From: Actinotalea subterranea | GTDB lineage: Bacteria; Actinomycetota; Actinomycetes; Actinomycetales; Cellulomonadaceae | Assembly (NCBI RefSeq): GCF_008364845.1 | Contig: NZ_VTTP01000002.1 | Location: 434,001-498,000 of the forward strand | Direction of reading: 5' to 3' | DNA: 64,000 nucleotides | Shown: positions 1 to 64,000 of the stretch, piece by piece | How positions within the stretch are numbered: the stretch's first letter is position 1 | How the letters are laid out: each line of letters opens with the position of its first letter | Translations under genes and position numbers: made by a program | The notes under the pieces: model-generated | What the model was told of the DNA's origin: nothing | Database searches by the model: none | The model's input: only the letters and a program-made list of their open reading frames with translations

Positions 1-70
1 CCCACGCTCGCCCGCGGCGACCCCGGCCTGGTTGGCGGACGCGCTGGCGGCGCCTCCGACGTGGTACGGC

Positions 71-472
71 ATGCGGTGGCAGATCGACCTCACGCCCGGC
101 GGGGCACCGCGACCGGAACCGATCGACGGGACGACGACCGACGAGGCCCGCGCGTGGTCTCGCGAGATCCTCCAGCGACTCATGTCGGCGGGACTGCACG
201 TCACACCGGAGACGGACGAGGGCGAGGACGGTGCCGGGAACGTCACTGTCTACGACCAGCTCACGCTCGACATCGGTACCGGCTACATGGCGCTGAGCTT
301 CTTCCGCGACCTGATCTTCTGGACCACCGAGGTCTTCGCTCACGACTGCGACGCGGCGACCTTCGAGTCCGTCGCACGGACCGTGCTCGCTGCCGTCGCA
401 GGGGTCAGCGGGTACGTCCCGGAGCCCGACCACCTGTCGACCGACGAGAAGCGCCTCCTCGGGCTCGAGTAG
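71..472 (+). CDS. hypothetical protein, possibly 5'-truncated
   Basis: I do not recognise this protein. From the ATG at 71 it is 133 residues; the same frame is open to the left edge (a TTG lies at 32), so the true start may be outside the window. It begins MRWQIDLTPGG, is acidic, has no membrane segment or signal peptide, and has an aromatic stretch (MALSFFRDLIFWTTEVF) in the middle. The start at 71 is chosen because residues before it look non-conserved and because MRWQIDL reads like a natural N-terminus. It converges on glnA, with a strong shared hairpin between them. Confidence 0.5.
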   Translation: MRWQIDLTPGGAPRPEPIDGTTTDEARAWSREILQRLMSAGLHVTPETDEGEDGAGNVTVYDQLTLDIGTGYMALSFFRDLIFWTTEVFAHDCDAATFESVARTVLAAVAGVSGYVPEPDHLSTDEKRLLGLE

Positions 473-510
473 CCGTCTCGACGACTTGCACGCCGACCGA
501 CGCCGGACGC

Positions 511-549
511 ACGACGCCCCGGCCACCACGAGGGTGGCCGGGGCGTCGT
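511..549. terminator. bidirectional hairpin terminator between the first gene and glnA
   Basis: A perfect 17-bp stem (511-527 with 533-549) closes a 5-nt loop. There is no T-run, as is common in high-GC actinobacteria. It sits between two convergent genes and can serve both. Confidence 0.85.
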
Positions 550-593
550 CCCAGCTGGCGCGGCTGCGGTCCTGACCCGCGAGCCGCTAGCAG

Positions 594-2018
594 TCAGCAG
601 TCGTAGTACATCTCGAACTCGTGCGGGTGCGGACGCAGGCGGATCGGGTCGATCTCGTTGGCGCGCTTGTACTCGACCCACGTCTCGATGAGGTCGGGCG
701 TGAACACGCCGCCCTCGGTGAGGTAGTCGTGGTCGGCCTCGAGCGCGTCGAGGACCTCACCGAGCGAGCCGGGGACCTGCTGGATCGAGGCGTGCTCCTC
801 GGGGGGCAGCTCGTACAGGTCCTTGTCGACCGGCTCCGGCGGCTCGATCTTGTTCTTGATGCCGTCGAGGCCCGCCATGAGCATGGCCGCGAACGCGAGG
901 TAAGGGTTCGACGACGGGTCCGGCACCCGGAACTCGATGCGCTTGGCCTTCGGGTTGGAGCCCGTGACGGGGACCCGGATGCAGGCGGAGCGGTTGCGCG
1001 CCGAGTAGACGAGGTTGACCGGCGCCTCGAAGCCCGGGACCAGGCGGTGGTAGCTGTTCACCGTCGGGTTCGTGAAGGCGAGCAGCGAGGGCGCGTGCTT
1101 GAGCAGGCCACCGATGTACCAGCGAGCCATGTCGGACAGACCGCCGTAGCCCTTCTCGTCGTAGAAGAGCGGCGAGCCGTCCTTCCACAGCGACTGGTGC
1201 ACGTGCATGCCCGAGCCGTTGTCACCGAAGAGGGGCTTCGGCATGAACGTCGCGGTGCGGCCCGCGGCGTGCACCACGTTCTTCACGACGTACTTGAAGA
1301 GCATCACCTTGTCGGCGGACTTGGCGAGCGTGTCGAAGCGGTAGTTGATCTCCGCCTGGCCCGCGGTGCCGACCTCGTGGTGCGAGCGCTCGACCTGGAG
1401 GCCGAGCTTGTCGAGCTCGAGGCAGATCTGGTCGCGCAGGTCGGCGAAGTGGTCGACCGGCGGCACGGGGAAGTACCCGCCCTTGTACGGCGTCTTGTGA
1501 CCCAGGTTGCCGCCGTCCTCCTTGCGCCCGGTGTTCCACGCCGCCTCGATGGAGTCGATGTGGTAGTAGCTCTCGGACTGGCTCGTGTGGAACCGGATGT
1601 CGTCGAAGATGTAGAACTCGGCCTCGGGGGCGAAGAACGCGGTGTCCGCGATGCCCGTCGACTTGAGGTACGCCTCGGCCTTCGCGGCGATCTGGCGCGG
1701 GTCGCGGCTGTACGGCTCGTCCGTGTAGGGGTCGACGATCGACATGTTGACGTTGAGCGTCTTCTCCGTGCGGAACGGGTCGACGTACGCGGTCGAGATG
1801 TCGGCGAGGAGCTTCATGTCCGACTCGTGGATGGCCTGGAAGCCGCGGATCGAGGACCCGTCGAACATCTGGCCCTCGGTGAAGAACGTCGCGTCCACCG
1901 TGGAGGCGGGGACGTTGAAGTGCTGCATCACGCCAGGCAGGTCGCAGAACCGGACGTCGACGAACTTGACGCCCTCTTCCTTGATGAAGGCCATGACGTC
2001 ATCGGCGGAACTGAACAT
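594..2018 (-). CDS. glnA: glutamine synthetase type I
   Basis: Makes glutamine from glutamate, ammonia and ATP in the cytoplasm; the main ammonium-assimilating enzyme. It is 474 residues, the usual GSI length. The N-terminal beta-Grasp part ([18 protein letters not shown]) is followed by the catalytic domain with [12 protein letters not shown] and the sequence DLYELPPEE near residue 400, which carries the Tyr that is adenylylated in this family. The ATG at 2018 is chosen over an upstream extension to 2354 because MFSSADDVM matches family N-termini and an AAGGAG ribosome site lies 8 nt before it. A GlnR-type box lies about 65 nt upstream. It is transcribed away from the RDD gene, as in mycobacteria. 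Confidence 0.97.
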
Positions 2019-2082
2019 CCAGTGCTCTCCTTGATCTCGCGATGCGCGGGTGCGGCGTCGGCTCCGACCGTAAGGGGTCGGG

Positions 2083-2120
2083 GTTTCTCGACCGTGTACC
2101 TCGTGTTTCCGCCGCGTTAC
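2083..2120 (-). promoter_or_regulatory. GlnR-type nitrogen regulator box upstream of glnA
   Basis: Read on the minus strand the region contains GTAAC, 6 nt, GAAAC, 6 nt, TACAC, 6 nt, GAAAC. This is the spacing of the actinobacterial GlnR box (alternating GTnAC and GAAAC sites with 6-nt gaps); three of the four sites match exactly and the third is degenerate. It ends 65 nt before the glnA start, the expected position for an activator site. The assignment to GlnR is inference from the pattern. Confidence 0.75.
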
Positions 2121-2167
2121 CGGGCGCCCCACGCGGCGGCCTGAGCCGCCGTCGATAGGCTGGTCCG

Positions 2168-2698
2168 ATGGCATCACGGCGACAGGACCTGGGGTCCTGG
2201 CTGGAGGGTACTCCCGACGGTCAGGGGCACGACGGCGTGTCCCGGCTGGGCCTTCCTGCCGCCGGTCGGGGCTCGCTGGGCTCCGCGCCGCGACGCGTCG
2301 GCGCCCTCGGGATCGACTGGCTGCTGAGCATGGCGGTGAGCGCGGCGTTCGCACCCGTGCCCGGTGGCGCCGGCGGGATCTTCGCCGGCGCGCCTGAGGT
2401 GACGCTGGCGGTGTTCGCCGGGTCCACGGCCGTGCTCGTCGGCCTGCTCGGCCACACGATCGGGCACCGGCTCCTGGGTCTGCAGGTCGTGCGTCTGCGT
2501 GATCTCGGCGCGAAGTCCGGTGACGCTCACGCAGCGGCTGGCAACGAGCCGGTCACGGCGACCGTCCGCCCGCCCGGCCTCTTCGCCGGCGTCGTGCGTA
2601 CGGTCCTGCTCTGTCTTGTGATCCCCGCCGCGATCTGGGACCGGGACCGCAGGGGCATGCACGACGCCGCTGCCGGGACCGCCATCGTCCGGCGCTGA
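2168..2698 (+). CDS. RDD family membrane protein
   Basis: Integral membrane protein of 176 residues with unknown biochemical role; RDD proteins have been linked to ion or osmolyte transport in some bacteria, which is not shown here. The N-terminal 40 residues ([20 protein letters not shown]) are cytoplasmic; the RDD segment starts at [14 protein letters not shown] (about residue 42), with further hydrophobic segments near 80-105 and 140-160. The ATG at 2168 follows a TAGGCT hexamer by 6 nt, which suggests a leaderless mRNA. It is divergent from glnA and ends 15 nt from the end of the DUF4191 gene. The same gene neighbour occurs beside glnA1 in mycobacteria. Confidence 0.85.
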
Positions 2699-2713
2699 GC
2701 CGGTCGCGGCAGG

Positions 2714-3454
2714 TCAGCGGCCGCGCATGCCCTTGCGGTCGGGACGCACGCGGTACGGGTCGATGCCCTTGGGGACGGGCAGCCGGGCGCCACCCAGAGC
2801 ACGCAGCCGCTTGGTGATCTCCGCGACCTCCTGCTTGGTGAGGGTCGGCTTGAGCTTCTGCACGGTGCGCGCGAGCTTCGGCAGCGGCACCTGTCCCTCG
2901 CCGGTCCCCGCCTGGATGAGGGTCACGGGCACGTTCGGCAGGATGCGCGTGATCTTGCGGCGTTCCGCGTCGAGCAGCTTGGCCGAGCGACTGCCCGGGC
3001 CCTCGGCGACGAGCACGATGCCCGCGCGACCGATGCCGCGGAACACCAGGTCCTGCGAGCGCGGGTCGACGGCGACGGGCTCCTCGGGGAAGTCCCAGCC
3101 GCGGCGGATCGTGCGCAGCGCCGACAGGGACGCGCCGGGCTGTCCCTCGATCTGGCGGTACGCGGCCTTCTCCGTGCGTCGCGCGAGGATGAACAGCGCC
3201 GCCATCGCCGCGAAGGGGATGCCGACGACGAGCAGGTACACGACTTGGTTGACGAGGACGCCGATGAGCAGGGCGAGCGCGAGGGTCCCGACGAACGCCG
3301 CGAGGATCCACCAGGTGACGGCGGGTTCGACGCGCCGGGTCATCTGGTACGCCTGCCAGACCTGGTGGTACCACCGGGTCTTCTTCACCTTGGCGGCCTT
3401 GGGCGCCGAGCCCTCGGAGGCAGGGGTCGGTGCGGAGGAGCGCTGTCGGGCCAT
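2714..3454 (-). CDS. DUF4191 family membrane protein
   Basis: Conserved actinobacterial protein of unknown function, 246 residues. A basic N-terminus (to about residue 40, ending TRRVEPAVTW) is followed by two adjacent membrane segments (about 47-95), then a conserved cytoplasmic domain with RRGWDFPEEPVAVDPRSQD and VFRGIGRAGIVLVAEGP. It lies downstream of lipA with a 106-nt gap. A TAGACT hexamer sits 8 nt before the ATG at 3454, so it probably has its own leaderless promoter as well as read-through from lipB-lipA. In mycobacteria the same gene (Rv2219) follows lipA. Confidence 0.88.
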   Translation of the reverse strand: MARQRSSAPTPASEGSAPKAAKVKKTRWYHQVWQAYQMTRRVEPAVTWWILAAFVGTLALALLIGVLVNQVVYLLVVGIPFAAMAALFILARRTEKAAYRQIEGQPGASLSALRTIRRGWDFPEEPVAVDPRSQDLVFRGIGRAGIVLVAEGPGSRSAKLLDAERRKITRILPNVPVTLIQAGTGEGQVPLPKLARTVQKLKPTLTKQEVAEITKRLRALGGARLPVPKGIDPYRVRPDRKGMRGR

Positions 3455-3560
3455 GGGCCAGAAGTCTAGTGGTGCCGGGGTGCCGGTCCGACCCGCAGGT
3501 CCCGGGACCCGCAGGGGGCCGGTGCGCCGACGCGTCGACGGCCCGGGGGAGCGGCTCGCC

Positions 3561-4562
3561 TCAGCGGGCGAGCAGGCTCGAGGCCTCCTGGCGCGCGGTG
3601 CGCGCCTCGGCGAGGTGCGCGAGCTGGGCGGGGATCTCCTGGCCGCGGCGGCTCATGGCCTGCCCCCACAGGCGGCCGGCGCGGTACGACGAGCGCACCA
3701 GCGGCCCGGACATGACGCCGAGGAAGCCGATGCGCTCGGCCTCCTCGGAGAGGGCGACGAACTCCTCGGGCTTGACCCAGCGGTCGACGGGGTGGTGGCG
3801 CACCGAGGGGCGCAGGTACTGGGTGATGGTCAGCAGGTCGCAGCCGGCGTCGTGCAGGTCGACGAGGGCCGCGGCGGCCTCCTCGTACGTCTCGCCCATG
3901 CCGAGGATGAGGTTGGACTTCGTGACCAGGCCCGCCTCACGCGCGGCGGTCAGGACGGAGAGCGACCTGTCGTAACGGAAGCCCGGCCGGATCTGCTTGA
4001 AGATCCGTGGCACGGTCTCGAGGTTGTGCGCCAGGACCTCGGGGCGGGACGAGAAGACCTCGGCGAGCAGCTCGGGGATCGCGTTGAAGTCCGGGATGAG
4101 GAGCTCGACACCGGTGCCGGGGTTCATCGCGTGGATCTGGCGGACCGTCTCGGCGTAGAGCCAGGCGCCGCCGTCGGGCAGGTCGTCGCGCGCGACCCCG
4201 GTCACGGTCGAGTAGCGCAGGCCCATGGCCTGGACGGACTCCGCGACCCGTCGGGGCTCGTCGGCGTCGAACGCCGCGGGCTTGCCCGTGTCGATCTGGC
4301 AGAAGTCGCAGCGGCGCGTGCACTGGTCGCCGCCGATGAGGAACGTGGCCTCGCGGTCCTCCCAGCACTCGAAGATGTTGGGGCAGCCCGCCTCCTCGCA
4401 CACCGTGTGCAGGCCCTCGCGCTTCACGAGGCCCTTGAGCTCGGTGTACTCGGGGCCCATCGTGGCGCGGGTCTTGATCCACTCGGGCTTCTTCTCGATG
4501 GGCGTCTCGGCGTTGCGGGCCTCGACGCGCAGCATCCGGCGTCCCTCGGGAGCGATCGTCAC
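3561..4562 (-). CDS. lipA: lipoyl synthase
   Basis: Radical-SAM enzyme that inserts two sulfur atoms into octanoyl groups on carrier domains, giving the lipoyl cofactor of SucB and other E2/H proteins. It is 333 residues. The auxiliary-cluster cysteines are in [12 protein letters not shown] and the radical-SAM cluster in CTRRCDFC; the C-terminal RSSYRAG supplies the serine ligand of the auxiliary cluster. The start is GTG at 4562; a TAGGGT hexamer lies 6 nt before it, inside the end of lipB, so a leaderless transcript is likely in addition to lipB read-through (gap 9 nt). An internal ATG at residue 10 is a less likely start. Confidence 0.97.
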
Positions 4563-4571
4563 CGGACCACC

Positions 4572-5300
4572 CTACGTCAGTCGTCCGACGACCTCGCCCT
4601 GGTGGCTCGCGGCCAGGAGCGGTGCGAGCGCGGACCCGAGGTGCCCGGTCAGGAGCGGCTCGACCTCGGCGATCGTGACGTCCCGGGCGAGCTCTGCGGA
4701 GAGCGACGTGACGTCGGCGTCCGCGATGCCGCAGGGGACGATGCGCCCGAACGCCCCGAGGTCCGGCGTGCAGTTGAGCGCGAGGCCGTGCATCGTGACA
4801 CCGCGCGCGACCCGGACGCCGATGGCGGCGACCTTGCGCTCGCGACGAGGGGCGCGGGCCGGGGCCGACGTCCGGGGACCGCCCGCGTCGGGGGCCGTCG
4901 CGTCGTCCGCGGGCAGCCAGACGCCGGAGCGGCCCTCGACGCGGGTCGTGGTCAGGCCCACGGCGGCGCAGGTGTCCATGACCGCCTGTTCGAGCGTGCG
5001 GACGTACGCGACGACGTCGACGGGCTCGGCGAGCCGGACGATGGGGTAGGCGACGAGCTGGCCGGGGCCGTGCCAGGTGATCTTGCCGCCCCGGTCCACG
5101 TCGACGACGGGCGTCCCGTCGAGGGGGCGGTCCCACGTCGCGGTGCGACGTCCGGCCGTGTAGACGTCCTCGTGCTCGACGAGGACGAGCGTGTCCGGCC
5201 TGGTGCCCTCCGCGACGTCGGCGTGGATCTCGCGCTGGAGGGCCCACGCCTGCGTGTACTCGACGAGGTGTTCTCCCAGGCCGAGGCGCACGACGTCCAT
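4572..5300 (-). CDS. lipB: octanoyl-[acyl-carrier]-protein transferase
   Basis: Transfers octanoate from acyl carrier protein to the lipoyl-domain lysine, the step before LipA. It is 242 residues; the signature [17 protein letters not shown] is at about 70, and the catalytic pair is the Lys of KVAAIGVR and the Cys of GRIVPCGI. An Ala/Pro-rich insertion of about 25 residues before the catalytic Lys (around 130-155) is longer than in many homologues. A TAGCCT hexamer lies 7 nt before the ATG at 5300, overlapping the stop region of the marR gene, so it likely starts a leaderless lipB-lipA transcript. Confidence 0.96.
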
Positions 5301-5310
5301 GCCCGGCAGG

Positions 5311-5901
5311 CTACCTCGGCGCGTCGAGGTCGCCCTCGTCCGGGTCGGTCGCGCGCGGGCGCTCGTGCATCATGACCGCGAGGATCTCGCGTAGCTGGAC
5401 CACCTGCTCGTCCGTCAGGCCACGGATGCTCATCTGCTCGGCGACGCGTGGATCACCCGCCTCGGCGAGCGCCTCGCGTCCGGCGTCGGTGACGACGACC
5501 GCGTGCCGACGGCGGTCGGTCTCGTGGGTGTGCCGCTCGATGTAGCCCGTGCGCTCGAGGCGCGCGAGGATCCGGCTCATGGTCTGCTCCGTCACGCCCG
5601 AGGCGATCGCGAGCTGACGCTGCGAGCGTGGGCCGCCCATGAGGAGGTAGAGGACGGGCAGCGACGCGTGGTTGAGGTCCCAGTGGGCGAGGTGCGCGTT
5701 CCAGTCCCGCTCGATGCGTCGCGCGACCGCGGAGACGAGCCGGCCCGTGGGCCACTGACCGGTGGGACGCGGCTGCCCGGGCTGCGGGACCGACGGGTCA
5801 GGGCGGGCGGGCGCCTGCGGGGCGTCCCGGCCGCCGGCCGACGCGGACGCGGACCCGGGCGCCGGGGGGACGGCCGTCCGATCCGTCGTACGGGCTGACA
5901 C
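5311..5901 (-). CDS. MarR family transcriptional regulator
   Basis: Predicted dimeric winged-helix repressor, 196 residues. An unusually long Pro/Ala-rich N-terminal extension of about 50 residues precedes the MarR core ([18 protein letters not shown]). The wHTH has [20 protein letters not shown] as recognition region and the wing motif [19 protein letters not shown]. The GTG at 5901 has an AAAGG-type ribosome site; an internal start after the Pro-rich tail cannot be excluded. It is divergent from an MMPL exporter, with an 18-bp palindrome in between, which is the usual arrangement of a MarR repressor controlling an exporter and itself. The inducer is unknown. Confidence 0.9.
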
Positions 5902-5949
5902 GGGGCGACCTTTCGCTCGAGGAGTTGTGCGAACAGGCTAGTTGGGCTC

Positions 5950-8169
5950 ATGATACTCAGCATGCTGAGTAAATCGAGATCCGGCCGTGGTGCGCTGCGC
6001 GGACTCGCCATCGTGGCACTCCTGCTCGTGTGGCTCACGCTCGCGGGCCTCGGCGGATCGTCCATCGGACGGCTCTCCGAGGTGCAGGAGAACGACACCG
6101 CCTCGTTCCTGCCCCAGGGCGCGGAGTCGACCCGCGCGGGTGAGCTCGCACGCGAGTTCAGCGACGACGAGGTCCTGCCCGCCCTGCTCGTCGTCGAGGC
6201 CGACGGCGAGCTCGCGCCCGATCAGGTCGGACGGGTGCAGGCGTTCGCCGAGCGCATCGGTCAGATCGAGATCGGCGAGGGCACGACCATCGGGGACCTG
6301 CTGCTCGGCCCACCCGTCGCCATCCCGTCGCAGGACGGCCAGGCGATGCTCGTCACGCTGTCGCTCGACGCCGTCCAGGCGAACGAGCAGCTCGGCGAGG
6401 AGCGCGTGCTCAACCTCGTCGTCACCGAGCTCCGGACCGCCGCTGCCGACGAGCTCGCCGGCGACGGCCTCTCGGTGTGGGTCACCGGCCCCGCCGGAGC
6501 GATCGCCGACCTCGTCGAGGCGTTCGGCGGCATCGACAGCCTGCTGCTGCTCGTCGCGCTCGCCGTCGTCTTCGTGATCCTCGTCCTCGTCTACCGCTCG
6601 CCGAGCCTGCCGTTCACCGTCCTGTTCACGTCGCTGTTCGCGCTCGCGGCGGCGGCCCTCGCGGTCTACGAGCTCGCGAAGGCGGGCGCGCTCGTCCTCA
6701 ACGGGCAGAGCCAGGGCATCCTGTTCATCCTCGTGGTGGGCGCCGCGACCGACTACTCGCTGCTCATCGTCGCCAGGTACCGCGAAGAGCTGAGGCGTGC
6801 GGAGTCCCCGTACACCGCCATGGGCCGTGCGCTGCGTGCCTCGGTCGAGCCCGTCGCGGCGAGCGCCGGCACGGTGATCGCGGGCCTCCTGTGCCTCCTG
6901 CTCTCCGACCTCAGCTCGAACTCGAGCCTCGGACCCGTCGCCGCCATCGGGATCGCCGCCGCCTTCCTCGCATCCATGACGCTGCTGCCGGCGCTCCTGC
7001 TCATCGGCGGACGCTTCGCCCGGTACGTCTTCTGGCCGCGCGTCCCGCGCCCCGTGGACGCCGGGCTCGACACGGCCGGTGGCACCGGTGACGAGACCCT
7101 CGAGCACCTCGAGGCGCGGTCCGGTCTCTGGGGGCGCGTGTCCCGGCTGATCGGACGCCACCCACGGCGGGTCTGGCTCGTCACCGCCGGCGTGCTGCTC
7201 CTCGCGACCGTCTGGGTACCCACCCTCCAGGCCGACGGGACGAGCGAGACCGACATCTTCCTGACCGAGGTCGAGTCCGTCGCGGGCGAGGAGGTGCTCG
7301 CCCAGCACTTCGACGCCGGCCAGGTCCAGCCGATCACGGTCGTCGCGGACGAGGCCGACCTGGACACCGTGGTCGACGCCGCCGCCGGGGTCGACGGCGT
7401 CCTGTCCGCCCAGGCCACGACCGAGGCGTCCGCCGCGGGCGGGCCACCCGTCCCGGACGCCCCGCCCCTGGTCGTCGACGGCCGCGTCCTCGTCGAGGTC
7501 GTGACCGAGGCGAGCTCGGACAGCCAGGAGGCGACGGTCGTCGTCGAGGACCTGCGGGAGGCCGTGCACGCCGCGGCAGACGGCGCCCTCGTCGGAGGTC
7601 CCGCGGCCGAGCGGCTCGACACGCAGATCACGAGCGCCCGAGACCTGCGGGTCATCGTCCCGACGGTGCTCGCCGTGATCCTGATCGTGCTCGTCTTCCT
7701 CCTGCGGTCGATCGTGGCGCCCGTCCTCATCGTGATGGCGAACCTGCTCTCGTTCGGCGCGACGCTGGGCATCGGCGCGCTCGTGTTCAACCACGTGCTC
7801 GGCTTCCCCGGGGCCGACGCGTCCGTGCCGCTCTACGCGTTCGTGTTCCTCGTCGCGCTCGGCATCGACTACTCGATCTTCCTCATGACACGGGTCCGGG
7901 AGGAGTCGTTGCGCCACGGGACGCGTGAGGGGGTGCGCCGAGGCCTGTCCGTGACCGGCGGCGTCATCACGAGCGCCGGCGTGGTCCTCGCCGCGACGTT
8001 CGGCGCGCTCGCCGTCCTGCCGCTGCTGTTCCTGGTCCAGCTCGCGTTCCTCGTGGCGCTCGGCGTGCTCATCGACACCCTCGTGGTCCGGACGCTGCTC
8101 GTGCCTGGGCTCGTCCACGAGCTGGGTCGGGCATCCTGGTGGCCATGGGCATCGAAGATCGAGGACTGA
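5950..8169 (+). CDS. MMPL/RND family transporter
   Basis: Large membrane transporter of the MMPL (RND-like) family, 739 residues; likely exports a lipid or a toxic hydrophobic compound using the proton gradient. It has two repeats, each with one N-terminal membrane helix, an extracytoplasmic domain (about 35-190 and 415-560) and five more helices. The first repeat has LFILVVGAATDYSLLIVARYREEL and the second VALGIDYSIFLMTRVREE, both typical of the family with the conserved GxDYS/GATDYS motif. ATG codons at 5950 and 5962 are both possible; both lie in or beside the palindrome at 5954-5971. It overlaps the next gene by about 25 nt, so they are likely co-translated. Confidence 0.93.
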   Translation: MILSMLSKSRSGRGALRGLAIVALLLVWLTLAGLGGSSIGRLSEVQENDTASFLPQGAESTRAGELAREFSDDEVLPALLVVEADGELAPDQVGRVQAFAERIGQIEIGEGTTIGDLLLGPPVAIPSQDGQAMLVTLSLDAVQANEQLGEERVLNLVVTELRTAAADELAGDGLSVWVTGPAGAIADLVEAFGGIDSLLLLVALAVVFVILVLVYRSPSLPFTVLFTSLFALAAAALAVYELAKAGALVLNGQSQGILFILVVGAATDYSLLIVARYREELRRAESPYTAMGRALRASVEPVAASAGTVIAGLLCLLLSDLSSNSSLGPVAAIGIAAAFLASMTLLPALLLIGGRFARYVFWPRVPRPVDAGLDTAGGTGDETLEHLEARSGLWGRVSRLIGRHPRRVWLVTAGVLLLATVWVPTLQADGTSETDIFLTEVESVAGEEVLAQHFDAGQVQPITVVADEADLDTVVDAAAGVDGVLSAQATTEASAAGGPPVPDAPPLVVDGRVLVEVVTEASSDSQEATVVVEDLREAVHAAADGALVGGPAAERLDTQITSARDLRVIVPTVLAVILIVLVFLLRSIVAPVLIVMANLLSFGATLGIGALVFNHVLGFPGADASVPLYAFVFLVALGIDYSIFLMTRVREESLRHGTREGVRRGLSVTGGVITSAGVVLAATFGALAVLPLLFLVQLAFLVALGVLIDTLVVRTLLVPGLVHELGRASWWPWASKIED
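5954..5971. promoter_or_regulatory. perfect 18-bp palindrome, candidate MarR operator
   Basis: The sequence TACTCAGCATGCTGAGTA is its own reverse complement. It lies in the divergent marR/MMPL region, over the MMPL start codon, where a bound dimer would block transcription or initiation. The length suits a MarR dimer. The link to this regulator is inference from position. Confidence 0.75.
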
Positions 8170-9170
8170 CCCTCCGCGCCGGCGTCGTCGGGTACGGCGA
8201 CGCCGGGCGCGGGATCCACGCGCGGCTGCTCCGGGAGGTCGGGGCGACCGTGACCGACGTGGTCACGCGCGACCCCGCACGGCGAACGCTCGCCGAGACG
8301 GACTGGCCGGGCATCCGGGTCCACGACGACCTCGCCGGGATGCTCGACCACGGTGGGTTCGACGTCGTGGTCGTCGCGTCCCCGACCGGCCGGCACCTCG
8401 AGAACGTCCTGACGGCCGTGCCTGCCGGCATCCCCCTCGTCGTGGACAAGCCGCTCGCGCTCGACGAGCCCGGCGCCCGCGCCGCCGTCCTCGCGGCCCA
8501 GGAGCACGGGACCCCGCTCACCGTGTTCCAGAACCGTCGCTGGGACACGGAGCAGCTCACGCTCGCGGCCCTGCTCGCGACGGGTGCGCTGGGTGACGTG
8601 CACCGCTTCGAGCGACGGTGGGAGCGGTGGCGGCCCGTGCCGAAGGCCCGGTGGCGCGAGAACGCCGTGGGCGACGGCGGCGGGCTGCTCCTCGACCTCG
8701 GCTCGCACCTCGTGGACTCCGCCGTCCAGCTCTTCGGCCCCGTCGACAGCGTGCACGCCGAGCTCCGGGCGCTGACCACCCCCACCGAGGACGACGTGTT
8801 CCTCGCGCTGCGCCACGCGGGCGGCACCATCAGCCACCTGTGGGCCGGCGGCCTCGTCGGCGCGCCCGGTCCACGCACACGCGTCCTCGGGTCGCGCGGT
8901 GCGTTCCTCGTGACCGAGTTCGAGGGGGAGCCCACGCCGTTCGCACCGCTCGCCCCCGGCACCGGGACGGCAGGGTGGCTCGTGCACGGCGACGAGCGTG
9001 AGGCGGTGCCGAGCGCAGCCGGCGGGCACGCGGACTTCTACCGCGCGGTCGCCGCATGGGTCACCGGTGGCCCCGTGCCCGTCGACCCGTGGGACGCGGT
9101 CCGTACGGCGGCCGTGCTGGACGCGGCGAGGCGCAGCGCGGCGAGCGGGAGCAGCGAGCCCGTCGGCTGA
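8145..9170 (+). CDS. Gfo/Idh/MocA family oxidoreductase
   Basis: NAD(P)-dependent oxidoreductase, probably acting on a sugar or cyclitol; the substrate cannot be read from sequence. About 341 residues. The Rossmann motif is VGYGDAGRGIHARLL, and the family signature is VDKPLALDEPGARAAV (the EKP-type lysine is present in DKP). The C-terminal substrate domain has GDGGGLLLDLGSHLVD with the conserved D and H. The ATG at 8145 is preferred over a GTG at 8139; both overlap the end of the MMPL gene, so the two are likely coupled. A link between the exporter and this enzyme is suggested only by this overlap. Confidence 0.9.
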   Translation: MGIEDRGLTLRAGVVGYGDAGRGIHARLLREVGATVTDVVTRDPARRTLAETDWPGIRVHDDLAGMLDHGGFDVVVVASPTGRHLENVLTAVPAGIPLVVDKPLALDEPGARAAVLAAQEHGTPLTVFQNRRWDTEQLTLAALLATGALGDVHRFERRWERWRPVPKARWRENAVGDGGGLLLDLGSHLVDSAVQLFGPVDSVHAELRALTTPTEDDVFLALRHAGGTISHLWAGGLVGAPGPRTRVLGSRGAFLVTEFEGEPTPFAPLAPGTGTAGWLVHGDEREAVPSAAGGHADFYRAVAAWVTGGPVPVDPWDAVRTAAVLDAARRSAASGSSEPVG

Positions 9171-9253
9171 CACCGCACCACCTGAGCGATGACCGAGCGC
9201 TGCCGGTGCGGCGCGAGGGGCGGCGCGTGCCTGCGCGCGCACGCATCGCCTCC

Positions 9254-9262
9254 TGTGGACAA
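9254..9262 (-). promoter_or_regulatory. single perfect DnaA-box-like sequence
   Basis: The plus strand reads TGTGGACAA, the reverse complement of TTGTCCACA, the box preferred in high-GC actinobacteria. It is isolated and lies 37 nt before the pseudokinase gene. It may be a chance match or a DnaA-titration or regulatory site. Confidence 0.35.
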
Positions 9263-9298
9263 GTCCCGGCGCGACGCCCGGGCTGGTGACATGGAGCG

Positions 9299-10843
9299 GT
9301 GGACGAGACGACCGCCCCCGAAGGCCTCGCCGAAGCGCTCGCGGACTCGGGCGTGGTGCTCGCCGGGCCCGTCGGCGCCGGTGCGGGCGGCCCGAGGTGG
9401 ACCGCGCGGGGCGTGGACGGCAGCCGCTGGACGGTCACCGTCGTCGTGCCCAGGTCGCCGGCGCACTCCGCTGACGTCTCCGCGCGGGCACGCCGGCTCG
9501 CGGACGTCGAGCACGCGCACCTGCCTGCGGCCGGTCCCGTGCTCGACCTGTCGGGCGGACGCGTCGTCATGCTCCACGCGCACGTGGACGGCGCGGACCT
9601 CCTGGCGCTGAGCGCGGCGCGCGGCCCGTGGCGGCCCGGCGAGGTGGTCACGGTGCTGGTGCCCCTGGCCGACGCCCTCGCGGCGCTCCACGGTGCGGGG
9701 CTGACGCACGGTGACGTGTCGCCCGCCAACGTCGTGGTGGCCCCGGACGGCCGTCCCTTCCTCGTCGACCTCCTCTGCGGTGTCGACCCGTACGAGGCGG
9801 GCACACCGGGGTTCGCTGCTCCCGAGCGACCACGCGGGGCGCTCCCCGCGGCAGACGTGCACGCGCTCGGCAGGCTCGGCCTGGTGCTCCTCGGCGAGGC
9901 CGGGCCCGGGGTCGCCCGCGACCTCGACGACGCCCAGCGGAGCGCGGTGCGGGAGGTGCTCGCCGGCGCGGTCGACCGTGACCCGAGCCGTCGTCCCGAC
10001 GCGGCGTCCTTCGCGGCGCAGCTCTACGCGGCGTGCCCGCCGGTGCCCGTCGAGATGCCCGAGCCCGGTGCGCTCGCGCGGTGCGCCCTGCGCCGGCTCG
10101 CCGACGCGGGCGCCGCGGGCCGGACCGAGCCCCGTGCGTCGCGGACCGCCCGTGCGCGGGGCAGACGGGCGCGACGGCGCCGCGCCCGCCTGCTCACGGC
10201 CGCGGCAGCCGGTGCGGTGGGGCTCCTGGGTGTGAGCATCAGCGCGGTCGTCGCTGCCGGGCCCGCGTCGCAGGGCTCGTCGTCGCCCTCCGACGGCGCC
10301 GTGGGGCCCGCGCCAGGGGGCGCAGGGGCATCGGGCGGCGTGCTCGTCCTCGCGCCCCTCGACGTGGCTCCGCAGGCCGCCGCGGTCCGCCTCACCTACC
10401 GCCACGCGCAGGCTGTGGCGCGCGGCGACGCCGCCCTGCTGCGGGCGGTGACGGAGGCCGGCTCACCTGCGGCGCTGGCCGATGCCCGTCGGATGCCGGA
10501 GCTCGCCCGGACCGGGCCGGGCAGCGCGGCCACGGACGGCGGGTCGATGACCGTTCCCGCTCCCGGCGTCACGATCTCCGTCGGTCACGTCGCCCTGCTC
10601 CCCGGCCCGGCCCGGGCGCGGCACCGTGTCTCGTCGCCCGCCCTGCCGGGGACCTGCGCGCGCGTACAGCTGTCCGCGGCGCTCGGTCTCAACGTGGCCA
10701 CCGGCGACGCGGACGTGGCCCCGCCCGCGCCCGATGCCGGTGGCGAGGCTGCTGCGGCGCCGGACGCCGCACCCGTCGTGCTCACGCTGTGCCCGACGCC
10801 GACGGGCTGGCGGGTCAGAGAGGTCGCGTCCGCCGGGACGTGA
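9299..10843 (+). CDS. kinase-fold membrane protein, probable pseudokinase
   Basis: A 514-residue protein with a degenerate protein-kinase fold (about 15-245), a basic linker, one membrane helix (about 300-322, LLTAAAAGAVGLLGVSISAVV) and an extracytoplasmic C-terminal domain of about 180 residues with two cysteines. The catalytic loop is HGDVSPANVVV, keeping Asp and Asn, but the ATP-binding Lys is missing (WTVTVVVP where VAxK is expected), the DFG motif is VDLLCG, and no clear glycine loop is seen. The protein has no lysine at all. Start at GTG 9299 is uncertain. It ends 29 nt inside the convergent epimerase gene. It may sense or scaffold rather than phosphorylate. Confidence 0.72.
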   Translation: MDETTAPEGLAEALADSGVVLAGPVGAGAGGPRWTARGVDGSRWTVTVVVPRSPAHSADVSARARRLADVEHAHLPAAGPVLDLSGGRVVMLHAHVDGADLLALSAARGPWRPGEVVTVLVPLADALAALHGAGLTHGDVSPANVVVAPDGRPFLVDLLCGVDPYEAGTPGFAAPERPRGALPAADVHALGRLGLVLLGEAGPGVARDLDDAQRSAVREVLAGAVDRDPSRRPDAASFAAQLYAACPPVPVEMPEPGALARCALRRLADAGAAGRTEPRASRTARARGRRARRRRARLLTAAAAGAVGLLGVSISAVVAAGPASQGSSSPSDGAVGPAPGGAGASGGVLVLAPLDVAPQAAAVRLTYRHAQAVARGDAALLRAVTEAGSPAALADARRMPELARTGPGSAATDGGSMTVPAPGVTISVGHVALLPGPARARHRVSSPALPGTCARVQLSAALGLNVATGDADVAPPAPDAGGEAAAAPDAAPVVLTLCPTPTGWRVREVASAGT

Positions 10844-11720
10844 CCCAGGCGGCGGCCGACTCCAGGTCCGGGTGCTGGAAGGTGAACCCGGACGAGGTGA
10901 GGACCGTCGGCAGCGCGCGCTGCGACGACAGCACGTCGTCGGCGAACTCGCCCAGGACGAGCCTGAGCGCGAACCGGGGCACGTGGACGACGGCGGGGCG
11001 GTGCAGCGCACGCGCCACGGCGCCGACCACCTCACCCTGCCGCGCAGGCGCCGGCGCCGTGAGGTTCACCGGCCCCTGGACCTCGGCCGACAGGAGGTGC
11101 TCGACGGCGCGCACGTGGTCGCTGAGCGTGATCCAGCTCCACGCGTTGCGCCCGTTGCCGAGGGGCCCGCCGATGCCGAGCCGGAGGAGCGGCAGAAGCC
11201 GGCCGAACGAACCTCCGGAGCGGGACATGACGATGCCGGTGCGCAGGTGGGCGACGCGGACACCCGCCTCGGTCGCGGCCTGCGTCGCGCCCTCCCAGAC
11301 ACGGACGACGTCGGCCAGGAAGCCGTCCCCGGGCTCCGACGTCTCGGTGAGGATCTCCTCGCCGCGGTCGCCGTAGTAGCCGATCGCCGACCCCTGGAGG
11401 AGGACGCGCGGCCCGTCCTCGACATCGGCGAGGGCGCGGGCCAGGAGCGCCGTCGGGCCGGTGCGTGACCGCAGGATCGTCTCCCGGTAGGCGGCGTCCC
11501 AGCGGCGGTCGCCGAGGCCCGCCCCGCCGAGGTTCACGACGGCGTCGACGCCGCGCAGGCTCGCGGGGTCCAGGACGCCCGCGGCCGGGTCCCAGCCGAT
11601 CTCGCGGGACGAGGACGCGGTTCCGCGGACGAGCCGCCGCACCCGGTGCCCCTGGCGCGCCAGGTGCTCGACGAGCGCCTGCCCGAGGAGGCCGTGCGAC
11701 CCTGCGACGACGACATGCAT
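10815..11720 (-). CDS. TIGR01777 family epimerase (SDR superfamily)
   Basis: NAD(P)-binding protein of the extended SDR type, 301 residues, related to E. coli YfcH and mycobacterial Rv2216; reaction unknown. The cofactor motif is VVVAGSHGLLGQAL at the N-terminus, with the family motifs NLGGAGLGDRRW, GSAIGYYGDRG and the C-terminal DUF1731-like VPRFALRLVLGEFADDVLSSQ. The ATG at 11720 is chosen over a GTG at 11729 because a TACGGT hexamer lies 7 nt before it (leaderless layout). It lies next to sucB and near lipB-lipA, the same neighbourhood as in mycobacteria. Its last 29 nt overlap the opposite-strand pseudokinase gene. Confidence 0.9.
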   Translation of the reverse strand: MHVVVAGSHGLLGQALVEHLARQGHRVRRLVRGTASSSREIGWDPAAGVLDPASLRGVDAVVNLGGAGLGDRRWDAAYRETILRSRTGPTALLARALADVEDGPRVLLQGSAIGYYGDRGEEILTETSEPGDGFLADVVRVWEGATQAATEAGVRVAHLRTGIVMSRSGGSFGRLLPLLRLGIGGPLGNGRNAWSWITLSDHVRAVEHLLSAEVQGPVNLTAPAPARQGEVVGAVARALHRPAVVHVPRFALRLVLGEFADDVLSSQRALPTVLTSSGFTFQHPDLESAAAWVTSRRTRPL

Positions 11721-11748
11721 GGGGCTCACCGTAGGCCAGGGACGGGAC

Positions 11749-11787
11749 GGGCGAGGCCCGGACCGCGGTGCGGTCCGGGCCTCGCCC
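11749..11787 (-). terminator. hairpin terminator of the lpdA-sucB operon
   Basis: Perfect 18-bp stem (11749-11766 with 11770-11787) and a 3-nt loop, directly after the sucB stop codon on the minus strand. It separates sucB from the epimerase gene. Confidence 0.85.
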
Positions 11788-11802
11788 CCGTGCGGTACCG
11801 GA

Positions 11803-13689
11803 TCAGAGACCGACCTCGGCCTCGAAGTCCGCCTCCTCGATGCGCTTCTTCACCGCCATGAGGTAGCGCGACGCGTCGGCGCCGTCGACGAGGCGGTGGT
11901 CGTAGGACAGCGCGAGGTAGCACATGGAGCGGATCGCGATGTACTCGCCGCCGTCCTCGTCCGTGGCGACGACGGGGCGCTTGACGATGGCCCCCGTGCC
12001 GAGGATCGCCGATGTCCCACCGGGCACGATGGGCGTGTCGAAGAGCGCACCGCCGGAGCCCGTGTTGGTCACGGTGAACGTGCCGCCGCTGAGCTCGTCG
12101 GGTGTGACCTTGTTGTCCCGCGTGCGGGCGGCGAGGTCCGCGATCTTCTTGGCGATCCCGGCGAGGTTCAGGTCTCCGGCGCCGCGGATGACCGGGACCA
12201 CGAGCCCGCGGTCCGTGTCGACGGCGATGCCGACGTTCTCCTCGCCGTGGTAGGTGATCTGGTTGCCTTCGAGGATCCCGTTGACCTTCGGATGCGCCTT
12301 GAGCGCCTCGGTGGCCGCGAGGACGAAGAACGGCAGGAACGTGAGGTTGACGCCCTCGCGCGCCTTGAAGTCGTTCTTCGCCCGGGCCCGGAGGCGGGCG
12401 ACCTTCGTGACGTCGACCTCGACGACCGTGGTGAGCTGCGCCATCGACTGGAGCGACTCGACCATGCGGGAGGCGATGACCTGCCGCAGGCGGCTGGCCT
12501 TCTCGGTGGTGCCACGCAGCGGGGAGACGCTCGCGGCAGCGGGCGCCGCCGGGGTCGAACGCGGGGCGGCGGGTGCGGGGGCAGCCGGGGCCGCCTGCGT
12601 GGCGCGGTCGCGCTCGGCCTGCTCGCGGGCCGCCCGCTCCTGCTCCGCCTTGGCCGCGGCCTCGAGGACGTCCTCCTTGCGGATGCGACCGCCCACACCG
12701 GTGCCGGTCAGCGCCGAGAGGTCGACGCCCTTCTCGCCCGCGAGCTTGCGGACGAGCGGCGTGAGGTAGCCGCTGCCACCTGCGGCGGGGCCGGCGGCAG
12801 GCGCGGGGCTCGCCGCGGGCGTCGGCGCGGGCTGTGCCGGAGCGGACGCCGTCGAGGCGGGCTCCGGCTGCTGCGGCGCGGCGCTCTGCTGCTGGGCCGG
12901 TGCGGGTGCCTCCTGGGCCGGCGCTGCCGCCTCCTGGGCGGGGGCGGGCGGCGCCTGCTGCTCGGCGGCCGCCGGTGCGGCCTGTGCGGAGGAGCCGGCG
13001 GCGCCGATGCGTGCGAGTGCGGTGCCGACCTCGACGGTCTCGTCCTCCTGGACGAGGATCTCGGTCAGCGTCCCCGCGAACGGGGAGGGGATCTCGGTGT
13101 CGACCTTGTCGGTGGACACCTCGAGGAGCGGCTCGTCGACCGCCACGTCGTCGCCCACCTGCTTGAGCCACCGGGTCACGGTGCCCTCGGTCACGCTCTC
13201 GCCGAGCGCCGGCATGGTCACGTCCTGCGTCGCACCACCGCCGGCCGCCGACCCGCCTCCCGACGGTGCGGGTGCCGGGGCTTCCGTCGCCTCGGGGGCT
13301 GCGGGCGCCTCGGTGACCTCCTCGGGCACCTGTGCGGCCTGCGGCTCGGCGGCGGGCGCGGCGCCGTCGGACGGCTGCTCGGGCTCGGGGGCCTGCGTGG
13401 CCTCCTCGGCCGGCACGGCCTGGCCGGCACCGTCTGGCTGGGGGGCCTCGCCTGCGGCGCCGATGCGCGCCAGGGCGGTGCCGACCTCGACGGTCTCGTC
13501 CTCCTGGACGAGGATCTCGGTCAGCGTCCCCGCGAACGGGGAGGGGATCTCGGTGTCGACCTTGTCGGTGGACACCTCGAGGAGCGGCTCGTCGACCGCC
13601 ACCTCGTCGCCCACCTGCTTGAGCCACCGGGTCACGGTGCCCTCGGTCACGCTCTCGCCGAGGGCGGGCATCAGCACGGAGTCAGACAT
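11803..13689 (-). CDS. sucB: dihydrolipoamide acyltransferase (E2 component of 2-oxoacid dehydrogenase)
   Basis: E2 enzyme that carries acyl groups on swinging lipoyl arms, in the pyruvate and/or 2-oxoglutarate dehydrogenase complex. It is 628 residues: lipoyl domain 1 (about 1-77), Ala/Pro linker, lipoyl domain 2 (about 153-230), linker, E3-binding domain ([17 protein letters not shown], about 305-340), and the catalytic CoA-acyltransferase domain from about 395. Both lipoyl domains carry [10 protein letters not shown] with the modified Lys; the active site is [16 protein letters not shown]. The two lipoyl domains are almost identical in DNA. lpdA starts the operon, 25 nt upstream. In mycobacteria the equivalent gene (dlaT) serves pyruvate dehydrogenase, so annotation as succinyl- or acetyltransferase is open. 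Confidence 0.96.
13001..13671. repeat. near-identical lipoyl-domain duplication inside sucB
   Basis: The 215-bp segments 13001-13215 and 13457-13671 differ at only about six positions and are spaced exactly 456 bp (152 codons). They encode lipoyl domains 2 and 1. The linkers between them have diverged, so the domains look homogenised by gene conversion or recently duplicated. Confidence 0.9.
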
Positions 13690-13714
13690 GACCTCGCGTC
13701 TCCTTCGATGGGGG

Positions 13715-15097
13715 TCAGTTGTGGGCGTGCAGCGGCTTGCCGGCGAGGGCCATGAAGGCCTCTCCGAGAGCCTCGTTCTGGGTGGGGTGCGCGTGGACGA
13801 GCGAGGCGACGTCCTCCGGGTACGCCTCCCAGTTCACGATGAGCTGCCCCTCGGCGATGAGCTCGCCGACACGGGCACCGATCATGTGGACGCCCACGAC
13901 GGGGCCGTCCTTCTGCCGGACGAGCTTGACGAACCCGGTGGTCGCCAGGATCTTGCTCTTGCCGTTGCCCGCGAGGTTGTACTCGAGGGTCTCGACGCCG
14001 TCCGCCCCGTGGATCTCCTTGGCCTTCGCCTCGGTGAGCCCGACGGACGCGACCTCGGGCTCCGAGTAGGTCACCCGGGGGATGCCCGACTCGATGATCG
14101 GCGCGGGCTCGAGCCCGGCGATCTGCTCGGCGACGAAGACGCCCTGGGCGAACCCGCGGTGGGCGAGCTGGAGGCCGGGGACGATGTCACCGACCGCGTA
14201 GATCGAGCCGACGCCGGTGCGCAGGCGCTCGTCGGTCAGCACGAACCCGCGCTCCATGCGCAGGCCCTGCTCCTCGTAGCCGAGGCCCTCCGTGCGGGGG
14301 CCGCGGCCGACGGCGACGAGCAGCAGGTCGGCGTCGAACGTCTTGCCGTTCTCCAGCGTGACGTGCACGCCGGCGTCGTCCTGCGTCGCGCCCTGGAAGC
14401 GGACACCCGTCGAGAACGCGATGCCGCGCTTGCGGTACGCGCGCTCGAACGCCTTGCTCAGGGCCTCGTCCTCGTTGGGGACGAGGTGGGGGAGCGCCTC
14501 GATGATCGTGACGTCCACGCCGAACGACTTCCACACGCTCGCGAACTCGGAGCCGATGACGCCGCCGCCGAGCACGATCGCGGACGAGGGCACGTGGTCC
14601 AGGGTCAGTGCCTGGTCCGACGTCATGATCCGGCCGCCGATCTCGAGGCCGGGCAGGGACCGCGCGTAGGAGCCGGTCGCCAGGACGACGTTGCGGCCGG
14701 TGTACCGCTGGCCGTCGACCTCGACGGTGTCGGCGGACACGAGGCGGCCGTAGCCCTCGACGTACGTGATGCCGTGGGCCTTGATGAGGCCCTGCAGGCC
14801 CTTGTAGAGGCCCGAGATCACGCCGTCCTTGTAGGAGTGGACGCCCGCCATGTCGATGCCCTCGAGCGAGGCCTTGACGCCGAACCGCTCGCTCTCGCGC
14901 GCCGAGTCGGCGAGCTCGGCGGCGTGCAGCAGCGCCTTGGTGGGGATGCACCCGTAGTGCAGGCACGTCCCGCCGACCTTGTCGGCCTCGATGAGCGCGA
15001 CGCTCAGCCCCAGCTCGGTGGCGCGCAGGGCGGTGGCGTAGCCGCCGCTCCCTCCGCCCAGGACCACGATGTCGAAGACGGTGGGGCTGTCAGCCAC
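13715..15097 (-). CDS. lpdA: dihydrolipoyl dehydrogenase (E3)
   Basis: FAD enzyme that reoxidises dihydrolipoyl groups of E2 and H proteins with NAD+. It is 460 residues. The FAD motif [16 protein letters not shown] is at the N-terminus, the redox disulfide is in [16 protein letters not shown], the NAD motif is [17 protein letters not shown], and the C-terminal [14 protein letters not shown] has the catalytic His-Glu pair. The usual CLNVGC is CLHYGC here, a variant typical of actinobacteria. The GTG at 15097 is chosen because a GAGGAGAG ribosome site lies 7 nt upstream and residues before it do not fit the family. Confidence 0.96.
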
Positions 15098-15216
15098 GAT
15101 CAGACTCTCCTCGGACGCAGACGGCGGGTCTCGATGTCCCGGCCATCTTGTCACCACCTGCGCGCAAGGGTGAACCGGAGGAACCGGGGTCGCGAACCGG
15201 TGCGGGACGCATGCAC

Positions 15217-15235
15217 GACATAGTCATCCTATGTC
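15217..15235. promoter_or_regulatory. 7-bp inverted repeat, candidate operator
   Basis: GACATAG and CTATGTC are separated by 5 nt. The site lies in the 160-nt region between divergent lpdA and the small gene at 15260, in a locally AT-richer patch, 25 nt before that gene. It may be an operator or part of a promoter. Confidence 0.4.
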
Positions 15236-15259
15236 TTGCGGTCACCTTACTCTTTCTCC

Positions 15260-15589
15260 ATGGCACTGTTCAGGCGGAGACGGGTGGCCGACGGCGCGCC
15301 CGTCCCGACGAGCCGCGAGGCCGCCGCAGCGACCATGGCGCACCTGACCGACTTCGCGCGGACCCGGGTCGGCGTCGAGGCCTACGTCGAGCCGGTGACC
15401 AACGTGACGCAGACGACGATGGTCCTCATCGCGACCACGGGGGAGTGGACCCGCCGGCGGGTGCCCGACGCGCGCGCGGCCCGCCGCATCGCGCAGGAGC
15501 TCGCGATCCCGGTCTACGACGTGCAGCTCACGGGCTACCCGCAGCGCATGCGGGACTGGAACAGCCGGCAGCGGCGCGGCCGCGCCTGA
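15260..15589 (+). CDS. conserved hypothetical protein
   Basis: Soluble, basic protein of 109 residues that I recognise only as a conserved small actinobacterial protein found beside lpd. It begins MALFRRRRVADG; the middle has TRVGVEAYVEPVTNVTQTTM and GEWTRRRVPDARAARRIAQE, and it ends in a basic RQRRGRA. No membrane segment or cysteine pair is present. The ATG at 15260 is preferred over an upstream TTG-type extension because MALFRRR gives a natural N-terminus. Divergent from lpdA; a possible operator lies just upstream. Confidence 0.7.
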   Translation: MALFRRRRVADGAPVPTSREAAAATMAHLTDFARTRVGVEAYVEPVTNVTQTTMVLIATTGEWTRRRVPDARAARRIAQELAIPVYDVQLTGYPQRMRDWNSRQRRGRA

Positions 15590-15621
15590 GACGTCGGGCG
15601 AGGCCGCGACCGAGAGGTCGC

Positions 15622-15655
15622 CGCGGCCACGCCCGAGAGGTCGGGCGTGGCCGCG
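15622..15655. terminator. hairpin terminator between the small gene and pepA
   Basis: 15-bp stem (15622-15636 with 15641-15655) and a 4-nt loop, just before the convergent pepA stop. A second, imperfect hairpin of similar sequence lies directly left of it (about 15602-15628). Confidence 0.75.
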
Positions 15656-15664
15656 CCGGACGCG

Positions 15665-17146
15665 TCAGCGCGTCGCGTACGACTCGAGGAGCTGAAGGAG
15701 CGTCCGGACGCCGACGCCGGTGCCACCCACCGGCGTGTAGTCGTGCGCGCCGCCCTCGTTGAACGACGGCCCGGCGATGTCGAGGTGCGCCCACGGCGTG
15801 CTGCCGACGAACTCCTGGAGGAAGAGGCCCGCGACGAGCATGCCGCCGAACCGGTCGCCGATGTTCGCCAGGTCCGCGACCTGCGACTTGAGGCTCGCGC
15901 GCAGCTCGGTCGGCAGGGGCATGGGCCAGAACTGCTCGCCCGAGCGGCCCGCCGCCTCCACGACCGCACCGCGCACGTCCTCGGAGCCCATCACGGCCGA
16001 CACGCGCGACCCGAGCGCGACCATCTGGGCGCCCGTGAGCGTCGCGATGTCCACCACGGCGTCGGGCTTCTCCTCGCACGCGGCGACGAGCCCGTCGGCG
16101 AGTACGAGGCGGCCCTCCGCGTCGGTGTTGAGCACCTCGACGGTCGTCCCGCCGCGCTGCGTGATCACGTCCGACGGGCGCTGCGCCGTGCCCGACGGCA
16201 TGTTCTCGGCGAGGCACAGCCAGCCGGTGACCTTGACCGGCAGCTCGAGCGCGGCGGCGGCGACGACGGTGTGCAGCACGGCCGCGGCACCCGCCATGTC
16301 CGACTTCATCGTCTCCATGCCCTTCGCGGGCTTGATCGACAGACCGCCCGAGTCGAACGTGATGCCCTTGCCGACGAGCGCGACGGACTGCACGGGGCGC
16401 GACGGCGCCCAGGTCAGCTTCACGAGGCGGGGCGGCCGGGACGACCCCTGCCCGACGGCGACCAGGCCGCCGTAGCCGCCGGCGGCCAGCGCCTTCTCGT
16501 CGAGCACGTTGACCTTGACCTTGGTGCCCTTGACCGCAGCTCGCGCGGCGTCGGCGAACGCCGCGGGGAACAGGTCGAGCGGCGAGGCGTTGACCAGGTC
16601 GCGCACGCGGTGGACGGCGTCGGCGAGAACCGTCGCGCGGGCGACCGCGCGCTTGGCGGCGTTGTCGCGCGCACGGGCCGTGACGAGCTCGATCGTCTCG
16701 GCCGGGCGGTCGGTCTCGGGCGTCTCGCGGTAGCGCGTGTACTCGTAGGCGCCGAGGAGGGCGCCCTCCGCGACGGCGGCGACCTGCTCGGCGTCCTTTG
16801 CGGGCAGCGCCAGGCCGATCGACCGCACGCCCGTCAGCTGGCGTGTCGCGGAGCCCGCGGCGCGGCGGAGCGTCTCGTGGTCCAGGGCACCCGACTGCTC
16901 GCCGACGCCCACGAGGGCGATCACGGGGGCGGCCACGTGGCCCGCCGAGGGCACGCGGTGCACGGTGCCGGTCTCGCCCGTGATGCCCAGGCCCCGCGCA
17001 CCGCGCGCCAGGAGGGAGCGGAGCTCGCTGGGCAGTGCGTCGTCGTCGAGCAGCCGGGGGCCGCCCGTCCCGGGGGCGACAGCGACGACGAGCACGTCGA
17101 CGGCGATGCGGGCAGGGTCCTTGAGCGTCAGGGTCAGCGTGGCCAT
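15665..17146 (-). CDS. pepA: leucyl aminopeptidase (M17)
   Basis: Cytoplasmic two-metal aminopeptidase that removes N-terminal residues from peptides; forms hexamers in this family. It is 493 residues, with an N-terminal macro-like domain (to about 165) and the catalytic domain. Metal and catalytic residues lie in VGKGITFDSGGLSIKP, MKSDMAGAA and the family signature NTDAEGRLVLAD. A TAGCAT hexamer lies 6 nt before the ATG at 17146, giving a leaderless layout. In mycobacteria the same gene (Rv2213) is close to dlaT and the lip genes. It converges with the small gene at 15260 and is divergent from the membrane protein at 17218. Confidence 0.96.
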   Translation of the reverse strand: MATLTLTLKDPARIAVDVLVVAVAPGTGGPRLLDDDALPSELRSLLARGARGLGITGETGTVHRVPSAGHVAAPVIALVGVGEQSGALDHETLRRAAGSATRQLTGVRSIGLALPAKDAEQVAAVAEGALLGAYEYTRYRETPETDRPAETIELVTARARDNAAKRAVARATVLADAVHRVRDLVNASPLDLFPAAFADAARAAVKGTKVKVNVLDEKALAAGGYGGLVAVGQGSSRPPRLVKLTWAPSRPVQSVALVGKGITFDSGGLSIKPAKGMETMKSDMAGAAAVLHTVVAAAALELPVKVTGWLCLAENMPSGTAQRPSDVITQRGGTTVEVLNTDAEGRLVLADGLVAACEEKPDAVVDIATLTGAQMVALGSRVSAVMGSEDVRGAVVEAAGRSGEQFWPMPLPTELRASLKSQVADLANIGDRFGGMLVAGLFLQEFVGSTPWAHLDIAGPSFNEGGAHDYTPVGGTGVGVRTLLQLLESYATR

Positions 17147-17217
17147 CCGTCGATGCTATCGGCGCCCGCTGGTGCTCCTGTCCGTGCGGTCCCGTCGTCG
17201 GCCGTATCCTCGACGCC

Positions 17218-17577
17218 GTGTGGACGCCCCTCGCTGCCGTGGTCGCGCTGCTCGGCGTCGGCCTCGCGGGATGGGCCGGGTGGCGTGCGGCCACGGACCG
17301 GCCCGTCATCCTCAAGCAGCTCCTCGCGGGTGGCGTGGTCGAGGCCGTCCTCCTCGTCGAGCTCGTGGTCGCGGCCGTCTCGAGCCTGCGGGGCGACGGC
17401 CCGGCGGACGCCGCGACGTTCTGGGGGTACGCCGCCACGACCCTGTTCGTCCTGCCCGTCGCCGCCGCGTGGGCGTTCGCCGAACGCTCCCGGTGGAGCT
17501 CGGTGGTGCTGGTCGTCGCCGCGCTGACCGTGTCGTTCCTCCAGCTCCGCATGGTCCAGGTCTGGACGGGCGTGTGA
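17218..17577 (+). CDS. small integral membrane protein
   Basis: Unrecognised 119-residue protein that is nearly all membrane: hydrophobic segments at about 4-22, 32-56, 67-88 and 95-112. No catalytic motif is visible. The GTG at 17218 follows a TATCCT hexamer by 7 nt, so it is likely leaderless. Its stop codon overlaps the start of the next gene by the sequence GTGTGA, so the two are a translationally coupled pair and may form one membrane complex. Confidence 0.75.
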   Translation: MWTPLAAVVALLGVGLAGWAGWRAATDRPVILKQLLAGGVVEAVLLVELVVAAVSSLRGDGPADAATFWGYAATTLFVLPVAAAWAFAERSRWSSVVLVVAALTVSFLQLRMVQVWTGV

Positions 17578-18014
17578 GCGGGCCCCCGGCCGGTGCCGCG
17601 ACGACCGCGACGGGACCCGGTCGGGTCCTGGTGGCCGTGTACGGCGTCCTCGCGGTGGCCGCGACGTTCCGGTCGGCCGTGCAGATCCTGCGTGACCTCG
17701 ACGACGCCCCGCTGGCCTACCTGCTCTCGGGTGTCGCGGCGCTCGTCTACCTCGTGGCGACGGTGGCGCTCGCGCGCGGCACGGGCACCTGGCGTCCCGT
17801 GGCGTGGGTCGCGGTGTCGCTCGAGGCGGTGGGTGTCCTCGCCGTCGGCACGCTGTCGGTCGCCGCGCCCGCGTTGTTCGCCGACGCGACCGTGTGGTCG
17901 GGCTACGGCTCGGGGTACGGCTACGTCCCGCTCGTCCTGCCCTTCCTCGGGCTCGCGTGGCTGCGCCGGACGGGGCGTGGACGGACCCCCACGGGCCCGA
18001 CGCCGCAGCGATAG
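17574..18014 (+). CDS. small integral membrane protein
   Basis: Unrecognised 146-residue membrane protein with about four hydrophobic segments (about 16-35, 48-68, 77-100, 115-132) and a basic C-terminus. It has a short motif WSGYGSGYGYVPL between the last two segments. The GTG at 17574 overlaps the stop of the preceding gene by 4 nt, which indicates coupling. It lies just before pyrD, whose own promoter overlaps its stop codon. Confidence 0.72.
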   Translation: MSGPPAGAATTATGPGRVLVAVYGVLAVAATFRSAVQILRDLDDAPLAYLLSGVAALVYLVATVALARGTGTWRPVAWVAVSLEAVGVLAVGTLSVAAPALFADATVWSGYGSGYGYVPLVLPFLGLAWLRRTGRGRTPTGPTPQR

Positions 18015-18024
18015 GTTGGCGGGC

Positions 18025-19113
18025 GTGTACCGGCTGCTCTTCAACCAGGTCTTCCGCCGCCTCGACCCGGAGCTGGCCCACGCGATCGCGTTCCGCGGGA
18101 TCCGCATCGCCGCGGCGACGCCGGCGCTGGGCGCTGCGATCCGTCGGGTGCTCGCACCCCGGGGGCGCCCACCGGTGCGCGTCCTCGGCCTGACGTTCCC
18201 CGCGCCGTTCGGCCTCGCGGCGGGGTTCGACAAGCACGCGGTGGGCATCCGGGGGCTGACGATGCTCGGGTTCGGCTTCGTCGAGATCGGCACGATCACG
18301 GCGCGCCCCCAGCCGGGCAACGAGCGGCCGAGGCTGTGGCGTGTCCTGGACCTGCGCGCGGTGCGCAACAGGATGGGCTTCAACAACGAGGGCGCGGAGG
18401 CGGTCGCGGCGCGTCTGCGGCGCGTCCGGGCGACGGCGTGGGGCAGGTCGGCCGTCGTCGGCGTGAACATCGGCAAGACGAAGACGACGCCGGCGGACGA
18501 GGCGGCGCAGGACTACGCGTTCAGCGCCCGGCACCTCGCCCCGTACGCCGACTACCTCGTCGTCAACGTGTCGTCCCCGAACACCCCGGGGCTCCGTTCC
18601 CTGCAGGACGTCGAGCTGCTGCGGCCGATCCTCGTCGCCGTCCGTGAGGCCGCCGACGCCGTGACGGTCGACGCCGGCCGGGGGGGACCGGGTCACCCGG
18701 GCGGGCCCGTCGTCTCCCGCGCCCGCGTCCCGCTGCTGGTCAAGATCGCACCGGACCTGGCGGACGACGACGTCGACGCGGTCGCGGACCTGGTGACCGA
18801 GCTCGGCCTCGAGGGCGTGGTCGCGGTGAACACGACGATCGCGCACGACTTCGGCGAGGGCGGGCTGTCCGGCCCGCCGCTGCTGGGCCGGGGTCTCGAG
18901 GTGGTCCGGCGCCTGCGCGCACGGCTCCCGCAGGACGCCGTGATCATGGGCGTCGGGGGCATCACCACCGTCGCGGACGCGCTCGCCTACCGCGACGCCG
19001 GCGCCGACCTGGTCCAGGGCTACACGGGCTTCATCTACGAGGGACCGTTCTGGGCGTCGCGTCTCAACCGCGCCCTGGCCGGCAGCGTGTGGCAGCGCGA
19101 GGTCGTCGCATGA
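18025..19113 (+). CDS. pyrD: dihydroorotate dehydrogenase, quinone-linked (class 2)
   Basis: Fourth step of pyrimidine synthesis: oxidises dihydroorotate to orotate, passing electrons to membrane quinone through FMN. It is 362 residues. The N-terminal helices (VYRLLFNQVFRRLDPELAH) are the class-2 membrane-association part; the FMN barrel has LAAGFDKHAVG, RMGFNNEG, and NVSSPNTPGLRSLQ with the class-2 catalytic Ser, and the phosphate-binding MGVGGITTVADAL. The GTG at 18025 lies 7 nt after a TAGGTT hexamer, so a leaderless transcript is likely. The pyr operon is elsewhere; this lone position is common in actinobacteria. It overlaps the next gene by 4 nt. Confidence 0.97.
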   Translation: MYRLLFNQVFRRLDPELAHAIAFRGIRIAAATPALGAAIRRVLAPRGRPPVRVLGLTFPAPFGLAAGFDKHAVGIRGLTMLGFGFVEIGTITARPQPGNERPRLWRVLDLRAVRNRMGFNNEGAEAVAARLRRVRATAWGRSAVVGVNIGKTKTTPADEAAQDYAFSARHLAPYADYLVVNVSSPNTPGLRSLQDVELLRPILVAVREAADAVTVDAGRGGPGHPGGPVVSRARVPLLVKIAPDLADDDVDAVADLVTELGLEGVVAVNTTIAHDFGEGGLSGPPLLGRGLEVVRRLRARLPQDAVIMGVGGITTVADALAYRDAGADLVQGYTGFIYEGPFWASRLNRALAGSVWQREVVA

Positions 19114-19319
19114 GCCGCGTGCAGTGGGCATGGCAGTTCACGGACGCCGAGGACGAGGTGCTCGACCGGCCTCTGAGCCCTGCGTTCACCAACCGGTTCG
19201 ACGCCGAGTCCTGGATCGGCGAGCAGTGGCGACATCTCGCGGAGCAGGGCGTCGCCGCAGCCCAGCTCACGCAGCAGGGCACGCCCGTCGGCCCGCCCCT
19301 GCCGCTGCGCGCGGCCTGA
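19110..19319 (+). CDS. conserved small protein downstream of pyrD
   Basis: Acidic 69-residue protein that I recognise as a conserved actinobacterial small protein without assigned function. It contains WAWQFTDAEDEVLDRPLSPA and NRFDAESWIGEQWRHL, and ends GPPLPLRAA. The ATG at 19110 overlaps the pyrD stop in ATGA, so translation is coupled. It has no membrane segment. It ends 5 nt before the convergent MocR gene. Confidence 0.78.
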   Translation: MSRVQWAWQFTDAEDEVLDRPLSPAFTNRFDAESWIGEQWRHLAEQGVAAAQLTQQGTPVGPPLPLRAA

Positions 19320-19324
19320 CGCGC

Positions 19325-20899
19325 TCAGACGACCGCGCCCGCGCCGACGAACGGTGGTGCCGGGACGGTGAGCTCCGTGGGGTCGTCCGCTGCCGCCGGC
19401 ATGCCGGCGTCGGCCGTCGGCCCGCTCTCGCCGTGACGCGTCCCGCGCGCTCCACCCGCCGCGGGGGCGTCGTCGGGCGCGACCGCTGCCCACGCCGTCG
19501 CGAGCCGGCTCACGCCCTGCTCGAGGTCCTCGACCGGGAGGCAGAACGGCAGGCGCAGGCGCGACTCGAACGAGCCGTCGACGCCGAAGATCGGGCCGGG
19601 GACGGTGCGGACCCCGTACCTGGGTGCGACCGCGGCGAGCGCTGACGAGACGGGCGCGCCGAGGTCGACCCACAGGCAGAGGCCGCCGGCGGGCACCGTC
19701 ACGCGCCACGGGACCTCGCGCGTGAGCGCCGCGACGAGCGCGTCGCGGCGCTCACGGAGCTCGGCCCGCCTGGTCGCCAGCACCTGGTCCTCGACCTCGA
19801 GCAGCTCGACGAGCACGAGTTGGTCGAGCAGCGCCGTGCTGATGTCGTGGTGGGCGCGCTCGGCCGCGAGCCGCGCGACCAGGTCACGGTGGCCGCGGAT
19901 CCAGCCGACGCGCAGCCCGCCCCAGAAGGTCTTCGACGCCGATCCGACGGTGACCAGCGTCGCGCGGGTGACGGGGCCGGTGAAGCTGCTCGGTGCCGGG
20001 CCGTCGAGGGTCAGATCGGTCAGCGTCTCGTCGCCGACCACGAGCGTCCGGTGCTTCTCGGCCAGCCGTCGCACGCGCTCCCGGGCGTCCTCGTCGAGGC
20101 TCGTCCCCGTCGGGTTGTGGTGGTCCGGGGTCAGGTGCACGAGGCGTGGCGCGGTCTGCCGCACGGCGGACTCGAGCAGGTCGACGTCGACTCCGTGGGC
20201 TCCCACGGGCACCGGGACGGGACGCGCGCTCACGGCGCGGACGGCGCCGATGGTGTTGGGGTAGGTGGGGTGCTCGAGCACGATCCGGTCGCCCGGGCCG
20301 GCGAGCGTGCCTGTCAGGAGGCTGAGCGCAGGCTGGGCGCCGCTCGTGACGAGGATCTCGTCGGGCCGTGTCGGGGTCCCTCGGCGCGTGTAGCGCTCGG
20401 CGAGGGCGGCGCGCAGCGCCGGCAGGCCCAGGTAGGTGTACCCCGTCCCGGACAGGTGCCGGGGGAGGGCCTCGAGCGCGCGCACCGAGGCGTGGTGCAG
20501 CTCGGTCGGGGCCGACGGCGCGGCCATGGTCAGGTCGACGAGGCGGCCCGGGCCGCCCGCGTCGTCGTCTGACTCGTCCGCGACGAGGGCGCCGACCTGG
20601 TGCCGGCGCCCGCCCGGGAGGGTGGTGACGCTCCCGGAGCCGCGGCGGGTGACGAGGAAGCCGAGCTCACGCAGCCGCTGGTAGGCGGCCGACGTGGTGG
20701 TGCGGGAGACGCCGAGGGCGGCGGCGAGGTCGCGCTCGCTCGGCATACGGCTCCACAGGGGCAGGGTCCCGTCCAGCACGCACCTGCGCAGACCGTCGGC
20801 GAGGGCGACGTAGCCGGGGCCGGGGAGAGACCAACGGCCGAGGATCCGGGCGACGGTGGCCGCGCCGACGTGGCGTTCGGCGGGGGAGGCGCTGGGCAT
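19325..20899 (-). CDS. MocR-type (GntR/aminotransferase) transcriptional regulator
   Basis: DNA-binding regulator of 524 residues that fuses a GntR winged helix (about 15-90, with RMPSERDLAAALGVSRTTTS) to a fold-type-I aminotransferase domain (about 140-500). The PLP lysine is in VGSASKTFWGGLRVGW and the substrate Asp/Asn region in DHHNPTGTSL, so it probably binds PLP and an amino compound as effector. The ATG at 20899 has a GGGAGAG ribosome site. It is divergent from a YczE-type membrane protein; this matches the known YczR/YczE pairing in Firmicutes and actinobacteria, so yczE is the likely target. A GGCCACT direct repeat lies at 20902 and 20935. Confidence 0.9.
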   Translation of the reverse strand: MPSASPAERHVGAATVARILGRWSLPGPGYVALADGLRRCVLDGTLPLWSRMPSERDLAAALGVSRTTTSAAYQRLRELGFLVTRRGSGSVTTLPGGRRHQVGALVADESDDDAGGPGRLVDLTMAAPSAPTELHHASVRALEALPRHLSGTGYTYLGLPALRAALAERYTRRGTPTRPDEILVTSGAQPALSLLTGTLAGPGDRIVLEHPTYPNTIGAVRAVSARPVPVPVGAHGVDVDLLESAVRQTAPRLVHLTPDHHNPTGTSLDEDARERVRRLAEKHRTLVVGDETLTDLTLDGPAPSSFTGPVTRATLVTVGSASKTFWGGLRVGWIRGHRDLVARLAAERAHHDISTALLDQLVLVELLEVEDQVLATRRAELRERRDALVAALTREVPWRVTVPAGGLCLWVDLGAPVSSALAAVAPRYGVRTVPGPIFGVDGSFESRLRLPFCLPVEDLEQGVSRLATAWAAVAPDDAPAAGGARGTRHGESGPTADAGMPAAADDPTELTVPAPPFVGAGAVV

Positions 20900-20960
20900 C
20901 GGGCCACTCTCCCGGGATTGGCTATGGATCGCAAGGCCACTTCCGGCCAGGGTGCGTGTC

Positions 20961-21140
20961 ATGGATCTCTTGGTGGTTCTCGCCCTGGTCGGCCTCGTCC
21001 ACCTCGTGCGGTGCACGGTGCGCACCGTCCGGGCCGACGGGCTGGGTGAGCGCCCCGCAGTGCGCGCCGGTCGAGGAGCCCTGGCACCTGTCGAGGGTGC
21101 GGACTGGGCGCTCGGCACCGTCCTGGAGCCCGTACGGTGA
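20961..21140 (+). CDS. short predicted membrane protein upstream of yczE
   Basis: Small open frame of 59 residues with one hydrophobic segment (MDLLVVLALVGLVHLV) followed by a soluble tail. No family recognised. Support: its stop overlaps the GTG of the next gene in GTGA, the usual sign of coupling, and AGGGTG lies 7 nt before the ATG. Against: it is short and the region is GC-rich, so chance is possible. It could be an accessory subunit of the YczE protein. Confidence 0.45.
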   Translation: MDLLVVLALVGLVHLVRCTVRTVRADGLGERPAVRAGRGALAPVEGADWALGTVLEPVR

Positions 21141-21877
21141 GCCGGATGGGCCGGATGGGCGAGGTGACCGAGGGCGCCGGACGCCGCGCGCCCGCTCGGC
21201 CGCTGCGGCGGGGCGTGCAGCTCATGGCCGGGCTCGTGCTCTACGCGGCGTCCATCGCGGCGCTCGTCCACGCGGGACTCGGGAACATGCCGTGGGACGT
21301 GCTCAGCCAGGGCCTGTCCCACCGGCTGGGCTGGTCGTTCGGCACCGTGACGATCGTGCTGAGCGTCCTCGTGCTCGGGTGCTGGATCCCGCTACGACAG
21401 CGCCCCGGCGTCGGCACCGTGCTGAACGTCCTGGTGATCGGGCTCCTCGTCGACCCGTTCCTCGCGCTGCTCGGCAGGCTCGGGACGCCGCCGCTCGGCG
21501 TGGCCGTCGCGCTCACCGCCGCCGGCATCGTCCTCAACGGTCTCGCGACCGCCCTCTACATCGGCACGCGGCTCGGCCCGGGCCCGCGTGACGGCCTGAT
21601 GACAGGGCTCGTGTCCCGCACCGGGTGGTCGGTGCGGCTCGTGCGGTCCGGGATCGAGGTCGTGGTCGTGGCCGTCGGCTGGGTCCTCGGCGGGACCGTG
21701 GGCCTCGGGACGCTCGCGTACGCCGTCGGGATCGGCCCGCTCGTGCACGTCCTGCTGCCGCGCTTCACCGTCCCGCTCGAGCGCACGACGACCGGCGCGG
21801 GCGCCGGCACGGACGGGCCCGGCGGCGATCGCACCGGTGAGCACGTCGCGGAGCGCCGGGCGGTCGAGGCAGGCTGA
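21137..21877 (+). CDS. yczE: YczE/YyaS/YitT family membrane protein
   Basis: Predicted transporter-like membrane protein of about 246 residues with five to six hydrophobic segments between residues 30 and 215. The family motif GLGNMPWDVLSQGLSHRLGW follows the first segment, and TRLGPGPRDGLMTGL lies in the middle. The function is unknown; in Bacillus its regulator YczR is a MocR protein, and the same divergent pair is found here. Starts at GTG 21137, ATG 21146 and ATG 21155 are all in frame. The C-terminus is a low-complexity Gly/Thr-rich tail. Confidence 0.87.
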   Translation: MSRMGRMGEVTEGAGRRAPARPLRRGVQLMAGLVLYAASIAALVHAGLGNMPWDVLSQGLSHRLGWSFGTVTIVLSVLVLGCWIPLRQRPGVGTVLNVLVIGLLVDPFLALLGRLGTPPLGVAVALTAAGIVLNGLATALYIGTRLGPGPRDGLMTGLVSRTGWSVRLVRSGIEVVVVAVGWVLGGTVGLGTLAYAVGIGPLVHVLLPRFTVPLERTTTGAGAGTDGPGGDRTGEHVAERRAVEAG

Positions 21878-21893
21878 GCCTGCGCTGAGACGA

Positions 21894-21929
21894 CGCCGGC
21901 CGGGTCCCCGTGCAGGGACCCGGCCGGCG
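21894..21929. terminator. bidirectional hairpin terminator
   Basis: 15-bp stem (21894-21908 with 21915-21929) and a 6-nt loop between the convergent yczE and aldo/keto reductase genes. Confidence 0.85.
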
Positions 21930-21952
21930 CGGACGTCAGGCGCGCCCGTCGG

Positions 21953-22963
21953 TCAGACGGCGCGCTTCTGGGGTGCCGTCTGAGCCGTGCGTGCGGGGTC
22001 GCGCTCGACGACGCCGCCGAGGACCTCGTCGATCCGCGCCATGAGCTCGGCCGGGATCTCGACGCCGGACGCCTTGACGTTCTCGGCGACCTGCTCGGGG
22101 CGAGAGGCGCCGATGATCGCCGCGGCGACGTTGTCGTTCTGGAGCACCCAGGCGACGGCGAGCTGCGCCATCGAGAGCCCCAGCTCCTCGGCGACCGGGG
22201 CGAGGCCCTGGACGGCCGTGAGCACGTCATCGTTCATGAAGCGCCCGATCATCTGGGCGCCGCCCTTCTCGTCCGTCGCGCGCGAGCCGGCCGGGGGCTG
22301 CTCGCCGGGCCGGTACTTGCCGGTCAGGACGCCCTGGGCGACGGGGGACCAGACGATCTGCGACAGGCCCAGCTCGGCCGACGTCGGGACGACCTCGCCC
22401 TCGATGACCCGCCACAGCATCGAGTACTGGGGCTGGTTCGAGATGAGCTGGAAGCCGAGCTCCTTGGACAGTGCGTGCCCCGCCCGGATCTGGTCCGCGG
22501 TCCACTCGGAGACGCCGATGTACAGCGCCTTGCCCTGCCGCACGACGTCGGCGAACGCCTGCATCGTCTCCTCGAGAGGCGTCTCGGTGTCGAACCGGTG
22601 GGCCTGGTAGAGGTCGACGTAGTCGGTCTTCAGGCGCCCGAGCGAGGCGTTGATCGACTCCATGATGTGCTTGCGCGACAGGCCGGTGTCGTTCGGGCCC
22701 TTGGGGCCGGTGGGCCAGTACACCTTGGTGAAGATCTCGAGGGACTCGCGTCGTCGGCCCACCAGGGCCTCGCCGAGGACGGACTCGGCGACGGTGTTCG
22801 CGTACACGTCGGCCGTGTCGAAGGTGGTGATGCCCTGGTCGAGCGCGGCGTGGACGCACGCCGTGGCGGCGTCGTTCTCGACCTGGGAGCCGTGGGTGAG
22901 CCAGTTGCCGTAGGCGATCTCGGAGATCTTCAGACCGCTGTTGCCGAGGTATCGGTGCTTCAT
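21953..22963 (-). CDS. aldo/keto reductase
   Basis: NADPH-dependent carbonyl reductase of the AKR superfamily, 336 residues, closest in style to the Kv-beta/YghZ group. The catalytic tetrad is visible: Asp and Tyr in FDTADVYANTVAES, Lys in IFTKVYWP, and His in YQAHRFDTETPL. The cofactor end has AAIIGASRPEQVAENV. Substrate unknown. A TAGGCT hexamer lies 6 nt before the ATG at 22963, so it is probably leaderless and monocistronic. Confidence 0.93.
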   Translation of the reverse strand: MKHRYLGNSGLKISEIAYGNWLTHGSQVENDAATACVHAALDQGITTFDTADVYANTVAESVLGEALVGRRRESLEIFTKVYWPTGPKGPNDTGLSRKHIMESINASLGRLKTDYVDLYQAHRFDTETPLEETMQAFADVVRQGKALYIGVSEWTADQIRAGHALSKELGFQLISNQPQYSMLWRVIEGEVVPTSAELGLSQIVWSPVAQGVLTGKYRPGEQPPAGSRATDEKGGAQMIGRFMNDDVLTAVQGLAPVAEELGLSMAQLAVAWVLQNDNVAAAIIGASRPEQVAENVKASGVEIPAELMARIDEVLGGVVERDPARTAQTAPQKRAV

Positions 22964-23052
22964 GAGTCGAGCCTATCCCCGCCGGACGAATCGGTTCGAC
23001 CCAGGGGTGGGCGCGCTTCGGCCACCGCCGCAGCGCCCGCGGAGGCGCTGGC

Positions 23053-23646
23053 TCAGGAAGGGAACTGGCCTCGCGTGACCTGCGGGCGGGGCAGGCGCGA
23101 GCGGCGAATCTGGTAGGCCCGGAGCACGCCGTACATGAGCACCCCGCGGGGCACCGTGCCGAACTTCGCAGTCACGCCCTTCTTGATCCTGCGGGCGAGG
23201 AGGAACCCGTCGACGACCGTGACGAGCACCACCGTGTAGAGGATCCCGATGACGACCAGGCCGGCCTGGAGGTTGCCCTGCGTCAGGAACGTCGCGAGGA
23301 CCAGGGCGATCGAGATCGGCAGGAAGTACTCGCCGAGGTTCCGCCGCGCGTCGACGAGGTCGCGAACCCAGCGCCGGACCGGCCCCTTGTCGCGTGCGGG
23401 CAGGTAGCGCTCGTCGCCCGTCTGCATCGCCTGGAACTCGCGGTCGCGGGCCTCTTTGGCGGCCGCGCGCTGGGAGCGGGCCGCGACCTTGCGGTCGGCC
23501 GGGACGAGGGGGCGCTTGCGTGCAGCCTCGGCCTCGCTGCGCTTGGGCGTCGGCCGGCCCTTGCCACCGGGGTGCGTCGAGCCCTGCGGCGGGGCAGCAG
23601 GGGTGCCCGACGTGGGCTCGGACGTCGACCGGTTGCGGGAGAACAC
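23053..23646 (-). CDS. DUF3043 family membrane protein
   Basis: Conserved actinobacterial protein of unknown function, 197 residues. The N-terminal third is hydrophilic and basic (KRSEAEAARKRPLVPADRK); the DUF3043 core has GDERYLPARDKGPVRRWVRD followed by two membrane segments (about 105-150) and a basic end. The GTG at 23646 lies 6 nt after a TACCCT hexamer on the minus strand, a leaderless layout. It is divergent from the M20 peptidase, whose own -10 is only 15 nt away. Confidence 0.87.
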   Translation of the reverse strand: MFSRNRSTSEPTSGTPAAPPQGSTHPGGKGRPTPKRSEAEAARKRPLVPADRKVAARSQRAAAKEARDREFQAMQTGDERYLPARDKGPVRRWVRDLVDARRNLGEYFLPISIALVLATFLTQGNLQAGLVVIGILYTVVLVTVVDGFLLARRIKKGVTAKFGTVPRGVLMYGVLRAYQIRRSRLPRPQVTRGQFPS

Positions 23647-23686
23647 GTGCTCAGGGTAGTCGAGCGCACGAGTAGGTTGGACTGCC

Positions 23687-25084
23687 GTGAGCGACCTCCA
23701 CGAGAACCTGACCAGCGACCCCACCGACGCAGACGTGGTGACGCGTCTGCGCGACCGCGTGTCCGCGGCCTTCCCGGGCCTGCGCGCCGACCTGGAGGCG
23801 CTCGTGCGCATCCCCAGCGTGTCGAGCCCCGCGTACGACCAGGCGCACGTCGCTGCGAGCGCCGACGCGGTGGCCGCGCTGCTGCGGGGCGCGGGCATGC
23901 CCGACGTCCAGGTGCTCACGGTGTCCAGGCCCGACGGCGTCGTCGGCCGGCCCGCCGTCGTCGCCCGCAGGCCCGCGCCGCAGGGTGCGCCGACGGTCCT
24001 GCTCTACGCGCACCACGACGTCCAGCCCCCGGGGGCCGACGCGACCTGGAGCACCCCGCCCTTCGAGCCCACCGAGCGCGACGGTCGCCTGTACGGGCGC
24101 GGCGCGGCCGACGACAAGGCGGGCGTCGTGGCGCACGTCGGCGCCCTGCGTGTGCTGGGTGACGAGCTCGGCGTCGGCGTCACCGTGTTCGTCGAGGGCG
24201 AGGAGGAGATCGGGTCCCCGACCTTCGTCGACTTCCTGACCCGGTACCGGGACCTGCTGGCCGCGGACGTCATCGTCGTCGCCGACTCCTCGAACTGGCG
24301 GGTCGGCGTGCCGGCCCTCACCACGAGCCTGCGGGGTCTCGTCGACTGCGAGGTCGAGGTGGCCGTGCTCGACCACGCGGTGCACTCGGGCATGTTCGGC
24401 GGCCCCATCCTCGACGCCCCGACGCTGCTCGCACGCCTGATCGCCACGCTGCACGACGACGCGGGGGACGTCGCGGTCGCCGGGCTCGTGACGGTCGACG
24501 AGCCGGCCGTCGACTACGACGAGGCCGACCTCAGGGCTGACGCCTCCGTCCTGCCCGGTGTCCGGCTCGCGGGGACCGGGACCCTCACGGGACGCCTGTG
24601 GACCAAGCCCGCCCTGTCGGTGATCGGGTTCGACGCCACGTCCGTCGAGCACTCGTCCAACACGATCGCGCCGTCGGCCCGCGCGAAGCTCTCCCTGCGC
24701 ATCCCGCCCGGGCAGGACCCGGCGGAGGCCGCGCTCGCCCTGCGCGCGCACCTCGAGGGGAACGCGCCCTTCGGTGCGCGCGTGACCGTGACGGACGGCG
24801 AGCTCGGCAAGCCGTTCCAGGCGCCGGTCGACTCGGCTGCGATGCGGACCGCCCGCCGCGCGTTCGCCGACGCGTGGGGCACGGAGCCGGTGGACATCGG
24901 TGTCGGCGGGTCGATCCCGTTCATCGCCGACCTGCTCGACGTGTTCCCCGACGCGGCGATCCTCGTGACCGGCGTCGAGGACCCTGACTCGCGCGCGCAC
25001 AGCGGCGACGAGTCGGTCCACCTGGCCGAGCTCGAGAAGGTCGTGCTCGCGGAGGCCCTGCTCCTGGCGCGCCTCGGCGGCTAG
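23687..25084 (+). CDS. M20 family dipeptidase
   Basis: Zinc-dependent dipeptidase of the M20 family, 465 residues. Metal and catalytic residues are in YAHHDVQPPG, GRGAADDKAGVVAH and EGEEEIGSPTF, with the second-half ligand in RAHSGDESVHL. The dimerisation (lid) domain is about 215-350. The closest family members act on short peptides; the exact substrate is not readable. The GTG at 23687 lies 8 nt after TAGGTT, a leaderless layout. Confidence 0.93.
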   Translation: MSDLHENLTSDPTDADVVTRLRDRVSAAFPGLRADLEALVRIPSVSSPAYDQAHVAASADAVAALLRGAGMPDVQVLTVSRPDGVVGRPAVVARRPAPQGAPTVLLYAHHDVQPPGADATWSTPPFEPTERDGRLYGRGAADDKAGVVAHVGALRVLGDELGVGVTVFVEGEEEIGSPTFVDFLTRYRDLLAADVIVVADSSNWRVGVPALTTSLRGLVDCEVEVAVLDHAVHSGMFGGPILDAPTLLARLIATLHDDAGDVAVAGLVTVDEPAVDYDEADLRADASVLPGVRLAGTGTLTGRLWTKPALSVIGFDATSVEHSSNTIAPSARAKLSLRIPPGQDPAEAALALRAHLEGNAPFGARVTVTDGELGKPFQAPVDSAAMRTARRAFADAWGTEPVDIGVGGSIPFIADLLDVFPDAAILVTGVEDPDSRAHSGDESVHLAELEKVVLAEALLLARLGG

Positions 25085-25154
25085 GTCGGCTCGGCGCTCG
25101 ACGCTCGACGGGTGGTGCGCGGCGCGCTGCGGTGATGGGCGGTGGTCGGACTCC

Positions 25155-25688
25155 TCAGTCCGGGTCGCGGTGGGCGACGTCGAGCGCCGCCGCCCACGCG
25201 GCGACGTCGGGCGGGAGGTCCGGGCTGGGCTCGCCGTGGCCGAGCAGCGCAGCCACGCGCGGTGCGGCGATGCGGTCGCCCGAGCGGGACAGGAACCGCC
25301 CGGCGACGATCGCGCGCGCGACCAGGTGGCCCCCGCGCGTGAACACCTGCTCGAGGTACACGACGCGCTCGTCCCAGCCGAGCACCCGGCTCGCGATCTC
25401 GAACCTCTCGCCGAGGCGCAGGGAGCGTCGGTACTTGACGGTCGAGGCGGCGACCACGGGGTACCACCGCTCGGTGCGCAGCGTGGGCAGCGCCCCGAGG
25501 TCCGCGAGGAGGTTGGTGCGGGCCACGTCCATCATCTGCAGGTAGACGCCGTTGTTGACGTGCAGGTAGAGGTCGAGGTCCGCGGGTGTGACGCGCAGCG
25601 CGGTCACGGACACGTCGAGCAGGCCACGGCCCGGCACGGGGCGTCGCGGGAACGTCGCGGCCAGGGCGAGCTGGATCTGGCGGGTCAC
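25155..25688 (-). CDS. acyl-CoA thioesterase, hotdog fold
   Basis: Protein of 177 residues with the 4HBT_2-type hotdog fold: PADLDLYLHVNNGVYLQMMD is the catalytic helix region, with the conserved N-x-x-Y. It probably hydrolyses an acyl-CoA or acts on a related thioester; substrate unknown. The GTG at 25688 lies 6 nt after TAGCCT, so its mRNA is likely leaderless. It converges on the M20 peptidase; a short 6-bp hairpin (25147-25162) overlaps its stop. Confidence 0.85.
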   Translation of the reverse strand: MTRQIQLALAATFPRRPVPGRGLLDVSVTALRVTPADLDLYLHVNNGVYLQMMDVARTNLLADLGALPTLRTERWYPVVAASTVKYRRSLRLGERFEIASRVLGWDERVVYLEQVFTRGGHLVARAIVAGRFLSRSGDRIAAPRVAALLGHGEPSPDLPPDVAAWAAALDVAHRDPD

Positions 25689-25753
25689 GCTCGGAGGCTA
25701 CCCGTGCCCCCGCGGTGACCGCGCGATGCCGGGCACCGGGCTGCCGCGCCCGG

Positions 25754-26353
25754 TCAGACGGGCGGAGCGGGGTCGTACTGCACGGCGCGCCGCACGTCCC
25801 GCGCCGCCTGCGGCGACTCGAGCCGGGCGACGAGGTGCAGTGCCATGTCGATGCCGGCCGAGACGCCGGCGGATGTGACGACGTCGCCGTCGTCGACGAA
25901 CCGGGCCTCGGTGTCCGCCAGGATGCTCGGGTCCAGGGCGGCGAGCTCGTCGAACGCGCCCCAGTGGGTCGTCGCGGGTCGCCCGGCGAGCAGGCCCGCC
26001 GCGGCGTACACGAGCGCACCCGTGCACACGCTCGTCATGAGGGGCACCTGGTGGCGCATGGTGCGCACCCAGGCGAGGTGCTCGGGGTCCTTGGACAGGG
26101 TGCGGGTGCCACGCCCTCCGGGGTAGACGAGCACGTGCAGCGGCCCGACGTCGTCGGCCGAGCGGTCGGGGACGACCCGCAGGCCCTTGGCCAGCCGCAC
26201 GCCCGCGCCGTCCGCGGAGAAGGTCAGGACCTCGGGGTGCAGGGCCGAGAGCGCCGCCCAGGCGGTGAGGATCTCCCACGGACCGACGACGTCGAGCTCC
26301 TCCGCGTCGTCGAACACGTACACGCCCAGACGCAGGGGGCTTGCGGTGGCCAT
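25754..26353 (-). CDS. DJ-1/PfpI family protein
   Basis: Protein of 199 residues with the class-I glutamine-amidotransferase-like fold. The nucleophile elbow is MTSVCTGALVYAAAGLL with the catalytic Cys, followed by GRPATTHW, which resembles isonitrile hydratase and the amidase domain of GlxA-like regulators; there is no DNA-binding domain here. The N-terminal GVYVFDDAEELDVVGPWE has the conserved acidic residue. It follows nadA by 31 nt on the same strand with a GAGAGGACGG ribosome site, so the two form an operon. A link to NAD metabolism is only positional. Confidence 0.87.
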   Translation of the reverse strand: MATASPLRLGVYVFDDAEELDVVGPWEILTAWAALSALHPEVLTFSADGAGVRLAKGLRVVPDRSADDVGPLHVLVYPGGRGTRTLSKDPEHLAWVRTMRHQVPLMTSVCTGALVYAAAGLLAGRPATTHWGAFDELAALDPSILADTEARFVDDGDVVTSAGVSAGIDMALHLVARLESPQAARDVRRAVQYDPAPPV

Positions 26354-26384
26354 GGGTGAACCGTCCTCTCGGGACCCGGCTCCG

Positions 26385-27593
26385 TCAGAGACCGGGCAGG
26401 GCCAGCATCTGGTCGAGCGCGACGCGCGCCCAGTGGGCGTCGTCGGCGTCGACGACGATGCGGTTGGGCACGCGACCGTCGAGCAGCGACTCGAGGGTCC
26501 ACACCAGGTGGGGCAGGTCGATCCGGTTCATCGTCGAGCAGAAGCAGACCGTCGAGTCGAGGTAGTGCACGGACAGCTCCGGGTGCGTCGCCGCGAGCCG
26601 CCGCACGAGGTTGAGCTCGGTGCCGATCGCCCACGACGAGCCCGGCTCCGCGGCGTCGAGCGCACGGATGATGAACTCCGTCGAGCCGACGAGGTCCGCC
26701 GCCGTCACGACCTCGTGCCTGCACTCGGGATGGACGAGCACGTTGACGCCCGGCACGGCCGCACGCACGTCGGCGACGTTCTGGGCGGAGAACCGGCCGT
26801 GGACCGAGCAGTGGCCGCGCCACAGGATCATGCGGGCGTCGGCGAGCTGCGCCGCGCTCAGGCCGCCGCCGGGCTTGCGCGGGTCGTAGACGACGCAGTC
26901 GTCGAGGCTCAGGCCGAGCTGCTGCACCGCGGTGTTGCGGCCCAGGTGCTGGTCCGGCATGAAGAGCACCTTGCCGTCGCCGTCGGCGCCCCCGACACGG
27001 TCGAACGCCCACCGGAGCGCGACCTGCGCGTTCGACGACGTGCACACGGTGCCGCCGTGCCGGCCTGTGAACGCCTTGATCGCCGCTGTCGAGTTCATGT
27101 ACGTCACGGGGACGGTGCGGTCCGCGACCCCGGCGTCCGTCAGCACGTCCCACGCCTCCTCGACCTGGCCGATGGCGGCCATGTCCGCCATGGAGCAGCC
27201 GGCGGCGAGGTCGGGCAGGACGACGGCCTGGGCGTCGGACGTCAGGATGTCCGCCGACTCGGCCATGAAGTGCACGCCGCAGAAGACGACGAACTCCGCG
27301 TCAGGCCGGGCGGCGGCCTCGCGCGCGAGCTTGAACGAGTCGCCCGTCACGTCCGCGAACGCGATGACCTCGTCGCGCTGGTAGTGGTGCCCGAGGACGA
27401 AGACCCGGTCGCCGAGCGCCTCGCGTGCGGCGCGGGCCCGGGCGACGAGGTCCGGGTCGCTCGCCGCGGGCAGGGCGCCGACGCACTCGACGCCGCGCTC
27501 CGACTGCAGGTCCGAGCCCTGGCCCAGCAGGAGCAGAGCCCCGGAGGGCGCCGGCTCGCTGAACGTCGGCATGGCGGGGGTCGCGGTGCTCAC
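26385..27593 (-). CDS. nadA: quinolinate synthase
   Basis: [4Fe-4S] enzyme that condenses iminoaspartate with dihydroxyacetone phosphate to quinolinate in de novo NAD synthesis. It is 402 residues with three repeated domains. The cluster cysteines appear in FCGVHFMAES, RGHCSVHGRF and DSTVCFCSTMNR; substrate residues are in GHHYQRDEV and YMNSTAAIKA. nadB and nadC are not in the window, so the pathway is split in this genome or completed elsewhere. The GTG at 27593 is the only good start. Divergent from glycerate kinase. Confidence 0.96.
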   Translation of the reverse strand: MSTATPAMPTFSEPAPSGALLLLGQGSDLQSERGVECVGALPAASDPDLVARARAAREALGDRVFVLGHHYQRDEVIAFADVTGDSFKLAREAAARPDAEFVVFCGVHFMAESADILTSDAQAVVLPDLAAGCSMADMAAIGQVEEAWDVLTDAGVADRTVPVTYMNSTAAIKAFTGRHGGTVCTSSNAQVALRWAFDRVGGADGDGKVLFMPDQHLGRNTAVQQLGLSLDDCVVYDPRKPGGGLSAAQLADARMILWRGHCSVHGRFSAQNVADVRAAVPGVNVLVHPECRHEVVTAADLVGSTEFIIRALDAAEPGSSWAIGTELNLVRRLAATHPELSVHYLDSTVCFCSTMNRIDLPHLVWTLESLLDGRVPNRIVVDADDAHWARVALDQMLALPGL

Positions 27594-27646
27594 AGGCCAG
27601 ATCTTCCCACAGCGGCCCGACGAGAGACCTGCGGCAGGATGGCCCG

Positions 27647-28834
27647 GTGCGCATCCTCGTGGCCCCCGACTGCTTCACCGGAACGCTGAGCGCTGGGCAG
27701 GCCGCGCAGGCGCTCGCGGACGGGTGGCGGACCGGTGCACCGCACGACGACGTCCGGGTGCTCCCGCTCGCCGACGGCGGGCCCGGGTTCGTCGACGCCG
27801 TCCACGCGGGGCTCGGCGGGGATCTGGTCCCGGTCACGGTCACGGGGCCGCTGGGGGAGCCGGTCCCCGCCGTCATGCTCGTGGTGCATGGCTCCGCGGG
27901 CCCGGTCGTCTACCTCGAGGCCGCCCAGGCGCTGGGGCTGCACCTCGTCCCGCCCGAGCGGAGGGACCCGACGCGCACCTCCTCGGTCGGTCTCGGCGAG
28001 CTCCTGCGTGCCGCGCTCACGGTGACGCCGCACCGGGTGGTCGTGGGGCTGGGGGGCTCGGCGACCAACGACGGCGGGGCGGGCATGCTCGCCGGCCTGG
28101 GGCTGGACCCCGTCCTCGCGCGCGGGGGCGGGGCTCTCGCGTCCGCGCGCCCCGCTGACCTCGCCGGGCTCCCGGAGCTGCGGGCCGAGCTCGCCGGCGT
28201 CGACCTCGTGGCGGCGTGCGACGTCGACGTGCCGCTGCTCGGGCTGCACGGCGCGAGCGCGGGCTTCGCCGCCCAGAAGGGCGCCGACCCGCAGCAGGCG
28301 CAGGACCTGGAGCGGGCCCTCGGGCAGCTCGCGCACGTGGCCGGCGAGGTCCTCGCGGCGCAGGTGCCGGCGCGGCCCTCGCTCCTCGCCGGTGCGCCGG
28401 CGGGCGGAGCACGGGTCGACGTCCGTGAGCTCGCCCAGCTGCCCGGGGCGGGCGCGGCCGGCGGGACGGGGTTCGGGCTCGCGCTCCTGGGCGGGCGCGT
28501 GCTCTCGGGCGCGCAGGTCGTGGCGGACGCCGTCGGCCTGGCCGACGCCGTCGCGGCGGCCGAGCTCGTGGTGACCGGGGAGGGGACGCTGGACTGGCAG
28601 TCGCTGCACGGGAAGGTCGTGGCGGCGGTCGCCCGGCAGGGCATGGCGCTGGGGGTTCCGGTCGTCGCGATCGCAGGCCAGGCGTTCCTGGGCCGGCGTG
28701 AGTGGGCCGCGGCCGGCCTCGCGGGCGTGTACGCCGTCGCCGAGCGACCGGACGAGGTCGAGGCGGCGCTCGCGGACCCGGGCGGGACCCTGGCCGCACG
28801 CGCCGCGCGCGTGGCGCGGACGTGGTCCCGGTGA
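27647..28834 (+). CDS. glxK: glycerate kinase
   Basis: Phosphorylates D-glycerate (type GarK/GlxK, giving 2-phosphoglycerate in characterised members). It is 395 residues. Family motifs are MRILVAPDCFTGTLSAGQAA at the N-terminus, PLADGGPGFVDA, GLGGSATNDGGAGML and the C-terminal VVTGEGTLDWQSLHGK. The canonical motif DSFKGSLS appears as DCFTGTLS here, an unusual variant that removes a lysine. The GTG at 27647 lies 6 nt after CAGGAT. It is divergent from nadA and precedes erpA in the same order as in mycobacteria. Confidence 0.92.
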   Translation: MRILVAPDCFTGTLSAGQAAQALADGWRTGAPHDDVRVLPLADGGPGFVDAVHAGLGGDLVPVTVTGPLGEPVPAVMLVVHGSAGPVVYLEAAQALGLHLVPPERRDPTRTSSVGLGELLRAALTVTPHRVVVGLGGSATNDGGAGMLAGLGLDPVLARGGGALASARPADLAGLPELRAELAGVDLVAACDVDVPLLGLHGASAGFAAQKGADPQQAQDLERALGQLAHVAGEVLAAQVPARPSLLAGAPAGGARVDVRELAQLPGAGAAGGTGFGLALLGGRVLSGAQVVADAVGLADAVAAAELVVTGEGTLDWQSLHGKVVAAVARQGMALGVPVVAIAGQAFLGRREWAAAGLAGVYAVAERPDEVEAALADPGGTLAARAARVARTWSR

Positions 28835-28925
28835 CGACGTACCCTGGACGGGAACACCGGCCTGCCGCACGCTGTTGTCATCCGAGACAGCGCACTGCAT
28901 GCCCCCGGATCCCTGCGGAGACACC

Positions 28926-29276
28926 ATGAGCGAGACCACCCAGACCGCGACGCACGGCGTCGAGCTGACCGACGTCGCGGCCGGCAAGGTCCGTGCCCTG
29001 CTGGAGCAGGAGGGCCGCGACGACCTGCGCCTGCGCGTCGCCGTCCAGCCCGGCGGCTGCTCGGGCCTCATCTACCAGCTCTACTTCGACGAGCGGGTCC
29101 TCGACGGCGACGCGATCCGTGACTACGACGGCGTCGAGGTCGTCGTGGACCGTATGAGCGTCCCGTACCTCGAGGGCGCGACCATCGACTTCGCGGACAC
29201 GATCGAGAAGCAGGGCTTCACGATCGACAACCCCAACGCGGGCTCCTCCTGCGCATGCGGCGGCTCGTTCGCCTGA
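28926..29276 (+). CDS. erpA: iron-sulfur cluster insertion protein (ErpA/IscA type)
   Basis: A-type carrier that passes Fe-S clusters to targets such as IspG/H, LipA and respiratory enzymes. It is 116 residues; the three cluster cysteines are in PGGCSGLIY and the C-terminal SSCACGGSF. The ATG at 28926 has a GCGGAGAC ribosome site. A TACCCT hexamer at about 28840 would give a 5' leader of about 75 nt. Its neighbours include Fe-S clients (nadA, lipA, qcrA) and a cysteine-desulfurase-like gene. Confidence 0.95.
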   Translation: MSETTQTATHGVELTDVAAGKVRALLEQEGRDDLRLRVAVQPGGCSGLIYQLYFDERVLDGDAIRDYDGVEVVVDRMSVPYLEGATIDFADTIEKQGFTIDNPNAGSSCACGGSFA

Positions 29277-29312
29277 GCCCACCGGCGCCGCGGCGCCGCA
29301 GCACCGACCCGT

Positions 29313-29348
29313 CACGAGGCCGGCACCCGAGAGGGGGCCGGCCTCGTG
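29313..29348. terminator. hairpin terminator after erpA
   Basis: 12-bp perfect stem (29313-29324 with 29337-29348) and a 12-nt loop between convergent erpA and tusA. Confidence 0.8.
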
Positions 29349-29381
29349 CGTACCCGGACGACGCGGGCGCATGGGGTGCGG

Positions 29382-29639
29382 TCAGCCCGCGGTCCGGACC
29401 GTGGTCGCGAAGGCGTCGGGCCCGTCAGGTCCGGGTGCGGCGTCGGGCGGGGCGAGCGGCGCGGTGGCCCGGACCTCGTGACCGCGCATGCGTGCCCACG
29501 CCGGGATGTCGTGCCGCGCGGCGGGATCGGTCCAGATCACGGTGATGTCCGTGCCCGGCGCGGCGTCCCGAGCGGCAGCCGCGAGCCTGATGACCGGCAG
29601 TGGGCAGCGCAGGCCCCGCGCGTCCACGACCACGCTCAC
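29382..29639 (-). CDS. tusA: TusA family sulfur carrier protein
   Basis: Small (85 residues) TusA/SirA-like protein. The sulfur-accepting Cys is in DARGLRCPLPVIRLA, the CPxP signature. A C-terminal Pro/Ala tail is longer than in E. coli TusA. It starts at GTG 29639 and overlaps the stop of the cysteine-desulfurase-like gene by 4 nt (GTGA), so the two proteins are made together and probably act as a pair in sulfur transfer. Some related genomes encode the two as one polypeptide (from memory). Confidence 0.88.
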   Translation of the reverse strand: MSVVVDARGLRCPLPVIRLAAAARDAAPGTDITVIWTDPAARHDIPAWARMRGHEVRATAPLAPPDAAPGPDGPDAFATTVRTAG

Positions 29640-30784
29640 AGGCCCACCGCGCCCGCCATGCGCCGCACGCTCGCCACGACGTCGGGCAGCTCGTCGCAGA
29701 ACCGCTCGACGTCGGCCTCCAGCACGTCCCGCGGGAGCGCGAGGCGCACGTTGCCGTGCGTGAGGGCGCCCATGGCGGCCAGGACGTGGCTCGGCTCGAG
29801 CGTGCGGGACGTGCACGCGGAGCCGGAGCCGACGGCGAAGCCGCGCCGGTCGAGCTCGGTGACGAGCGCCTCCCCGTCGACGTACAGGCACGAGAAGGTC
29901 AGCACGTGGGGGAGGCGGTCGCCCGGGTCGCCCACGACGTCGACGTCGGGCACCTCACGCGCGACCCGCTCCCGCAGCCGCGCGACGAGCGCGCTCTGAC
30001 GTGGCGCCGTCGCCTGACGGTCCGCGAGCACCGCGCGCAGGGCCGCGGCCGCACCGAACGCCGCCGGGACGCTCACGCCCCCCGGGAACCACGGGTCCTC
30101 GTCCTCGGGCCACGGCGCGCTCGCCCGGACGCGGCTGCGGACGGCGAGCACACCGACGCCGGCGGGCCCGCCCCAGTCCCGCGGGTCCGCGGCGAGGGCG
30201 TCCCACGCCGAGGGGACGGGGTGGTGGCCGACGCTCGCCCCGGCGTCGACGAGCAGGGGCACGCCTGCCGCGGCGGCGGCCTCGTGCGCGGCGTCGAGGG
30301 GCTGGACCGTGCCCACCTCGCCGTTGGCGTGCTGGAGGGCGGCGAGCGCGACACCGGGGACGCCGACGGCCGCGCTCCAGGCACCCAGGTCGACGCGTCC
30401 GACGCGGTCCACGGGCACGACGACGGGTGCCGCGTGCGTGTCGGTCACGTGCGCCGCGACCGCGTGCAGCGCCGCCCGCTCGACGGCGGACAGCACCACG
30501 CCCGCCCCGGCGCGTCGGCGCCCGCGGTGCAGCGCGACCACGGCGGTGTGCAGCGCGGCCGTGTGGCTCGGCGCGAGGTGCACCTCCTCGGTGCGGCAGC
30601 CGAGGGCCGAGGCGAGGGCCTCACGGGCGCCGTCCAGCAGGAGCCGGGCACGGCGGCCCTCGGTGTGCAGGCGACGGGGGTCGGCCCAGCCCTCCGCGAG
30701 GGCCGCGTCGTACGCCTCGCGCGCCGCCGGGTGCAGGGGCGCGCCGGACCCGGCGTCGAGGAAGACGCGGTGGGTGGGGTTCAC
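29636..30784 (-). CDS. cysteine desulfurase-like protein lacking the PLP lysine
   Basis: Class-V aminotransferase fold, 382 residues, in the NifS/IscS line. It keeps LQHANGEVGTVQP, the Asp of LLVDAGASVG and the catalytic-cysteine loop VGSGSACTSRTLEPSHVL. But the PLP-lysine motif (SxHKxxGPxG) reads ADPRDWGGPAGVGVL, so Lys is Asp and the preceding His is Arg; the PLP-stacking His of TAVEH is Arg (SAVERAA), and the Gln of DATQS is Ala. There is no lysine anywhere in the protein. It may not form a normal PLP aldimine and could act as a sulfur acceptor or scaffold. GTG start 6 nt after TAGCGT (leaderless layout). Coupled to tusA. Confidence 0.85.
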   Translation of the reverse strand: MNPTHRVFLDAGSGAPLHPAAREAYDAALAEGWADPRRLHTEGRRARLLLDGAREALASALGCRTEEVHLAPSHTAALHTAVVALHRGRRRAGAGVVLSAVERAALHAVAAHVTDTHAAPVVVPVDRVGRVDLGAWSAAVGVPGVALAALQHANGEVGTVQPLDAAHEAAAAAGVPLLVDAGASVGHHPVPSAWDALAADPRDWGGPAGVGVLAVRSRVRASAPWPEDEDPWFPGGVSVPAAFGAAAALRAVLADRQATAPRQSALVARLRERVAREVPDVDVVGDPGDRLPHVLTFSCLYVDGEALVTELDRRGFAVGSGSACTSRTLEPSHVLAAMGALTHGNVRLALPRDVLEADVERFCDELPDVVASVRRMAGAVGL

Positions 30785-30907
30785 GGCCTCACGCTAGCCG
30801 CCGCCGCGGGTCAGGCGGTTCCGGGTAGGTCGGCGCGGGGCGGCGCGGGACCAACGACCCACGGCCGATCAGCGCTCGGAACGGGCTGCGGAGCAGCGCG
30901 CGCACGG

Positions 30908-30913
30908 TAGGCT
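30908..30913 (+). promoter_or_regulatory. -10 hexamer of the ctaC-ctaD-ctaF operon
   Basis: TAGGCT at 30908 would place the transcript start near 30920 and leave a leader of about 70 nt before the ctaC GTG at 30993. No clear -35 element is seen. Confidence 0.5.
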
Positions 30914-30992
30914 GCCCCACGTCGAGGACGAAAGTCCCGGGTGCGGCGGCTCTGGCGGCCGGGTGACCGGGACGCCGGACAGAGAGGCTCAC

Positions 30993-31871
30993 GTGGACGT
31001 GCAACACACCCGCCGACGCGGCGTGGCGAGGGCTTCGGCGCTCGCGCTGCTCACGGCCGTGGCACTGAGCGGGTGCTCCGCCGAGGCGCGCCGCGGCTGG
31101 CTGCCGGGGTACGACGACGGCGAGCAGGTCACCAACATGACCGAGCGCATCACGAGCCTGTGGACCGGCTCGTGGATCGCGGCCCTCATCGTCGGCGTGA
31201 TCACGTGGGGCCTGATCCTCTGGTCGGTCACGGTGTACCGCAAGCGCAAGGACGACGACACCCTGCCGGTGCAGCTGCGCTACCACGTGCCGCTCGAGGT
31301 CATGTACGTCATCCTGCCGATCCTCATGATCGGGGTCCTGTACTTCTACACCGAGCGCGACATGTCGGCGATCCAGGACACCAGCGCCGAGCCCGACGTC
31401 ACGGTGCAGGTCATCGGCAAGCAGTGGAGCTGGGACTTCAACTACGTCGACGACGACGTGTACTCCTCGGGTCAGCACGTGCAGGCCCCGGGCGAGCCCG
31501 GCAACCCCGAGAACCTGCCGACCCTGTACCTGCCCGTCGACGAGCGCGTGGAGTTCCACCTCGACGCGCGCGACGTCATCCACTCGTTCTGGGTGCCGGC
31601 GTTCCTCTACAAGCAGGACATGATCCCCGGCCGGACCAACACGTTCCAGGTCGTGCCGACGCGCGAGGGCGTCTACACGGGCAAGTGCGCCGAGCTCTGC
31701 GGCGAGTTCCACTCGGGGATGCTCTTCCAGGTCGCCGTCGTCTCCCGCGAGGAGTACGACGCCCAGATGGAGGCCCTGCGTGACGCCGGGCAGACGGGCC
31801 AGCTCGGCTCGGACCTGGACCGCATGCAGAACCGCGGCGACGACAACGCGATCCCGACCGGAGAAGGCTGA
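30993..31871 (+). CDS. ctaC: cytochrome c oxidase subunit II
   Basis: CuA-bearing subunit of the aa3 oxidase, 292 residues. A lipoprotein signal ends at LSGC (about residue 27), followed by two membrane helices (about 58-80 and 101-122) and the periplasmic cupredoxin domain. CuA ligands are the His of HSFWVPAF and the set in [12 protein letters not shown]. The GTG at 30993 is chosen over one at 30963 because AGAGG lies 6 nt before it. First gene of the ctaC-ctaD-ctaF operon; it overlaps ctaD in TGATG. In actinobacteria the enzyme works in a supercomplex with QcrCAB, encoded 4 kb downstream on the other strand. Confidence 0.96.
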
Positions 31872-33718
31872 TGACTGCGCACGTCGAGTCCGTCCACGCC
31901 GTCGTGCCGCGGCGCCGCACGCGCGGCAGCGCGGTCGTGCGCTGGATCACGTCGACCGACCACAAGACGATCGGGTACATGTACCTGATCACGTCGTTCA
32001 TCTTCTTCGGCATCGCCGGGCTGATGGCGCTCGTGATCCGTGCCGAGCTGTTCGAGCCGGGCATCCAGTTCGTGCAGAGCCTCGAGCAGTACAACCAGCT
32101 CTTCACGATGCACGGCACGATCATGCTGCTGCTGTTCGCGACGCCGCTCTTCGCCGGTTTCGCCAACGTGATCATGCCCCTGCAGATCGGGGCGCCCGAC
32201 GTCGCTTTCCCGCGGCTCAACATGCTCGCGTACTGGTTCTACCTCTTCGGCGGGCTCATCGCGGTCGGCGGCTTCTTCACGCCCCAGGGCGCGGCGTCCT
32301 TCGGCTGGTTCGCGTACGCGCCGCTGTCGAGCAGCTCGTACTCGCCCGGGCTCGGCGGCGACCTGTGGGTCTTCGGGCTGGCGCTCGGTGGCTTCGGCAC
32401 CATCCTCGGCGCCGTCAACTTCATCACCACGATCCTGACGATGCGCGCGCCCGGCATGACGATGTTCCGGATGCCGATCTTCACGTGGAACACGCTGATC
32501 ACGAGCCTCCTGGTGCTCATGGCGTTCCCACCGCTGGCCGCCGCGCTCTTCGCGCTCGGTGCGGACCGCCGCCTCGGCGCGCAGGTGTTCAACCCCGAGA
32601 ACGGGGGAGCGATCCTGTGGCAGCACCTCTTCTGGTTCTTCGGGCACCCCGAGGTCTACATCATCGCGCTGCCGTTCTTCGGCATCGTCTCCGAGATCCT
32701 GCCGGTCTTCAGCCGCAAGCCGATCTTCGGGTACAAGGGCCTCGTGTACGCGACGATCGCGATCGCGGCCCTCTCGGTGACGGTCTGGGCCCACCACATG
32801 TACGCGACGGGCGCCGTGCTGCTCCCGTTCTTCGCGCTCATGACGATGCTCATCGCGGTGCCGACAGGCGTGAAGTTCTTCAACTGGATCGGCACGATGT
32901 GGCGAGGGAAGCTGACCTTCGAGACGCCGATGCTCTGGACCATCGGCTTCATGGTTACGTTCCTCTTCGGCGGCCTGACGGGCGTGATCCTTGCCTCGCC
33001 CCCGCTCGACTTCCACGTGACCGACACCTACTTCGTCGTCGCGCACTTCCACTACGTCGTGTTCGGAACAGTGGTGTTCGCGATGTTCGCGGGCTTCTAC
33101 TTCTGGTGGCCCAAGTTCACGGGCCGCATGCTCGACGAGCGCCTGGGCAAGATCCACTTCTGGATGCTCTTCTTCGGCTTCCACGCGACGTTCCTCATCC
33201 AGCACTGGCTCGGCGTCATCGGCATGCCGCGGCGCTACCCGGACTACATGCCCGAGGACGGGTTCACCTGGATGAACCAGGTGTCCACGGTCGGTTCGGT
33301 GCTCCTCGCCGCCTCGACGTTGCCGTTCCTGTGGAACGTGTACGTGAGCCGCCGGTCGCCGCTGGTGACCGTCGACGACCCGTGGGGCTACGGGGCCTCG
33401 CTCGAGTGGGCGACGTCCTGCCCGCCGCCGCGGCACAACTTCACGTCGCTGCCGCGCATCCGCTCCGAGCGTCCCGCCTTCGACCTGCACCACCCCGAGG
33501 TGGCGGCGATGGACCATGTCGAGCCGGACGCCGACGGGGTGCTCGACTGGGAGGGCGACCGCCGCGGGCAGGTGTCCTCCGCGCAGGAGCGTCTCGCGCG
33601 AGGTGACGCCGAGCCCGAGCAGTCCTCCGCGACGGTCGTCGACGACCGGCCGAGGCCGGCGGCCGACGGCGCAGACGTGGACACCGACCCGGACACGAAG
33701 GGCGGTGAGCCGCGATGA
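31871..33718 (+). CDS. ctaD: cytochrome c oxidase subunit I
   Basis: Catalytic heme-copper subunit of the aa3 oxidase, 615 residues, about 12 membrane helices. Visible ligands: heme a His in LFTMHGTIM, CuB His and the His-Tyr crosslink in FFGHPEVYI, the His pair in WAHHMYATG, and the heme ligands in [12 protein letters not shown] hydrophilic acidic tail of about 95 residues (from about 520) follows the last helix. The ATG overlaps the ctaC stop by one base and its stop overlaps ctaF by 4 nt. Confidence 0.97.
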
Positions 33719-34113
33719 AGTTCGAGAGCAGGCTGTTCATCTGGCTCACACCGTTCTTCCTCCTCGTGACAGGGGTCTACGGCTGGTGGAGCGGCTGGGA
33801 GGCCGTCGGCACCGGCGCGCTGCTCCTGACCGCGGCGCTCGTCGCGATGATCGGCTTCTACCTGGCGCTGGTCGCGCGGCGGATCGACGCCCGGCCCGAG
33901 GACGACCCGTTCGCCGAGGTCGAGCAGGGCGCGGGCGACCAAGGTGTGTACAGCCCCTGGAGCTGGTGGCCGCTCGTGCTCGCCTCGGCGGCCGCGGTCT
34001 GCTTCGCCGCCCTCGCGATCGGGTGGTGGCTCTTCTTCATCGGCGCGGCGGTGGGCGTCATCGGCCTCGTCGGCTGGGTCTTCGAGTTCTCCCGCGGGCA
34101 GCACGCTCACTGA
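33715..34113 (+). CDS. ctaF: actinobacterial cytochrome c oxidase subunit IV
   Basis: Small oxidase subunit of 132 residues with four membrane helices in two pairs (about 8-25 and 33-55, then 82-100 and 104-125) and a hydrophilic loop with [17 protein letters not shown]. This family is specific to actinobacteria and is part of the purified aa3 complex in mycobacteria and corynebacteria. The ATG at 33715 overlaps the ctaD stop in ATGA. A strong hairpin follows. Confidence 0.92.
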
Positions 34114-34142
34114 GCGGTCCGCGACAGGCGTCCTGGGCAGGT

Positions 34143-34176
34143 ACGAAGGCCCGCACCCCAAGGTGCGGGCCTTCGT
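34143..34176 (+). terminator. hairpin terminator of the cta operon
   Basis: 15-bp stem (34143-34157 with 34162-34176) and a 4-nt loop, 30 nt after ctaF. It is the first of two strong hairpins in the 294-nt gap before sodA. Confidence 0.85.
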
Positions 34177-34290
34177 GCTGTCCGCCCCCGCAGGAGCCGC
34201 CGCGGCCGGGGCCGCCGCAGAGCTCGGGCCGGCGGGGCCTCCCGGTCGGCGCGGCCTCGCACGTCGACGGCTTACGGCGCCTGGGACGCG

Positions 34291-34332
34291 GAAGGGGCGT
34301 GAGCGGGCTCGTGGGCCTGCTCACGCCCCTTC
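34291..34332. terminator. second hairpin in the ctaF-sodA gap
   Basis: 14-bp perfect stem (34291-34304 with 34319-34332) and a 14-nt loop. It may terminate sodA from the other side. A further 7-bp hairpin lies at 34342-34359. No coding sequence is supported in 34114-34407. Confidence 0.65.
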
Positions 34333-34407
34333 TGGGCGTCTCGCCGGCTCAGGCCGGCGCGGACGGGGACTGGGGGACGCCTCGTCGAGGCACCCTCCGC
34401 GCCGGGG

Positions 34408-35034
34408 TCAGGACGGGACGATGAGGCCCGCGGTCTGGGTGCGTGCGCGCGTGAAGCGCTCGGCGGCGTCCGCCCAGCTCACGATGTTCCACCAGGCCTT
34501 GATGTAGTCCGCCTTGACGTTGACGTAGTCGAGGTAGAAGGCGTGCTCCCACATGTCCAGGAGGACGATCGGGACGACACCGAGCGGGATGTTGCCCTGC
34601 TGGTCGTAGAGCTGGAAGAGCACGAGCTTCTCGCCGAGGGAGTCCCACGCGAGGATGGCCCAGCCGGAGCCCTGGATGCCCGCGGCGGTGGCGGCGAAGT
34701 GCTTCTGGAACCCGTCGAACGAGCCGAAGAACTCGTCGATCGCGGCGGCCAGCTCGCCGGTCGGGCGGTCGCCGCCGTCGGGCGACAGGTTCTGCCAGAA
34801 CGCCGTGTGGTTGACGTGACCGCCGAGGTTGAAGGCGAGGTTCTTCTCGTACAGGTTCACGGCGTCGAACGAGCCGGACTCCCGGGCCTCCGCGAGCTTC
34901 TCGAGCGCCGCGTTGGCGCCCGTGACGTACGCCGCGTGGTGCTTGTCGTGGTGCAGCTCCATGATCCGGCCCGAGATGTGGGGCTCCAGGGCTGCGTAGT
35001 CGTAGGGAAGGTCGGGAAGGGTGTAGTCAGCCAT
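34408..35034 (-). CDS. sodA: superoxide dismutase, Mn/Fe type
   Basis: Converts superoxide to peroxide and oxygen; cytoplasmic or exported without signal in some actinobacteria. It is 208 residues. Metal ligands are the His near residue 28 (MELHHDKHH), the His in GHVNHTAFW, and the Asp and His of [13 protein letters not shown]. Mn or Fe preference cannot be fixed, though the GSGWA stretch is usual for Mn types. The ATG at 35034 has a GGAGGTG ribosome site. It lies between the two terminal-oxidase gene clusters, which are a source of superoxide. Confidence 0.95.
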
Positions 35035-35146
35035 GAAGGCACCTCCGGTCAGGTCGCGTGAGCGACAGCGGTTGTGACGTACGGGCCGACGGCGCCCACC
35101 GCGGGGTGCCGTCGATCATCACTCTGGTCGTTCCGCGGCGATCTGG

Positions 35147-36883
35147 CTAACCGTGGACGACGTCGATACGGGTGGAGTCGGTGGTCTCGGGCTCGTCGTC
35201 CGGGCCGCGGTGGGCGCCGTCGGACCCGATCTGGGCCGGCGCGCTGCCCTCGGTGGGCAGCGAGTCGTGCGCGCCGTGGGAGTGCGCGGCGGCGAGCTCG
35301 CGGGGGGTCACGGGCTCGACCCGGTCCTCGTAGAAGAACCGCGAGACGCGCTGGCGCAGGAGGTCCCTGCGGTAGCCCTTGCGGCGCACGCCGCGCTCGT
35401 CCTCGGCGGGGAGGATCTCGATGGGCCGTCGGGGCTCGTGCTGCACGCGCAGCCACCGCTCGTAGTCGTCGAGCGGCTTGTGCACCTCGACGTACTCACC
35501 GTGCGCGAACCGCACGATGCGACCGGTCTCGTGACCGTGCAGGACGAGCTCGCGGTCCTTGCGCTGCAGCCCGAGGGCGATGCGCTTGGTGGCCCAGAAC
35601 GCGACGACGGGGGCGACGAAGAGCAGCGCCCGGAACACGTTGGTGATGTCGTTGATCGCGAGGTCGAAGTGGGTTGCGAGCAGGTCGTTGGACCCCGCGA
35701 GGATGAGCACGAAGAACGCGGTGAGGATCGCGACGCCGGACGCGGTGCGCACCGGGGCGTTGCGCGGGCGGTCGAGCACGTGGTGCTCCCGCTTGTCGCC
35801 CGTCGCGAAGGCCTCGATGAACGGGTAGAGGGCGAGCGCCGTGAACAGCAGCCCCGGCACCACGACGGCGGGGACGAGGACGTTGAGCGAGAGCGTGAAC
35901 CCGCCGATCACCCACTCCGTGCCCTGGCCCGGCATGAGGCGTAGCGCCCCCTCCAGGAACAGCATGTACCAGTCGGGTTGTGCGCCCGCGGAGACGGGCG
36001 ACGGGTCGTACGGCCCGTAGTTCCAGACCGGGTTGATGGTCATCGTGGCGCCCATGAGGGCGAGAACGCCGAAGACGACGAAGAAGAAGCCGCCGGCCTT
36101 CGCGACGTACACCGGGAAGAGGGGGTAGCCCACGACGTTGCGGTCGGTGCGGCCGGGTCCCGGGTACTGGGTGTGCTTGTGGAGCACGACGAAGAACAGG
36201 TGGAGGCCGACGAGCGCGAGGATCAGCGCAGGCACGAGCAGGATGTGCACGGTGAAGAGCCGGGGGATGATGTGCTCGCCCGGGAACTCGCCGCCGAAGA
36301 TGAAGTACGACAGGTAGCTGCCGATGATCGGGATGGACTTGACGACCCCGTCGGTGATGCGCAGGCCGTTGCCGGACAGCACGTCGTCGGGCAGCGAGTA
36401 GCCCGTGAACCCGGCCGCGAGGCCAAGGATCATGAGCACGAACCCGACGAGCCAGTTGACCTCGCGCGGCGTGCGGAACGCACCCGTGAAGAACACACGC
36501 ATCATGTGCGTGATGATCGACGCCATGAACAGCAGCGCCGCCCAGTGGTGGATCTGCCGCATGAGCAGCCCGCCCGTGACCTCGAAGGACAGGTGCAGGG
36601 TGGAGGCGAACGCCTCGGACATCTCCTGGCCGCGCATCGTGGCGAGCGGTCCGTCGTAGGTGACGACACCCATGCTGGGCACGAAGAAGAGGGTCAGGAA
36701 GACGCCCGTGATGAGCAGGACGACGAACGAGTAGAGCGCGATCTCGCCGAGCAGGAACGACCAGTGGTCGGGGAAGATCTTGCGGGCGAAGCTCTTGACC
36801 GCGAGGCCGATGCCGGTCCGCTGGTCGAGGTAGTCGGCGGTGCCGCCGGCGGCGCGTGCGCCTGTGGTTGCTCGCGGGCTCAC
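35147..36883 (-). CDS. qcrB: cytochrome bc1 complex, cytochrome b subunit
   Basis: Quinol-oxidising diheme subunit of the bc1 complex, 578 residues. Heme ligands are the two His of HHWAALLFMASIITHMM and the two in the helix starting HILLVPALIL; the Qo-site motif is PDWY, the actinobacterial form of PEWY. About eight or nine membrane helices are followed by a long charged C-terminal extension of about 130 residues, typical of the phylum. It starts at GTG 36883 and overlaps the qcrA stop in GTGA. Last gene of ctaE-qcrC-qcrA-qcrB. Confidence 0.96.
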   Translation of the reverse strand: MSPRATTGARAAGGTADYLDQRTGIGLAVKSFARKIFPDHWSFLLGEIALYSFVVLLITGVFLTLFFVPSMGVVTYDGPLATMRGQEMSEAFASTLHLSFEVTGGLLMRQIHHWAALLFMASIITHMMRVFFTGAFRTPREVNWLVGFVLMILGLAAGFTGYSLPDDVLSGNGLRITDGVVKSIPIIGSYLSYFIFGGEFPGEHIIPRLFTVHILLVPALILALVGLHLFFVVLHKHTQYPGPGRTDRNVVGYPLFPVYVAKAGGFFFVVFGVLALMGATMTINPVWNYGPYDPSPVSAGAQPDWYMLFLEGALRLMPGQGTEWVIGGFTLSLNVLVPAVVVPGLLFTALALYPFIEAFATGDKREHHVLDRPRNAPVRTASGVAILTAFFVLILAGSNDLLATHFDLAINDITNVFRALLFVAPVVAFWATKRIALGLQRKDRELVLHGHETGRIVRFAHGEYVEVHKPLDDYERWLRVQHEPRRPIEILPAEDERGVRRKGYRRDLLRQRVSRFFYEDRVEPVTPRELAAAHSHGAHDSLPTEGSAPAQIGSDGAHRGPDDEPETTDSTRIDVVHG

Positions 36884-37908
36884 TTCAGGCGCTCCCAGTA
36901 GCTCGGGCCGATCGGTTCGTGGAAGTCGCTCTGCGCGACGAGGTAGCCCTCGTCGTCGACCGTGATGGGCAGCTGGGGGAGCGCGCGGTTCGCCGGGCCG
37001 AAGACGACCTTGGCCCCGTCGGCCATGTCGAAGGTCGACTGGTGGCACGGGCAGAGCAGGTGGTGGGTCTGCTGCTCGTAGAGCGCGACCGGGCAGCCGA
37101 CGTGCGTGCAGATCTTCGAGTACGCGACGATGCCCTCGTAGGACCAGTCCTTGCGCTCCGGGGCCTCCTTGAGGACCGCCGGGTCGAGCCGGACCATGAG
37201 GACGACAGCCTTGGCCTTCTCCTCGATCCAGTGCTCCTCCTCCTCGAGGCCCTCGGGGATGACGTGGAACACGGAGCCGACCGTGACCTCGGAGGCCTTG
37301 ATGGGCGTCCCGTTGGGGTCGCGGGCGAGCTTGCGGCCCTTGGTCCACACGGTGTGCCGGAACTTCGACACGTTCCAGTCGCCGCCGACCTCGCCGATGA
37401 GCGGCACGGCGATGCTGAGCGGGGCGAGGGCGACGGCGGACACGACGGCGCCCTTGAGCACCCCACGGCGGCCGATGCCCGAGTCCTTGGCGCCCTCCTG
37501 GAGGACCGCGACGGCCGCCTCCCGGGTCGCCGCGTCGCTGCGCTGCGGGTGGCGCGCCTCGACGCGCTCGTGGTCGGACATCAGGGTCTTCGCCCAGTGG
37601 ACGGCCGCGATGCCGATGCTGAACATGGCCAGGAAGAGGCCCAGGCCGAGGAGGAGGTTGGACAGCCGCACGCCCTCGACGGTCCCGTCGGCCGGGACGA
37701 CGAAGTACGCCACGAGGAACCCGACGGTGCCGAGCACGGACAGGCCGAACATCGCGACGACCTGGCGCTCGGAACGCTTGGCCGCGGCCGGGTCCGTGTC
37801 GCCCACACGTGCGACGTGCGGGCCGAGGCCCGGGTCCTCGAACCGCTCGGGCAGCGCGTGCTCCCCGTCGTGGACGGTGAGGTCCGCGGAGGTGGGCTCG
37901 TTGCTCAT
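36880..37908 (-). CDS. qcrA: cytochrome bc1 complex, Rieske iron-sulfur subunit
   Basis: Rieske subunit, 342 residues. It has three membrane helices, as in actinobacteria; the third follows a twin-arginine motif (IGRRGVLKGAVVSAVAL, about 155), so the Rieske domain is probably moved out by Tat. The 2Fe-2S ligands are in CTHVGCPV and CPCHQSTF. The ATG at 37908 is preferred over an upstream extension because it overlaps the qcrC stop in ATGA. Confidence 0.95.
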   Translation of the reverse strand: MSNEPTSADLTVHDGEHALPERFEDPGLGPHVARVGDTDPAAAKRSERQVVAMFGLSVLGTVGFLVAYFVVPADGTVEGVRLSNLLLGLGLFLAMFSIGIAAVHWAKTLMSDHERVEARHPQRSDAATREAAVAVLQEGAKDSGIGRRGVLKGAVVSAVALAPLSIAVPLIGEVGGDWNVSKFRHTVWTKGRKLARDPNGTPIKASEVTVGSVFHVIPEGLEEEEHWIEEKAKAVVLMVRLDPAVLKEAPERKDWSYEGIVAYSKICTHVGCPVALYEQQTHHLLCPCHQSTFDMADGAKVVFGPANRALPQLPITVDDEGYLVAQSDFHEPIGPSYWERLK

Positions 37909-38684
37909 GAGGACTTCGCTCCGATCCAGACGCTCAGGCCGATCAGCAGGCCGATGCCGACGACCCACACCCACAGGCCCTCAGCCACGGGGCCGACGGC
38001 GCCGAGGTCCGTGCCGCCCGGTGAGCCGGCCTGCTGCTCCTCGAGGAACGCGATGACGTCGCGCTTGTCCTCGGGCGACAGGTTCGCCTCGTTGAACACA
38101 GGCATCGACTGGGGGCCCGTGAGCATGGCCTCGTAGACCTGGGTGGGCGTGGAGCCCGAGAGGTCGGGTGCGAACTTGCCCTCGGACAGGGCGCCGCCCT
38201 TGCCGATCGCCCCGTGGCACATCGCGCAGTTGGTCCGGAAGACGGCCATGCCGTTCGCGGGGTCGGCGTCGGTCGTGTCGACCTGCTCAGCGGTGGGGAT
38301 CGCGGGCCCCGGGGCGAGAGAGGCGACGTATGCCGCGAGCTGGCGGGTCTGCTCCTCGTCGAGCTGCGGGGGCTTCGCCATGGCCTGGGGCCCGTTCATC
38401 TGCATGGGCATCCGGCCCGTGCTGACCTGGAAGTCGACGGCCGCGGCACCGACACCGATGAGGGACGGCACGCCGTCACGGCCCTCCGCGCTCGGCCCGT
38501 GGCACGTCGCGCAGTTCGCCTGGAACAGGGCCTCGCCGGCCTCGATGTCGGACTCGCTGGGTGCGGCGGCGCTGGCGGCGCTCGGGGCCAGGGCCGCGTA
38601 GACGGCCCCGGTGAGGAGGAGCGCCAGCGCGAGCAGCACGGCCGGCGCGAACCGGTGGTGCCTGCGGGCGGCGATTGCCTTCAC
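37905..38684 (-). CDS. qcrC: cytochrome bc1 complex, diheme cytochrome c subunit
   Basis: Diheme c-type cytochrome that hands electrons directly to the aa3 oxidase, replacing a soluble cytochrome c. It is 259 residues: N-terminal signal/anchor (about 12-35), two heme domains with CATCH and CAMCH (about 58 and 155), distal Met candidates in GRMPMQM and QSMPVF, and a C-terminal membrane helix (about 235-252). GTG start at 38684. A 154-nt gap separates it from ctaE, probably with a processing or second promoter site. Confidence 0.95.
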   Translation of the reverse strand: MKAIAARRHHRFAPAVLLALALLLTGAVYAALAPSAASAAAPSESDIEAGEALFQANCATCHGPSAEGRDGVPSLIGVGAAAVDFQVSTGRMPMQMNGPQAMAKPPQLDEEQTRQLAAYVASLAPGPAIPTAEQVDTTDADPANGMAVFRTNCAMCHGAIGKGGALSEGKFAPDLSGSTPTQVYEAMLTGPQSMPVFNEANLSPEDKRDVIAFLEEQQAGSPGGTDLGAVGPVAEGLWVWVVGIGLLIGLSVWIGAKSS

Positions 38685-38838
38685 GAAGCGGACCTCTTCT
38701 CCTGGGTGCGTCCGCTCCGGTGCGGACGTGCGGTGCGTGCGGTGCGGGTGGTGCTCGTGGTGCGTGGGCGTGCGTCGCTCGGGGTCGCGTGACCGTCCGG
38801 CGCCCCCGTCTGGTGCCGGCGGGCCGCGCGCGCGTCCG

Positions 38839-39477
38839 TCATCGGATCAGGTAGATCGCGCCGAAGAGGGCGATCCAGACGACGTCGACGAAGTGCCAGT
38901 AGTAGGACGTCACGATGGCCGTCGTCGCCTCGTGGTGGCCGAACCTCTTCGCGGTGAACGAGCGCCCCAACAGGAAGAGGAAGGCGATGAGGCCGCCGAT
39001 GACGTGCAGGCCGTGGAAGCCCGTGGTCAGGTAGAACACCGACCCGTACGGGCTCGAGGAGATCGTCAGCCCCTCGTGCACCAGCTCCGCGTACTCGAAG
39101 GCCTGGCCGCCGATGAAGATCGAGCCCATGACGTACGTGAGGGTCATCCACTCGTTCATGCCCCAGCGGTTGACCTGCAGCAGGCTGCCGGTGCGCCGCG
39201 GCTGGAACCGCTCGGCGGCCCACACTCCCATCTGGCACGTGATGGAGCTGAGCACCAGGACGATGGTGTTGGCGGTCGCGAACGTCAGGTTGAGCTTCGC
39301 CGTCTCCTCGGGCCACACCTCCGGGACCGTCGAGCGGATGGTGAAGTACATCGCGAACAGGCCCGCGAAGAACATGAGCTCGCTGGCGAGCCAGACGATC
39401 GTGCCGACCGACACCGGATTGGGTCGGTTGACACTCAGGTGCGGGTGCGTGGCGGGGGCAGCCGTGGCGGTGGACAC
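38839..39477 (-). CDS. ctaE: cytochrome c oxidase subunit III
   Basis: Non-catalytic oxidase subunit, 212 residues, with five membrane helices. Typical motifs: [18 protein letters not shown] near residue 32, [28 protein letters not shown] and [19 protein letters not shown]. The GTG at 39477 is chosen instead of an upstream ATG because the sequence CATAAT lies 6 nt before it, giving a leaderless mRNA with that GTG at the 5' end. First gene of the ctaE-qcrCAB operon. Confidence 0.95.
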
Positions 39478-39483
39478 CCGCAC

Positions 39484-39489
39484 ATTATG
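39484..39489 (-). promoter_or_regulatory. -10 hexamer of the ctaE-qcrCAB operon
   Basis: CATAAT on the minus strand is one mismatch from TATAAT and is the best -10 in the window. The next 6 nt run to the GTG, so the transcript likely begins at the start codon. TTGGAC at 39512-39517 is 22 nt away, too far for a standard -35. Confidence 0.65.
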
Positions 39490-39507
39490 GCCGAAGGACG
39501 CGCCGCG

Positions 39508-39544
39508 TGGGTCCAAAGGCCTAGGCGCGTTGGGTCCAAGGGCC
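39508..39544. repeat. 14-bp direct repeat upstream of ctaE
   Basis: TGGGTCCAAAGGCC (39508-39521) and TGGGTCCAAGGGCC (39531-39544) differ at one base and start 23 bp apart, about two helix turns. They lie just upstream of the ctaE -10, where an activator would bind, in a 235-nt intergenic region that also serves the gene at 39712. Confidence 0.6.
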
Positions 39545-39711
39545 CAGATGTGACCCGATCGGACCGGTTTCCCGCCTCCGAGGCGGTGGTCTCACGGCAC
39601 GGACGCGCTGCGCGTGCCCGGTGCCCGCACCCGGGCGCGTCCGTGCCAAGATGCTTCTGCGCCGCGTGACACCTGCCGCGGCACGGACAGCCGAGGACTG
39701 GTGAGGCGACG

Positions 39712-40158
39712 ATGGCCACGACGGACGAGCACGACGAGTGGGAGGTCGCGGAGGCGCACGACGCCCCCACGACCCTGCGGGTCCTCCTCTACAGCGACCA
39801 CGTCGAGACGCGCGACGCCGTCATGCTCGCGGTCGGTCGGCGCATCGCCAAGGACCTCCCGCCGGTCGAGTGGCTCCAGGTCGCCACGGCCGCCGCTGCC
39901 GAGTCGGCCGTCCGCGAGGGCGGGCTGGACCTCCTCGTGCTCGACGGCGAGGCGGGCAAGACGGGTGGGCTCGGGCTGTGCCGCCAGCTCAAGGACGAGA
40001 TCTTCCGCTGCCCGCCGGTCCTGGTGCTCATCGCACGGCCCGCCGACGCGTGGCTCGCCTCCTGGTCGGCCGCGGACGAGGTCGTCCAGCGCCCGCTCGA
40101 CCCGATGGTCCTCCAGCAGGCCGTCGCCGGCCTGCTCCGGCGCGCCTCCGTCGCCTGA
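39712..40158 (+). CDS. response-regulator receiver-like protein
   Basis: Single-domain protein of 148 residues resembling a CheY-type receiver. After an acidic N-terminus (to about 20), it has [16 protein letters not shown], the candidate phosphorylated Asp in [11 protein letters not shown] (about residue 78), and VVQRPLDP near the end where the conserved Lys-Pro would be; the Lys is Arg. The N-terminal acidic pair of true receivers is reduced to one Asp, so phosphorylation is doubtful. No output domain. It overlaps trpD by one base (TGATG). Role unknown. Confidence 0.7.
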
Positions 40159-41213
40159 TGTCGGGTACGGCCACCACGACCTGGCCGGGGATCCTCCGGG
40201 CGCTGCTCGCCGGGCGTGACCTGTCGACGCAGGACACCCGCTGGGTCATGCGCCAGGTCATGGCCGGCGAGGCGAGCCCCGTGCAGCTCGCCGGCTTCCT
40301 GGTGGCCCTGCGCGCCAAGGGCGAGACGGTCCAGGAGCTCACCGGTCTGACCGAGGAGATGCTCGCGCACGCGCACCGCATCACGGTTCCCGGCCGCAGC
40401 GTCGACATCGTCGGCACGGGCGGTGACATGCAGAACACCGTCAACATCTCGACGATGGCGGCGCTCGTCGCCGCCGGCGCCGGTCTGCGCGTCGTCAAGC
40501 ACGGCGGCCGGGCTGCGTCGTCGTCGAGCGGCACGGCGGACGTGCTCGAGGCGCTCGGGCTCCGGCTCGACCACGCGCCGCAGCGCGTCGCGGAGCTTGC
40601 GGGCGAGGTCGGCATCACGTTCTGCTTCGCGCAGGTGTTCCACCCGGCGATGAGGCACGCGGCACCCGCCCGACGCGACCTCGGTGTGCCGACGGCGTTC
40701 AACCTGCTCGGTCCGCTCACCAACCCGGCGCAGCCGGCCGCAGCGGCCATCGGCGTCGCGGACGAGAGGATGGCGCCGCTGATGGCCGGGGTCCTCGCGG
40801 GCCGCGGCACGTCCGCGCTCGTCTTCCGCGGCCACGGGGGGCTCGACGAGCTGGCCGCGACCGGGCCGGCCCAGGTGTGGTGGGTGCGGGACGGTGCCGT
40901 GGCCGAGCACACGCTCGACCCCGTGGGCGAGCTGGGCATGGCCCCCGTGACGATCGAGGAGCTGCGTGGTGGCTCGCCGGCTGAGAACGCCGACGTGGTG
41001 CGCCGTCTCCTGGCAGGTGAGCCCGGACCGGTGCGGCAGACGGTGCTGCTCAACGCGGCCGCCGCGATCGTCGCGGACGGCACAGCGCCCGGAGCGGGCG
41101 AGGGGACCCTGGCGGAGCGCTGTGCGGCGGGCCTGCGTGTCGCCGCGGCAGCCGTGGACGACGGGCGTGCGGCGGCGGTGCTCGACCGCTGGATAGCGGC
41201 GTCCCAGGCCTGA
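40158..41213 (+). CDS. trpD: anthranilate phosphoribosyltransferase
   Basis: Second step of tryptophan synthesis: joins anthranilate to PRPP. It is 351 residues, with motifs [17 protein letters not shown] (PRPP-binding), [20 protein letters not shown], and [13 protein letters not shown]. The canonical GNRxxSS reads GGRAASS here, an actinobacterial variant. It stands apart from other trp genes, as in mycobacteria where trpD also lies next to ctaE. Its last codons form part of a terminator hairpin. Confidence 0.95.
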
Positions 41214-41233
41214 CGCCGGGCGTCAGGCCTGGG
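41203..41233 (+). terminator. hairpin terminator overlapping the trpD stop codon
   Basis: 14-bp perfect stem (41203-41216 with 41220-41233) with a 3-nt loop. The trpD stop at 41211-41213 lies inside the first arm; the second arm is the first unit of a tandem repeat. Confidence 0.75.
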
Positions 41234-41292
41234 TTGATGCCGCGCGTCGGACCTTGGCTGATGCCGCGCGTCAGGCCTGGGCTCGACCCTGC
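41221..41292. repeat. 24-bp tandem repeat, three units
   Basis: Units begin at 41221, 41245 and 41269 with CGTCAGGCCT or CGTCGGACCT and end in GATGCCGCG in the first two; the third diverges after 12 nt. The array fills the gap between trpD and the convergent AsnC-type gene. Confidence 0.75.
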
Positions 41293-41317
41293 GGCCTGAG
41301 CCGGGCGGCCGCGGCCG

Positions 41318-41599
41318 TCAGCCCTCGAGGCCGAGGTCGAAGGCCTGGTCGAGGTCGCGCGAGGAGTACGCGCGGAACGCGATGTACGTCTGGGTGCGGA
41401 GCACGCCGTCGACCTTGCTGATGTGGTCGGCGATCACGTCGGCAAGCTGCTCGTGCTCGCGCACGCGCACCATGGCGATGAGGTCGACCTCGCCCGTCAC
41501 GGAGTAGACCTCGGTCACGCCGGGGACCTCTGCCACCGCCGCCGCGATCTCGGGGATCTGCGCCGGGTCGGTGTCGATGTGGACGATGGCAGTGATCAT
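41318..41599 (-). CDS. stand-alone Lrp/AsnC effector-binding (RAM) domain protein
   Basis: Protein of 93 residues that is only the alpha-beta ligand-binding domain of Lrp/AsnC regulators (ITAIVHIDTDPAQIPEIAAA at the start, VYSVTGEVDLIAMVRVRE in the middle, LRTQTYIAFRAYS at the end). The DNA-binding half is absent by design, not broken: such short forms are common in actinobacteria. It probably binds an amino acid and may pair with full-length regulators. The ATG at 41599 has a GAAGGACCG ribosome site. Confidence 0.85.
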   Translation of the reverse strand: MITAIVHIDTDPAQIPEIAAAVAEVPGVTEVYSVTGEVDLIAMVRVREHEQLADVIADHISKVDGVLRTQTYIAFRAYSSRDLDQAFDLGLEG

Positions 41600-41630
41600 G
41601 GCGGTCCTTCGGTCGGTGCGGGTGTGGCCA

Positions 41631-43688
41631 TCATGCCGCGCTCTCGTGCGCGGTGCCGTCGGCCGGGGCCGAGGCGGCGTCGGACGAGGGATCGGTTCCG
41701 TAGGCCGCGGGAGCGGTGCCGTGGGCCGCGGGAGCGGTGCCGTCGGCCGGGGGAGCGGTGCCGTCGGCCGGGGCCCGCGGGGTCGCGGTGAGCGCGTTGA
41801 GCGCGTTCACGACGGCGGCCGTCGCGCCGGGCTGGCGGTACGCCTCGGCGCCCCGCACGGGGCACGCCCAGCCCTCGGCGGCTTCCACGAGTCGCACGCC
41901 CGGCTGCTCGAGCCAGGCGAGCACGAGGTCCGTCTCCTCCGGGTGCGCGCTCGTCGCGGGCGCGCACGGCGGCTCGACGTGCTCGGCTGTCGCGAGGAGC
42001 GAGGCGATCACGGGGCGAGGGTCTGTGCCGGGCGGCGTGGAGGTGGTCGCGCAGAGGCGCCCGTGGCGCACGACGACGAGCTCCCACCCGCCGCCGTCGC
42101 GCGGGCGGGCTGCGACGAGCTGGGCGTGCTCGGCCGCGCGTCGTGAGCGCTGGGCGCGGGCGGACGCCCGCAGGAAGGCGGCGAGCTGGTCCCGCCACGC
42201 GGCGGCCTCCTCGAACCGCTCCGCGGCCGTCAGGGCCGCGATGCGGCTCGCGTGCGCCTCGAGCACAGGCCCGGGGTCCTCGGTCATCGCGCGCCGCACC
42301 TGGTCGACGACGGCCCCGTAGGCGTGGGTGTCCTGCCCGCCGACGCACGGCGCGCCGCACCGCCCCATGCCGGCGAGCGCGCACGGGCTGGCGCCCGGTG
42401 CCGCGACCTTGGGCAGCCGTCCGCTGCACTGCCGCAGCGCGAACGCCGCGTGCAGGGCGTCGACCGCCTGCTGCGCGGCCGCCCTGCTCCCGAACGGGCC
42501 GATGTGCGCCTCCGTGCTCCCCCCGCTGGCCCCGTCCGGTCGGACCTCCCGCACCACGGACAGCCGGGGGAAGGCCTCCGCGGTCAGGCGCACCCAGGGG
42601 AGCCGCTCAGGGAAGCGGGAGCGGCGGTTGTACCGCGGTGAGTGCTCGGCGATGAGACGCAGCTCGCGGACCTGTGCCTCGAGGACGGTGCCGCACACGA
42701 TGGGCACGACCTCCTCGGCCAGGCCGACCATCTCGTTCATCCGACGCCGGTGCTCGGCCGCCGTGAAGTAGCTCCGCACGCGCGTGCGGATCGAGGTCGC
42801 GGTGCCGACGTAGAGGATCTCGCCGCGGGCGTCGCGGAACTGGTAGACGCCGGGCGCGTCCGGCAGGCCGTCGGCCAGGTGACGCTTGCGCCGGCGCGCA
42901 GCGGGCACCGGGTCGGCCGCGGTGGCGAGGTCCTCGAGGTGGGTGACGCCCAGGGGGCCGAGCCTGGCTAGGATCGCGTGGAGCACGTCGACGGTCGCGC
43001 GCGCGTCGGACAGCGCCCGGTGGTCGGGGGTCACGGTCGCCCGGAAGTAGGCGGCGAGCGTGCCGAGCTTGTGGTTGGGCACCTCGTCCCGCGTCACCGC
43101 ACGGCGGGCGAGGGCCACCGTGTCGACGACCTGCTGGCCGGGCCATTCGTAGCCGTGGGCGGCGGCCGCTGCCTTGAGGAACCCGATGTCGAACCCCGCG
43201 TTGTGCGCGACCAGGACGGCGCCGCGCGCGAACTCGAGGAAGCTGGGCAGCACCTGCTCGATGCGCGGCGCGCCCCGGACCATGGACGTGGTGATGCCCG
43301 TGAGCGTCGCGATGAAGGCCGGCACGGGGACTCCGGGGTCGACGAGGGTCTGGAACTCGCCGATCACCTGGCCGCCCCGGACCTTGACCGCGCCGATCTC
43401 GGTGATGCCCGACGTCGCGGGCGTCCCCCCGGTCGTCTCGAGGTCGACGACGACGAACGTGACCTGGGAGAGCGGCGTCCCCACGTCGTCGAGCGTGAGC
43501 TGGACGCCTGTGCCGCCGGGGCCGGGCAACGGGTGGCGAGGCTGGTCCGGGACCTGGGGGGAGTGCGGCTGCGGCTGCGCGGCACGTGGGGCGGGCTGGC
43601 GCGGCACTGGGCGCTCGAGGTGCTGCGGGTGCTGGAGGTGCGGCGGCGGGTCGAGGACCGCACCGCCGGCGGGGCCGGCGTCGAGCAT
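41631..43688 (-). CDS. DEDDh 3'-5' exonuclease fused to a GIY-YIG (UvrC-like) nuclease
   Basis: DNA repair-type protein of 685 residues with two nucleases. Residues about 70-240: DnaQ-like exonuclease with FVVVDLETTGG, LVAHNAGFDIGFL and HRALSDARATVD. Residues about 270-370: GIY-YIG domain with LPDAPGVYQFRDARGEILYV and RTRVRSYF. A UvrC-like region follows, including CALAGMGRCGAPC (possible metal site) and a UvrB/C-type helix. The C-terminus is a Pro/Ala repeat. Related to E. coli Cho and mycobacterial Rv2191. ATG 43688 is preferred over GTG 43718 because TACCGT lies 7 nt before it (leaderless layout). Confidence 0.88.
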   Translation of the reverse strand: MLDAGPAGGAVLDPPPHLQHPQHLERPVPRQPAPRAAQPQPHSPQVPDQPRHPLPGPGGTGVQLTLDDVGTPLSQVTFVVVDLETTGGTPATSGITEIGAVKVRGGQVIGEFQTLVDPGVPVPAFIATLTGITTSMVRGAPRIEQVLPSFLEFARGAVLVAHNAGFDIGFLKAAAAAHGYEWPGQQVVDTVALARRAVTRDEVPNHKLGTLAAYFRATVTPDHRALSDARATVDVLHAILARLGPLGVTHLEDLATAADPVPAARRRKRHLADGLPDAPGVYQFRDARGEILYVGTATSIRTRVRSYFTAAEHRRRMNEMVGLAEEVVPIVCGTVLEAQVRELRLIAEHSPRYNRRSRFPERLPWVRLTAEAFPRLSVVREVRPDGASGGSTEAHIGPFGSRAAAQQAVDALHAAFALRQCSGRLPKVAAPGASPCALAGMGRCGAPCVGGQDTHAYGAVVDQVRRAMTEDPGPVLEAHASRIAALTAAERFEEAAAWRDQLAAFLRASARAQRSRRAAEHAQLVAARPRDGGGWELVVVRHGRLCATTSTPPGTDPRPVIASLLATAEHVEPPCAPATSAHPEETDLVLAWLEQPGVRLVEAAEGWACPVRGAEAYRQPGATAAVVNALNALTATPRAPADGTAPPADGTAPAAHGTAPAAYGTDPSSDAASAPADGTAHESAA
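41694..41777. repeat. 21-bp coding tandem repeat at the end of the exonuclease gene
   Basis: Four in-frame 21-bp units (from 41694, 41715, 41736, 41757) encode heptapeptides of the type APADGTA/PAAHGTA. Unit sequences differ at a few positions. The tail is likely disordered and length-variable. Confidence 0.8.
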
Positions 43689-43798
43689 GTCAGCGACGGT
43701 AGGCCAGGGCGCCGACACGGGCCGCGCACCCGGGCCGCGTGTCGCGGCGGGGACCGGGGGACGGGGCCGTGTCGGTGGTGGCGCCTAGCGTGCGAGGC

Positions 43799-44173
43799 AT
43801 GATCATCGACTGCGGGACCTGCACGGTGCGCGGCGACGCGTGCACCGACTGCGTGGTGACCTTCCTGACGATCCCCGTGCTGAGCTCCGTCCCCGAGGCC
43901 AGTGCGCCGCCGGGCGCGTCGCACATCGCGCCGCCGGGCGCGTCGCGGGCGGCGGCCGGTCGGCACCTCACGGAGCAGCCGACCGGTGCGTCCGGTAGCG
44001 GTGTCCCCGTGCGGGCCGGCGGCGTCCCCGTGCGCGCCGGCGGTGTGGCCGCGGCCCAGGGGGCGTGGGGCGCGTCCGGCGAGGTGGACCTCGACGAGGC
44101 CGAGCGGCGCGCGATCGACGTGCTGGCACGCTCGGGCCTCGTCCCGCCGCTCCGCCTCGAGCGCGCGGTCTGA
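43799..44173 (+). CDS. conserved four-cysteine small protein
   Basis: Protein of 124 residues. The N-terminus MIIDCGTCTVRGDACTDC has two CxxC pairs six residues apart, a possible zinc knuckle, followed by VVTFLTI; I recognise this as a conserved actinobacterial family without known function. The middle is low-complexity with two peptide duplications (APPGAS twice, GVPVRAG twice). The C-terminus (DLDEAERRAIDVLARSGLVPPL) is conserved-looking. The ATG lies 7 nt after TAGCGT, a leaderless layout. Divergent from the exonuclease gene. Confidence 0.78.
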   Translation: MIIDCGTCTVRGDACTDCVVTFLTIPVLSSVPEASAPPGASHIAPPGASRAAAGRHLTEQPTGASGSGVPVRAGGVPVRAGGVAAAQGAWGASGEVDLDEAERRAIDVLARSGLVPPLRLERAV

Positions 44174-44238
44174 CGACAGCGCGCGTCCGGCGCGTCCGGC
44201 AGCCGCGCTGGGGACCGCCGGCAGGGCCCTTCGTGCGA

Positions 44239-44278
44239 CCGGCCGGCGCCGGGGACCCGTGGTCCCGGCACCGGCCGG
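44239..44278. terminator. hairpin terminator between the four-Cys gene and fadD
   Basis: Long, nearly perfect stem (44239-44257 with 44261-44278) and 3-nt loop between convergent genes. Confidence 0.75.
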
Positions 44279-44315
44279 CCGGACGTGAGCTGGAGGGGCG
44301 TGGCACCCCGCCGAC

Positions 44316-44378
44316 GGGCGCCTCAGCGGGAAGCGACCTCCTGCGGAGGGCGCCTCAGCGGGAGGCGACCTCCTGCGG
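44316..44378. repeat. 32-bp tandem duplication at the 3' end of fadD
   Basis: 44316-44347 and 44348-44378 are the same apart from one base and the last position. The right copy holds the final codons and stop of fadD (PQEVASR); the left copy repeats these codons and stop just downstream. Confidence 0.85.
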
Positions 44379-46178
44379 CGAGCCCGACGTGTAGAGCTCC
44401 TCGATCGTCTGCGCGAAGTCCGCGATGACGCGGGCACGCTTCACCTTGAGCGACGGCGTCAGGTAGTCGTTGTCGACCGTGAAGTCCGTGGTCAGCACGG
44501 TGTACTTGCGGATCGACTCCGCGCGCGAGACGGCCTTGTTGGTCCGCTCGACAGCGCGGTCGAGCGCCGCGCGCACGTCCGGGTGGTTCGCGGCCGACGC
44601 GACGTCCATCTCGGGCAGCCCGTGGGTCGACAGCCACCCCGGCAGGGCCTCCGCGTCGAGCGTCAGGAGCGCGCCGATGAAGGGCTTCTGGTCACCGACG
44701 ACGACGACCTGGCTCACCAAGGGGTGGCCGCGGAGCCGGTCCTCGAGCACTGCCGGCGCGACGTTCTTGCCGCCGGCCGTGACGATGATCTCCTTCTTGC
44801 GGCCCGTGATCCGGACGAACCCGTCCTCGTCCATCGAGCCCAGGTCGCCCGTGCGGAACCAGCCGTCGACGAAGGCGTCGGCGGTCGCCTGGGCGTTGTT
44901 GTGGTAGCCGACGAACACCCCGTCGCCCTGGGCGAGGACCTCGCCGTCCTCCGCGATCCGCAGCGCGAGGCCCGGCAGCGGCGGGCCGACGGTCCCGATC
45001 TTGGTCGCGTCCGGCAGGTTGACCGAGACGGGCGCCGTCGTCTCCGTGAGGCCGTAGCCCTCGAGCACGTGCAGGCCCACGCCGCGGTAGAAGTGCCCGA
45101 GGCGCTCGCCCAGCGGGGCGCCACCGGAGATCGCCTACTCCGCGTGACCGCCGAGCGCTTTGCGCAGCTTCGACAGGACGAGCACGTCCGCGACCCGGTG
45201 CTGAAGGCGCAGCCACGGGCTCGGGCCCGACGGCGTGTCGAGGGCCCGCGAGTAGACGATCGCCGTCTTCGCGGCACGCTGGAAGATCGCTCGCTTGCCG
45301 CCTGCAGCCGCCTTCTGCTCCGAGGAGTTGTAGACCTTCTCGAAGACCCGCGGGACGGACAGGATGAACGTCGGCTGGAACGTCGCGAGGTCCGCGAGGA
45401 GGTTCTTGGTGTCGGGGGCGTGGCCGAGGATCGCGCCGGCGGGGATGACGAGCACCTCGATGAACCGCGCGAACACGTGCGCGAGGGGCATGAACAGCAA
45501 CGTGCGGGAGCCGGGCGGGCACACGACCCCGAGCCGCGCGACCGCGTTCCGGGTCAGGGACACGAAGTTGCCGTGCGTGAGCTCGGCACCCTTGGGACGT
45601 CCGGTCGTGCCCGACGTGTAGATGATCGTCGCGACGTCCGAGGTCGTGGCGATCGCACGCCGTCGGGCGATCTCCTCGTCCGGGACGTCGCGGCCCGCGG
45701 TCACGAGCGACTCGATCGCGCCGTCGTCGAGCACGAGCACGTCCTCGAGCGCGGGGGCCTGCGCCCGGACCTCGGCGACGGTCTCTGCGTGGTGCCGGGT
45801 CTCGACGACGAGGAGGCGCGCCGCTGAGTCGGTGAGGATCCACTGGACCTGCTCGGCCGACGACGTCTCGTACAGCGGGACGGGCACTGCGCCCGCGGCC
45901 CAGGCCGCGAAGTCGAGCAGCGTCCACTCGTACCGGGTGCGGCTCATGATGCCGACGTGGTCGCCGGGCTGGATGCCGTGCGCGACGAGACCCTTCGCGA
46001 CGGCCACGACCTCGGCGTCGAACGCACGGGCCGACAGGGGGATCCACGGCCCGTCGGGCGTGGTCTTGTGCTCCACGAGGGTCGCGTCCGGCATCGCTGC
46101 GACCCGGGCGGCGAGCAGGGTGTTGAGGTTCTCGGCGGGGGGTATGTCGACGAGGAGCGGGGTGCGGAACTCGTCCAT
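44355..46178 (-). pseudogene. fadD: long-chain fatty acid-CoA ligase, interrupted by an in-frame amber codon
   Basis: Would activate fatty acids with ATP and CoA. Full frame is 608 codons from the ATG at 46178, which has a strong AAAGGAG ribosome site. Motifs: TIIYTSGTTGRPKGAELTHG (P-loop), [13 protein letters not shown], and [15 protein letters not shown]. One codon breaks it: TAG at 45135-45137 (minus strand) follows GGHAE and precedes [18 protein letters not shown] in the same frame, where family members have Tyr (TAC). The 5' part gives 347 residues, the 3' part is intact. No frameshift. So this is a point nonsense mutation, a sequencing error, or a rare read-through site. A GTG-started C-terminal fragment alone would lack the P-loop. 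Confidence 0.88.
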
Positions 46179-46316
46179 GCTGACTCCTTTGGCAGACGGA
46201 TGGGTTGACCGAACGATACAGAGTCCGATCGTCCCGGCCCTACAGCGCCCCGGATGGGTAGCCTGCGGTGCACGCTTTCGCCTCGGCGATCCCTGACCAA
46301 CGCAGCTAGGACGGAC

Positions 46317-47264
46317 ATGTACGCGATCGGTGTGGACATCGGCGGGACCAAGATCGCCGCTGGTGTGGTCGACGAGAACGGCGTCATCGTCGCCAAGACG
46401 CGCCGTCGCACGGCGGCCGAGGACTCCGACAGCGTGGACAGCGCCGTCGTCGAGGTGTGCCAGGAGCTCATCGCCGATCACGAGATCGGGGCGATCGGGC
46501 TCGCGGCGCCGGGCTTCATCAGCTCGGACCAGGCGACCGTCCTGCTCACGCCCAACCTGCCGTGGCGCGACCACCCGCTCCGGGACAAGGTCGCCGCCCA
46601 GCTCGGCCAGGACGTCAAGATCGTCGTGGAGAACGACGCGAACGCCGCGGGCTGGGCCGAGTTCCAGTTCGGCGCGGGCCGTGACGTGGAGGACATGCTG
46701 CTGCTCACGGTCGGCACGGGGCTGGGCGGCGCGCTCGTCGTCGGCGGCCGGCTCGTACGCGGCGCCTGGGGCGTGGCGGCGGAGGTCGGTCACATGCGCG
46801 TCGTCCCCGGCGGGCACCCCTGCGGCTGCGGTCTGCGCGGCTGCTGGGAGCAGTACAGCTCGGGCAACGCGCTCGTGCGTGAGGCGCGCGCGGCCGCCGA
46901 GGCGGACCCCGCCCGCGCGGCCCGCCTGCTGGAGCTCGCCGGCGGGAAGGCGAAGAAGATCACCGGCCCCTCCGTCACCGCGGCGGCGACCGAGGGCGAC
47001 CCTCTCGCGATCGAGCTGCTCGCGGAGCTGGGCCGCTGGATCGGTGAGGGCTCCGCGTCGGTCGCGGCGCTGCTCGACCCGGCGCTCGTCGTCATCGGCG
47101 GCGGCGTGTGCGCCGCGGGGGACCTGCTCCTCGAGCCTGCCCGCGCCGGTTTCCTCTCGCAGCTCTCGGCCCGCGGGTTCCGTCCCGAGGCGCACCTCGC
47201 GCTCGCCTCGATGGGCAACGACGCCGGCATCGTCGGCGCAGCGGACCTCGCACGTCACCTCTGA
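46317..47264 (+). CDS. glk: ROK family glucokinase
   Basis: Phosphorylates glucose, 315 residues. ATP site VDIGGTKIAAGVVDENG at the N-terminus; sugar-binding ENDANAAGWAE; GTGLGGALVVGGRLVRG; and the ROK zinc motif CGCGLRGCWEQYSSG. No repressor-type HTH is present, so it is a kinase not a regulator. Polyphosphate use cannot be excluded. The ATG at 46317 has an AGGACGG ribosome site; an extension to 46254 is unlikely. Divergent from fadD. With the PPi-type phosphofructokinase at 49 kb it supplies upper glycolysis. Confidence 0.93.
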   Translation: MYAIGVDIGGTKIAAGVVDENGVIVAKTRRRTAAEDSDSVDSAVVEVCQELIADHEIGAIGLAAPGFISSDQATVLLTPNLPWRDHPLRDKVAAQLGQDVKIVVENDANAAGWAEFQFGAGRDVEDMLLLTVGTGLGGALVVGGRLVRGAWGVAAEVGHMRVVPGGHPCGCGLRGCWEQYSSGNALVREARAAAEADPARAARLLELAGGKAKKITGPSVTAAATEGDPLAIELLAELGRWIGEGSASVAALLDPALVVIGGGVCAAGDLLLEPARAGFLSQLSARGFRPEAHLALASMGNDAGIVGAADLARHL

Positions 47265-47286
47265 CGGCGCGCGCACCGGAAGGACG

Positions 47287-48141
47287 TCAGACGACGGCCC
47301 CCGGGCCGTCGTCGTCGTCGCCCCGGCGGTGCGGCATGCGCCACACGAGGAGCGCCAGGGACGCCGCGAACGCGACGCCGGCCGCCTGGAGGACCGCGGC
47401 GGGCATGTCCTGCCAGAGCACGACGGCCACGAGCAGCAGGATCGGTACACCCACGACGGCGGACCACGCCATGGTCAGCAGGGGGTCTCCGCCGAGCACG
47501 GGGCCGGGGTCCGGCGGCACGAAGTGCTCCTCGGCCTCCTCGACGGCGGGATCCGGGCTCCACGAGCGCGGCACGTCCACGGGGCCGGCGGGCCGGACGG
47601 TCCGGGCACCGGGGCCGGGGCGGTCCGAGGCGGCACCGGCGTCGGAGCCCGGGTCCTCGGGCACCGTCCGGTGGGGAGCCTGGCCCGGCTCGGCGGGCGT
47701 CGGCAGGTCCGACGCGCGGCGGCGGGGGTTCTGCGGCGCCTCCCGCGTCGGGGCCGTCGGCTCCCCGAGCGGCCCGAGCTCCGCGACGATCTGCTGCCAC
47801 CGCGCCTCGATGTCGTCCGGCCCGTCACCCTCCTGGGTGCCGTCGTGCCCGTCATGCCGGTCGTGCCCGTCGTTCCCGTCACCGTCCCGGGCGCCGTCGT
47901 CCTGCGGGTCGTCCTGCGCGTCGTCCGCGGGCGCCTCGAACCGCGCCGGTGCGTCGTCGGCGCGCCCTGCACGCGCGGCGGCACCGGGCGTGCCAGCATC
48001 GGCGGGCTCCGCGGGTGGGCCGGCCTCGGCGCCGTCGGGGGCTCCGGCGGGGCTCGCGGCGGGATCGTCCGCGGGTCCCGGTGCGGGGCGCTCGGCGTGC
48101 TCGTCGAGGGGCTCGTCTGCGCCGTGCGGAGCTGCAGCCAT
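47287..48141 (-). CDS. hypothetical membrane protein with acidic N-terminal region
   Basis: Protein of 284 residues. About 205 residues are disordered, Pro/Ala/Asp-rich, with a His-Asp run (DGHDRHDGHDG) near 95 and a short conserved-looking motif EARWQQIVAELGPLG near 115. Two membrane helices follow (about 222-262), then a short acidic end. This layout is seen in other actinobacteria but I know no function. The ATG lies 7 nt after TAGAGT (leaderless layout), which is half of a palindrome shared with plsC. Its 3' end forms a hairpin. Confidence 0.75.
   Translation of the reverse strand: MAAAPHGADEPLDEHAERPAPGPADDPAASPAGAPDGAEAGPPAEPADAGTPGAAARAGRADDAPARFEAPADDAQDDPQDDGARDGDGNDGHDRHDGHDGTQEGDGPDDIEARWQQIVAELGPLGEPTAPTREAPQNPRRRASDLPTPAEPGQAPHRTVPEDPGSDAGAASDRPGPGARTVRPAGPVDVPRSWSPDPAVEEAEEHFVPPDPGPVLGGDPLLTMAWSAVVGVPILLLVAVVLWQDMPAAVLQAAGVAFAASLALLVWRMPHRRGDDDDGPGAVV
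47291..47312. terminator. hairpin at the convergent ends of glk and the membrane gene
   Basis: About 9-10 bp stem of GACGGCCC type with a very short loop, overlapping the last codons of the membrane-protein gene and 27 nt after glk. Confidence 0.6.
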
Positions 48142-48148
48142 GCAGAGC

Positions 48149-48158
48149 ACTCTAGAGT
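48149..48158. promoter_or_regulatory. palindromic shared -10 of two divergent genes
   Basis: ACTCTAGAGT is a perfect palindrome; each strand reads TAGAGT, a TAnnnT -10. On the minus strand it is 7 nt from the ATG at 48141; on the plus strand it would start the plsC transcript near 48165. Confidence 0.55.
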
Positions 48159-48209
48159 CGGAGGGACGCTGCGCGCGGATCGCGTGGGCGCCGCAGCGGA
48201 GGTGACGGG

Positions 48210-49010
48210 TTGTTCTACTGGTTGATGAAGCGGGTCCTCGGTGGCCCGCTGCTGCGCGGGATGTTCCGACCATGGGTCCGGGGGATCGAGCACGTCCCCA
48301 CCGAGGGCGGTGCCATCCTCGCGAGCAACCACCTCGCGGTGATCGACTCGTTCGTGCTCCCGATCATGCTCTCGCGCAAGATCCGGTTCATCGGCAAGGC
48401 CGAGTACTTCACGGGCACGGGGATCAAGGGCCGGCTCAAGGCCGGGTTCTTCCGCGGCGTCGGGACCATCCCCGTGGACCGCGGGGGCGGCAAGGCGAGC
48501 GAGGCGGCCCTGCGCACGGGCCTCGGCGTGCTCGAGTCGGGGAACCTCTTCGGCATCTACCCCGAGGGCACCCGCAGCCCGGACGGGCGGCTGTACCGCG
48601 GCAAGACGGGGGTCGCGCGCCTCGCGCTCGAGGCGGGCGTGCCGGTGATCCCGGTGGCGATGATCGGCACCAACGTCGCGCAGCCCATCGGCAAGGTCAT
48701 GCCCAAGCCCATGCGCATCGGGATCGTCATCGGCGAGCCGCTCGACTTCAGCCGCTACCGCGGCATGGAGAACGACCGCTTCATCCTGCGCTCGGTCACG
48801 GACGAGATCATGTACGCGCTCATGAGCCTGTCCGGCCAGGAGTACGTGGACATCTACGCCGCGACCGCCAAGGCACGCATCGCCGCCGGTCACGCGTCCG
48901 ACGCCGCCGCGCCGGCCGAGGCCGTGCCCCACGCCCCGGGAGGGCGTCCGGTGCCGGACGTCCAGGTTCCGGTCCCTCCGCAGGAGGACGACGCGCCCTC
49001 AGTAGGATGA
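48210..49010 (+). CDS. plsC: 1-acyl-sn-glycerol-3-phosphate acyltransferase
   Basis: Acyltransferase of phospholipid synthesis, 266 residues, inner-membrane-associated. Catalytic motif NHLAVIDSF (H-x4-D), glycerol-phosphate motif FGIYPEGTRSPDG, and a C-terminal disordered tail. The TTG at 48210 is the start because GGAGGTGA lies 4 nt upstream and MFYWLMKRVLGGPLL matches the family; no ATG or GTG fits. Divergent from the membrane protein gene, followed by pfp. Confidence 0.92.
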   Translation: MFYWLMKRVLGGPLLRGMFRPWVRGIEHVPTEGGAILASNHLAVIDSFVLPIMLSRKIRFIGKAEYFTGTGIKGRLKAGFFRGVGTIPVDRGGGKASEAALRTGLGVLESGNLFGIYPEGTRSPDGRLYRGKTGVARLALEAGVPVIPVAMIGTNVAQPIGKVMPKPMRIGIVIGEPLDFSRYRGMENDRFILRSVTDEIMYALMSLSGQEYVDIYAATAKARIAAGHASDAAAPAEAVPHAPGGRPVPDVQVPVPPQEDDAPSVG

Positions 49011-49043
49011 GGCGCGTCGCCCCGGCGGCGTCCAGCAGGACCA

Positions 49044-49070
49044 ACGACCCGATGCCTCGCACCGGGTCGT
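49044..49070 (+). terminator. weak hairpin after plsC
   Basis: 8-bp stem (49044-49051 with 49063-49070) and an 11-nt loop in the plsC-phosphofructokinase gap. Confidence 0.45.
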
Positions 49071-49118
49071 GCCCCATGCTCTGGGGGTTTGCGTGCTGAT
49101 CAACGAGAGGTGTGTCTG

Positions 49119-50339
49119 ATGTCGGTTCGTCGTGTCGCCCTGCTCACCGCGGGTGGTTTCGCCCCGTGCCTGTCCTCCGCCGTCGGGGGGCTGATCGAGC
49201 GGTACACCGAGCTCGCACCCGAGATCGAGATCATCGCGTACCAGCACGGCTACCACGGCCTGCTGACGGGCACCAAGGTCGTCGTCGACGACGAGGCGCG
49301 CGCCAAGGCGGGCCTCCTGCACCGGTTCGGCGGCAGCCCCATCGGCAACTCCCGCGTGAAGCTCACCAACGCGAAGGACTGCGTCAAGCGCGGTCTCGTC
49401 AAGGAGGGCCAGGACCCGCTGCAGGTCGCGGCGGAGCAGCTCAAGGCCGACGGCGTCGACGTGCTGCACACGATCGGTGGCGACGACACCAACACGACGG
49501 CCGCTGACCTGGCCGCCTACCTCCACGAGAACGACTACGAGCTGACCGTCGTGGGCCTGCCCAAGACGATCGACAACGACGTCATCCCGATCCGCCAGTC
49601 GCTGGGCGCGTGGACCGCCGCCGAGGAGGCCGCCGGCTTCGCGCGCAACGTCATCGGCGAGCACCGCTCGGGCAACCGCATGCTCATCGTGCACGAGGTC
49701 ATGGGCCGGCACTGCGGGTGGCTGACGGCCGCTGCGGCCGCGGAGTACCGCCGCTGGCTCGACACGCAGGAGTGGGTGCCTAGCATCGGGCTCAGCCGTG
49801 AGCGCTGGGACATCCACGCCGTCTTCGTCCCCGAGCTGCCGCTGGACATCGAGGCCGAGGCCGCGCGTCTGCGCACCGTGATGGACGAGGTCGGCAACGT
49901 CAACATCTTCCTGTCCGAGGGTGCGGGCATGCACGAGATCGTGGCGCAGATCGAGGCCGCGGGGGAGACGGTCGAGCGGGACCCGTTCGGTCACGTGAAG
50001 CTCGACACCGTCAACCCCGGCCAGTGGTTCGCGAAGCAGTTCGCGGCCAAGCTCGGCGCCGAGAAGACCATGGTGCAGAAGTCCGGCTACTTCTCGCGCG
50101 CCGCCGCCGCGAACGCCGAGGACCTGCGGCTCATCAAGTCGATGACCGACTTCGCGGTCGAGTCGGCGCTGCGTGGCGAGTCGGGCGTCGTGGGCCACGA
50201 CGAGGAGGACGGCGGCCGTCTCAAGGCCATCGCGTTCCCCCGTATCGCGGGCGGCAAGGCGTTCGACGTCACGCAGGAGTGGTTCACGGGCCTCATGGCC
50301 GACATCGGCCAGCCGGTGACGCAGGCGAGCTCGTCGTGA
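49119..50339 (+). CDS. 6-phosphofructokinase, PPi-dependent type
   Basis: Phosphorylates fructose 6-phosphate in glycolysis, 406 residues. Key discriminators point to pyrophosphate as donor: the sequence IGGDDTNTTA has Asp where ATP enzymes have Gly (GGDGS), and VGLPKTIDND has Lys where they have Gly (PGTIDND). Other substrate motifs: MGRHCGWLTAAAA and the C-terminal ESALRGESGVVGHDE. PPi-dependent forms are reversible and known in several actinobacteria. The ATG at 49119 has a GAGAGG ribosome site. Its stop overlaps the DAHP synthase start. Confidence 0.93.
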   Translation: MSVRRVALLTAGGFAPCLSSAVGGLIERYTELAPEIEIIAYQHGYHGLLTGTKVVVDDEARAKAGLLHRFGGSPIGNSRVKLTNAKDCVKRGLVKEGQDPLQVAAEQLKADGVDVLHTIGGDDTNTTAADLAAYLHENDYELTVVGLPKTIDNDVIPIRQSLGAWTAAEEAAGFARNVIGEHRSGNRMLIVHEVMGRHCGWLTAAAAAEYRRWLDTQEWVPSIGLSRERWDIHAVFVPELPLDIEAEAARLRTVMDEVGNVNIFLSEGAGMHEIVAQIEAAGETVERDPFGHVKLDTVNPGQWFAKQFAAKLGAEKTMVQKSGYFSRAAAANAEDLRLIKSMTDFAVESALRGESGVVGHDEEDGGRLKAIAFPRIAGGKAFDVTQEWFTGLMADIGQPVTQASSS

Positions 50340-51688
50340 GCGTCGAGCCGGACCCGGCGCTCGTCGCGGGTCTGGACGCGTGGCGGGCCATGGCGGCGCA
50401 GCAGCAGCCGCTGTGGCCCGACGCGGGTGCCGTGGAGGCCGTGTCCGCCGAGATCGCGTCGTTGCCCCCGCTCGTGTTCGCGGGCGAGGCCGACGTGCTG
50501 ACGGCGCGCATGGCGGCCGCGGGGCGCGGTGAGGCGTTCGTGCTCCAGGGCGGCGACTGCGCCGAGACCTTCGCCGAGGCGACGGCCGACAACATCCGGA
50601 ACAAGATCAAGACCATCCTCCAGATGGCCGTGATCCTCACCTATGGTGCGAGCGTCCCCGTCGTGAAGATGGGCCGGATGGCCGGGCAGTACGCGAAGCC
50701 GCGGAGCTCCGACGACGAGACGCGCGACGGTGTCACGCTGCCGGCGTACCGGGGCGACGCCGTCAACGGGCACCCGTTCACGCCCGAGGCGCGCATCCCC
50801 GACCCCCGTCGGCTGCTCGACGCCTACCACCGCTCGTCGGCGACCCTCAACCTCGTCCGGGCGTTCACGACCGGCGGGTTCGCGGACCTGCGCCGCGTGC
50901 ACGAGTGGAACCGGGGCTTCACCGCGAACCCCGCGTACGCGCGCTACGAGGTCGTCGCGGCGGAGATCGACCGGGCGATCCGGTTCATGGCCGCCGCCGG
51001 TGCCGACTTCGACGCGCTGCGCACGGTCGAGTTCTTCTCGAGCCACGAGGCGCTGCTGCTCGACTACGAGCGCCCGCTCACGCGCATCGACTCGCGCACG
51101 GGCACGGCCTACGACTGCTCGGCCCACTTCGTGTGGATCGGGGAGCGCACCCGCCAGCTCGACGGTGCGCACGTGGACTTCCTGTCGCGGGTCCGCAACC
51201 CGATCGGCGTGAAGCTGGGGCCGACGACGTCGCCCGACGACGCGCTCGCGCTCATGGACAAGCTCAACCCGTCCGACCAGCCGGGACGCCTGACGTTCAT
51301 CACGCGGATGGGCGCCGGTCGGATCCGCTCCGCGCTCCCCGCGCTCGTCGAGAAGGTCGCGGCGTCGGGCCGTCCCGTGACGTGGGTGTGCGACCCGATG
51401 CACGGCAACACGATCACGTCCGGGAGCGGCTACAAGACGCGCCGGCTCGAGGACGTGCTCGACGAGGTCAGGGGCTTCTTCGAGGTGCACCGCGGGGCGG
51501 GCACCATCCCCGGCGGCCTGCACGTCGAGCTCACGGGCGACGACGTGACGGAGGTGCTGGGCGGCAGCGAGGAGATCGACGACGCCGGGCTGTCGCGGCG
51601 CTACGAGACCCTCGTGGACCCCCGGCTCAACCACCAGCAGTCGCTCGAGATGGCGTTCCAGGTCGCGGAGATGATCCGCCAGGGCTGA
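50336..51688 (+). CDS. aroG: 3-deoxy-7-phosphoheptulonate synthase, class II
   Basis: First step of the shikimate pathway: joins phosphoenolpyruvate and erythrose 4-phosphate. It is 450 residues, the class II (plant/mycobacterial) length. Motifs: FVLQGGDCAETFAEAT with the metal Cys, VVKMGRMAGQYAKPRSSD, RNPIGVKLGPTTSPDDAL and VTWVCDPMHGNT. The GTG at 50336 overlaps the phosphofructokinase stop in GTGA, so both are co-translated; both enzymes draw on the same sugar-phosphate pool. In mycobacteria the ortholog lies near pknL as here. Confidence 0.95.
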   Translation: MSVEPDPALVAGLDAWRAMAAQQQPLWPDAGAVEAVSAEIASLPPLVFAGEADVLTARMAAAGRGEAFVLQGGDCAETFAEATADNIRNKIKTILQMAVILTYGASVPVVKMGRMAGQYAKPRSSDDETRDGVTLPAYRGDAVNGHPFTPEARIPDPRRLLDAYHRSSATLNLVRAFTTGGFADLRRVHEWNRGFTANPAYARYEVVAAEIDRAIRFMAAAGADFDALRTVEFFSSHEALLLDYERPLTRIDSRTGTAYDCSAHFVWIGERTRQLDGAHVDFLSRVRNPIGVKLGPTTSPDDALALMDKLNPSDQPGRLTFITRMGAGRIRSALPALVEKVAASGRPVTWVCDPMHGNTITSGSGYKTRRLEDVLDEVRGFFEVHRGAGTIPGGLHVELTGDDVTEVLGGSEEIDDAGLSRRYETLVDPRLNHQQSLEMAFQVAEMIRQG

Positions 51689-51734
51689 TCACGCCTGCGC
51701 CCGGCTCCGGGCGGTCGCGCTGGTCGCGGCCGCC

Positions 51735-51826
51735 CCGGAGCCCGGTCGGCGTCCGGTCCGGAGCCTGGTCGGCAACCGAGCCGGAGCCCGGTCGGCGTCC
51801 GCTCCGGTCGACGTCCGGGCAGCGTC
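51735..51826. repeat. 23-bp tandem repeat array
   Basis: Units start at 51735, 51758, 51781 and 51804 with CCGGAGCC or, in the last, CCGGTCGA. The first three share CCGGAGCCyGGTCGGC; the fourth is degenerate. It fills the gap between convergent aroG and the XRE gene. Confidence 0.8.
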
Positions 51827-51843
51827 GGGGGACTGACCGAGCC

Positions 51844-52143
51844 CTACGAGGCGATCCGTTCGGCCCCGTCGGTGCCGTGCGGACGCCCGGCGTCGGTGCC
51901 GGACGGGTTGATCTCCGACCAGACGGCGTCGAGGGAGAGGCCGAGGACGTCGGCGATCGCCGCGATCGTCGGGAAGGCCGGGGTCGCGACGCGGCCCGTC
52001 TCGATCTTGCGCAGGGTCTCGGGCGAGACGCCCGCGTCCAGCGCGGTGCTGAGCATCGACCGCTCGCCGCGGGCGCGGCGCAGGAGGGCGCCGAGGCGTT
52101 GACCGCGCTCGACATCGGCCGGGGTGAGCGGGAGTCTGACCAT
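51844..52143 (-). CDS. XRE family transcriptional regulator
   Basis: Small DNA-binding protein of 99 residues. The helix-turn-helix spans about 15-70, with LSTALDAGVSPETLRKIETG as the core and TPAFPTIAAIADVLGLSLD after it. The start is ATG 52143: the minus strand has TAGAAT 7 nt upstream, giving a leaderless mRNA, and an inverted repeat lies just above that. Divergent from map with only 67 nt between them, so it probably controls both genes. Confidence 0.88.
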   Translation of the reverse strand: MVRLPLTPADVERGQRLGALLRRARGERSMLSTALDAGVSPETLRKIETGRVATPAFPTIAAIADVLGLSLDAVWSEINPSGTDAGRPHGTDGAERIAS

Positions 52144-52150
52144 GCCGACG

Positions 52151-52178
52151 ATTCTAGTACCGGCAATAGAATTGCCGG
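52151..52178. promoter_or_regulatory. divergent promoters and operator between the XRE gene and map
   Basis: Minus-strand -10 TAGAAT covers 52151-52156. The inverted repeat CCGGCAAT-AGA-ATTGCCGG covers 52160-52178, above that -10. On the plus strand TAGAAT (52167-52172) and GATACT (52178-52183) are possible -10 elements for map; the first is inside the repeat. Binding there would affect both directions. Confidence 0.7.
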
Positions 52179-52210
52179 GATACTTATCGGAGCCCTGCGG
52201 AAGGCGTCGC

Positions 52211-52987
52211 ATGATCGAGATCCTGAGCCCCACCCAGCTGCTGCGGGCGAGGGACACCGGCGCGCTCGTCGCGGACATCCTGCAGACCATGCGGAGCCGG
52301 GCGGGTGTCGGGACGAACCTCCTGGAGATCGACGAGTGGGTGCACCGGATGATCACCGAGGCCGGGGCCGAGTCCTGCTACGTCGACTACGCGCCGTCGT
52401 TCGGGCGCGGGCCGTTCGGCCACTACATCTGCACCTCGGTCAACGACGCCGTGCTCCATGGCCTGCCGCACGACTACGCGCTCGTCGACGGCGACCTCCT
52501 CACGCTCGACCTCGCCGTCTCGCTCGGTGGTGTGGTCGCCGACTCGGCCATCAGCTTCCTGGTGGGGGAGTCCCGCCCGGCCGAGAGCGTCGCGATGATC
52601 GAGGCGACGGAGCGTGCCCTCGCCGCGGGGATCGCTGCTGCCGTACCGGGCGCCCGAGTCGGGGACCTGTCGCACGCCATGGGCTCCGTGCTCGCTGCGG
52701 CGGGGTACCCGATCAACACGGAGTTCGGCGGCCACGGCCTGGGGTCGACGATGCACCAGGACCCGCACGTGGCGAACACCGGGCGGCAGGGCCGCGGCTA
52801 CCGGCTGCGCCCCGGCCTGCTCCTGGCGCTCGAGCCGTGGATCATGGCCGACACCGAGGAGCTCGTGACCGACGCCGACGGCTGGACGCTCCGCAGCGTG
52901 ACGGGCAGCCGGACGGCCCACAGCGAGCACACGATCGCCATCACCCACGACGGGGCGGAGATCATGACCGTGCCGACGACCAGGTAG
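52211..52987 (+). CDS. map: type I methionine aminopeptidase
   Basis: Removes the initiator Met from new proteins, 258 residues, M24 fold. All five metal ligands are visible: Asp in LLTLDLAVSL, Asp in GVVADSAISF, His in FGGHGLGSTMH, Glu in LLALEPWIM, Glu in AHSEHTIAI. The substrate His is in VNDAVLHGLPH. No zinc-finger extension. The ATG at 52211 has a GGAAGG ribosome site. It is controlled, by position, by the XRE protein. The housekeeping map usually lies in the ribosomal/secY operon, so this may be a second copy with a special role. Confidence 0.92.
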   Translation: MIEILSPTQLLRARDTGALVADILQTMRSRAGVGTNLLEIDEWVHRMITEAGAESCYVDYAPSFGRGPFGHYICTSVNDAVLHGLPHDYALVDGDLLTLDLAVSLGGVVADSAISFLVGESRPAESVAMIEATERALAAGIAAAVPGARVGDLSHAMGSVLAAAGYPINTEFGGHGLGSTMHQDPHVANTGRQGRGYRLRPGLLLALEPWIMADTEELVTDADGWTLRSVTGSRTAHSEHTIAITHDGAEIMTVPTTR

Positions 52988-53052
52988 TCAGGGTCAGGTC
53001 ACGGGCAAGATCGCGAATCGCTCACAGGTGCCGACGGCTGTCGTCGGAGCTA

Positions 53053-55200
53053 CTAGAACACCCGAAGGGTGATCGTCGTGCCCTTGGGCACGATCTCGCC
53101 CTTCGGGATGCTCTGCTCAAGGACGAAGCCACCCGGAGCTCCTAGGTAGTTGTCGCGCTCCACCACGAGGCCCAGCGCCTCAAGCGTCTGCGTCGCTGCG
53201 GCAATCCCACTGCCAACGACGCCCGGCACCTCGACCAGCGGGGGCCCCTGGCTGATCGTGATGGTCACGGTGTCCATCCGGTGCCCGTCCGCGCCCGGCT
53301 CGGGGCTCTGGGCCATGACGGTCCCCGCGGCGTGCTGCTCGCTGTAGTCCTGCTGCTCGGCGACCTTCAGGCCTTGGTCGGTGAGCTGCTGGACGGCGAC
53401 GTCGCGCGTCGTGCCCACCACCGAGATGACCTTCAACGGCTCGGGGCCGTCGGACACCGTCAGGTGCACCGGGGTGTCCTTCGGAAGCTCCTCGCCGCCC
53501 GCGAGGGGCGTGCCGTTCGCCGCCACGGCGATGACGTGGTCCAGCGGGACGGTGTCGCTGTGGGCGCGGTCGGGCTCCGGGACGGCGAATCCCGACCCCT
53601 CGAGCGCGGCGCTGACGTCGGCGAGCGGCCTGCCCGGCAGGTTCGCGGGTACGAGGCGCATGTCCGGGCCCTTCGACACCTCCAGGGCGACGGAGCCCTC
53701 CTTGAGGATGCGTTCGCCCTCGCCCGGCACGACGCTCACGACGTCGCCCGCGGGCACCGCCGGGTCGTACACCTCGGTCGCCTCGGAGGTCAGGCCCGCG
53801 TCGCTCAGCAGCCCCTCGGCCACCGAGCGCTCGGCGCCGACGACGCCGCCGGGCACCGCCGTGTACGCGCCGGGACCGCTCGTCATGTACCACCAGCCGA
53901 GGCCGCCGAGAAGCCCGGCGACCGCGACGACCACGACGAGCAGCACGGCGAGCCGGCGTCCGCGTGAGCGTCCGCCCGTGCCGTCCGCGCCGTCCGCGCC
54001 CGTGGCGTCCTCGTCGGTCGTCTCGTCGGGCGCGTCGAGGCCCGTGCCGATGCGCAGCGCCACGGTCCGGCTCAGGCCGCGCTCGTCGTCGTCCTCGTCG
54101 TGCCGGCCCGCCGTGGCGCGCGGGCGCGGACGGTAGAGCTGGAGCGCCTCGGTCGCGTCGCCGTCCGGCTCCGGCCTCGACGCGTCCGGCTCCGCCCCGG
54201 TGAGGTCGGACGGTGCGTCGTCGTCGTCACCGTCGTCGCTCCGGTCGGCCCCCGACTGGGGACCGTCGCCGGGGTCGATCTCGTTGCTGTCACTCGTCGG
54301 TGGGGTCGTGGGGCGCACGTCGGCCGCGCGGTCCAGGGTCTCGTCGTCGAGCGCCCGGCGGGTCCGGCGCAGCAGGTCGAGCGCCCCGCGCGCGTCGAGG
54401 GGCCGGTCGGCGGGATCACGTGCGGCGAGCGCGCCGACGAGCTCGTCGATCTCGGCGGGGAACCAGTCCACGCGCTCGGACGGCGCCGGCACGTCGGAGT
54501 TGACGTGCTGGTACGCGACCTGGATCGGGGTGGCCCCCGTGAAAGGCTGACGCCCGGTGAGCATCTCGAACAGCAGGATGCCGACCGCGTACACGTCGGT
54601 GCGTGCGTCACTGGTCCCGTGCGCGACGAGCTCGGGTGCGAGGTACGCGACGGTGCCCAGCACGGTCCCCGTCGTCGTCGCCGTCACCTCGGTCACGGCC
54701 CGGGCGAGGCCGAAGTCTGCGACCTTGATACGACCGTCCGCGGCGAGGAGCACGTTCTCGGGCTTGACGTCGCGGTGCACGAGGCCCGCGCGGTGCGCGG
54801 CGGCGAGGGCCTCGAGGATGCACTCCGCGGTGTCGAACGCCTCGCGGACCGTGAGCGCGCCGACCTCACCGAGCCGCCGCCGCAGGTTCGTCCCGTCGAT
54901 GTACTCCATCGTCAGGTAGCTCGTCTCGCCGTCGACCCCCTGGTCGAAGACGCCGACGAGGCCGGGGTGCGTCAGCCGTGCGGCGGCGCGGGCCTCGCGA
55001 CGGAAGCGGGCGACGAACTCCGAGCCCGCACCGCCCTCGGCGAGGTGCGGGTGCATGACCTTCAGCGCGACCTCGCGGTCGAGCCGACGGTCCACGGCGA
55101 GGTAGACGGTCGCCATGCCGCCCCGTGCGATCCGGGACAGCACCTCGTAGCGCCCGTCGATCAGATGACCGAGGAGCGGGTCGGTGAGAGTTGCTGCCAC
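53053..55200 (-). CDS. Ser/Thr protein kinase with PASTA domains (PknL-like)
   Basis: Membrane receptor-type kinase, 715 residues. Kinase domain about 15-275 with IARGGMATVYLAV, catalytic Lys in VALKVMHP, HRDVKPENVLL and DFGLARAV: all active-site residues are present. A long acidic linker (about 290-400), one membrane helix (about 418-440) and four or so extracytoplasmic PASTA domains follow. PASTA domains bind cell-wall fragments in relatives. The downstream Rv2175c-like gene encodes the known PknL substrate in mycobacteria. GTG start 6 nt after TAGACT (leaderless layout). Confidence 0.93.
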   Translation of the reverse strand: MAATLTDPLLGHLIDGRYEVLSRIARGGMATVYLAVDRRLDREVALKVMHPHLAEGGAGSEFVARFRREARAAARLTHPGLVGVFDQGVDGETSYLTMEYIDGTNLRRRLGEVGALTVREAFDTAECILEALAAAHRAGLVHRDVKPENVLLAADGRIKVADFGLARAVTEVTATTTGTVLGTVAYLAPELVAHGTSDARTDVYAVGILLFEMLTGRQPFTGATPIQVAYQHVNSDVPAPSERVDWFPAEIDELVGALAARDPADRPLDARGALDLLRRTRRALDDETLDRAADVRPTTPPTSDSNEIDPGDGPQSGADRSDDGDDDDAPSDLTGAEPDASRPEPDGDATEALQLYRPRPRATAGRHDEDDDERGLSRTVALRIGTGLDAPDETTDEDATGADGADGTGGRSRGRRLAVLLVVVVAVAGLLGGLGWWYMTSGPGAYTAVPGGVVGAERSVAEGLLSDAGLTSEATEVYDPAVPAGDVVSVVPGEGERILKEGSVALEVSKGPDMRLVPANLPGRPLADVSAALEGSGFAVPEPDRAHSDTVPLDHVIAVAANGTPLAGGEELPKDTPVHLTVSDGPEPLKVISVVGTTRDVAVQQLTDQGLKVAEQQDYSEQHAAGTVMAQSPEPGADGHRMDTVTITISQGPPLVEVPGVVGSGIAAATQTLEALGLVVERDNYLGAPGGFVLEQSIPKGEIVPKGTTITLRVF

Positions 55201-55235
55201 GGCGGCAGTCTACGTTCGGGCTCGCGCAGAACCCG

Positions 55236-56450
55236 TCAGGCGTACCGCGACATGTGCGTCTGGACGTTGGCGACGTACACGCGCGTGTCGGCGTACATGC
55301 CGTACTTCCGGACGCCCGCCTGCCCCTGGTAGTAGCTCGCGATGGCCGTCGGGAGGTCGGGGCTCGTCGCGACGAGCTGGCGCAGGATCGCGACGCCCGC
55401 GACCACGTTGTCCACGGGGTCCAGCAGGTTCAGGTGGCGCCCGACCAGCTCGGAGGCCCACTCGCCGGAGCTGGGGATGACCTGCATGGTGCCGATCGCG
55501 TTGGCGGGGGAGACCGCGCTCTGGTTGAACCCGGACTCCTGGTAGGCGATGGCCTGGGCGAGCGACGTCGACACGCCCATCTCGCGCGCCGTCGCCGTGA
55601 CGAGCGCCTGCATGTCCGCCTTGCTCGGGACGCCCATCGCGAGGAGCGTCGCCTTGTTCTCGTTGGCCGACGCGACCGTCGCCTCCGGGTACGTGCGGCC
55701 CGCGAACGTGCTCGGCACGAGGCCGGACGTCGGTGCTGCGGTGCTCGTCGCGACCGTGGCCGCGCCGCCCGCGCCGGGGATGGTCAGCACCTGGCCGATG
55801 CGGATCATGGCGTCCGCGGAGAGGCCGTTGGCGGCGACGATCGCGGCCGTGGTGGTGCCGTAGCGGGTGGCGAGGCCCGAGACCGTGTCCCCGCGACCGA
55901 CGGTGTGCGCGCCGGCTGCGGGCGCCGCCGGGGCTGCCGGCGCGGCTACGGGGGCCGGGGCGCCGGCCGTGGGGATGGTCAGCACCTGGCCGATGCGGAT
56001 CATGGCGTCCGCGCCCAGCCCGTTGCCGGCGACGATCGCGGCCGTCGTCGTGCCGTAGCGCTTGGCGAGCGCCGAGACGTTCTCGCCCGCAGCGACGGTG
56101 TGGCTCGTGGAGGTGGGCGCGGGGGCGGCGACCGGGGCCACCGGGACCGCGGCACCGGCCACGGGGATCGTGAGGTGCTGACCGGCGCGGATGCTCGCCC
56201 GCGCGTCGAGCCCGTTCGCGGCGACGATCTGCGCGACGGTCGTCGACGTGCGTCGCGCGATGTGGCTGACGGTGTCGCCCTCCTGGACCGTGTAGTCCTC
56301 GGCCTGGGCGGCCGTGGCGCTCCCCGCGACCGAGGCCACCGCGAGGGCGAGGCCGACGCCGGTGCCGCCGGCGAGCCGGCGCCGGCCTGCGGCCCCGGGT
56401 CGTGCCGAGGGGGACGCCGTGGGCAGCGCGCGCTGAGCGGCGTAGGTCAT
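55236..56450 (-). CDS. secreted LysM and lytic transglycosylase-like protein
   Basis: Cell-wall protein of 404 residues. A signal peptide (about 25-48, ending ATAAQA) is followed by three LysM domains (about 52-95, 115-160, 180-225; TVQEGDTVSHIARR, TVAAGENVSALAKR, TVGRGDTVSGLATR) and a C-terminal SLT-type domain with the catalytic Glu in AIAYQESGFNQSAVSP and GTMQVIPSSG. It binds and probably cleaves peptidoglycan. The ATG at 56450 faces a 9-nt-phased GTCAC array. Next to a PASTA kinase, it fits a wall-sensing locus. Confidence 0.92.
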   Translation of the reverse strand: MTYAAQRALPTASPSARPGAAGRRRLAGGTGVGLALAVASVAGSATAAQAEDYTVQEGDTVSHIARRTSTTVAQIVAANGLDARASIRAGQHLTIPVAGAAVPVAPVAAPAPTSTSHTVAAGENVSALAKRYGTTTAAIVAGNGLGADAMIRIGQVLTIPTAGAPAPVAAPAAPAAPAAGAHTVGRGDTVSGLATRYGTTTAAIVAANGLSADAMIRIGQVLTIPGAGGAATVATSTAAPTSGLVPSTFAGRTYPEATVASANENKATLLAMGVPSKADMQALVTATAREMGVSTSLAQAIAYQESGFNQSAVSPANAIGTMQVIPSSGEWASELVGRHLNLLDPVDNVVAGVAILRQLVATSPDLPTAIASYYQGQAGVRKYGMYADTRVYVANVQTHMSRYA

Positions 56451-56469
56451 GAGATCCGTCCCTGGTTCT

Positions 56470-56514
56470 GTGACTGGTGGTACTCGTGTGACTCAAGTGA
56501 CAGAAGTGAACGTA
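56470..56514 (-). promoter_or_regulatory. 9-nt-phased GTCAC direct repeats
   Basis: Five 9-nt units read on the minus strand start with TTCAC, GTCAC, GTCAC, GTACC and GTCAC. Three match GTCAC exactly. They lie about 20-64 nt before the LysM gene start and 68-112 nt before the Rv2175c-like gene. The spacing recalls tandem sites of the actinobacterial response regulator MtrA, which controls wall hydrolases; the assignment is inference. Confidence 0.55.
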
Positions 56515-56581
56515 ACCCAGGTGCGACACCCAGGGGAAGCGATGTCCCTGGTCCGCACGGGTGAAGCCCTACCCTGGGGCC

Positions 56582-56995
56582 GTGACCGATCTCGACGCCC
56601 TCGTGGGCGAATGGCTGCCCCTCCCCGACGTCGCCGACCGTCTGCGCACGGACGTCGGCCGTGTGCGCCGGCTGCTGCAGGAGCACAAGCTCCTCGCCGT
56701 CCGGCGCGGCGAGCGGAACATCCTCAGCGTGCCCGCCCAGTTCCTCACCCCGGTCGTCGGCCGCGGCACCGACGGCGACGAGGCGTGGGAGGTCGTGCCC
56801 TCCCTGCAGGGCACCCTCGTGCTCCTCGAGGACGCGGGCTTCTCCGACGAGGAGGCCGTGGCGTGGCTGTTCACGAAGGACGCCTCGCTCGAGTCCCTCG
56901 GCACGGGCCCCGACCGCCCGACGACGCCGATCGCGGCGCTCGCCGCGGGGCACAAGACCGAGATCCGCCGGCGCGCCCAGGCCCTCGCCCTGTAG
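56582..56995 (+). CDS. Rv2175c-like DNA-binding protein
   Basis: Protein of 137 residues with an N-terminal winged-helix-like domain (LPLPDVADRLRTDVGRVRRL, VRRGERNILSVPAQFL) and a C-terminal domain of the Rv2175c family. In mycobacteria this protein is phosphorylated by the neighbouring PknL kinase, which lowers DNA binding; the adjacent PASTA kinase here fits. The GTG at 56582 is chosen over an upstream ATG because VTDLDALVGEWLPLPDVA matches the family and TACCCT lies 6 nt before it. Confidence 0.85.
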   Translation: MTDLDALVGEWLPLPDVADRLRTDVGRVRRLLQEHKLLAVRRGERNILSVPAQFLTPVVGRGTDGDEAWEVVPSLQGTLVLLEDAGFSDEEAVAWLFTKDASLESLGTGPDRPTTPIAALAAGHKTEIRRRAQALAL

Positions 56996-57025
56996 CTCGG
57001 CCGGCGCGCGGCCCCGCGGGACCGG

Positions 57026-58138
57026 TCAGGTCGTGCGGTCGACCACCGCGTGACCGAGCGAGAGCAGCATCGTGCGGCCGGGCTCCGCCAGGTCGCTCGA
57101 GGCGAGCCGCGCGAGCGCCGGGCTCGAGAGCTCGCCGATCAGCTGCTCGACCTGCGCGACGGCACCGCTGCGCTCGACGAGCAGACGCAGCTCGGCGACG
57201 TCGGTGTCCGTGAGGTCGCGCCGACCCAGCTGCTCCTCCAGGCGCGCGCGGTCCTGCGCGTCGGAGCCCGCGAGGGCTCGCGCCACGAGGACCGTCCGCT
57301 TGCCCTCGCGCAGGTCGTCGCCCGCGGGCTTGCCCGTGGAGGCCGGGTCGCCGAAGACGCCCAGGAGGTCGTCCCTCAGCTGGAACGCCTCACCGAGGGG
57401 CAGGCCCACCTCGCGCGTCCGCGCGACGGCGTCGGCCGCAGCGTCCGCGAGCAGGGCCCCGAGGACCATGGGGTGCTCGACGCTGTACCGCGCGCTCTTC
57501 GCGCGGATCACCTCCCGCGCCCGCCGCTCGTCGTCGGCCGGGTCGTGGCCCCACGGCAGCGCCTGCGCCAGGACGTCGAGGTACTGGCCGACGGTGACCT
57601 CGGTGCGCATCGTGTCGAAGACGCCGCGCGCCGCGCCGCGGGTCCCGAGCGGGAGGCCCTCGACGGCGAGCGCGAACTCACGCTCGCTCGCGATGAGCGC
57701 GAGGTCGCCGAGCAGGATCGCGCTCGACTCGCCGAACCGGACGGAGGGCCCCGACCACGCAGCCTCCGCGTGCCGGCTCGCGAAGACGCGGTGCGCGGCG
57801 GGCCGGCCGCGGCGGGTGTCGGAGTCGTCCATCACGTCGTCGTGGAACAGCGCGGCCGCCTGGAAGAGCTCGAGAGCGGCGCCCACGCGCAGTGCGCGCC
57901 GACGGCCCACCTCGTCGGCCGGGTCGCCCCCGTGCGCGCGCCACGACCAGTAGCACAGGGCCGCGCGGAGCCGCTTGCCGCCCCACAGCATGTCGCGCAG
58001 CGCGTCGACGAGCGCACCGCTGTCGCCCCCGATCCCGGCGAGCTCCGCGCGCAGGGCCTCGGAGTGCTCGGCAAGGATCGCGTCGACGCCCGCCCGGACG
58101 TCCTCGACGTCGACCAGGCGCGGGGATGAGGACGTCAC
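57026..58138 (-). CDS. idsA: polyprenyl (geranylgeranyl) diphosphate synthase
   Basis: Prenyltransferase that elongates allylic diphosphates with IPP, 370 residues. First aspartate motif LFHDDVMDDSDTRRGRP and second motif FQLRDDLLGVFGD; lysine of KRLRAAL binds substrate. Chain length (C15-C20) is not certain; two bulky residues before the first motif would favour shorter products, but I see ALF. GTG start at 58138, 6 nt after TAGGGT. Supplies precursors of menaquinone, carotenoids or polyprenyl phosphates. Same neighbour as in mycobacteria. Confidence 0.93.
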   Translation of the reverse strand: MTSSSPRLVDVEDVRAGVDAILAEHSEALRAELAGIGGDSGALVDALRDMLWGGKRLRAALCYWSWRAHGGDPADEVGRRRALRVGAALELFQAAALFHDDVMDDSDTRRGRPAAHRVFASRHAEAAWSGPSVRFGESSAILLGDLALIASEREFALAVEGLPLGTRGAARGVFDTMRTEVTVGQYLDVLAQALPWGHDPADDERRAREVIRAKSARYSVEHPMVLGALLADAAADAVARTREVGLPLGEAFQLRDDLLGVFGDPASTGKPAGDDLREGKRTVLVARALAGSDAQDRARLEEQLGRRDLTDTDVAELRLLVERSGAVAQVEQLIGELSSPALARLASSDLAEPGRTMLLSLGHAVVDRTT

Positions 58139-58157
58139 CCGACCACCCTAGGGGCCG

Positions 58158-58760
58158 TCATCGCGTCGTGTGGACCCGCCCGCCGATCGTCACGGTCCGC
58201 ACGCCGTCCTCGTCGAGCACGCCGATCGAGACCAGCTCGTCGCCGCCCGAGCGCGTGAACGTCGAGTCGACCGCGAGGTCCGTCGTCGCCGTCAGCGGTG
58301 CGACCTCCGTGAACCCGGCGCCGGTCAGCGCGTCGCGGTAGAGGGTCAGCAGCTCCTCGGCGGTCGCGGACGTCGTCAGGTTCAGCGAGACCTCCTGCAC
58401 CTCCGCGTCGCCGACGGGGACCGCCGACGTCACGAGGATCACCGCGTCCGTCGGGACGGGCAGCAGGTCGATGGGGAAGCCCTCGACGAGGTCGCCGACC
58501 TCCGAGTGCTCGTCGGGGGACGCCGTCACGAGGGGCTCGGGGGAGTCCTTGGTCTCCGGGGCCGCGAGCGTCGCCTCGCCGCGCGCGTCGGCCGTGGACG
58601 GGTGAGCTGCCGTGGTCCCGGGGTCCTCGTCCGCCGCGGACATGGTGCCGGCGCAGCCAGCGGCCGACACGAGGAGGCCCAGGGCGAGCGCGCCCGCGGT
58701 GACCCAGGCTCCTGCGGGACGCGTGCTGCGTCCTGCGGGGGATCTCCTGGCCGTGGCCAT
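58158..58760 (-). CDS. putative lipoprotein
   Basis: Unrecognised 200-residue protein with a lipoprotein signal: basic N-terminus, hydrophobic stretch and lipobox LVSAAGC (Cys about 36). A disordered acidic region follows to about 85, then a folded domain with LLPVPTDAVILVTSAVPVG and EELLTLYRDALTGAGFTEV. It is probably exposed on the outer face of the membrane. TACGGT lies 6 nt before the ATG (leaderless layout). Its stop is 20 nt from the idsA start, so read-through into idsA is likely. Confidence 0.78.
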   Translation of the reverse strand: MATARRSPAGRSTRPAGAWVTAGALALGLLVSAAGCAGTMSAADEDPGTTAAHPSTADARGEATLAAPETKDSPEPLVTASPDEHSEVGDLVEGFPIDLLPVPTDAVILVTSAVPVGDAEVQEVSLNLTTSATAEELLTLYRDALTGAGFTEVAPLTATTDLAVDSTFTRSGGDELVSIGVLDEDGVRTVTIGGRVHTTR

Positions 58761-58832
58761 GGGTCAACCGTAGCCCCGCACCACCCGGTCCACAGACCCG
58801 CCACCCTGGGTGAAATCCACAGGGAGGGGGTA

Positions 58833-58850
58833 CCGCGACGGCCGTCGCGG
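58833..58850. promoter_or_regulatory. 18-bp perfect palindrome
   Basis: CCGCGACGGCCGTCGCGG in the 113-nt region between the divergent lipoprotein and DUF4192 genes, 24 nt before the latter. It could be an operator or a hairpin in the leader. Two DnaA-like TCCACA sequences lie just left of it (about 58788 and 58816). Confidence 0.4.
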
Positions 58851-58873
58851 GTCCGGAGCGGTCGGATGGCGCC

Positions 58874-60076
58874 ATGCCGACGACGATCCGCACCCGCGAA
58901 CCCCGTGAGCTCCTCGCACTCATCCCCTTCCAGCTCGGCTTCCGTCCGGTCGAGAGCCTGGTCCTGGTCAGCATCCGGGGCGACCGGGCCCGGGTCGGCC
59001 TCGTGGCCCGCGTCGACCTCGCGGACGTGGCGCACCCCGAGCACGGGCCGCAGGTCGCCCGCTCGCTCGTCTCGCACATGGTCGCCGACGGCGCGCGCAG
59101 GTGCGTCGCGGTCGTCTACACCGACCAGGCCACCGGTGGAGCAGCCGTCGGGCACCCGACCCGCGCCGTGGCTCATGTCCGGGAGGCCGGGGAGCACTTC
59201 CTGGACGACATGGCGGCGTGGGTCGTCTCGTCGTCGGGCTACTTCGCGCTCGGCTGCGAGGACACCGCGTGCTGCCCACCCGGCGGTCGACCGCTGAGCG
59301 AGCTCGAGTCGACGGAGGTCGGCGCCCACATGGTGCTCACCGGTGCGCGCGTGGTCGAGACACGGGCCGAGCTCGGCAGGATCGCGCTCGCCCCGGCCGA
59401 GGCGCGACGCTCCGCACGTCGCGCCGCCCACCGCTGGACGACACGCCTGGAGCGCGCCGGGAGCGGCTCCGAGCTCCACGCGTGGCGGCGGGAGGGCCTC
59501 GCGCTCTGGCGTGACGAGGTCGCTCACGCCCGCGAGGCGCTCGAGGCGGTGCCCGGCGCGCGTGAGGGTGGCGGGACGGCCGTGGGGGAGGGCGCGTCGC
59601 GCGGGCCGCTGCGCCGCCCGGTGCCTCCCGTGCATCTGGGACGCCTGCAGGCGTCCCTCCAGGACGTGCTCGTGCGCGACGCGGTCATGCTCAGCTTCAT
59701 CCCGGGGACGGACCGCGTCGGCGACCGCGTGGTCGCGGGCGACGCGTCCGCCGACGTCGGCACCGCACTGCGCGCGATCGTCGACCCCGTCGACGGCGCA
59801 CCCCCGGACCCGCTGGCCTCGCAGGCGGCGACGGGCGTCCTCGAGGCCGTCGTCGGCCACAGCCCGCGGCGTGCGCAGGCGCCCGGCCTGACCCTGCTCG
59901 GTGTGCTCGCCTGGTGGGCCGGCGACGGTGCGCGAGCCGGGGCGCTGATCGAGCGCGCGCTCACGATCGACCCGCGCTACCGCCTCGCCGTCCTCATGGA
60001 GGAGACGCTCGCGGCGGGCATGCCTCCGGGCTGGCTGCGCGGCGGGGCGACCGCTGGGCCGGGCACGGCGGGCTGA
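58874..60076 (+). CDS. DUF4192 family protein
   Basis: Conserved actinobacterial protein of unknown function, 400 residues, soluble. Family N-terminus REPRELLALIPFQLGFRPVE and SLVLVSIRGDRARVGLVARVDL; a cysteine-containing segment GYFALGCEDTACCPPGGRPL; C-terminal TPR-like repeat part (LLGVLAWWAGDGARAGALIE). The long Ala/Arg helix region in the middle (about 165-215) is typical. The ATG at 58874 is the natural start. Confidence 0.9.
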   Translation: MPTTIRTREPRELLALIPFQLGFRPVESLVLVSIRGDRARVGLVARVDLADVAHPEHGPQVARSLVSHMVADGARRCVAVVYTDQATGGAAVGHPTRAVAHVREAGEHFLDDMAAWVVSSSGYFALGCEDTACCPPGGRPLSELESTEVGAHMVLTGARVVETRAELGRIALAPAEARRSARRAAHRWTTRLERAGSGSELHAWRREGLALWRDEVAHAREALEAVPGAREGGGTAVGEGASRGPLRRPVPPVHLGRLQASLQDVLVRDAVMLSFIPGTDRVGDRVVAGDASADVGTALRAIVDPVDGAPPDPLASQAATGVLEAVVGHSPRRAQAPGLTLLGVLAWWAGDGARAGALIERALTIDPRYRLAVLMEETLAAGMPPGWLRGGATAGPGTAG

Positions 60077-60192
60077 CGCGCCGTCGGTCGGGCCGCCCGT
60101 GGCGGCCGCCATGGGACCTGTGGGGGAGTCGAGTGCTCGCGCATCCGGTAGCGTCGAGCCGGGTTCTGCGTCGCACTCGCCTGGGAGGCTCG

Positions 60193-60591
60193 ATGAGCGT
60201 GGTTGTCGGCTATGTCGCGACTGCGGAAGGGCAGGCCGCCCTCGAGGCGGCCATGGCCGAGGCCGCGTCCCGGGAGGTCCCGCTCGTCGTGATCCTCAGC
60301 GAGCGCGGCCACCGCTTCGGCACCGAGGCGAGCGAGGTCGAGGCCCAGGCGGACGAGGTGCGCCGTCGGCTCGAGGAGACGGGCCTCGCCTTCCAGGTGC
60401 GGCAGACCACCCGCGGCAAGGACGTCGCGGACGACATCATCGGGGCCGCACAGAGCGAGGACGCCGACCTCATCGTCATCGGCCTGCGCCGGCGGAGCCC
60501 CGTCGGCAAGCTCCTTCTGGGCTCCAACGCGCAGCGCATCCTCCTCGATGCGCCGTGCCCGGTGCTCGCGGTCAAGCCGCCGCAGTCATGA
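60193..60591 (+). CDS. universal stress protein
   Basis: Single-domain UspA-type protein, 132 residues. N-terminal [17 protein letters not shown] and the nucleotide-binding end [20 protein letters not shown] followed by CPVLAVKP, close to the G-2x-G-9x-G(S/T) pattern of ATP-binding members. The ATG at 60193 has GGGAGG 5 nt upstream; TAGCGT at about 60148 may be its -10. Its role beside the sigma factor gene is not known. Confidence 0.9.
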
Positions 60592-60607
60592 ACGCCTGAC
60601 ACCGAGC

Positions 60608-60643
60608 GACCAGCCGCGCCCCACGGGCGCGTCGCCGCTGGTC
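60608..60643 (+). terminator. hairpin after the universal stress gene
   Basis: Outer stem GACCAGC (60608-60614) with GCTGGTC (60637-60643) and an inner GCGCC/GGCGC stem, 17 nt after the stop. Confidence 0.55.
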
Positions 60644-60748
60644 AGCCGCCTGATCCGAGTCAACGCCGCCGGCGGTCGGCCGTGGCGCGAGACGATCAGC
60701 GAGGGCCGTTCGGGGTATCACGGGGCATCAAACCGGGGCCCCGGACGT

Positions 60749-60754
60749 TACAAT
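60749..60754 (+). promoter_or_regulatory. -10 hexamer of the sigma factor gene
   Basis: TACAAT at 60749 differs from TATAAT at one base. The transcript would start near 60761 and carry a leader of about 48 nt. No good -35 is seen. Confidence 0.6.
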
Positions 60755-60808
60755 GTAGGTCTACCCCCGCACCATGTCTGTGAGCCTGGCGCTGCCGAAA
60801 GGTTCTCT

Positions 60809-62383
60809 GTGTCATCCCTTCCCACATCTTCCTCCCTCCCGCGCGAGTTCGAGCACCCTGCCCTGCAGGAGCTCGTGATGCGTGGACGCACCCACGGGTC
60901 CGTCGACGGCGAGGCCATCCGCAACGCGTGCGACGCCGCACAGGTCAGCCCCAAGAGGCTGCGCAGCGTGCTGCGCGGCCTTGCTGACGCCGGCGTCACC
61001 GTGACCGAGCCCACCGCCCGCCCTGCAGTCGCCGCGGCCGCCGCGCGACGCTCGAGCACCACCACGGCCGTCGCCCCTGCCCCCGTCGTCGCGTCCGCTG
61101 ACGGCGCCAAGGCGACCGCCAAGCCCGCCACCAAGGCCGCCGCCGCGCCCGCCAAGAAGGCCGCTGCGAAGAAGGCTGCACCCGCGAAGGCGTCGGCCAA
61201 GTCGACGGCGCCCGCCGAGTCGGACGAGGTCGACGACGTCGAGGACGTCGAGCCCGCGGAGGACGAGGTCGCCGCCGAGGTCGAGGTCGACACCGAGGAC
61301 GTCGAGGTCGTCGCCGACCCGGACGTCGAGGTCGAGGCCACCGACGACACGGAGACCGAGACCGAGGTCGCGAAGGCCCCCGCCGCAGCGGAGGAGGAGA
61401 CCGAGGACGCGGGCTTCACGTACTCCGACGCGGACGACGACGACGCACCTGCCCAGCAGGTCGTCACCGCCGGCGCCACGGCCGACCCGGTCAAGGACTA
61501 CCTCAAGCAGATCGGCAAGGTCGCGCTCCTCAACGCCGAGCAGGAGGTCGAGCTCGCCAAGCGCATCGAGGCCGGCCTGTTCGCCGACGAGAAGCTCGCC
61601 GCGAACCCGAAGCTCGAGCCCAAGCTGCGCCGCGAGCTCGAGTGGATCGCGTCGGACGGCCGTCGGGCGAAGAACCACCTGCTCGAGGCCAACCTGCGCC
61701 TCGTCGTCTCGCTCGCCAAGCGGTACACGGGTCGCGGCATGCTGTTCCTGGACCTCATCCAGGAGGGGAACCTCGGCCTCATCCGTGCGGTCGAGAAGTT
61801 CGACTACACCAAGGGCTACAAGTTCTCGACGTACGCCACGTGGTGGATCCGCCAGGCGATCACCCGTGCCATGGCCGACCAGGCGCGCACCATCCGCATC
61901 CCGGTGCACATGGTCGAGGTCATCAACAAGCTCGCCCGCGTCCAGCGGCAGATGCTCCAGGACCTGGGCCGCGAGCCCACGCCGGAAGAGCTCGCCAAGG
62001 AGCTCGACATGACGCCCGAGAAGGTCGTCGAGGTCCAGAAGTACGGCCGTGAGCCCATCTCGCTCCACACGCCGCTCGGCGAGGACGGCGACAGCGAGTT
62101 CGGTGACCTCATCGAGGACTCCGAGGCCGTGGTGCCCGCTGACGCGGTGAGCTTCACGCTCCTCCAGGAGCAGCTGCACCAGGTGCTGGACACGCTCTCC
62201 GAGCGGGAGGCCGGTGTCGTCTCGATGCGGTTCGGCCTCACGGACGGCCAGCCGAAGACCCTCGACGAGATCGGCAAGGTCTACGGCGTCACGCGCGAGC
62301 GCATCCGTCAGATCGAGTCGAAGACGATGTCGAAGCTGCGCCACCCGAGCCGGTCGCAGGTCCTGCGCGACTACCTCGACTGA
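60809..62383 (+). CDS. sigA: RNA polymerase primary sigma factor
   Basis: Housekeeping sigma-70 factor, 524 residues. Region 1.1-like N-terminus ([17 protein letters not shown]), then a long Lys/Ala- and Glu/Asp-rich disordered part (about 85-225), region 1.2 ([20 protein letters not shown]), region 2 ([39 protein letters not shown]), region 3, and region 4.2 with the [23 protein letters not shown]. The GTG at 60809 is preferred because AAAGG lies 6 nt upstream and a long extension to 60548 has no family support. Followed by the ParE-type gene, a common actinobacterial arrangement. Confidence 0.96.
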
Positions 62384-62396
62384 TCGGGACCTCCGC

Positions 62397-62660
62397 ATGA
62401 CCGCACGCACGGCGGGGTGGGCTCTGCTCACCGCCGCCGTGCTCGGCGCGCTCGGCGTCTGGGCGCTCGGCCTGCGCAACGGGTTCGACCCGTGGCTCAC
62501 TGCTGTCGCCGTGCTCGCCGTCGTCGTCGCGACCCTCCTGGTCGTCGGCGACGCCAGGCGCGCCCGGCGCGGCCCCGAGGACCTCGAGCCGCCGCAGCGG
62601 CCCGCCGGCAGCGACCGCCCGGCCGGCAGCCAGAGGCGGTCCGCCTCCACCGGTCACTGA
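62397..62660 (+). CDS. small membrane protein
   Basis: Unrecognised 87-residue protein with two membrane helices (about 7-27 and 32-53) and a basic, Pro-rich C-terminal tail. It starts 13 nt after the sigA stop, so it is likely in the same transcript. No function can be inferred. Confidence 0.62.
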   Translation: MTARTAGWALLTAAVLGALGVWALGLRNGFDPWLTAVAVLAVVVATLLVVGDARRARRGPEDLEPPQRPAGSDRPAGSQRRSASTGH

Positions 62661-62714
62661 GCCGCGGGGACGATCACCGCAGCGTCAGCCGCGGGGACGA
62701 TGACCGCAGCGTCA
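62661..62714. repeat. 27-bp tandem repeat, two units
   Basis: 62661-62687 and 62688-62714 (GCCGCGGGGACGAT...GCAGCGTCA) differ at one base. They fill the gap between convergent genes, starting right after the stop of the small membrane protein. Confidence 0.8.
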
Positions 62715-62738
62715 GCAGCCGGGCGGGCCGCAGGCGTG

Positions 62739-63227
62739 TCAGCTGCCGACGCCGGCCAGGACCGCGACCAGCCACGTCGCGGCCGCGACGCACGCCAGGC
62801 CCAGCTCGATGAGCATGCCCAGAGCCGTCGCCTTGATCGCGAGCCAGGCCGACGCCCACGCACGGCTCGTGTCCTTCAGGCGCAGGTACTCCATGCCGAA
62901 CAGCCCGAGCGGGAAGAAGATCAGCAGCCCGACGAGCGGGACGACGAAGAAGCCGACGATGCCCGCGAGCCCCGCGACGACCAGGGACCGCTTGGGCACC
63001 CCGGAGCTCGCGACGCGCTTGCCCGCGACCACGTAGGTCGCGGCCCAGCCGATCGCCAGGAGCACCGCGACCGCCGCGAACACGCCCCAGCCCGCACCGG
63101 ACTCGGCGTCGATGGCCCACACCAGCACAGCCGCGGCGATGAGCAGCGACCCCGGCAGGACCGGCACGACGATGCCCACCAGGCCGACGAGCACCGCCAG
63201 GCCGACGAACAGGTTCACGAGGTCCAC
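62739..63227 (-). CDS. DUF456 family membrane protein
   Basis: Membrane protein of 162 residues with about five helices and the Gly-rich DUF456 pattern (LVGLVGIVVPVLPGSLLI, LAGIVGFFVVPLVGLLIFFPLG). Function unknown. Start at GTG 63227, from which VDLVNLFVGLAVL fits the family; the longer frame to 63287 has no hydrophobic lead. A hairpin lies upstream. Confidence 0.85.
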   Translation of the reverse strand: MDLVNLFVGLAVLVGLVGIVVPVLPGSLLIAAAVLVWAIDAESGAGWGVFAAVAVLLAIGWAATYVVAGKRVASSGVPKRSLVVAGLAGIVGFFVVPLVGLLIFFPLGLFGMEYLRLKDTSRAWASAWLAIKATALGMLIELGLACVAAATWLVAVLAGVGS

Positions 63228-63262
63228 GGTGCTCCGTCCTGAGGGGGCTGCGTCCGGCACGC

Positions 63263-63300
63263 CGCGAGGCCCGGGATGCTGGTGCACCCCGGGCCTCGCG
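63263..63300. terminator. hairpin terminator upstream of the DUF456 gene
   Basis: 13-bp perfect stem (63263-63275 with 63288-63300) and 12-nt loop; ends the DUF7455 transcript on the minus strand. Confidence 0.75.
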
Positions 63301-63345
63301 TCATGCGCTCAGTGTGTCAGCGCGCGCACGCGGCGCGCGCCATGG

Positions 63346-63558
63346 TCATCGGGCGGGCGCGCCGTGCTCCTCGAGCAGGCGGTCGGTCTCGTCCTGGACG
63401 TGCAGGGCGACGTCGGCGAACGCGGCGGCGTGACGACGTGCGTGGTGGGAGCAGAACAGCAGCTCGCCGGACGGCAGCACCACACGCACGTAGGCCTGCG
63501 CGCCACAGCGGTCGCAGCGGTCTGCTGCGGTCAACGGGGTCGTGGTCGTGGAGGTCAC
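63346..63558 (-). CDS. DUF7455 small zinc-ribbon-like protein
   Basis: Protein of 70 residues with [20 protein letters not shown] and [15 protein letters not shown]: a CxxC pair and a C-x-H-H set that could hold one zinc ion. The family is conserved in actinobacteria next to sigA and topoisomerase genes; function unknown. The GTG at 63558 gives the usual length; an extension to 63618 is unlikely. Confidence 0.83.
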
Positions 63559-63689
63559 GCGTCCATAGAACCATCCGCACGACGCGGGGGCCTCCTCCCA
63601 GGGCCCGGGTTCGCTCACCGCGTAGTCCCCGGGCCCCCGTGCGGCACGCCTCCTCGGGCCCGGGCGCGCCAGCGTCTAGGCTCGTGCGC

Positions 63690-64000
63690 GTGACCAGCAC
63701 GTTGTCGGAGTCCAGCTACACCGCTCGCCACCTGTCCGTCCTCGAGGGCCTCGAGGCGGTCCGCAAGCGACCCGGGATGTACATCGGGACCACCGACTCG
63801 CGCGGCCTGATGCACTGCCTATGGGAGATCATCGACAACTCCGTCGACGAGGCGCTGGGCGGGCACTGCGACCGCATCGACGTCGTGCTGCACGCCGACT
63901 CGTCCGTCGAGGTCCGCGACAACGGGCGGGGCATCCCGGTCGACGTCGAGCCGAAGACGGGCCTCACGGGCGTCGAGGTCGTGTTCACCAAGCTCCACGC
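63690..64000 (+). CDS. parE: type IIA DNA topoisomerase subunit B (ParE/GyrB), 5' part
   Basis: ATPase subunit of topoisomerase IV or gyrase, cut by the right edge after about 103 residues. GHKL ATPase motifs: [31 protein letters not shown] and [35 protein letters not shown] is closer to the ParE-type second copy of actinobacteria than to dnaA-linked GyrB, which fits its position by sigA. GTG 63690 lies 7 nt after TAGGCT, so the mRNA is probably leaderless; GTG 63684 is in frame. Confidence 0.9.

Follow-up and report, generated by a model that had tools for sequence, protein, structure and literature searches.

In E. coli, sulfur is transferred from the cysteine desulfurase IscS to TusA (3lvj), and PLP is carried on K206 of the desulfurase. 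The phosphate of PLP is bound by S203, H205, T76, and T243 of IscS. Roles are assigned to H104, D180, Q183, K206, C328, and R354 in a portion of PMC9978102, where Lys206, His104, Asp180, Gln183, and Cys328 are described as indispensable for the activity of the E. coli enzyme. The lysine-less IscS proteins reported in sections of PMC7585200 are archaeal and belong to Archaeoglobus fulgidus and Methanosarcina acetivorans. In A. fulgidus IscS (4eb5, 4eb7, 4hvk) Lys199 is replaced by Asp and the Cys loop is retained; its D199K mutant is PDB 4r5f. Those sections describe the protein as being without desulfurase activity because of the Lys-to-Asp substitution; the original studies, Marinoni 2012, Yamanaka 2013, and Pagnier 2014, are cited there (PMC7585200). 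Its cysteine was found to ligate a [2Fe-2S] cluster on IscU, according to parts of PMC7585200 and PMC9769115, and a figure legend of the latter shows PLP in the crystal of the complex. M. acetivorans IscS1, also reported to lack the catalytic lysine, is encoded with IscU1 and formed inclusion bodies on expression (sections of PMC7585200).

A large actinobacterial lineage has a lysine-less form of this protein as well, and lysine-plus forms at the same locus permit direct comparison. Among the matches listed from open-access PMC, nothing published was found on an actinobacterial lysine-less NifS-TusA pair, nor was an experimental paper on the lysine-plus pair found among the matches listed. The protein studied here is encoded in the window, the whole 64,000-nucleotide stretch of Actinotalea subterranea DNA that was analyzed. 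It is similar in fold to A. fulgidus IscS (TM 0.88-0.92) at 27-29% identity, and this archaeal protein, the closest precedent, has the same Lys-to-Asp change, which is thus not peculiar to this genome. A. fulgidus IscS, however, is archaeal, pairs with IscU, keeps the PLP-stacking histidine, and is drawn PLP-bound, whereas the actinobacterial protein has a TusA partner, Arg103, and a ctaC/erpA locus. M. acetivorans IscS1, which unlike the window protein is encoded with an IscU, is likened to it by description. The E. coli IscS-TusA pair shares the fold (TM 0.89-0.90) but has its PLP lysine. Micromonosporaceae, Kribbellaceae, and other actinobacterial families have a lysine-plus NifS-TusA pair, which occupies the same locus at 37-61% identity and has TusA at 61/63 genes. 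Unlike the window protein, it retains Lys203, His103, Ser200, and Gly74 (63/63).

The gene pair and its active site

The NifS/IscS-like gene overlaps tusA by 4 nt (29636-29639) and is divergent from ctaC, which starts at 30963 on the plus strand (Table 1). This is the arrangement that the original prediction had described, a tusA overlap beside an aa3 oxidase operon. Pfam matched Aminotran_5 to residues 7-362 of the 382-aa protein (6.7e-30) and the TusA domain to the 85-aa protein (3.3e-17), in which CPxP is present. The Cys loop of the larger protein reads GSGSACTSR; both it and the TusA motif (CPLP) are intact, as had been claimed. The prediction that the PLP lysine is gone was also confirmed: the sequence around its expected position is ADPRDWGGPAG, alignment with E. 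coli IscS places Asp203 there, and the translation contains 0 Lys in 382 residues.

Table 1. Features of the lysine-less NifS-TusA locus, with positions in the window
Feature	Position	Strand	Evidence
NifS/IscS-like protein without PLP lysine, 382 aa, GTG start	29636..30784	minus	translation, Pfam, NCBIfam, AlphaFold2, Foldseek
TusA-family sulfur carrier, 85 aa	29382..29639	minus	translation, Pfam
TusA CPLP motif, residues 12-15, carrier Cys12	29595..29606	minus	
Asp203 codon GAC at Schiff-base lysine position (E. coli K206)	30176..30178	minus	
Arg103 codon at PLP-stacking histidine position (E. coli H104)	30476..30478	minus	
Cys324 codon TGC, persulfide cysteine position (E. coli C328)	29813..29815	minus	
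ErpA/IscA-type Fe-S carrier, converging neighbor, conserved context	28926..29276	plus	PF01521
ctaC, aa3 oxidase subunit II, divergent neighbor, conserved context	30963..31871	plus	PF00116
nadA, quinolinate synthase, frequent nearby in relatives	26385..27593	minus	PF02445

The same alignment shows K206 changed to D203, H205 to R202, S203 to D200, H104 to R103, Q183 to A183, and T243 to G236, with T76 (T75), D180 (D180), C328 (C324), and R354 (R347) unchanged. Of the features that mark class-I cysteine desulfurases, the window protein lacks the Schiff-base lysine (Asp203) and the PLP-stacking histidine (Arg103); it has the aminotransferase class V fold and domain and a persulfide cysteine on a flexible loop. 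In IscS the counterparts of Asp180 and Arg347 anchor PLP and the substrate, the Arg through the substrate carboxylate; as both residues persist here, a ligand of some kind may still be bound. For annotation pipelines there is a warning in this, since from the Aminotran_5 and NifS-like domain matches by themselves the protein would be taken for a cysteine desulfurase. The NCBIfam equivalog cut-off was not reached by the 382-aa protein, whose best score was 184.9 bits to NifS vs 530.75 needed. It was also missed by two lysine-plus and two lysine-less homologues and by two further proteins of this genome (L002 and L003), and because lysine-plus relatives fall below it too, this test does not separate the two forms.

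The AlphaFold2 model of the protein has a mean pLDDT of 90.7, with the Cys loop (323-329) under 50. As the loop is of low model confidence, its motif is unlikely to be retained for folding alone. Foldseek matched the model to M. tuberculosis IscS, human NFS1, A. fulgidus IscS, and E. coli IscS; over the 27 top-ranking PDB rows the query-normalized TM was 0.88-0.92. The structural neighbors of a Kribbella lysine-plus homologue were much the same.

Distribution and history of the lysine-less form

Homologues were collected at three levels. The same-family search gave a match in 196/200 genomes at E up to 0.001, a count which includes other desulfurases; from the scan of genome contigs 80 loci were retained, and the first 99 distinct sequences comprised 22 with Lys and 77 without. 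At 1e-50, a match was present in 74/297 genomes of the order and missing or too divergent in 223/297, and the class-level search matched 163/296 genomes. Loci were fetched from part of these (25 order-level genomes, giving 26 regions, and 53 class-level genomes), so that the collection is a sample and not a census. It holds 178 distinct homologues, duplicates having been dropped, of which 115 are without the lysine and 63 have it. Each row is a BLAST-aligned span in which lysines at unaligned ends are uncounted, and one row cut by a contig end (L128) is the sole one unreadable for Cys324 and Arg347. Single in-frame stops within the matched stretch were seen in six genomes (G131, G191, G004, G547, G609, and G707), possibly through decay or assembly faults.

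All rows read from Cellulomonadaceae, Promicromonosporaceae, Sanguibacteraceae, and Jonesiaceae are lysine-less, as are those of the coded families f1, f5, f9, f12, f15, f17, f18, and f51 and five rows without a family name; single cases come from f40, f41, f54, and f57. The lysine-plus form was found in Micromonosporaceae, Kribbellaceae, and 20 other coded families, including f54. The lysine-less rows are 40-75% identical to the window protein and the lysine-plus rows 37-61%; the lysine occurs only in the more distant homologues, mostly at the same locus. Close homologues with lysine, together with a sequencing error here, would have undone the original prediction: every homologue read from the protein's own family and order is lysine-less, and a sequencing error or frameshift is ruled out by a loss common to 115/178 distinct sequences.

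The residue at position 203 of the lysine-less proteins is Asp in 85 and Ser, Ala, Gly, Thr, Glu, or Met in 30. A functional role for Asp203 itself is weakened by these 30/115 substitutions. In the lysine-plus set, Lys203 (which defines it), His103, Ser200, Gly74, Asp180, Glu156, Cys324, and Arg347 are each found in 63/63. Among lysine-less proteins His103 remains in 19/115 (Arg in 89/115), Ser200 in 7/115 (Asp in 92/115), and Gly74 in 12/115, while Asp180 is kept in 113/115, Glu156 in 115/115, and Cys324 and Arg347 each in 114/114 readable rows. Four changed PLP residues had been pointed out originally, and all four are present; however, Arg202 and Ala183 say little, because each is also carried by 13/63 lysine-plus homologues, and the diagnostic positions are instead Lys203, His103, Ser200, and Gly74. 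Arg103 accompanies Asp203 in 80/85 proteins vs 9/30 without Asp, although these counts are inflated by shared descent. In one protein (L183) Met replaces the lysine and the flanking Ser and His and the stacking His are retained, which resembles a recent loss.

That the protein contains no lysine at all, another early observation, is true but near compositional expectation: the catalytic residue is the only lysine of the aligned span in 22/63 lysine-plus proteins, and the span has none in 87/115 lysine-less ones. It had also been argued that composition is insufficient to account for the loss, and this stands, since these 22 lysine-plus proteins keep the catalytic residue as their sole lysine. 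The genome's other desulfurases keep theirs as well, within SGHK in L001 (SufS-family) and L003 and VGHK in L002; these others are one SufS-family protein and two lysine-plus NifS/IscS-like proteins (L002 and L003). GC-driven loss alone is thereby ruled out. Purifying selection acts on the two forms with equal strength: dN/dS (Nei-Gojobori) was 0.075-0.202 in 12 close lysine-less pairs vs 0.096-0.233 in 12 lysine-plus pairs. With such values a pseudogene is unlikely.

Both forms share their surroundings. A divergent ctaC lies within 1.5 kb at 106/109 lysine-less and 46/48 lysine-plus loci examined; where at least 4.5 kb downstream was available, erpA is present at 65/68 and 41/44 and nadA at 60/68 and 28/44 loci, respectively. 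Exceptions to this layout include L126, L127, L158, and L160, in which ctaC is absent, and the rearranged L076. The shared ctaC-divergent locus indicates that the lysine was lost in place and not in a distant paralogue.

A tree was built from 89 rows (55 lysine-less and 34 with Lys, including two outgroup rows), with the trait columns removed and before L183-L202 had been fetched. In it the 48 lysine-less rows of the order group together in a single supported clade (99/93, from a bootstrap that had not settled), and one main loss of the lysine is well supported. The fewest state changes on the best tree are four. An AU test weakly rejected a single clade of all lysine-less rows (p 0.044), but joining L159 and L167 (p 0.383) or L159 and L163 (p 0.106) to the main clade was not rejected. 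Several losses are therefore favored, although not proven.

TusA and the retained cysteine

In downstream profile searches, TusA adjoins 95/114 lysine-less genes with enough sequence and 61/63 lysine-plus genes, with CPxP in 94/95 and 61/61 of the respective TusA proteins. The lysine-less loci without it are L025, L060, L068, L080, L081, L085, L090, L101, L104, L123, L124, L127, L135, L140, L171, L172, L173, L178, and L186. Since TusA is absent at 19/114 loci yet Cys324 is present in 19/19 of their proteins, TusA cannot be the sole partner. It is the usual, not the only possible, partner, and the cysteine retained where it is gone suggests another. Genome G347 has two lysine-less copies: L126 has an altered Cys loop and an adjoining TusA without the CPxP cysteine, and L127 sits at the erpA-nadA locus without TusA.

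The only other TusA domain found in the A. subterranea genome is inside a long protein (L182 1-2214; G000:C21 near 612426), in which it is presumably combined with CoA-disulfide-reductase/NADH-oxidase and rhodanese-like parts and with an end that resembles DsrE. Positions of E. coli IscS at the TusA contact were taken from the part of PMC2854127 that gives them. D52 and R55 are matched in the window protein (D51 and R54), and W45 (R44), E49 (L48), R220 (S217), and R237 (D230) are unmatched; W45 is also absent from the lysine-plus rows of the alignment.

Possible functions of the protein

The reading to which most weight is given, at slightly less than even chances, is that of a pseudo-desulfurase whose Cys loop carries sulfane sulfur, as a rule together with TusA. 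A sulfur relay had been among the original proposals and is now the leading one, though TusA is absent beside 19/114 lysine-less genes. The ancestor would have been a class-I (NifS/IscS-type) cysteine desulfurase which lost its PLP lysine in place, mostly together with His103 and Ser200, and was then retained for its Cys loop. The lysine-less protein would no longer break the C-S bond of cysteine, a loss to be expected from the knowledge of IscS. Instead, Cys324 may be loaded with sulfane sulfur, either by one of the cell's lysine-plus desulfurases or by a small persulfide bound in the former PLP pocket, and may hand it to Cys12 of TusA or to another acceptor where TusA is missing. The missing lysine, the conserved cysteine, the selection, and the pairing with tusA are demonstrated; the lost activity, the sulfur donor, and the direction of transfer are inferred. 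Counting against this reading are the unmatched TusA-contact positions, the retention of Asp180 and Arg347, the PLP seen in the A. fulgidus crystal, the 223/297 order genomes with no match at 1e-50, and the copies with in-frame stops. The system opens a test of the desulfurase scaffold without PLP catalysis and of whether C-S cleavage can be uncoupled from persulfide carriage.

Another role, modeled on A. fulgidus IscS, would make the cysteine a ligand to the metal or Fe-S site of a partner (e.g., ErpA-type or SufU/IscU-type), with no movement of sulfur. This is unlikely, although the same Lys-to-Asp change occurs in the reportedly inactive archaeal protein (parts of PMC7585200 and PMC9769115), erpA is nearby, a single NifU_N (SufU/IscU-type) protein is encoded in the genome, and the cysteine is retained even where TusA has been lost. 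The sole NifU_N protein, however, adjoins the SufS gene on another contig, and the overlapping tusA suggests traffic in persulfide. Moreover, the erpA/nadA context is common to the lysine-plus form and may reflect conserved chromosome order alone.

There is a rather small chance that PLP is still used, being held without an internal aldimine in a slow or specialized enzyme. The conservation of Asp180 (113/115), Arg347 (114/114 readable), and Glu156 (115/115) is consistent with this, as is the retention of His103 in 19/115 lysine-less proteins. A. fulgidus IscS, with Asp at the same position, is drawn with PLP in a figure of PMC9769115, and a passage of PMC9978102 discusses E. coli IscS K206A as partly active at a very low rate. 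Against this, the stacking His is Arg in the window protein's clade (89/115 overall), the motif Ser is Asp (92/115), and 87/115 proteins have no lysine elsewhere in the aligned span. For a new chemistry without an internal aldimine, which was the other original proposal, nothing positive was found in the analyzed data.

It is similarly improbable that the protein is, across the clade, a PLP-free sulfur transferase, in which the emptied pocket would bind a sulfane-sulfur donor, load Cys324, and pass the sulfur to TusA. Such a pocket would contain Arg103 and Arg347, with a putative Asp203-Arg103 pair replacing the aldimine; candidate donors would be cysteine persulfide or thiosulfate. If this were true, it would amount to a recurrent change of function in which PLP was lost and the sulfur loop kept, given the four losses on the best tree, of which more than one is weakly supported.

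By analogy with serine palmitoyltransferase, in which LCB1 is a non-catalytic subunit, the protein could be the non-catalytic partner in a heterodimer with one of the cell's lysine-plus desulfurases. This seems doubtful. Two lysine-plus NifS/IscS-like relatives (L002 and L003) are encoded in the genome, two or more matches occur in most of the 200 family genomes, and IscS proteins are homodimers (parts of PMC7585200 and PMC9978102); but a lysine-plus paralogue was not found among the ten identified neighbors of the gene, and those neighbors also flank the lysine-plus form.

Finally, a relic on its way to loss, with no present function, is quite unlikely: 223/297 order genomes have no match at 1e-50, TusA is missing at 19/114 lysine-less vs 2/63 lysine-plus loci, and a few copies contain in-frame stops, but dN/dS of 0.075-0.202 is like that of the lysine-plus group, and the Cys and Arg are invariant over several families.
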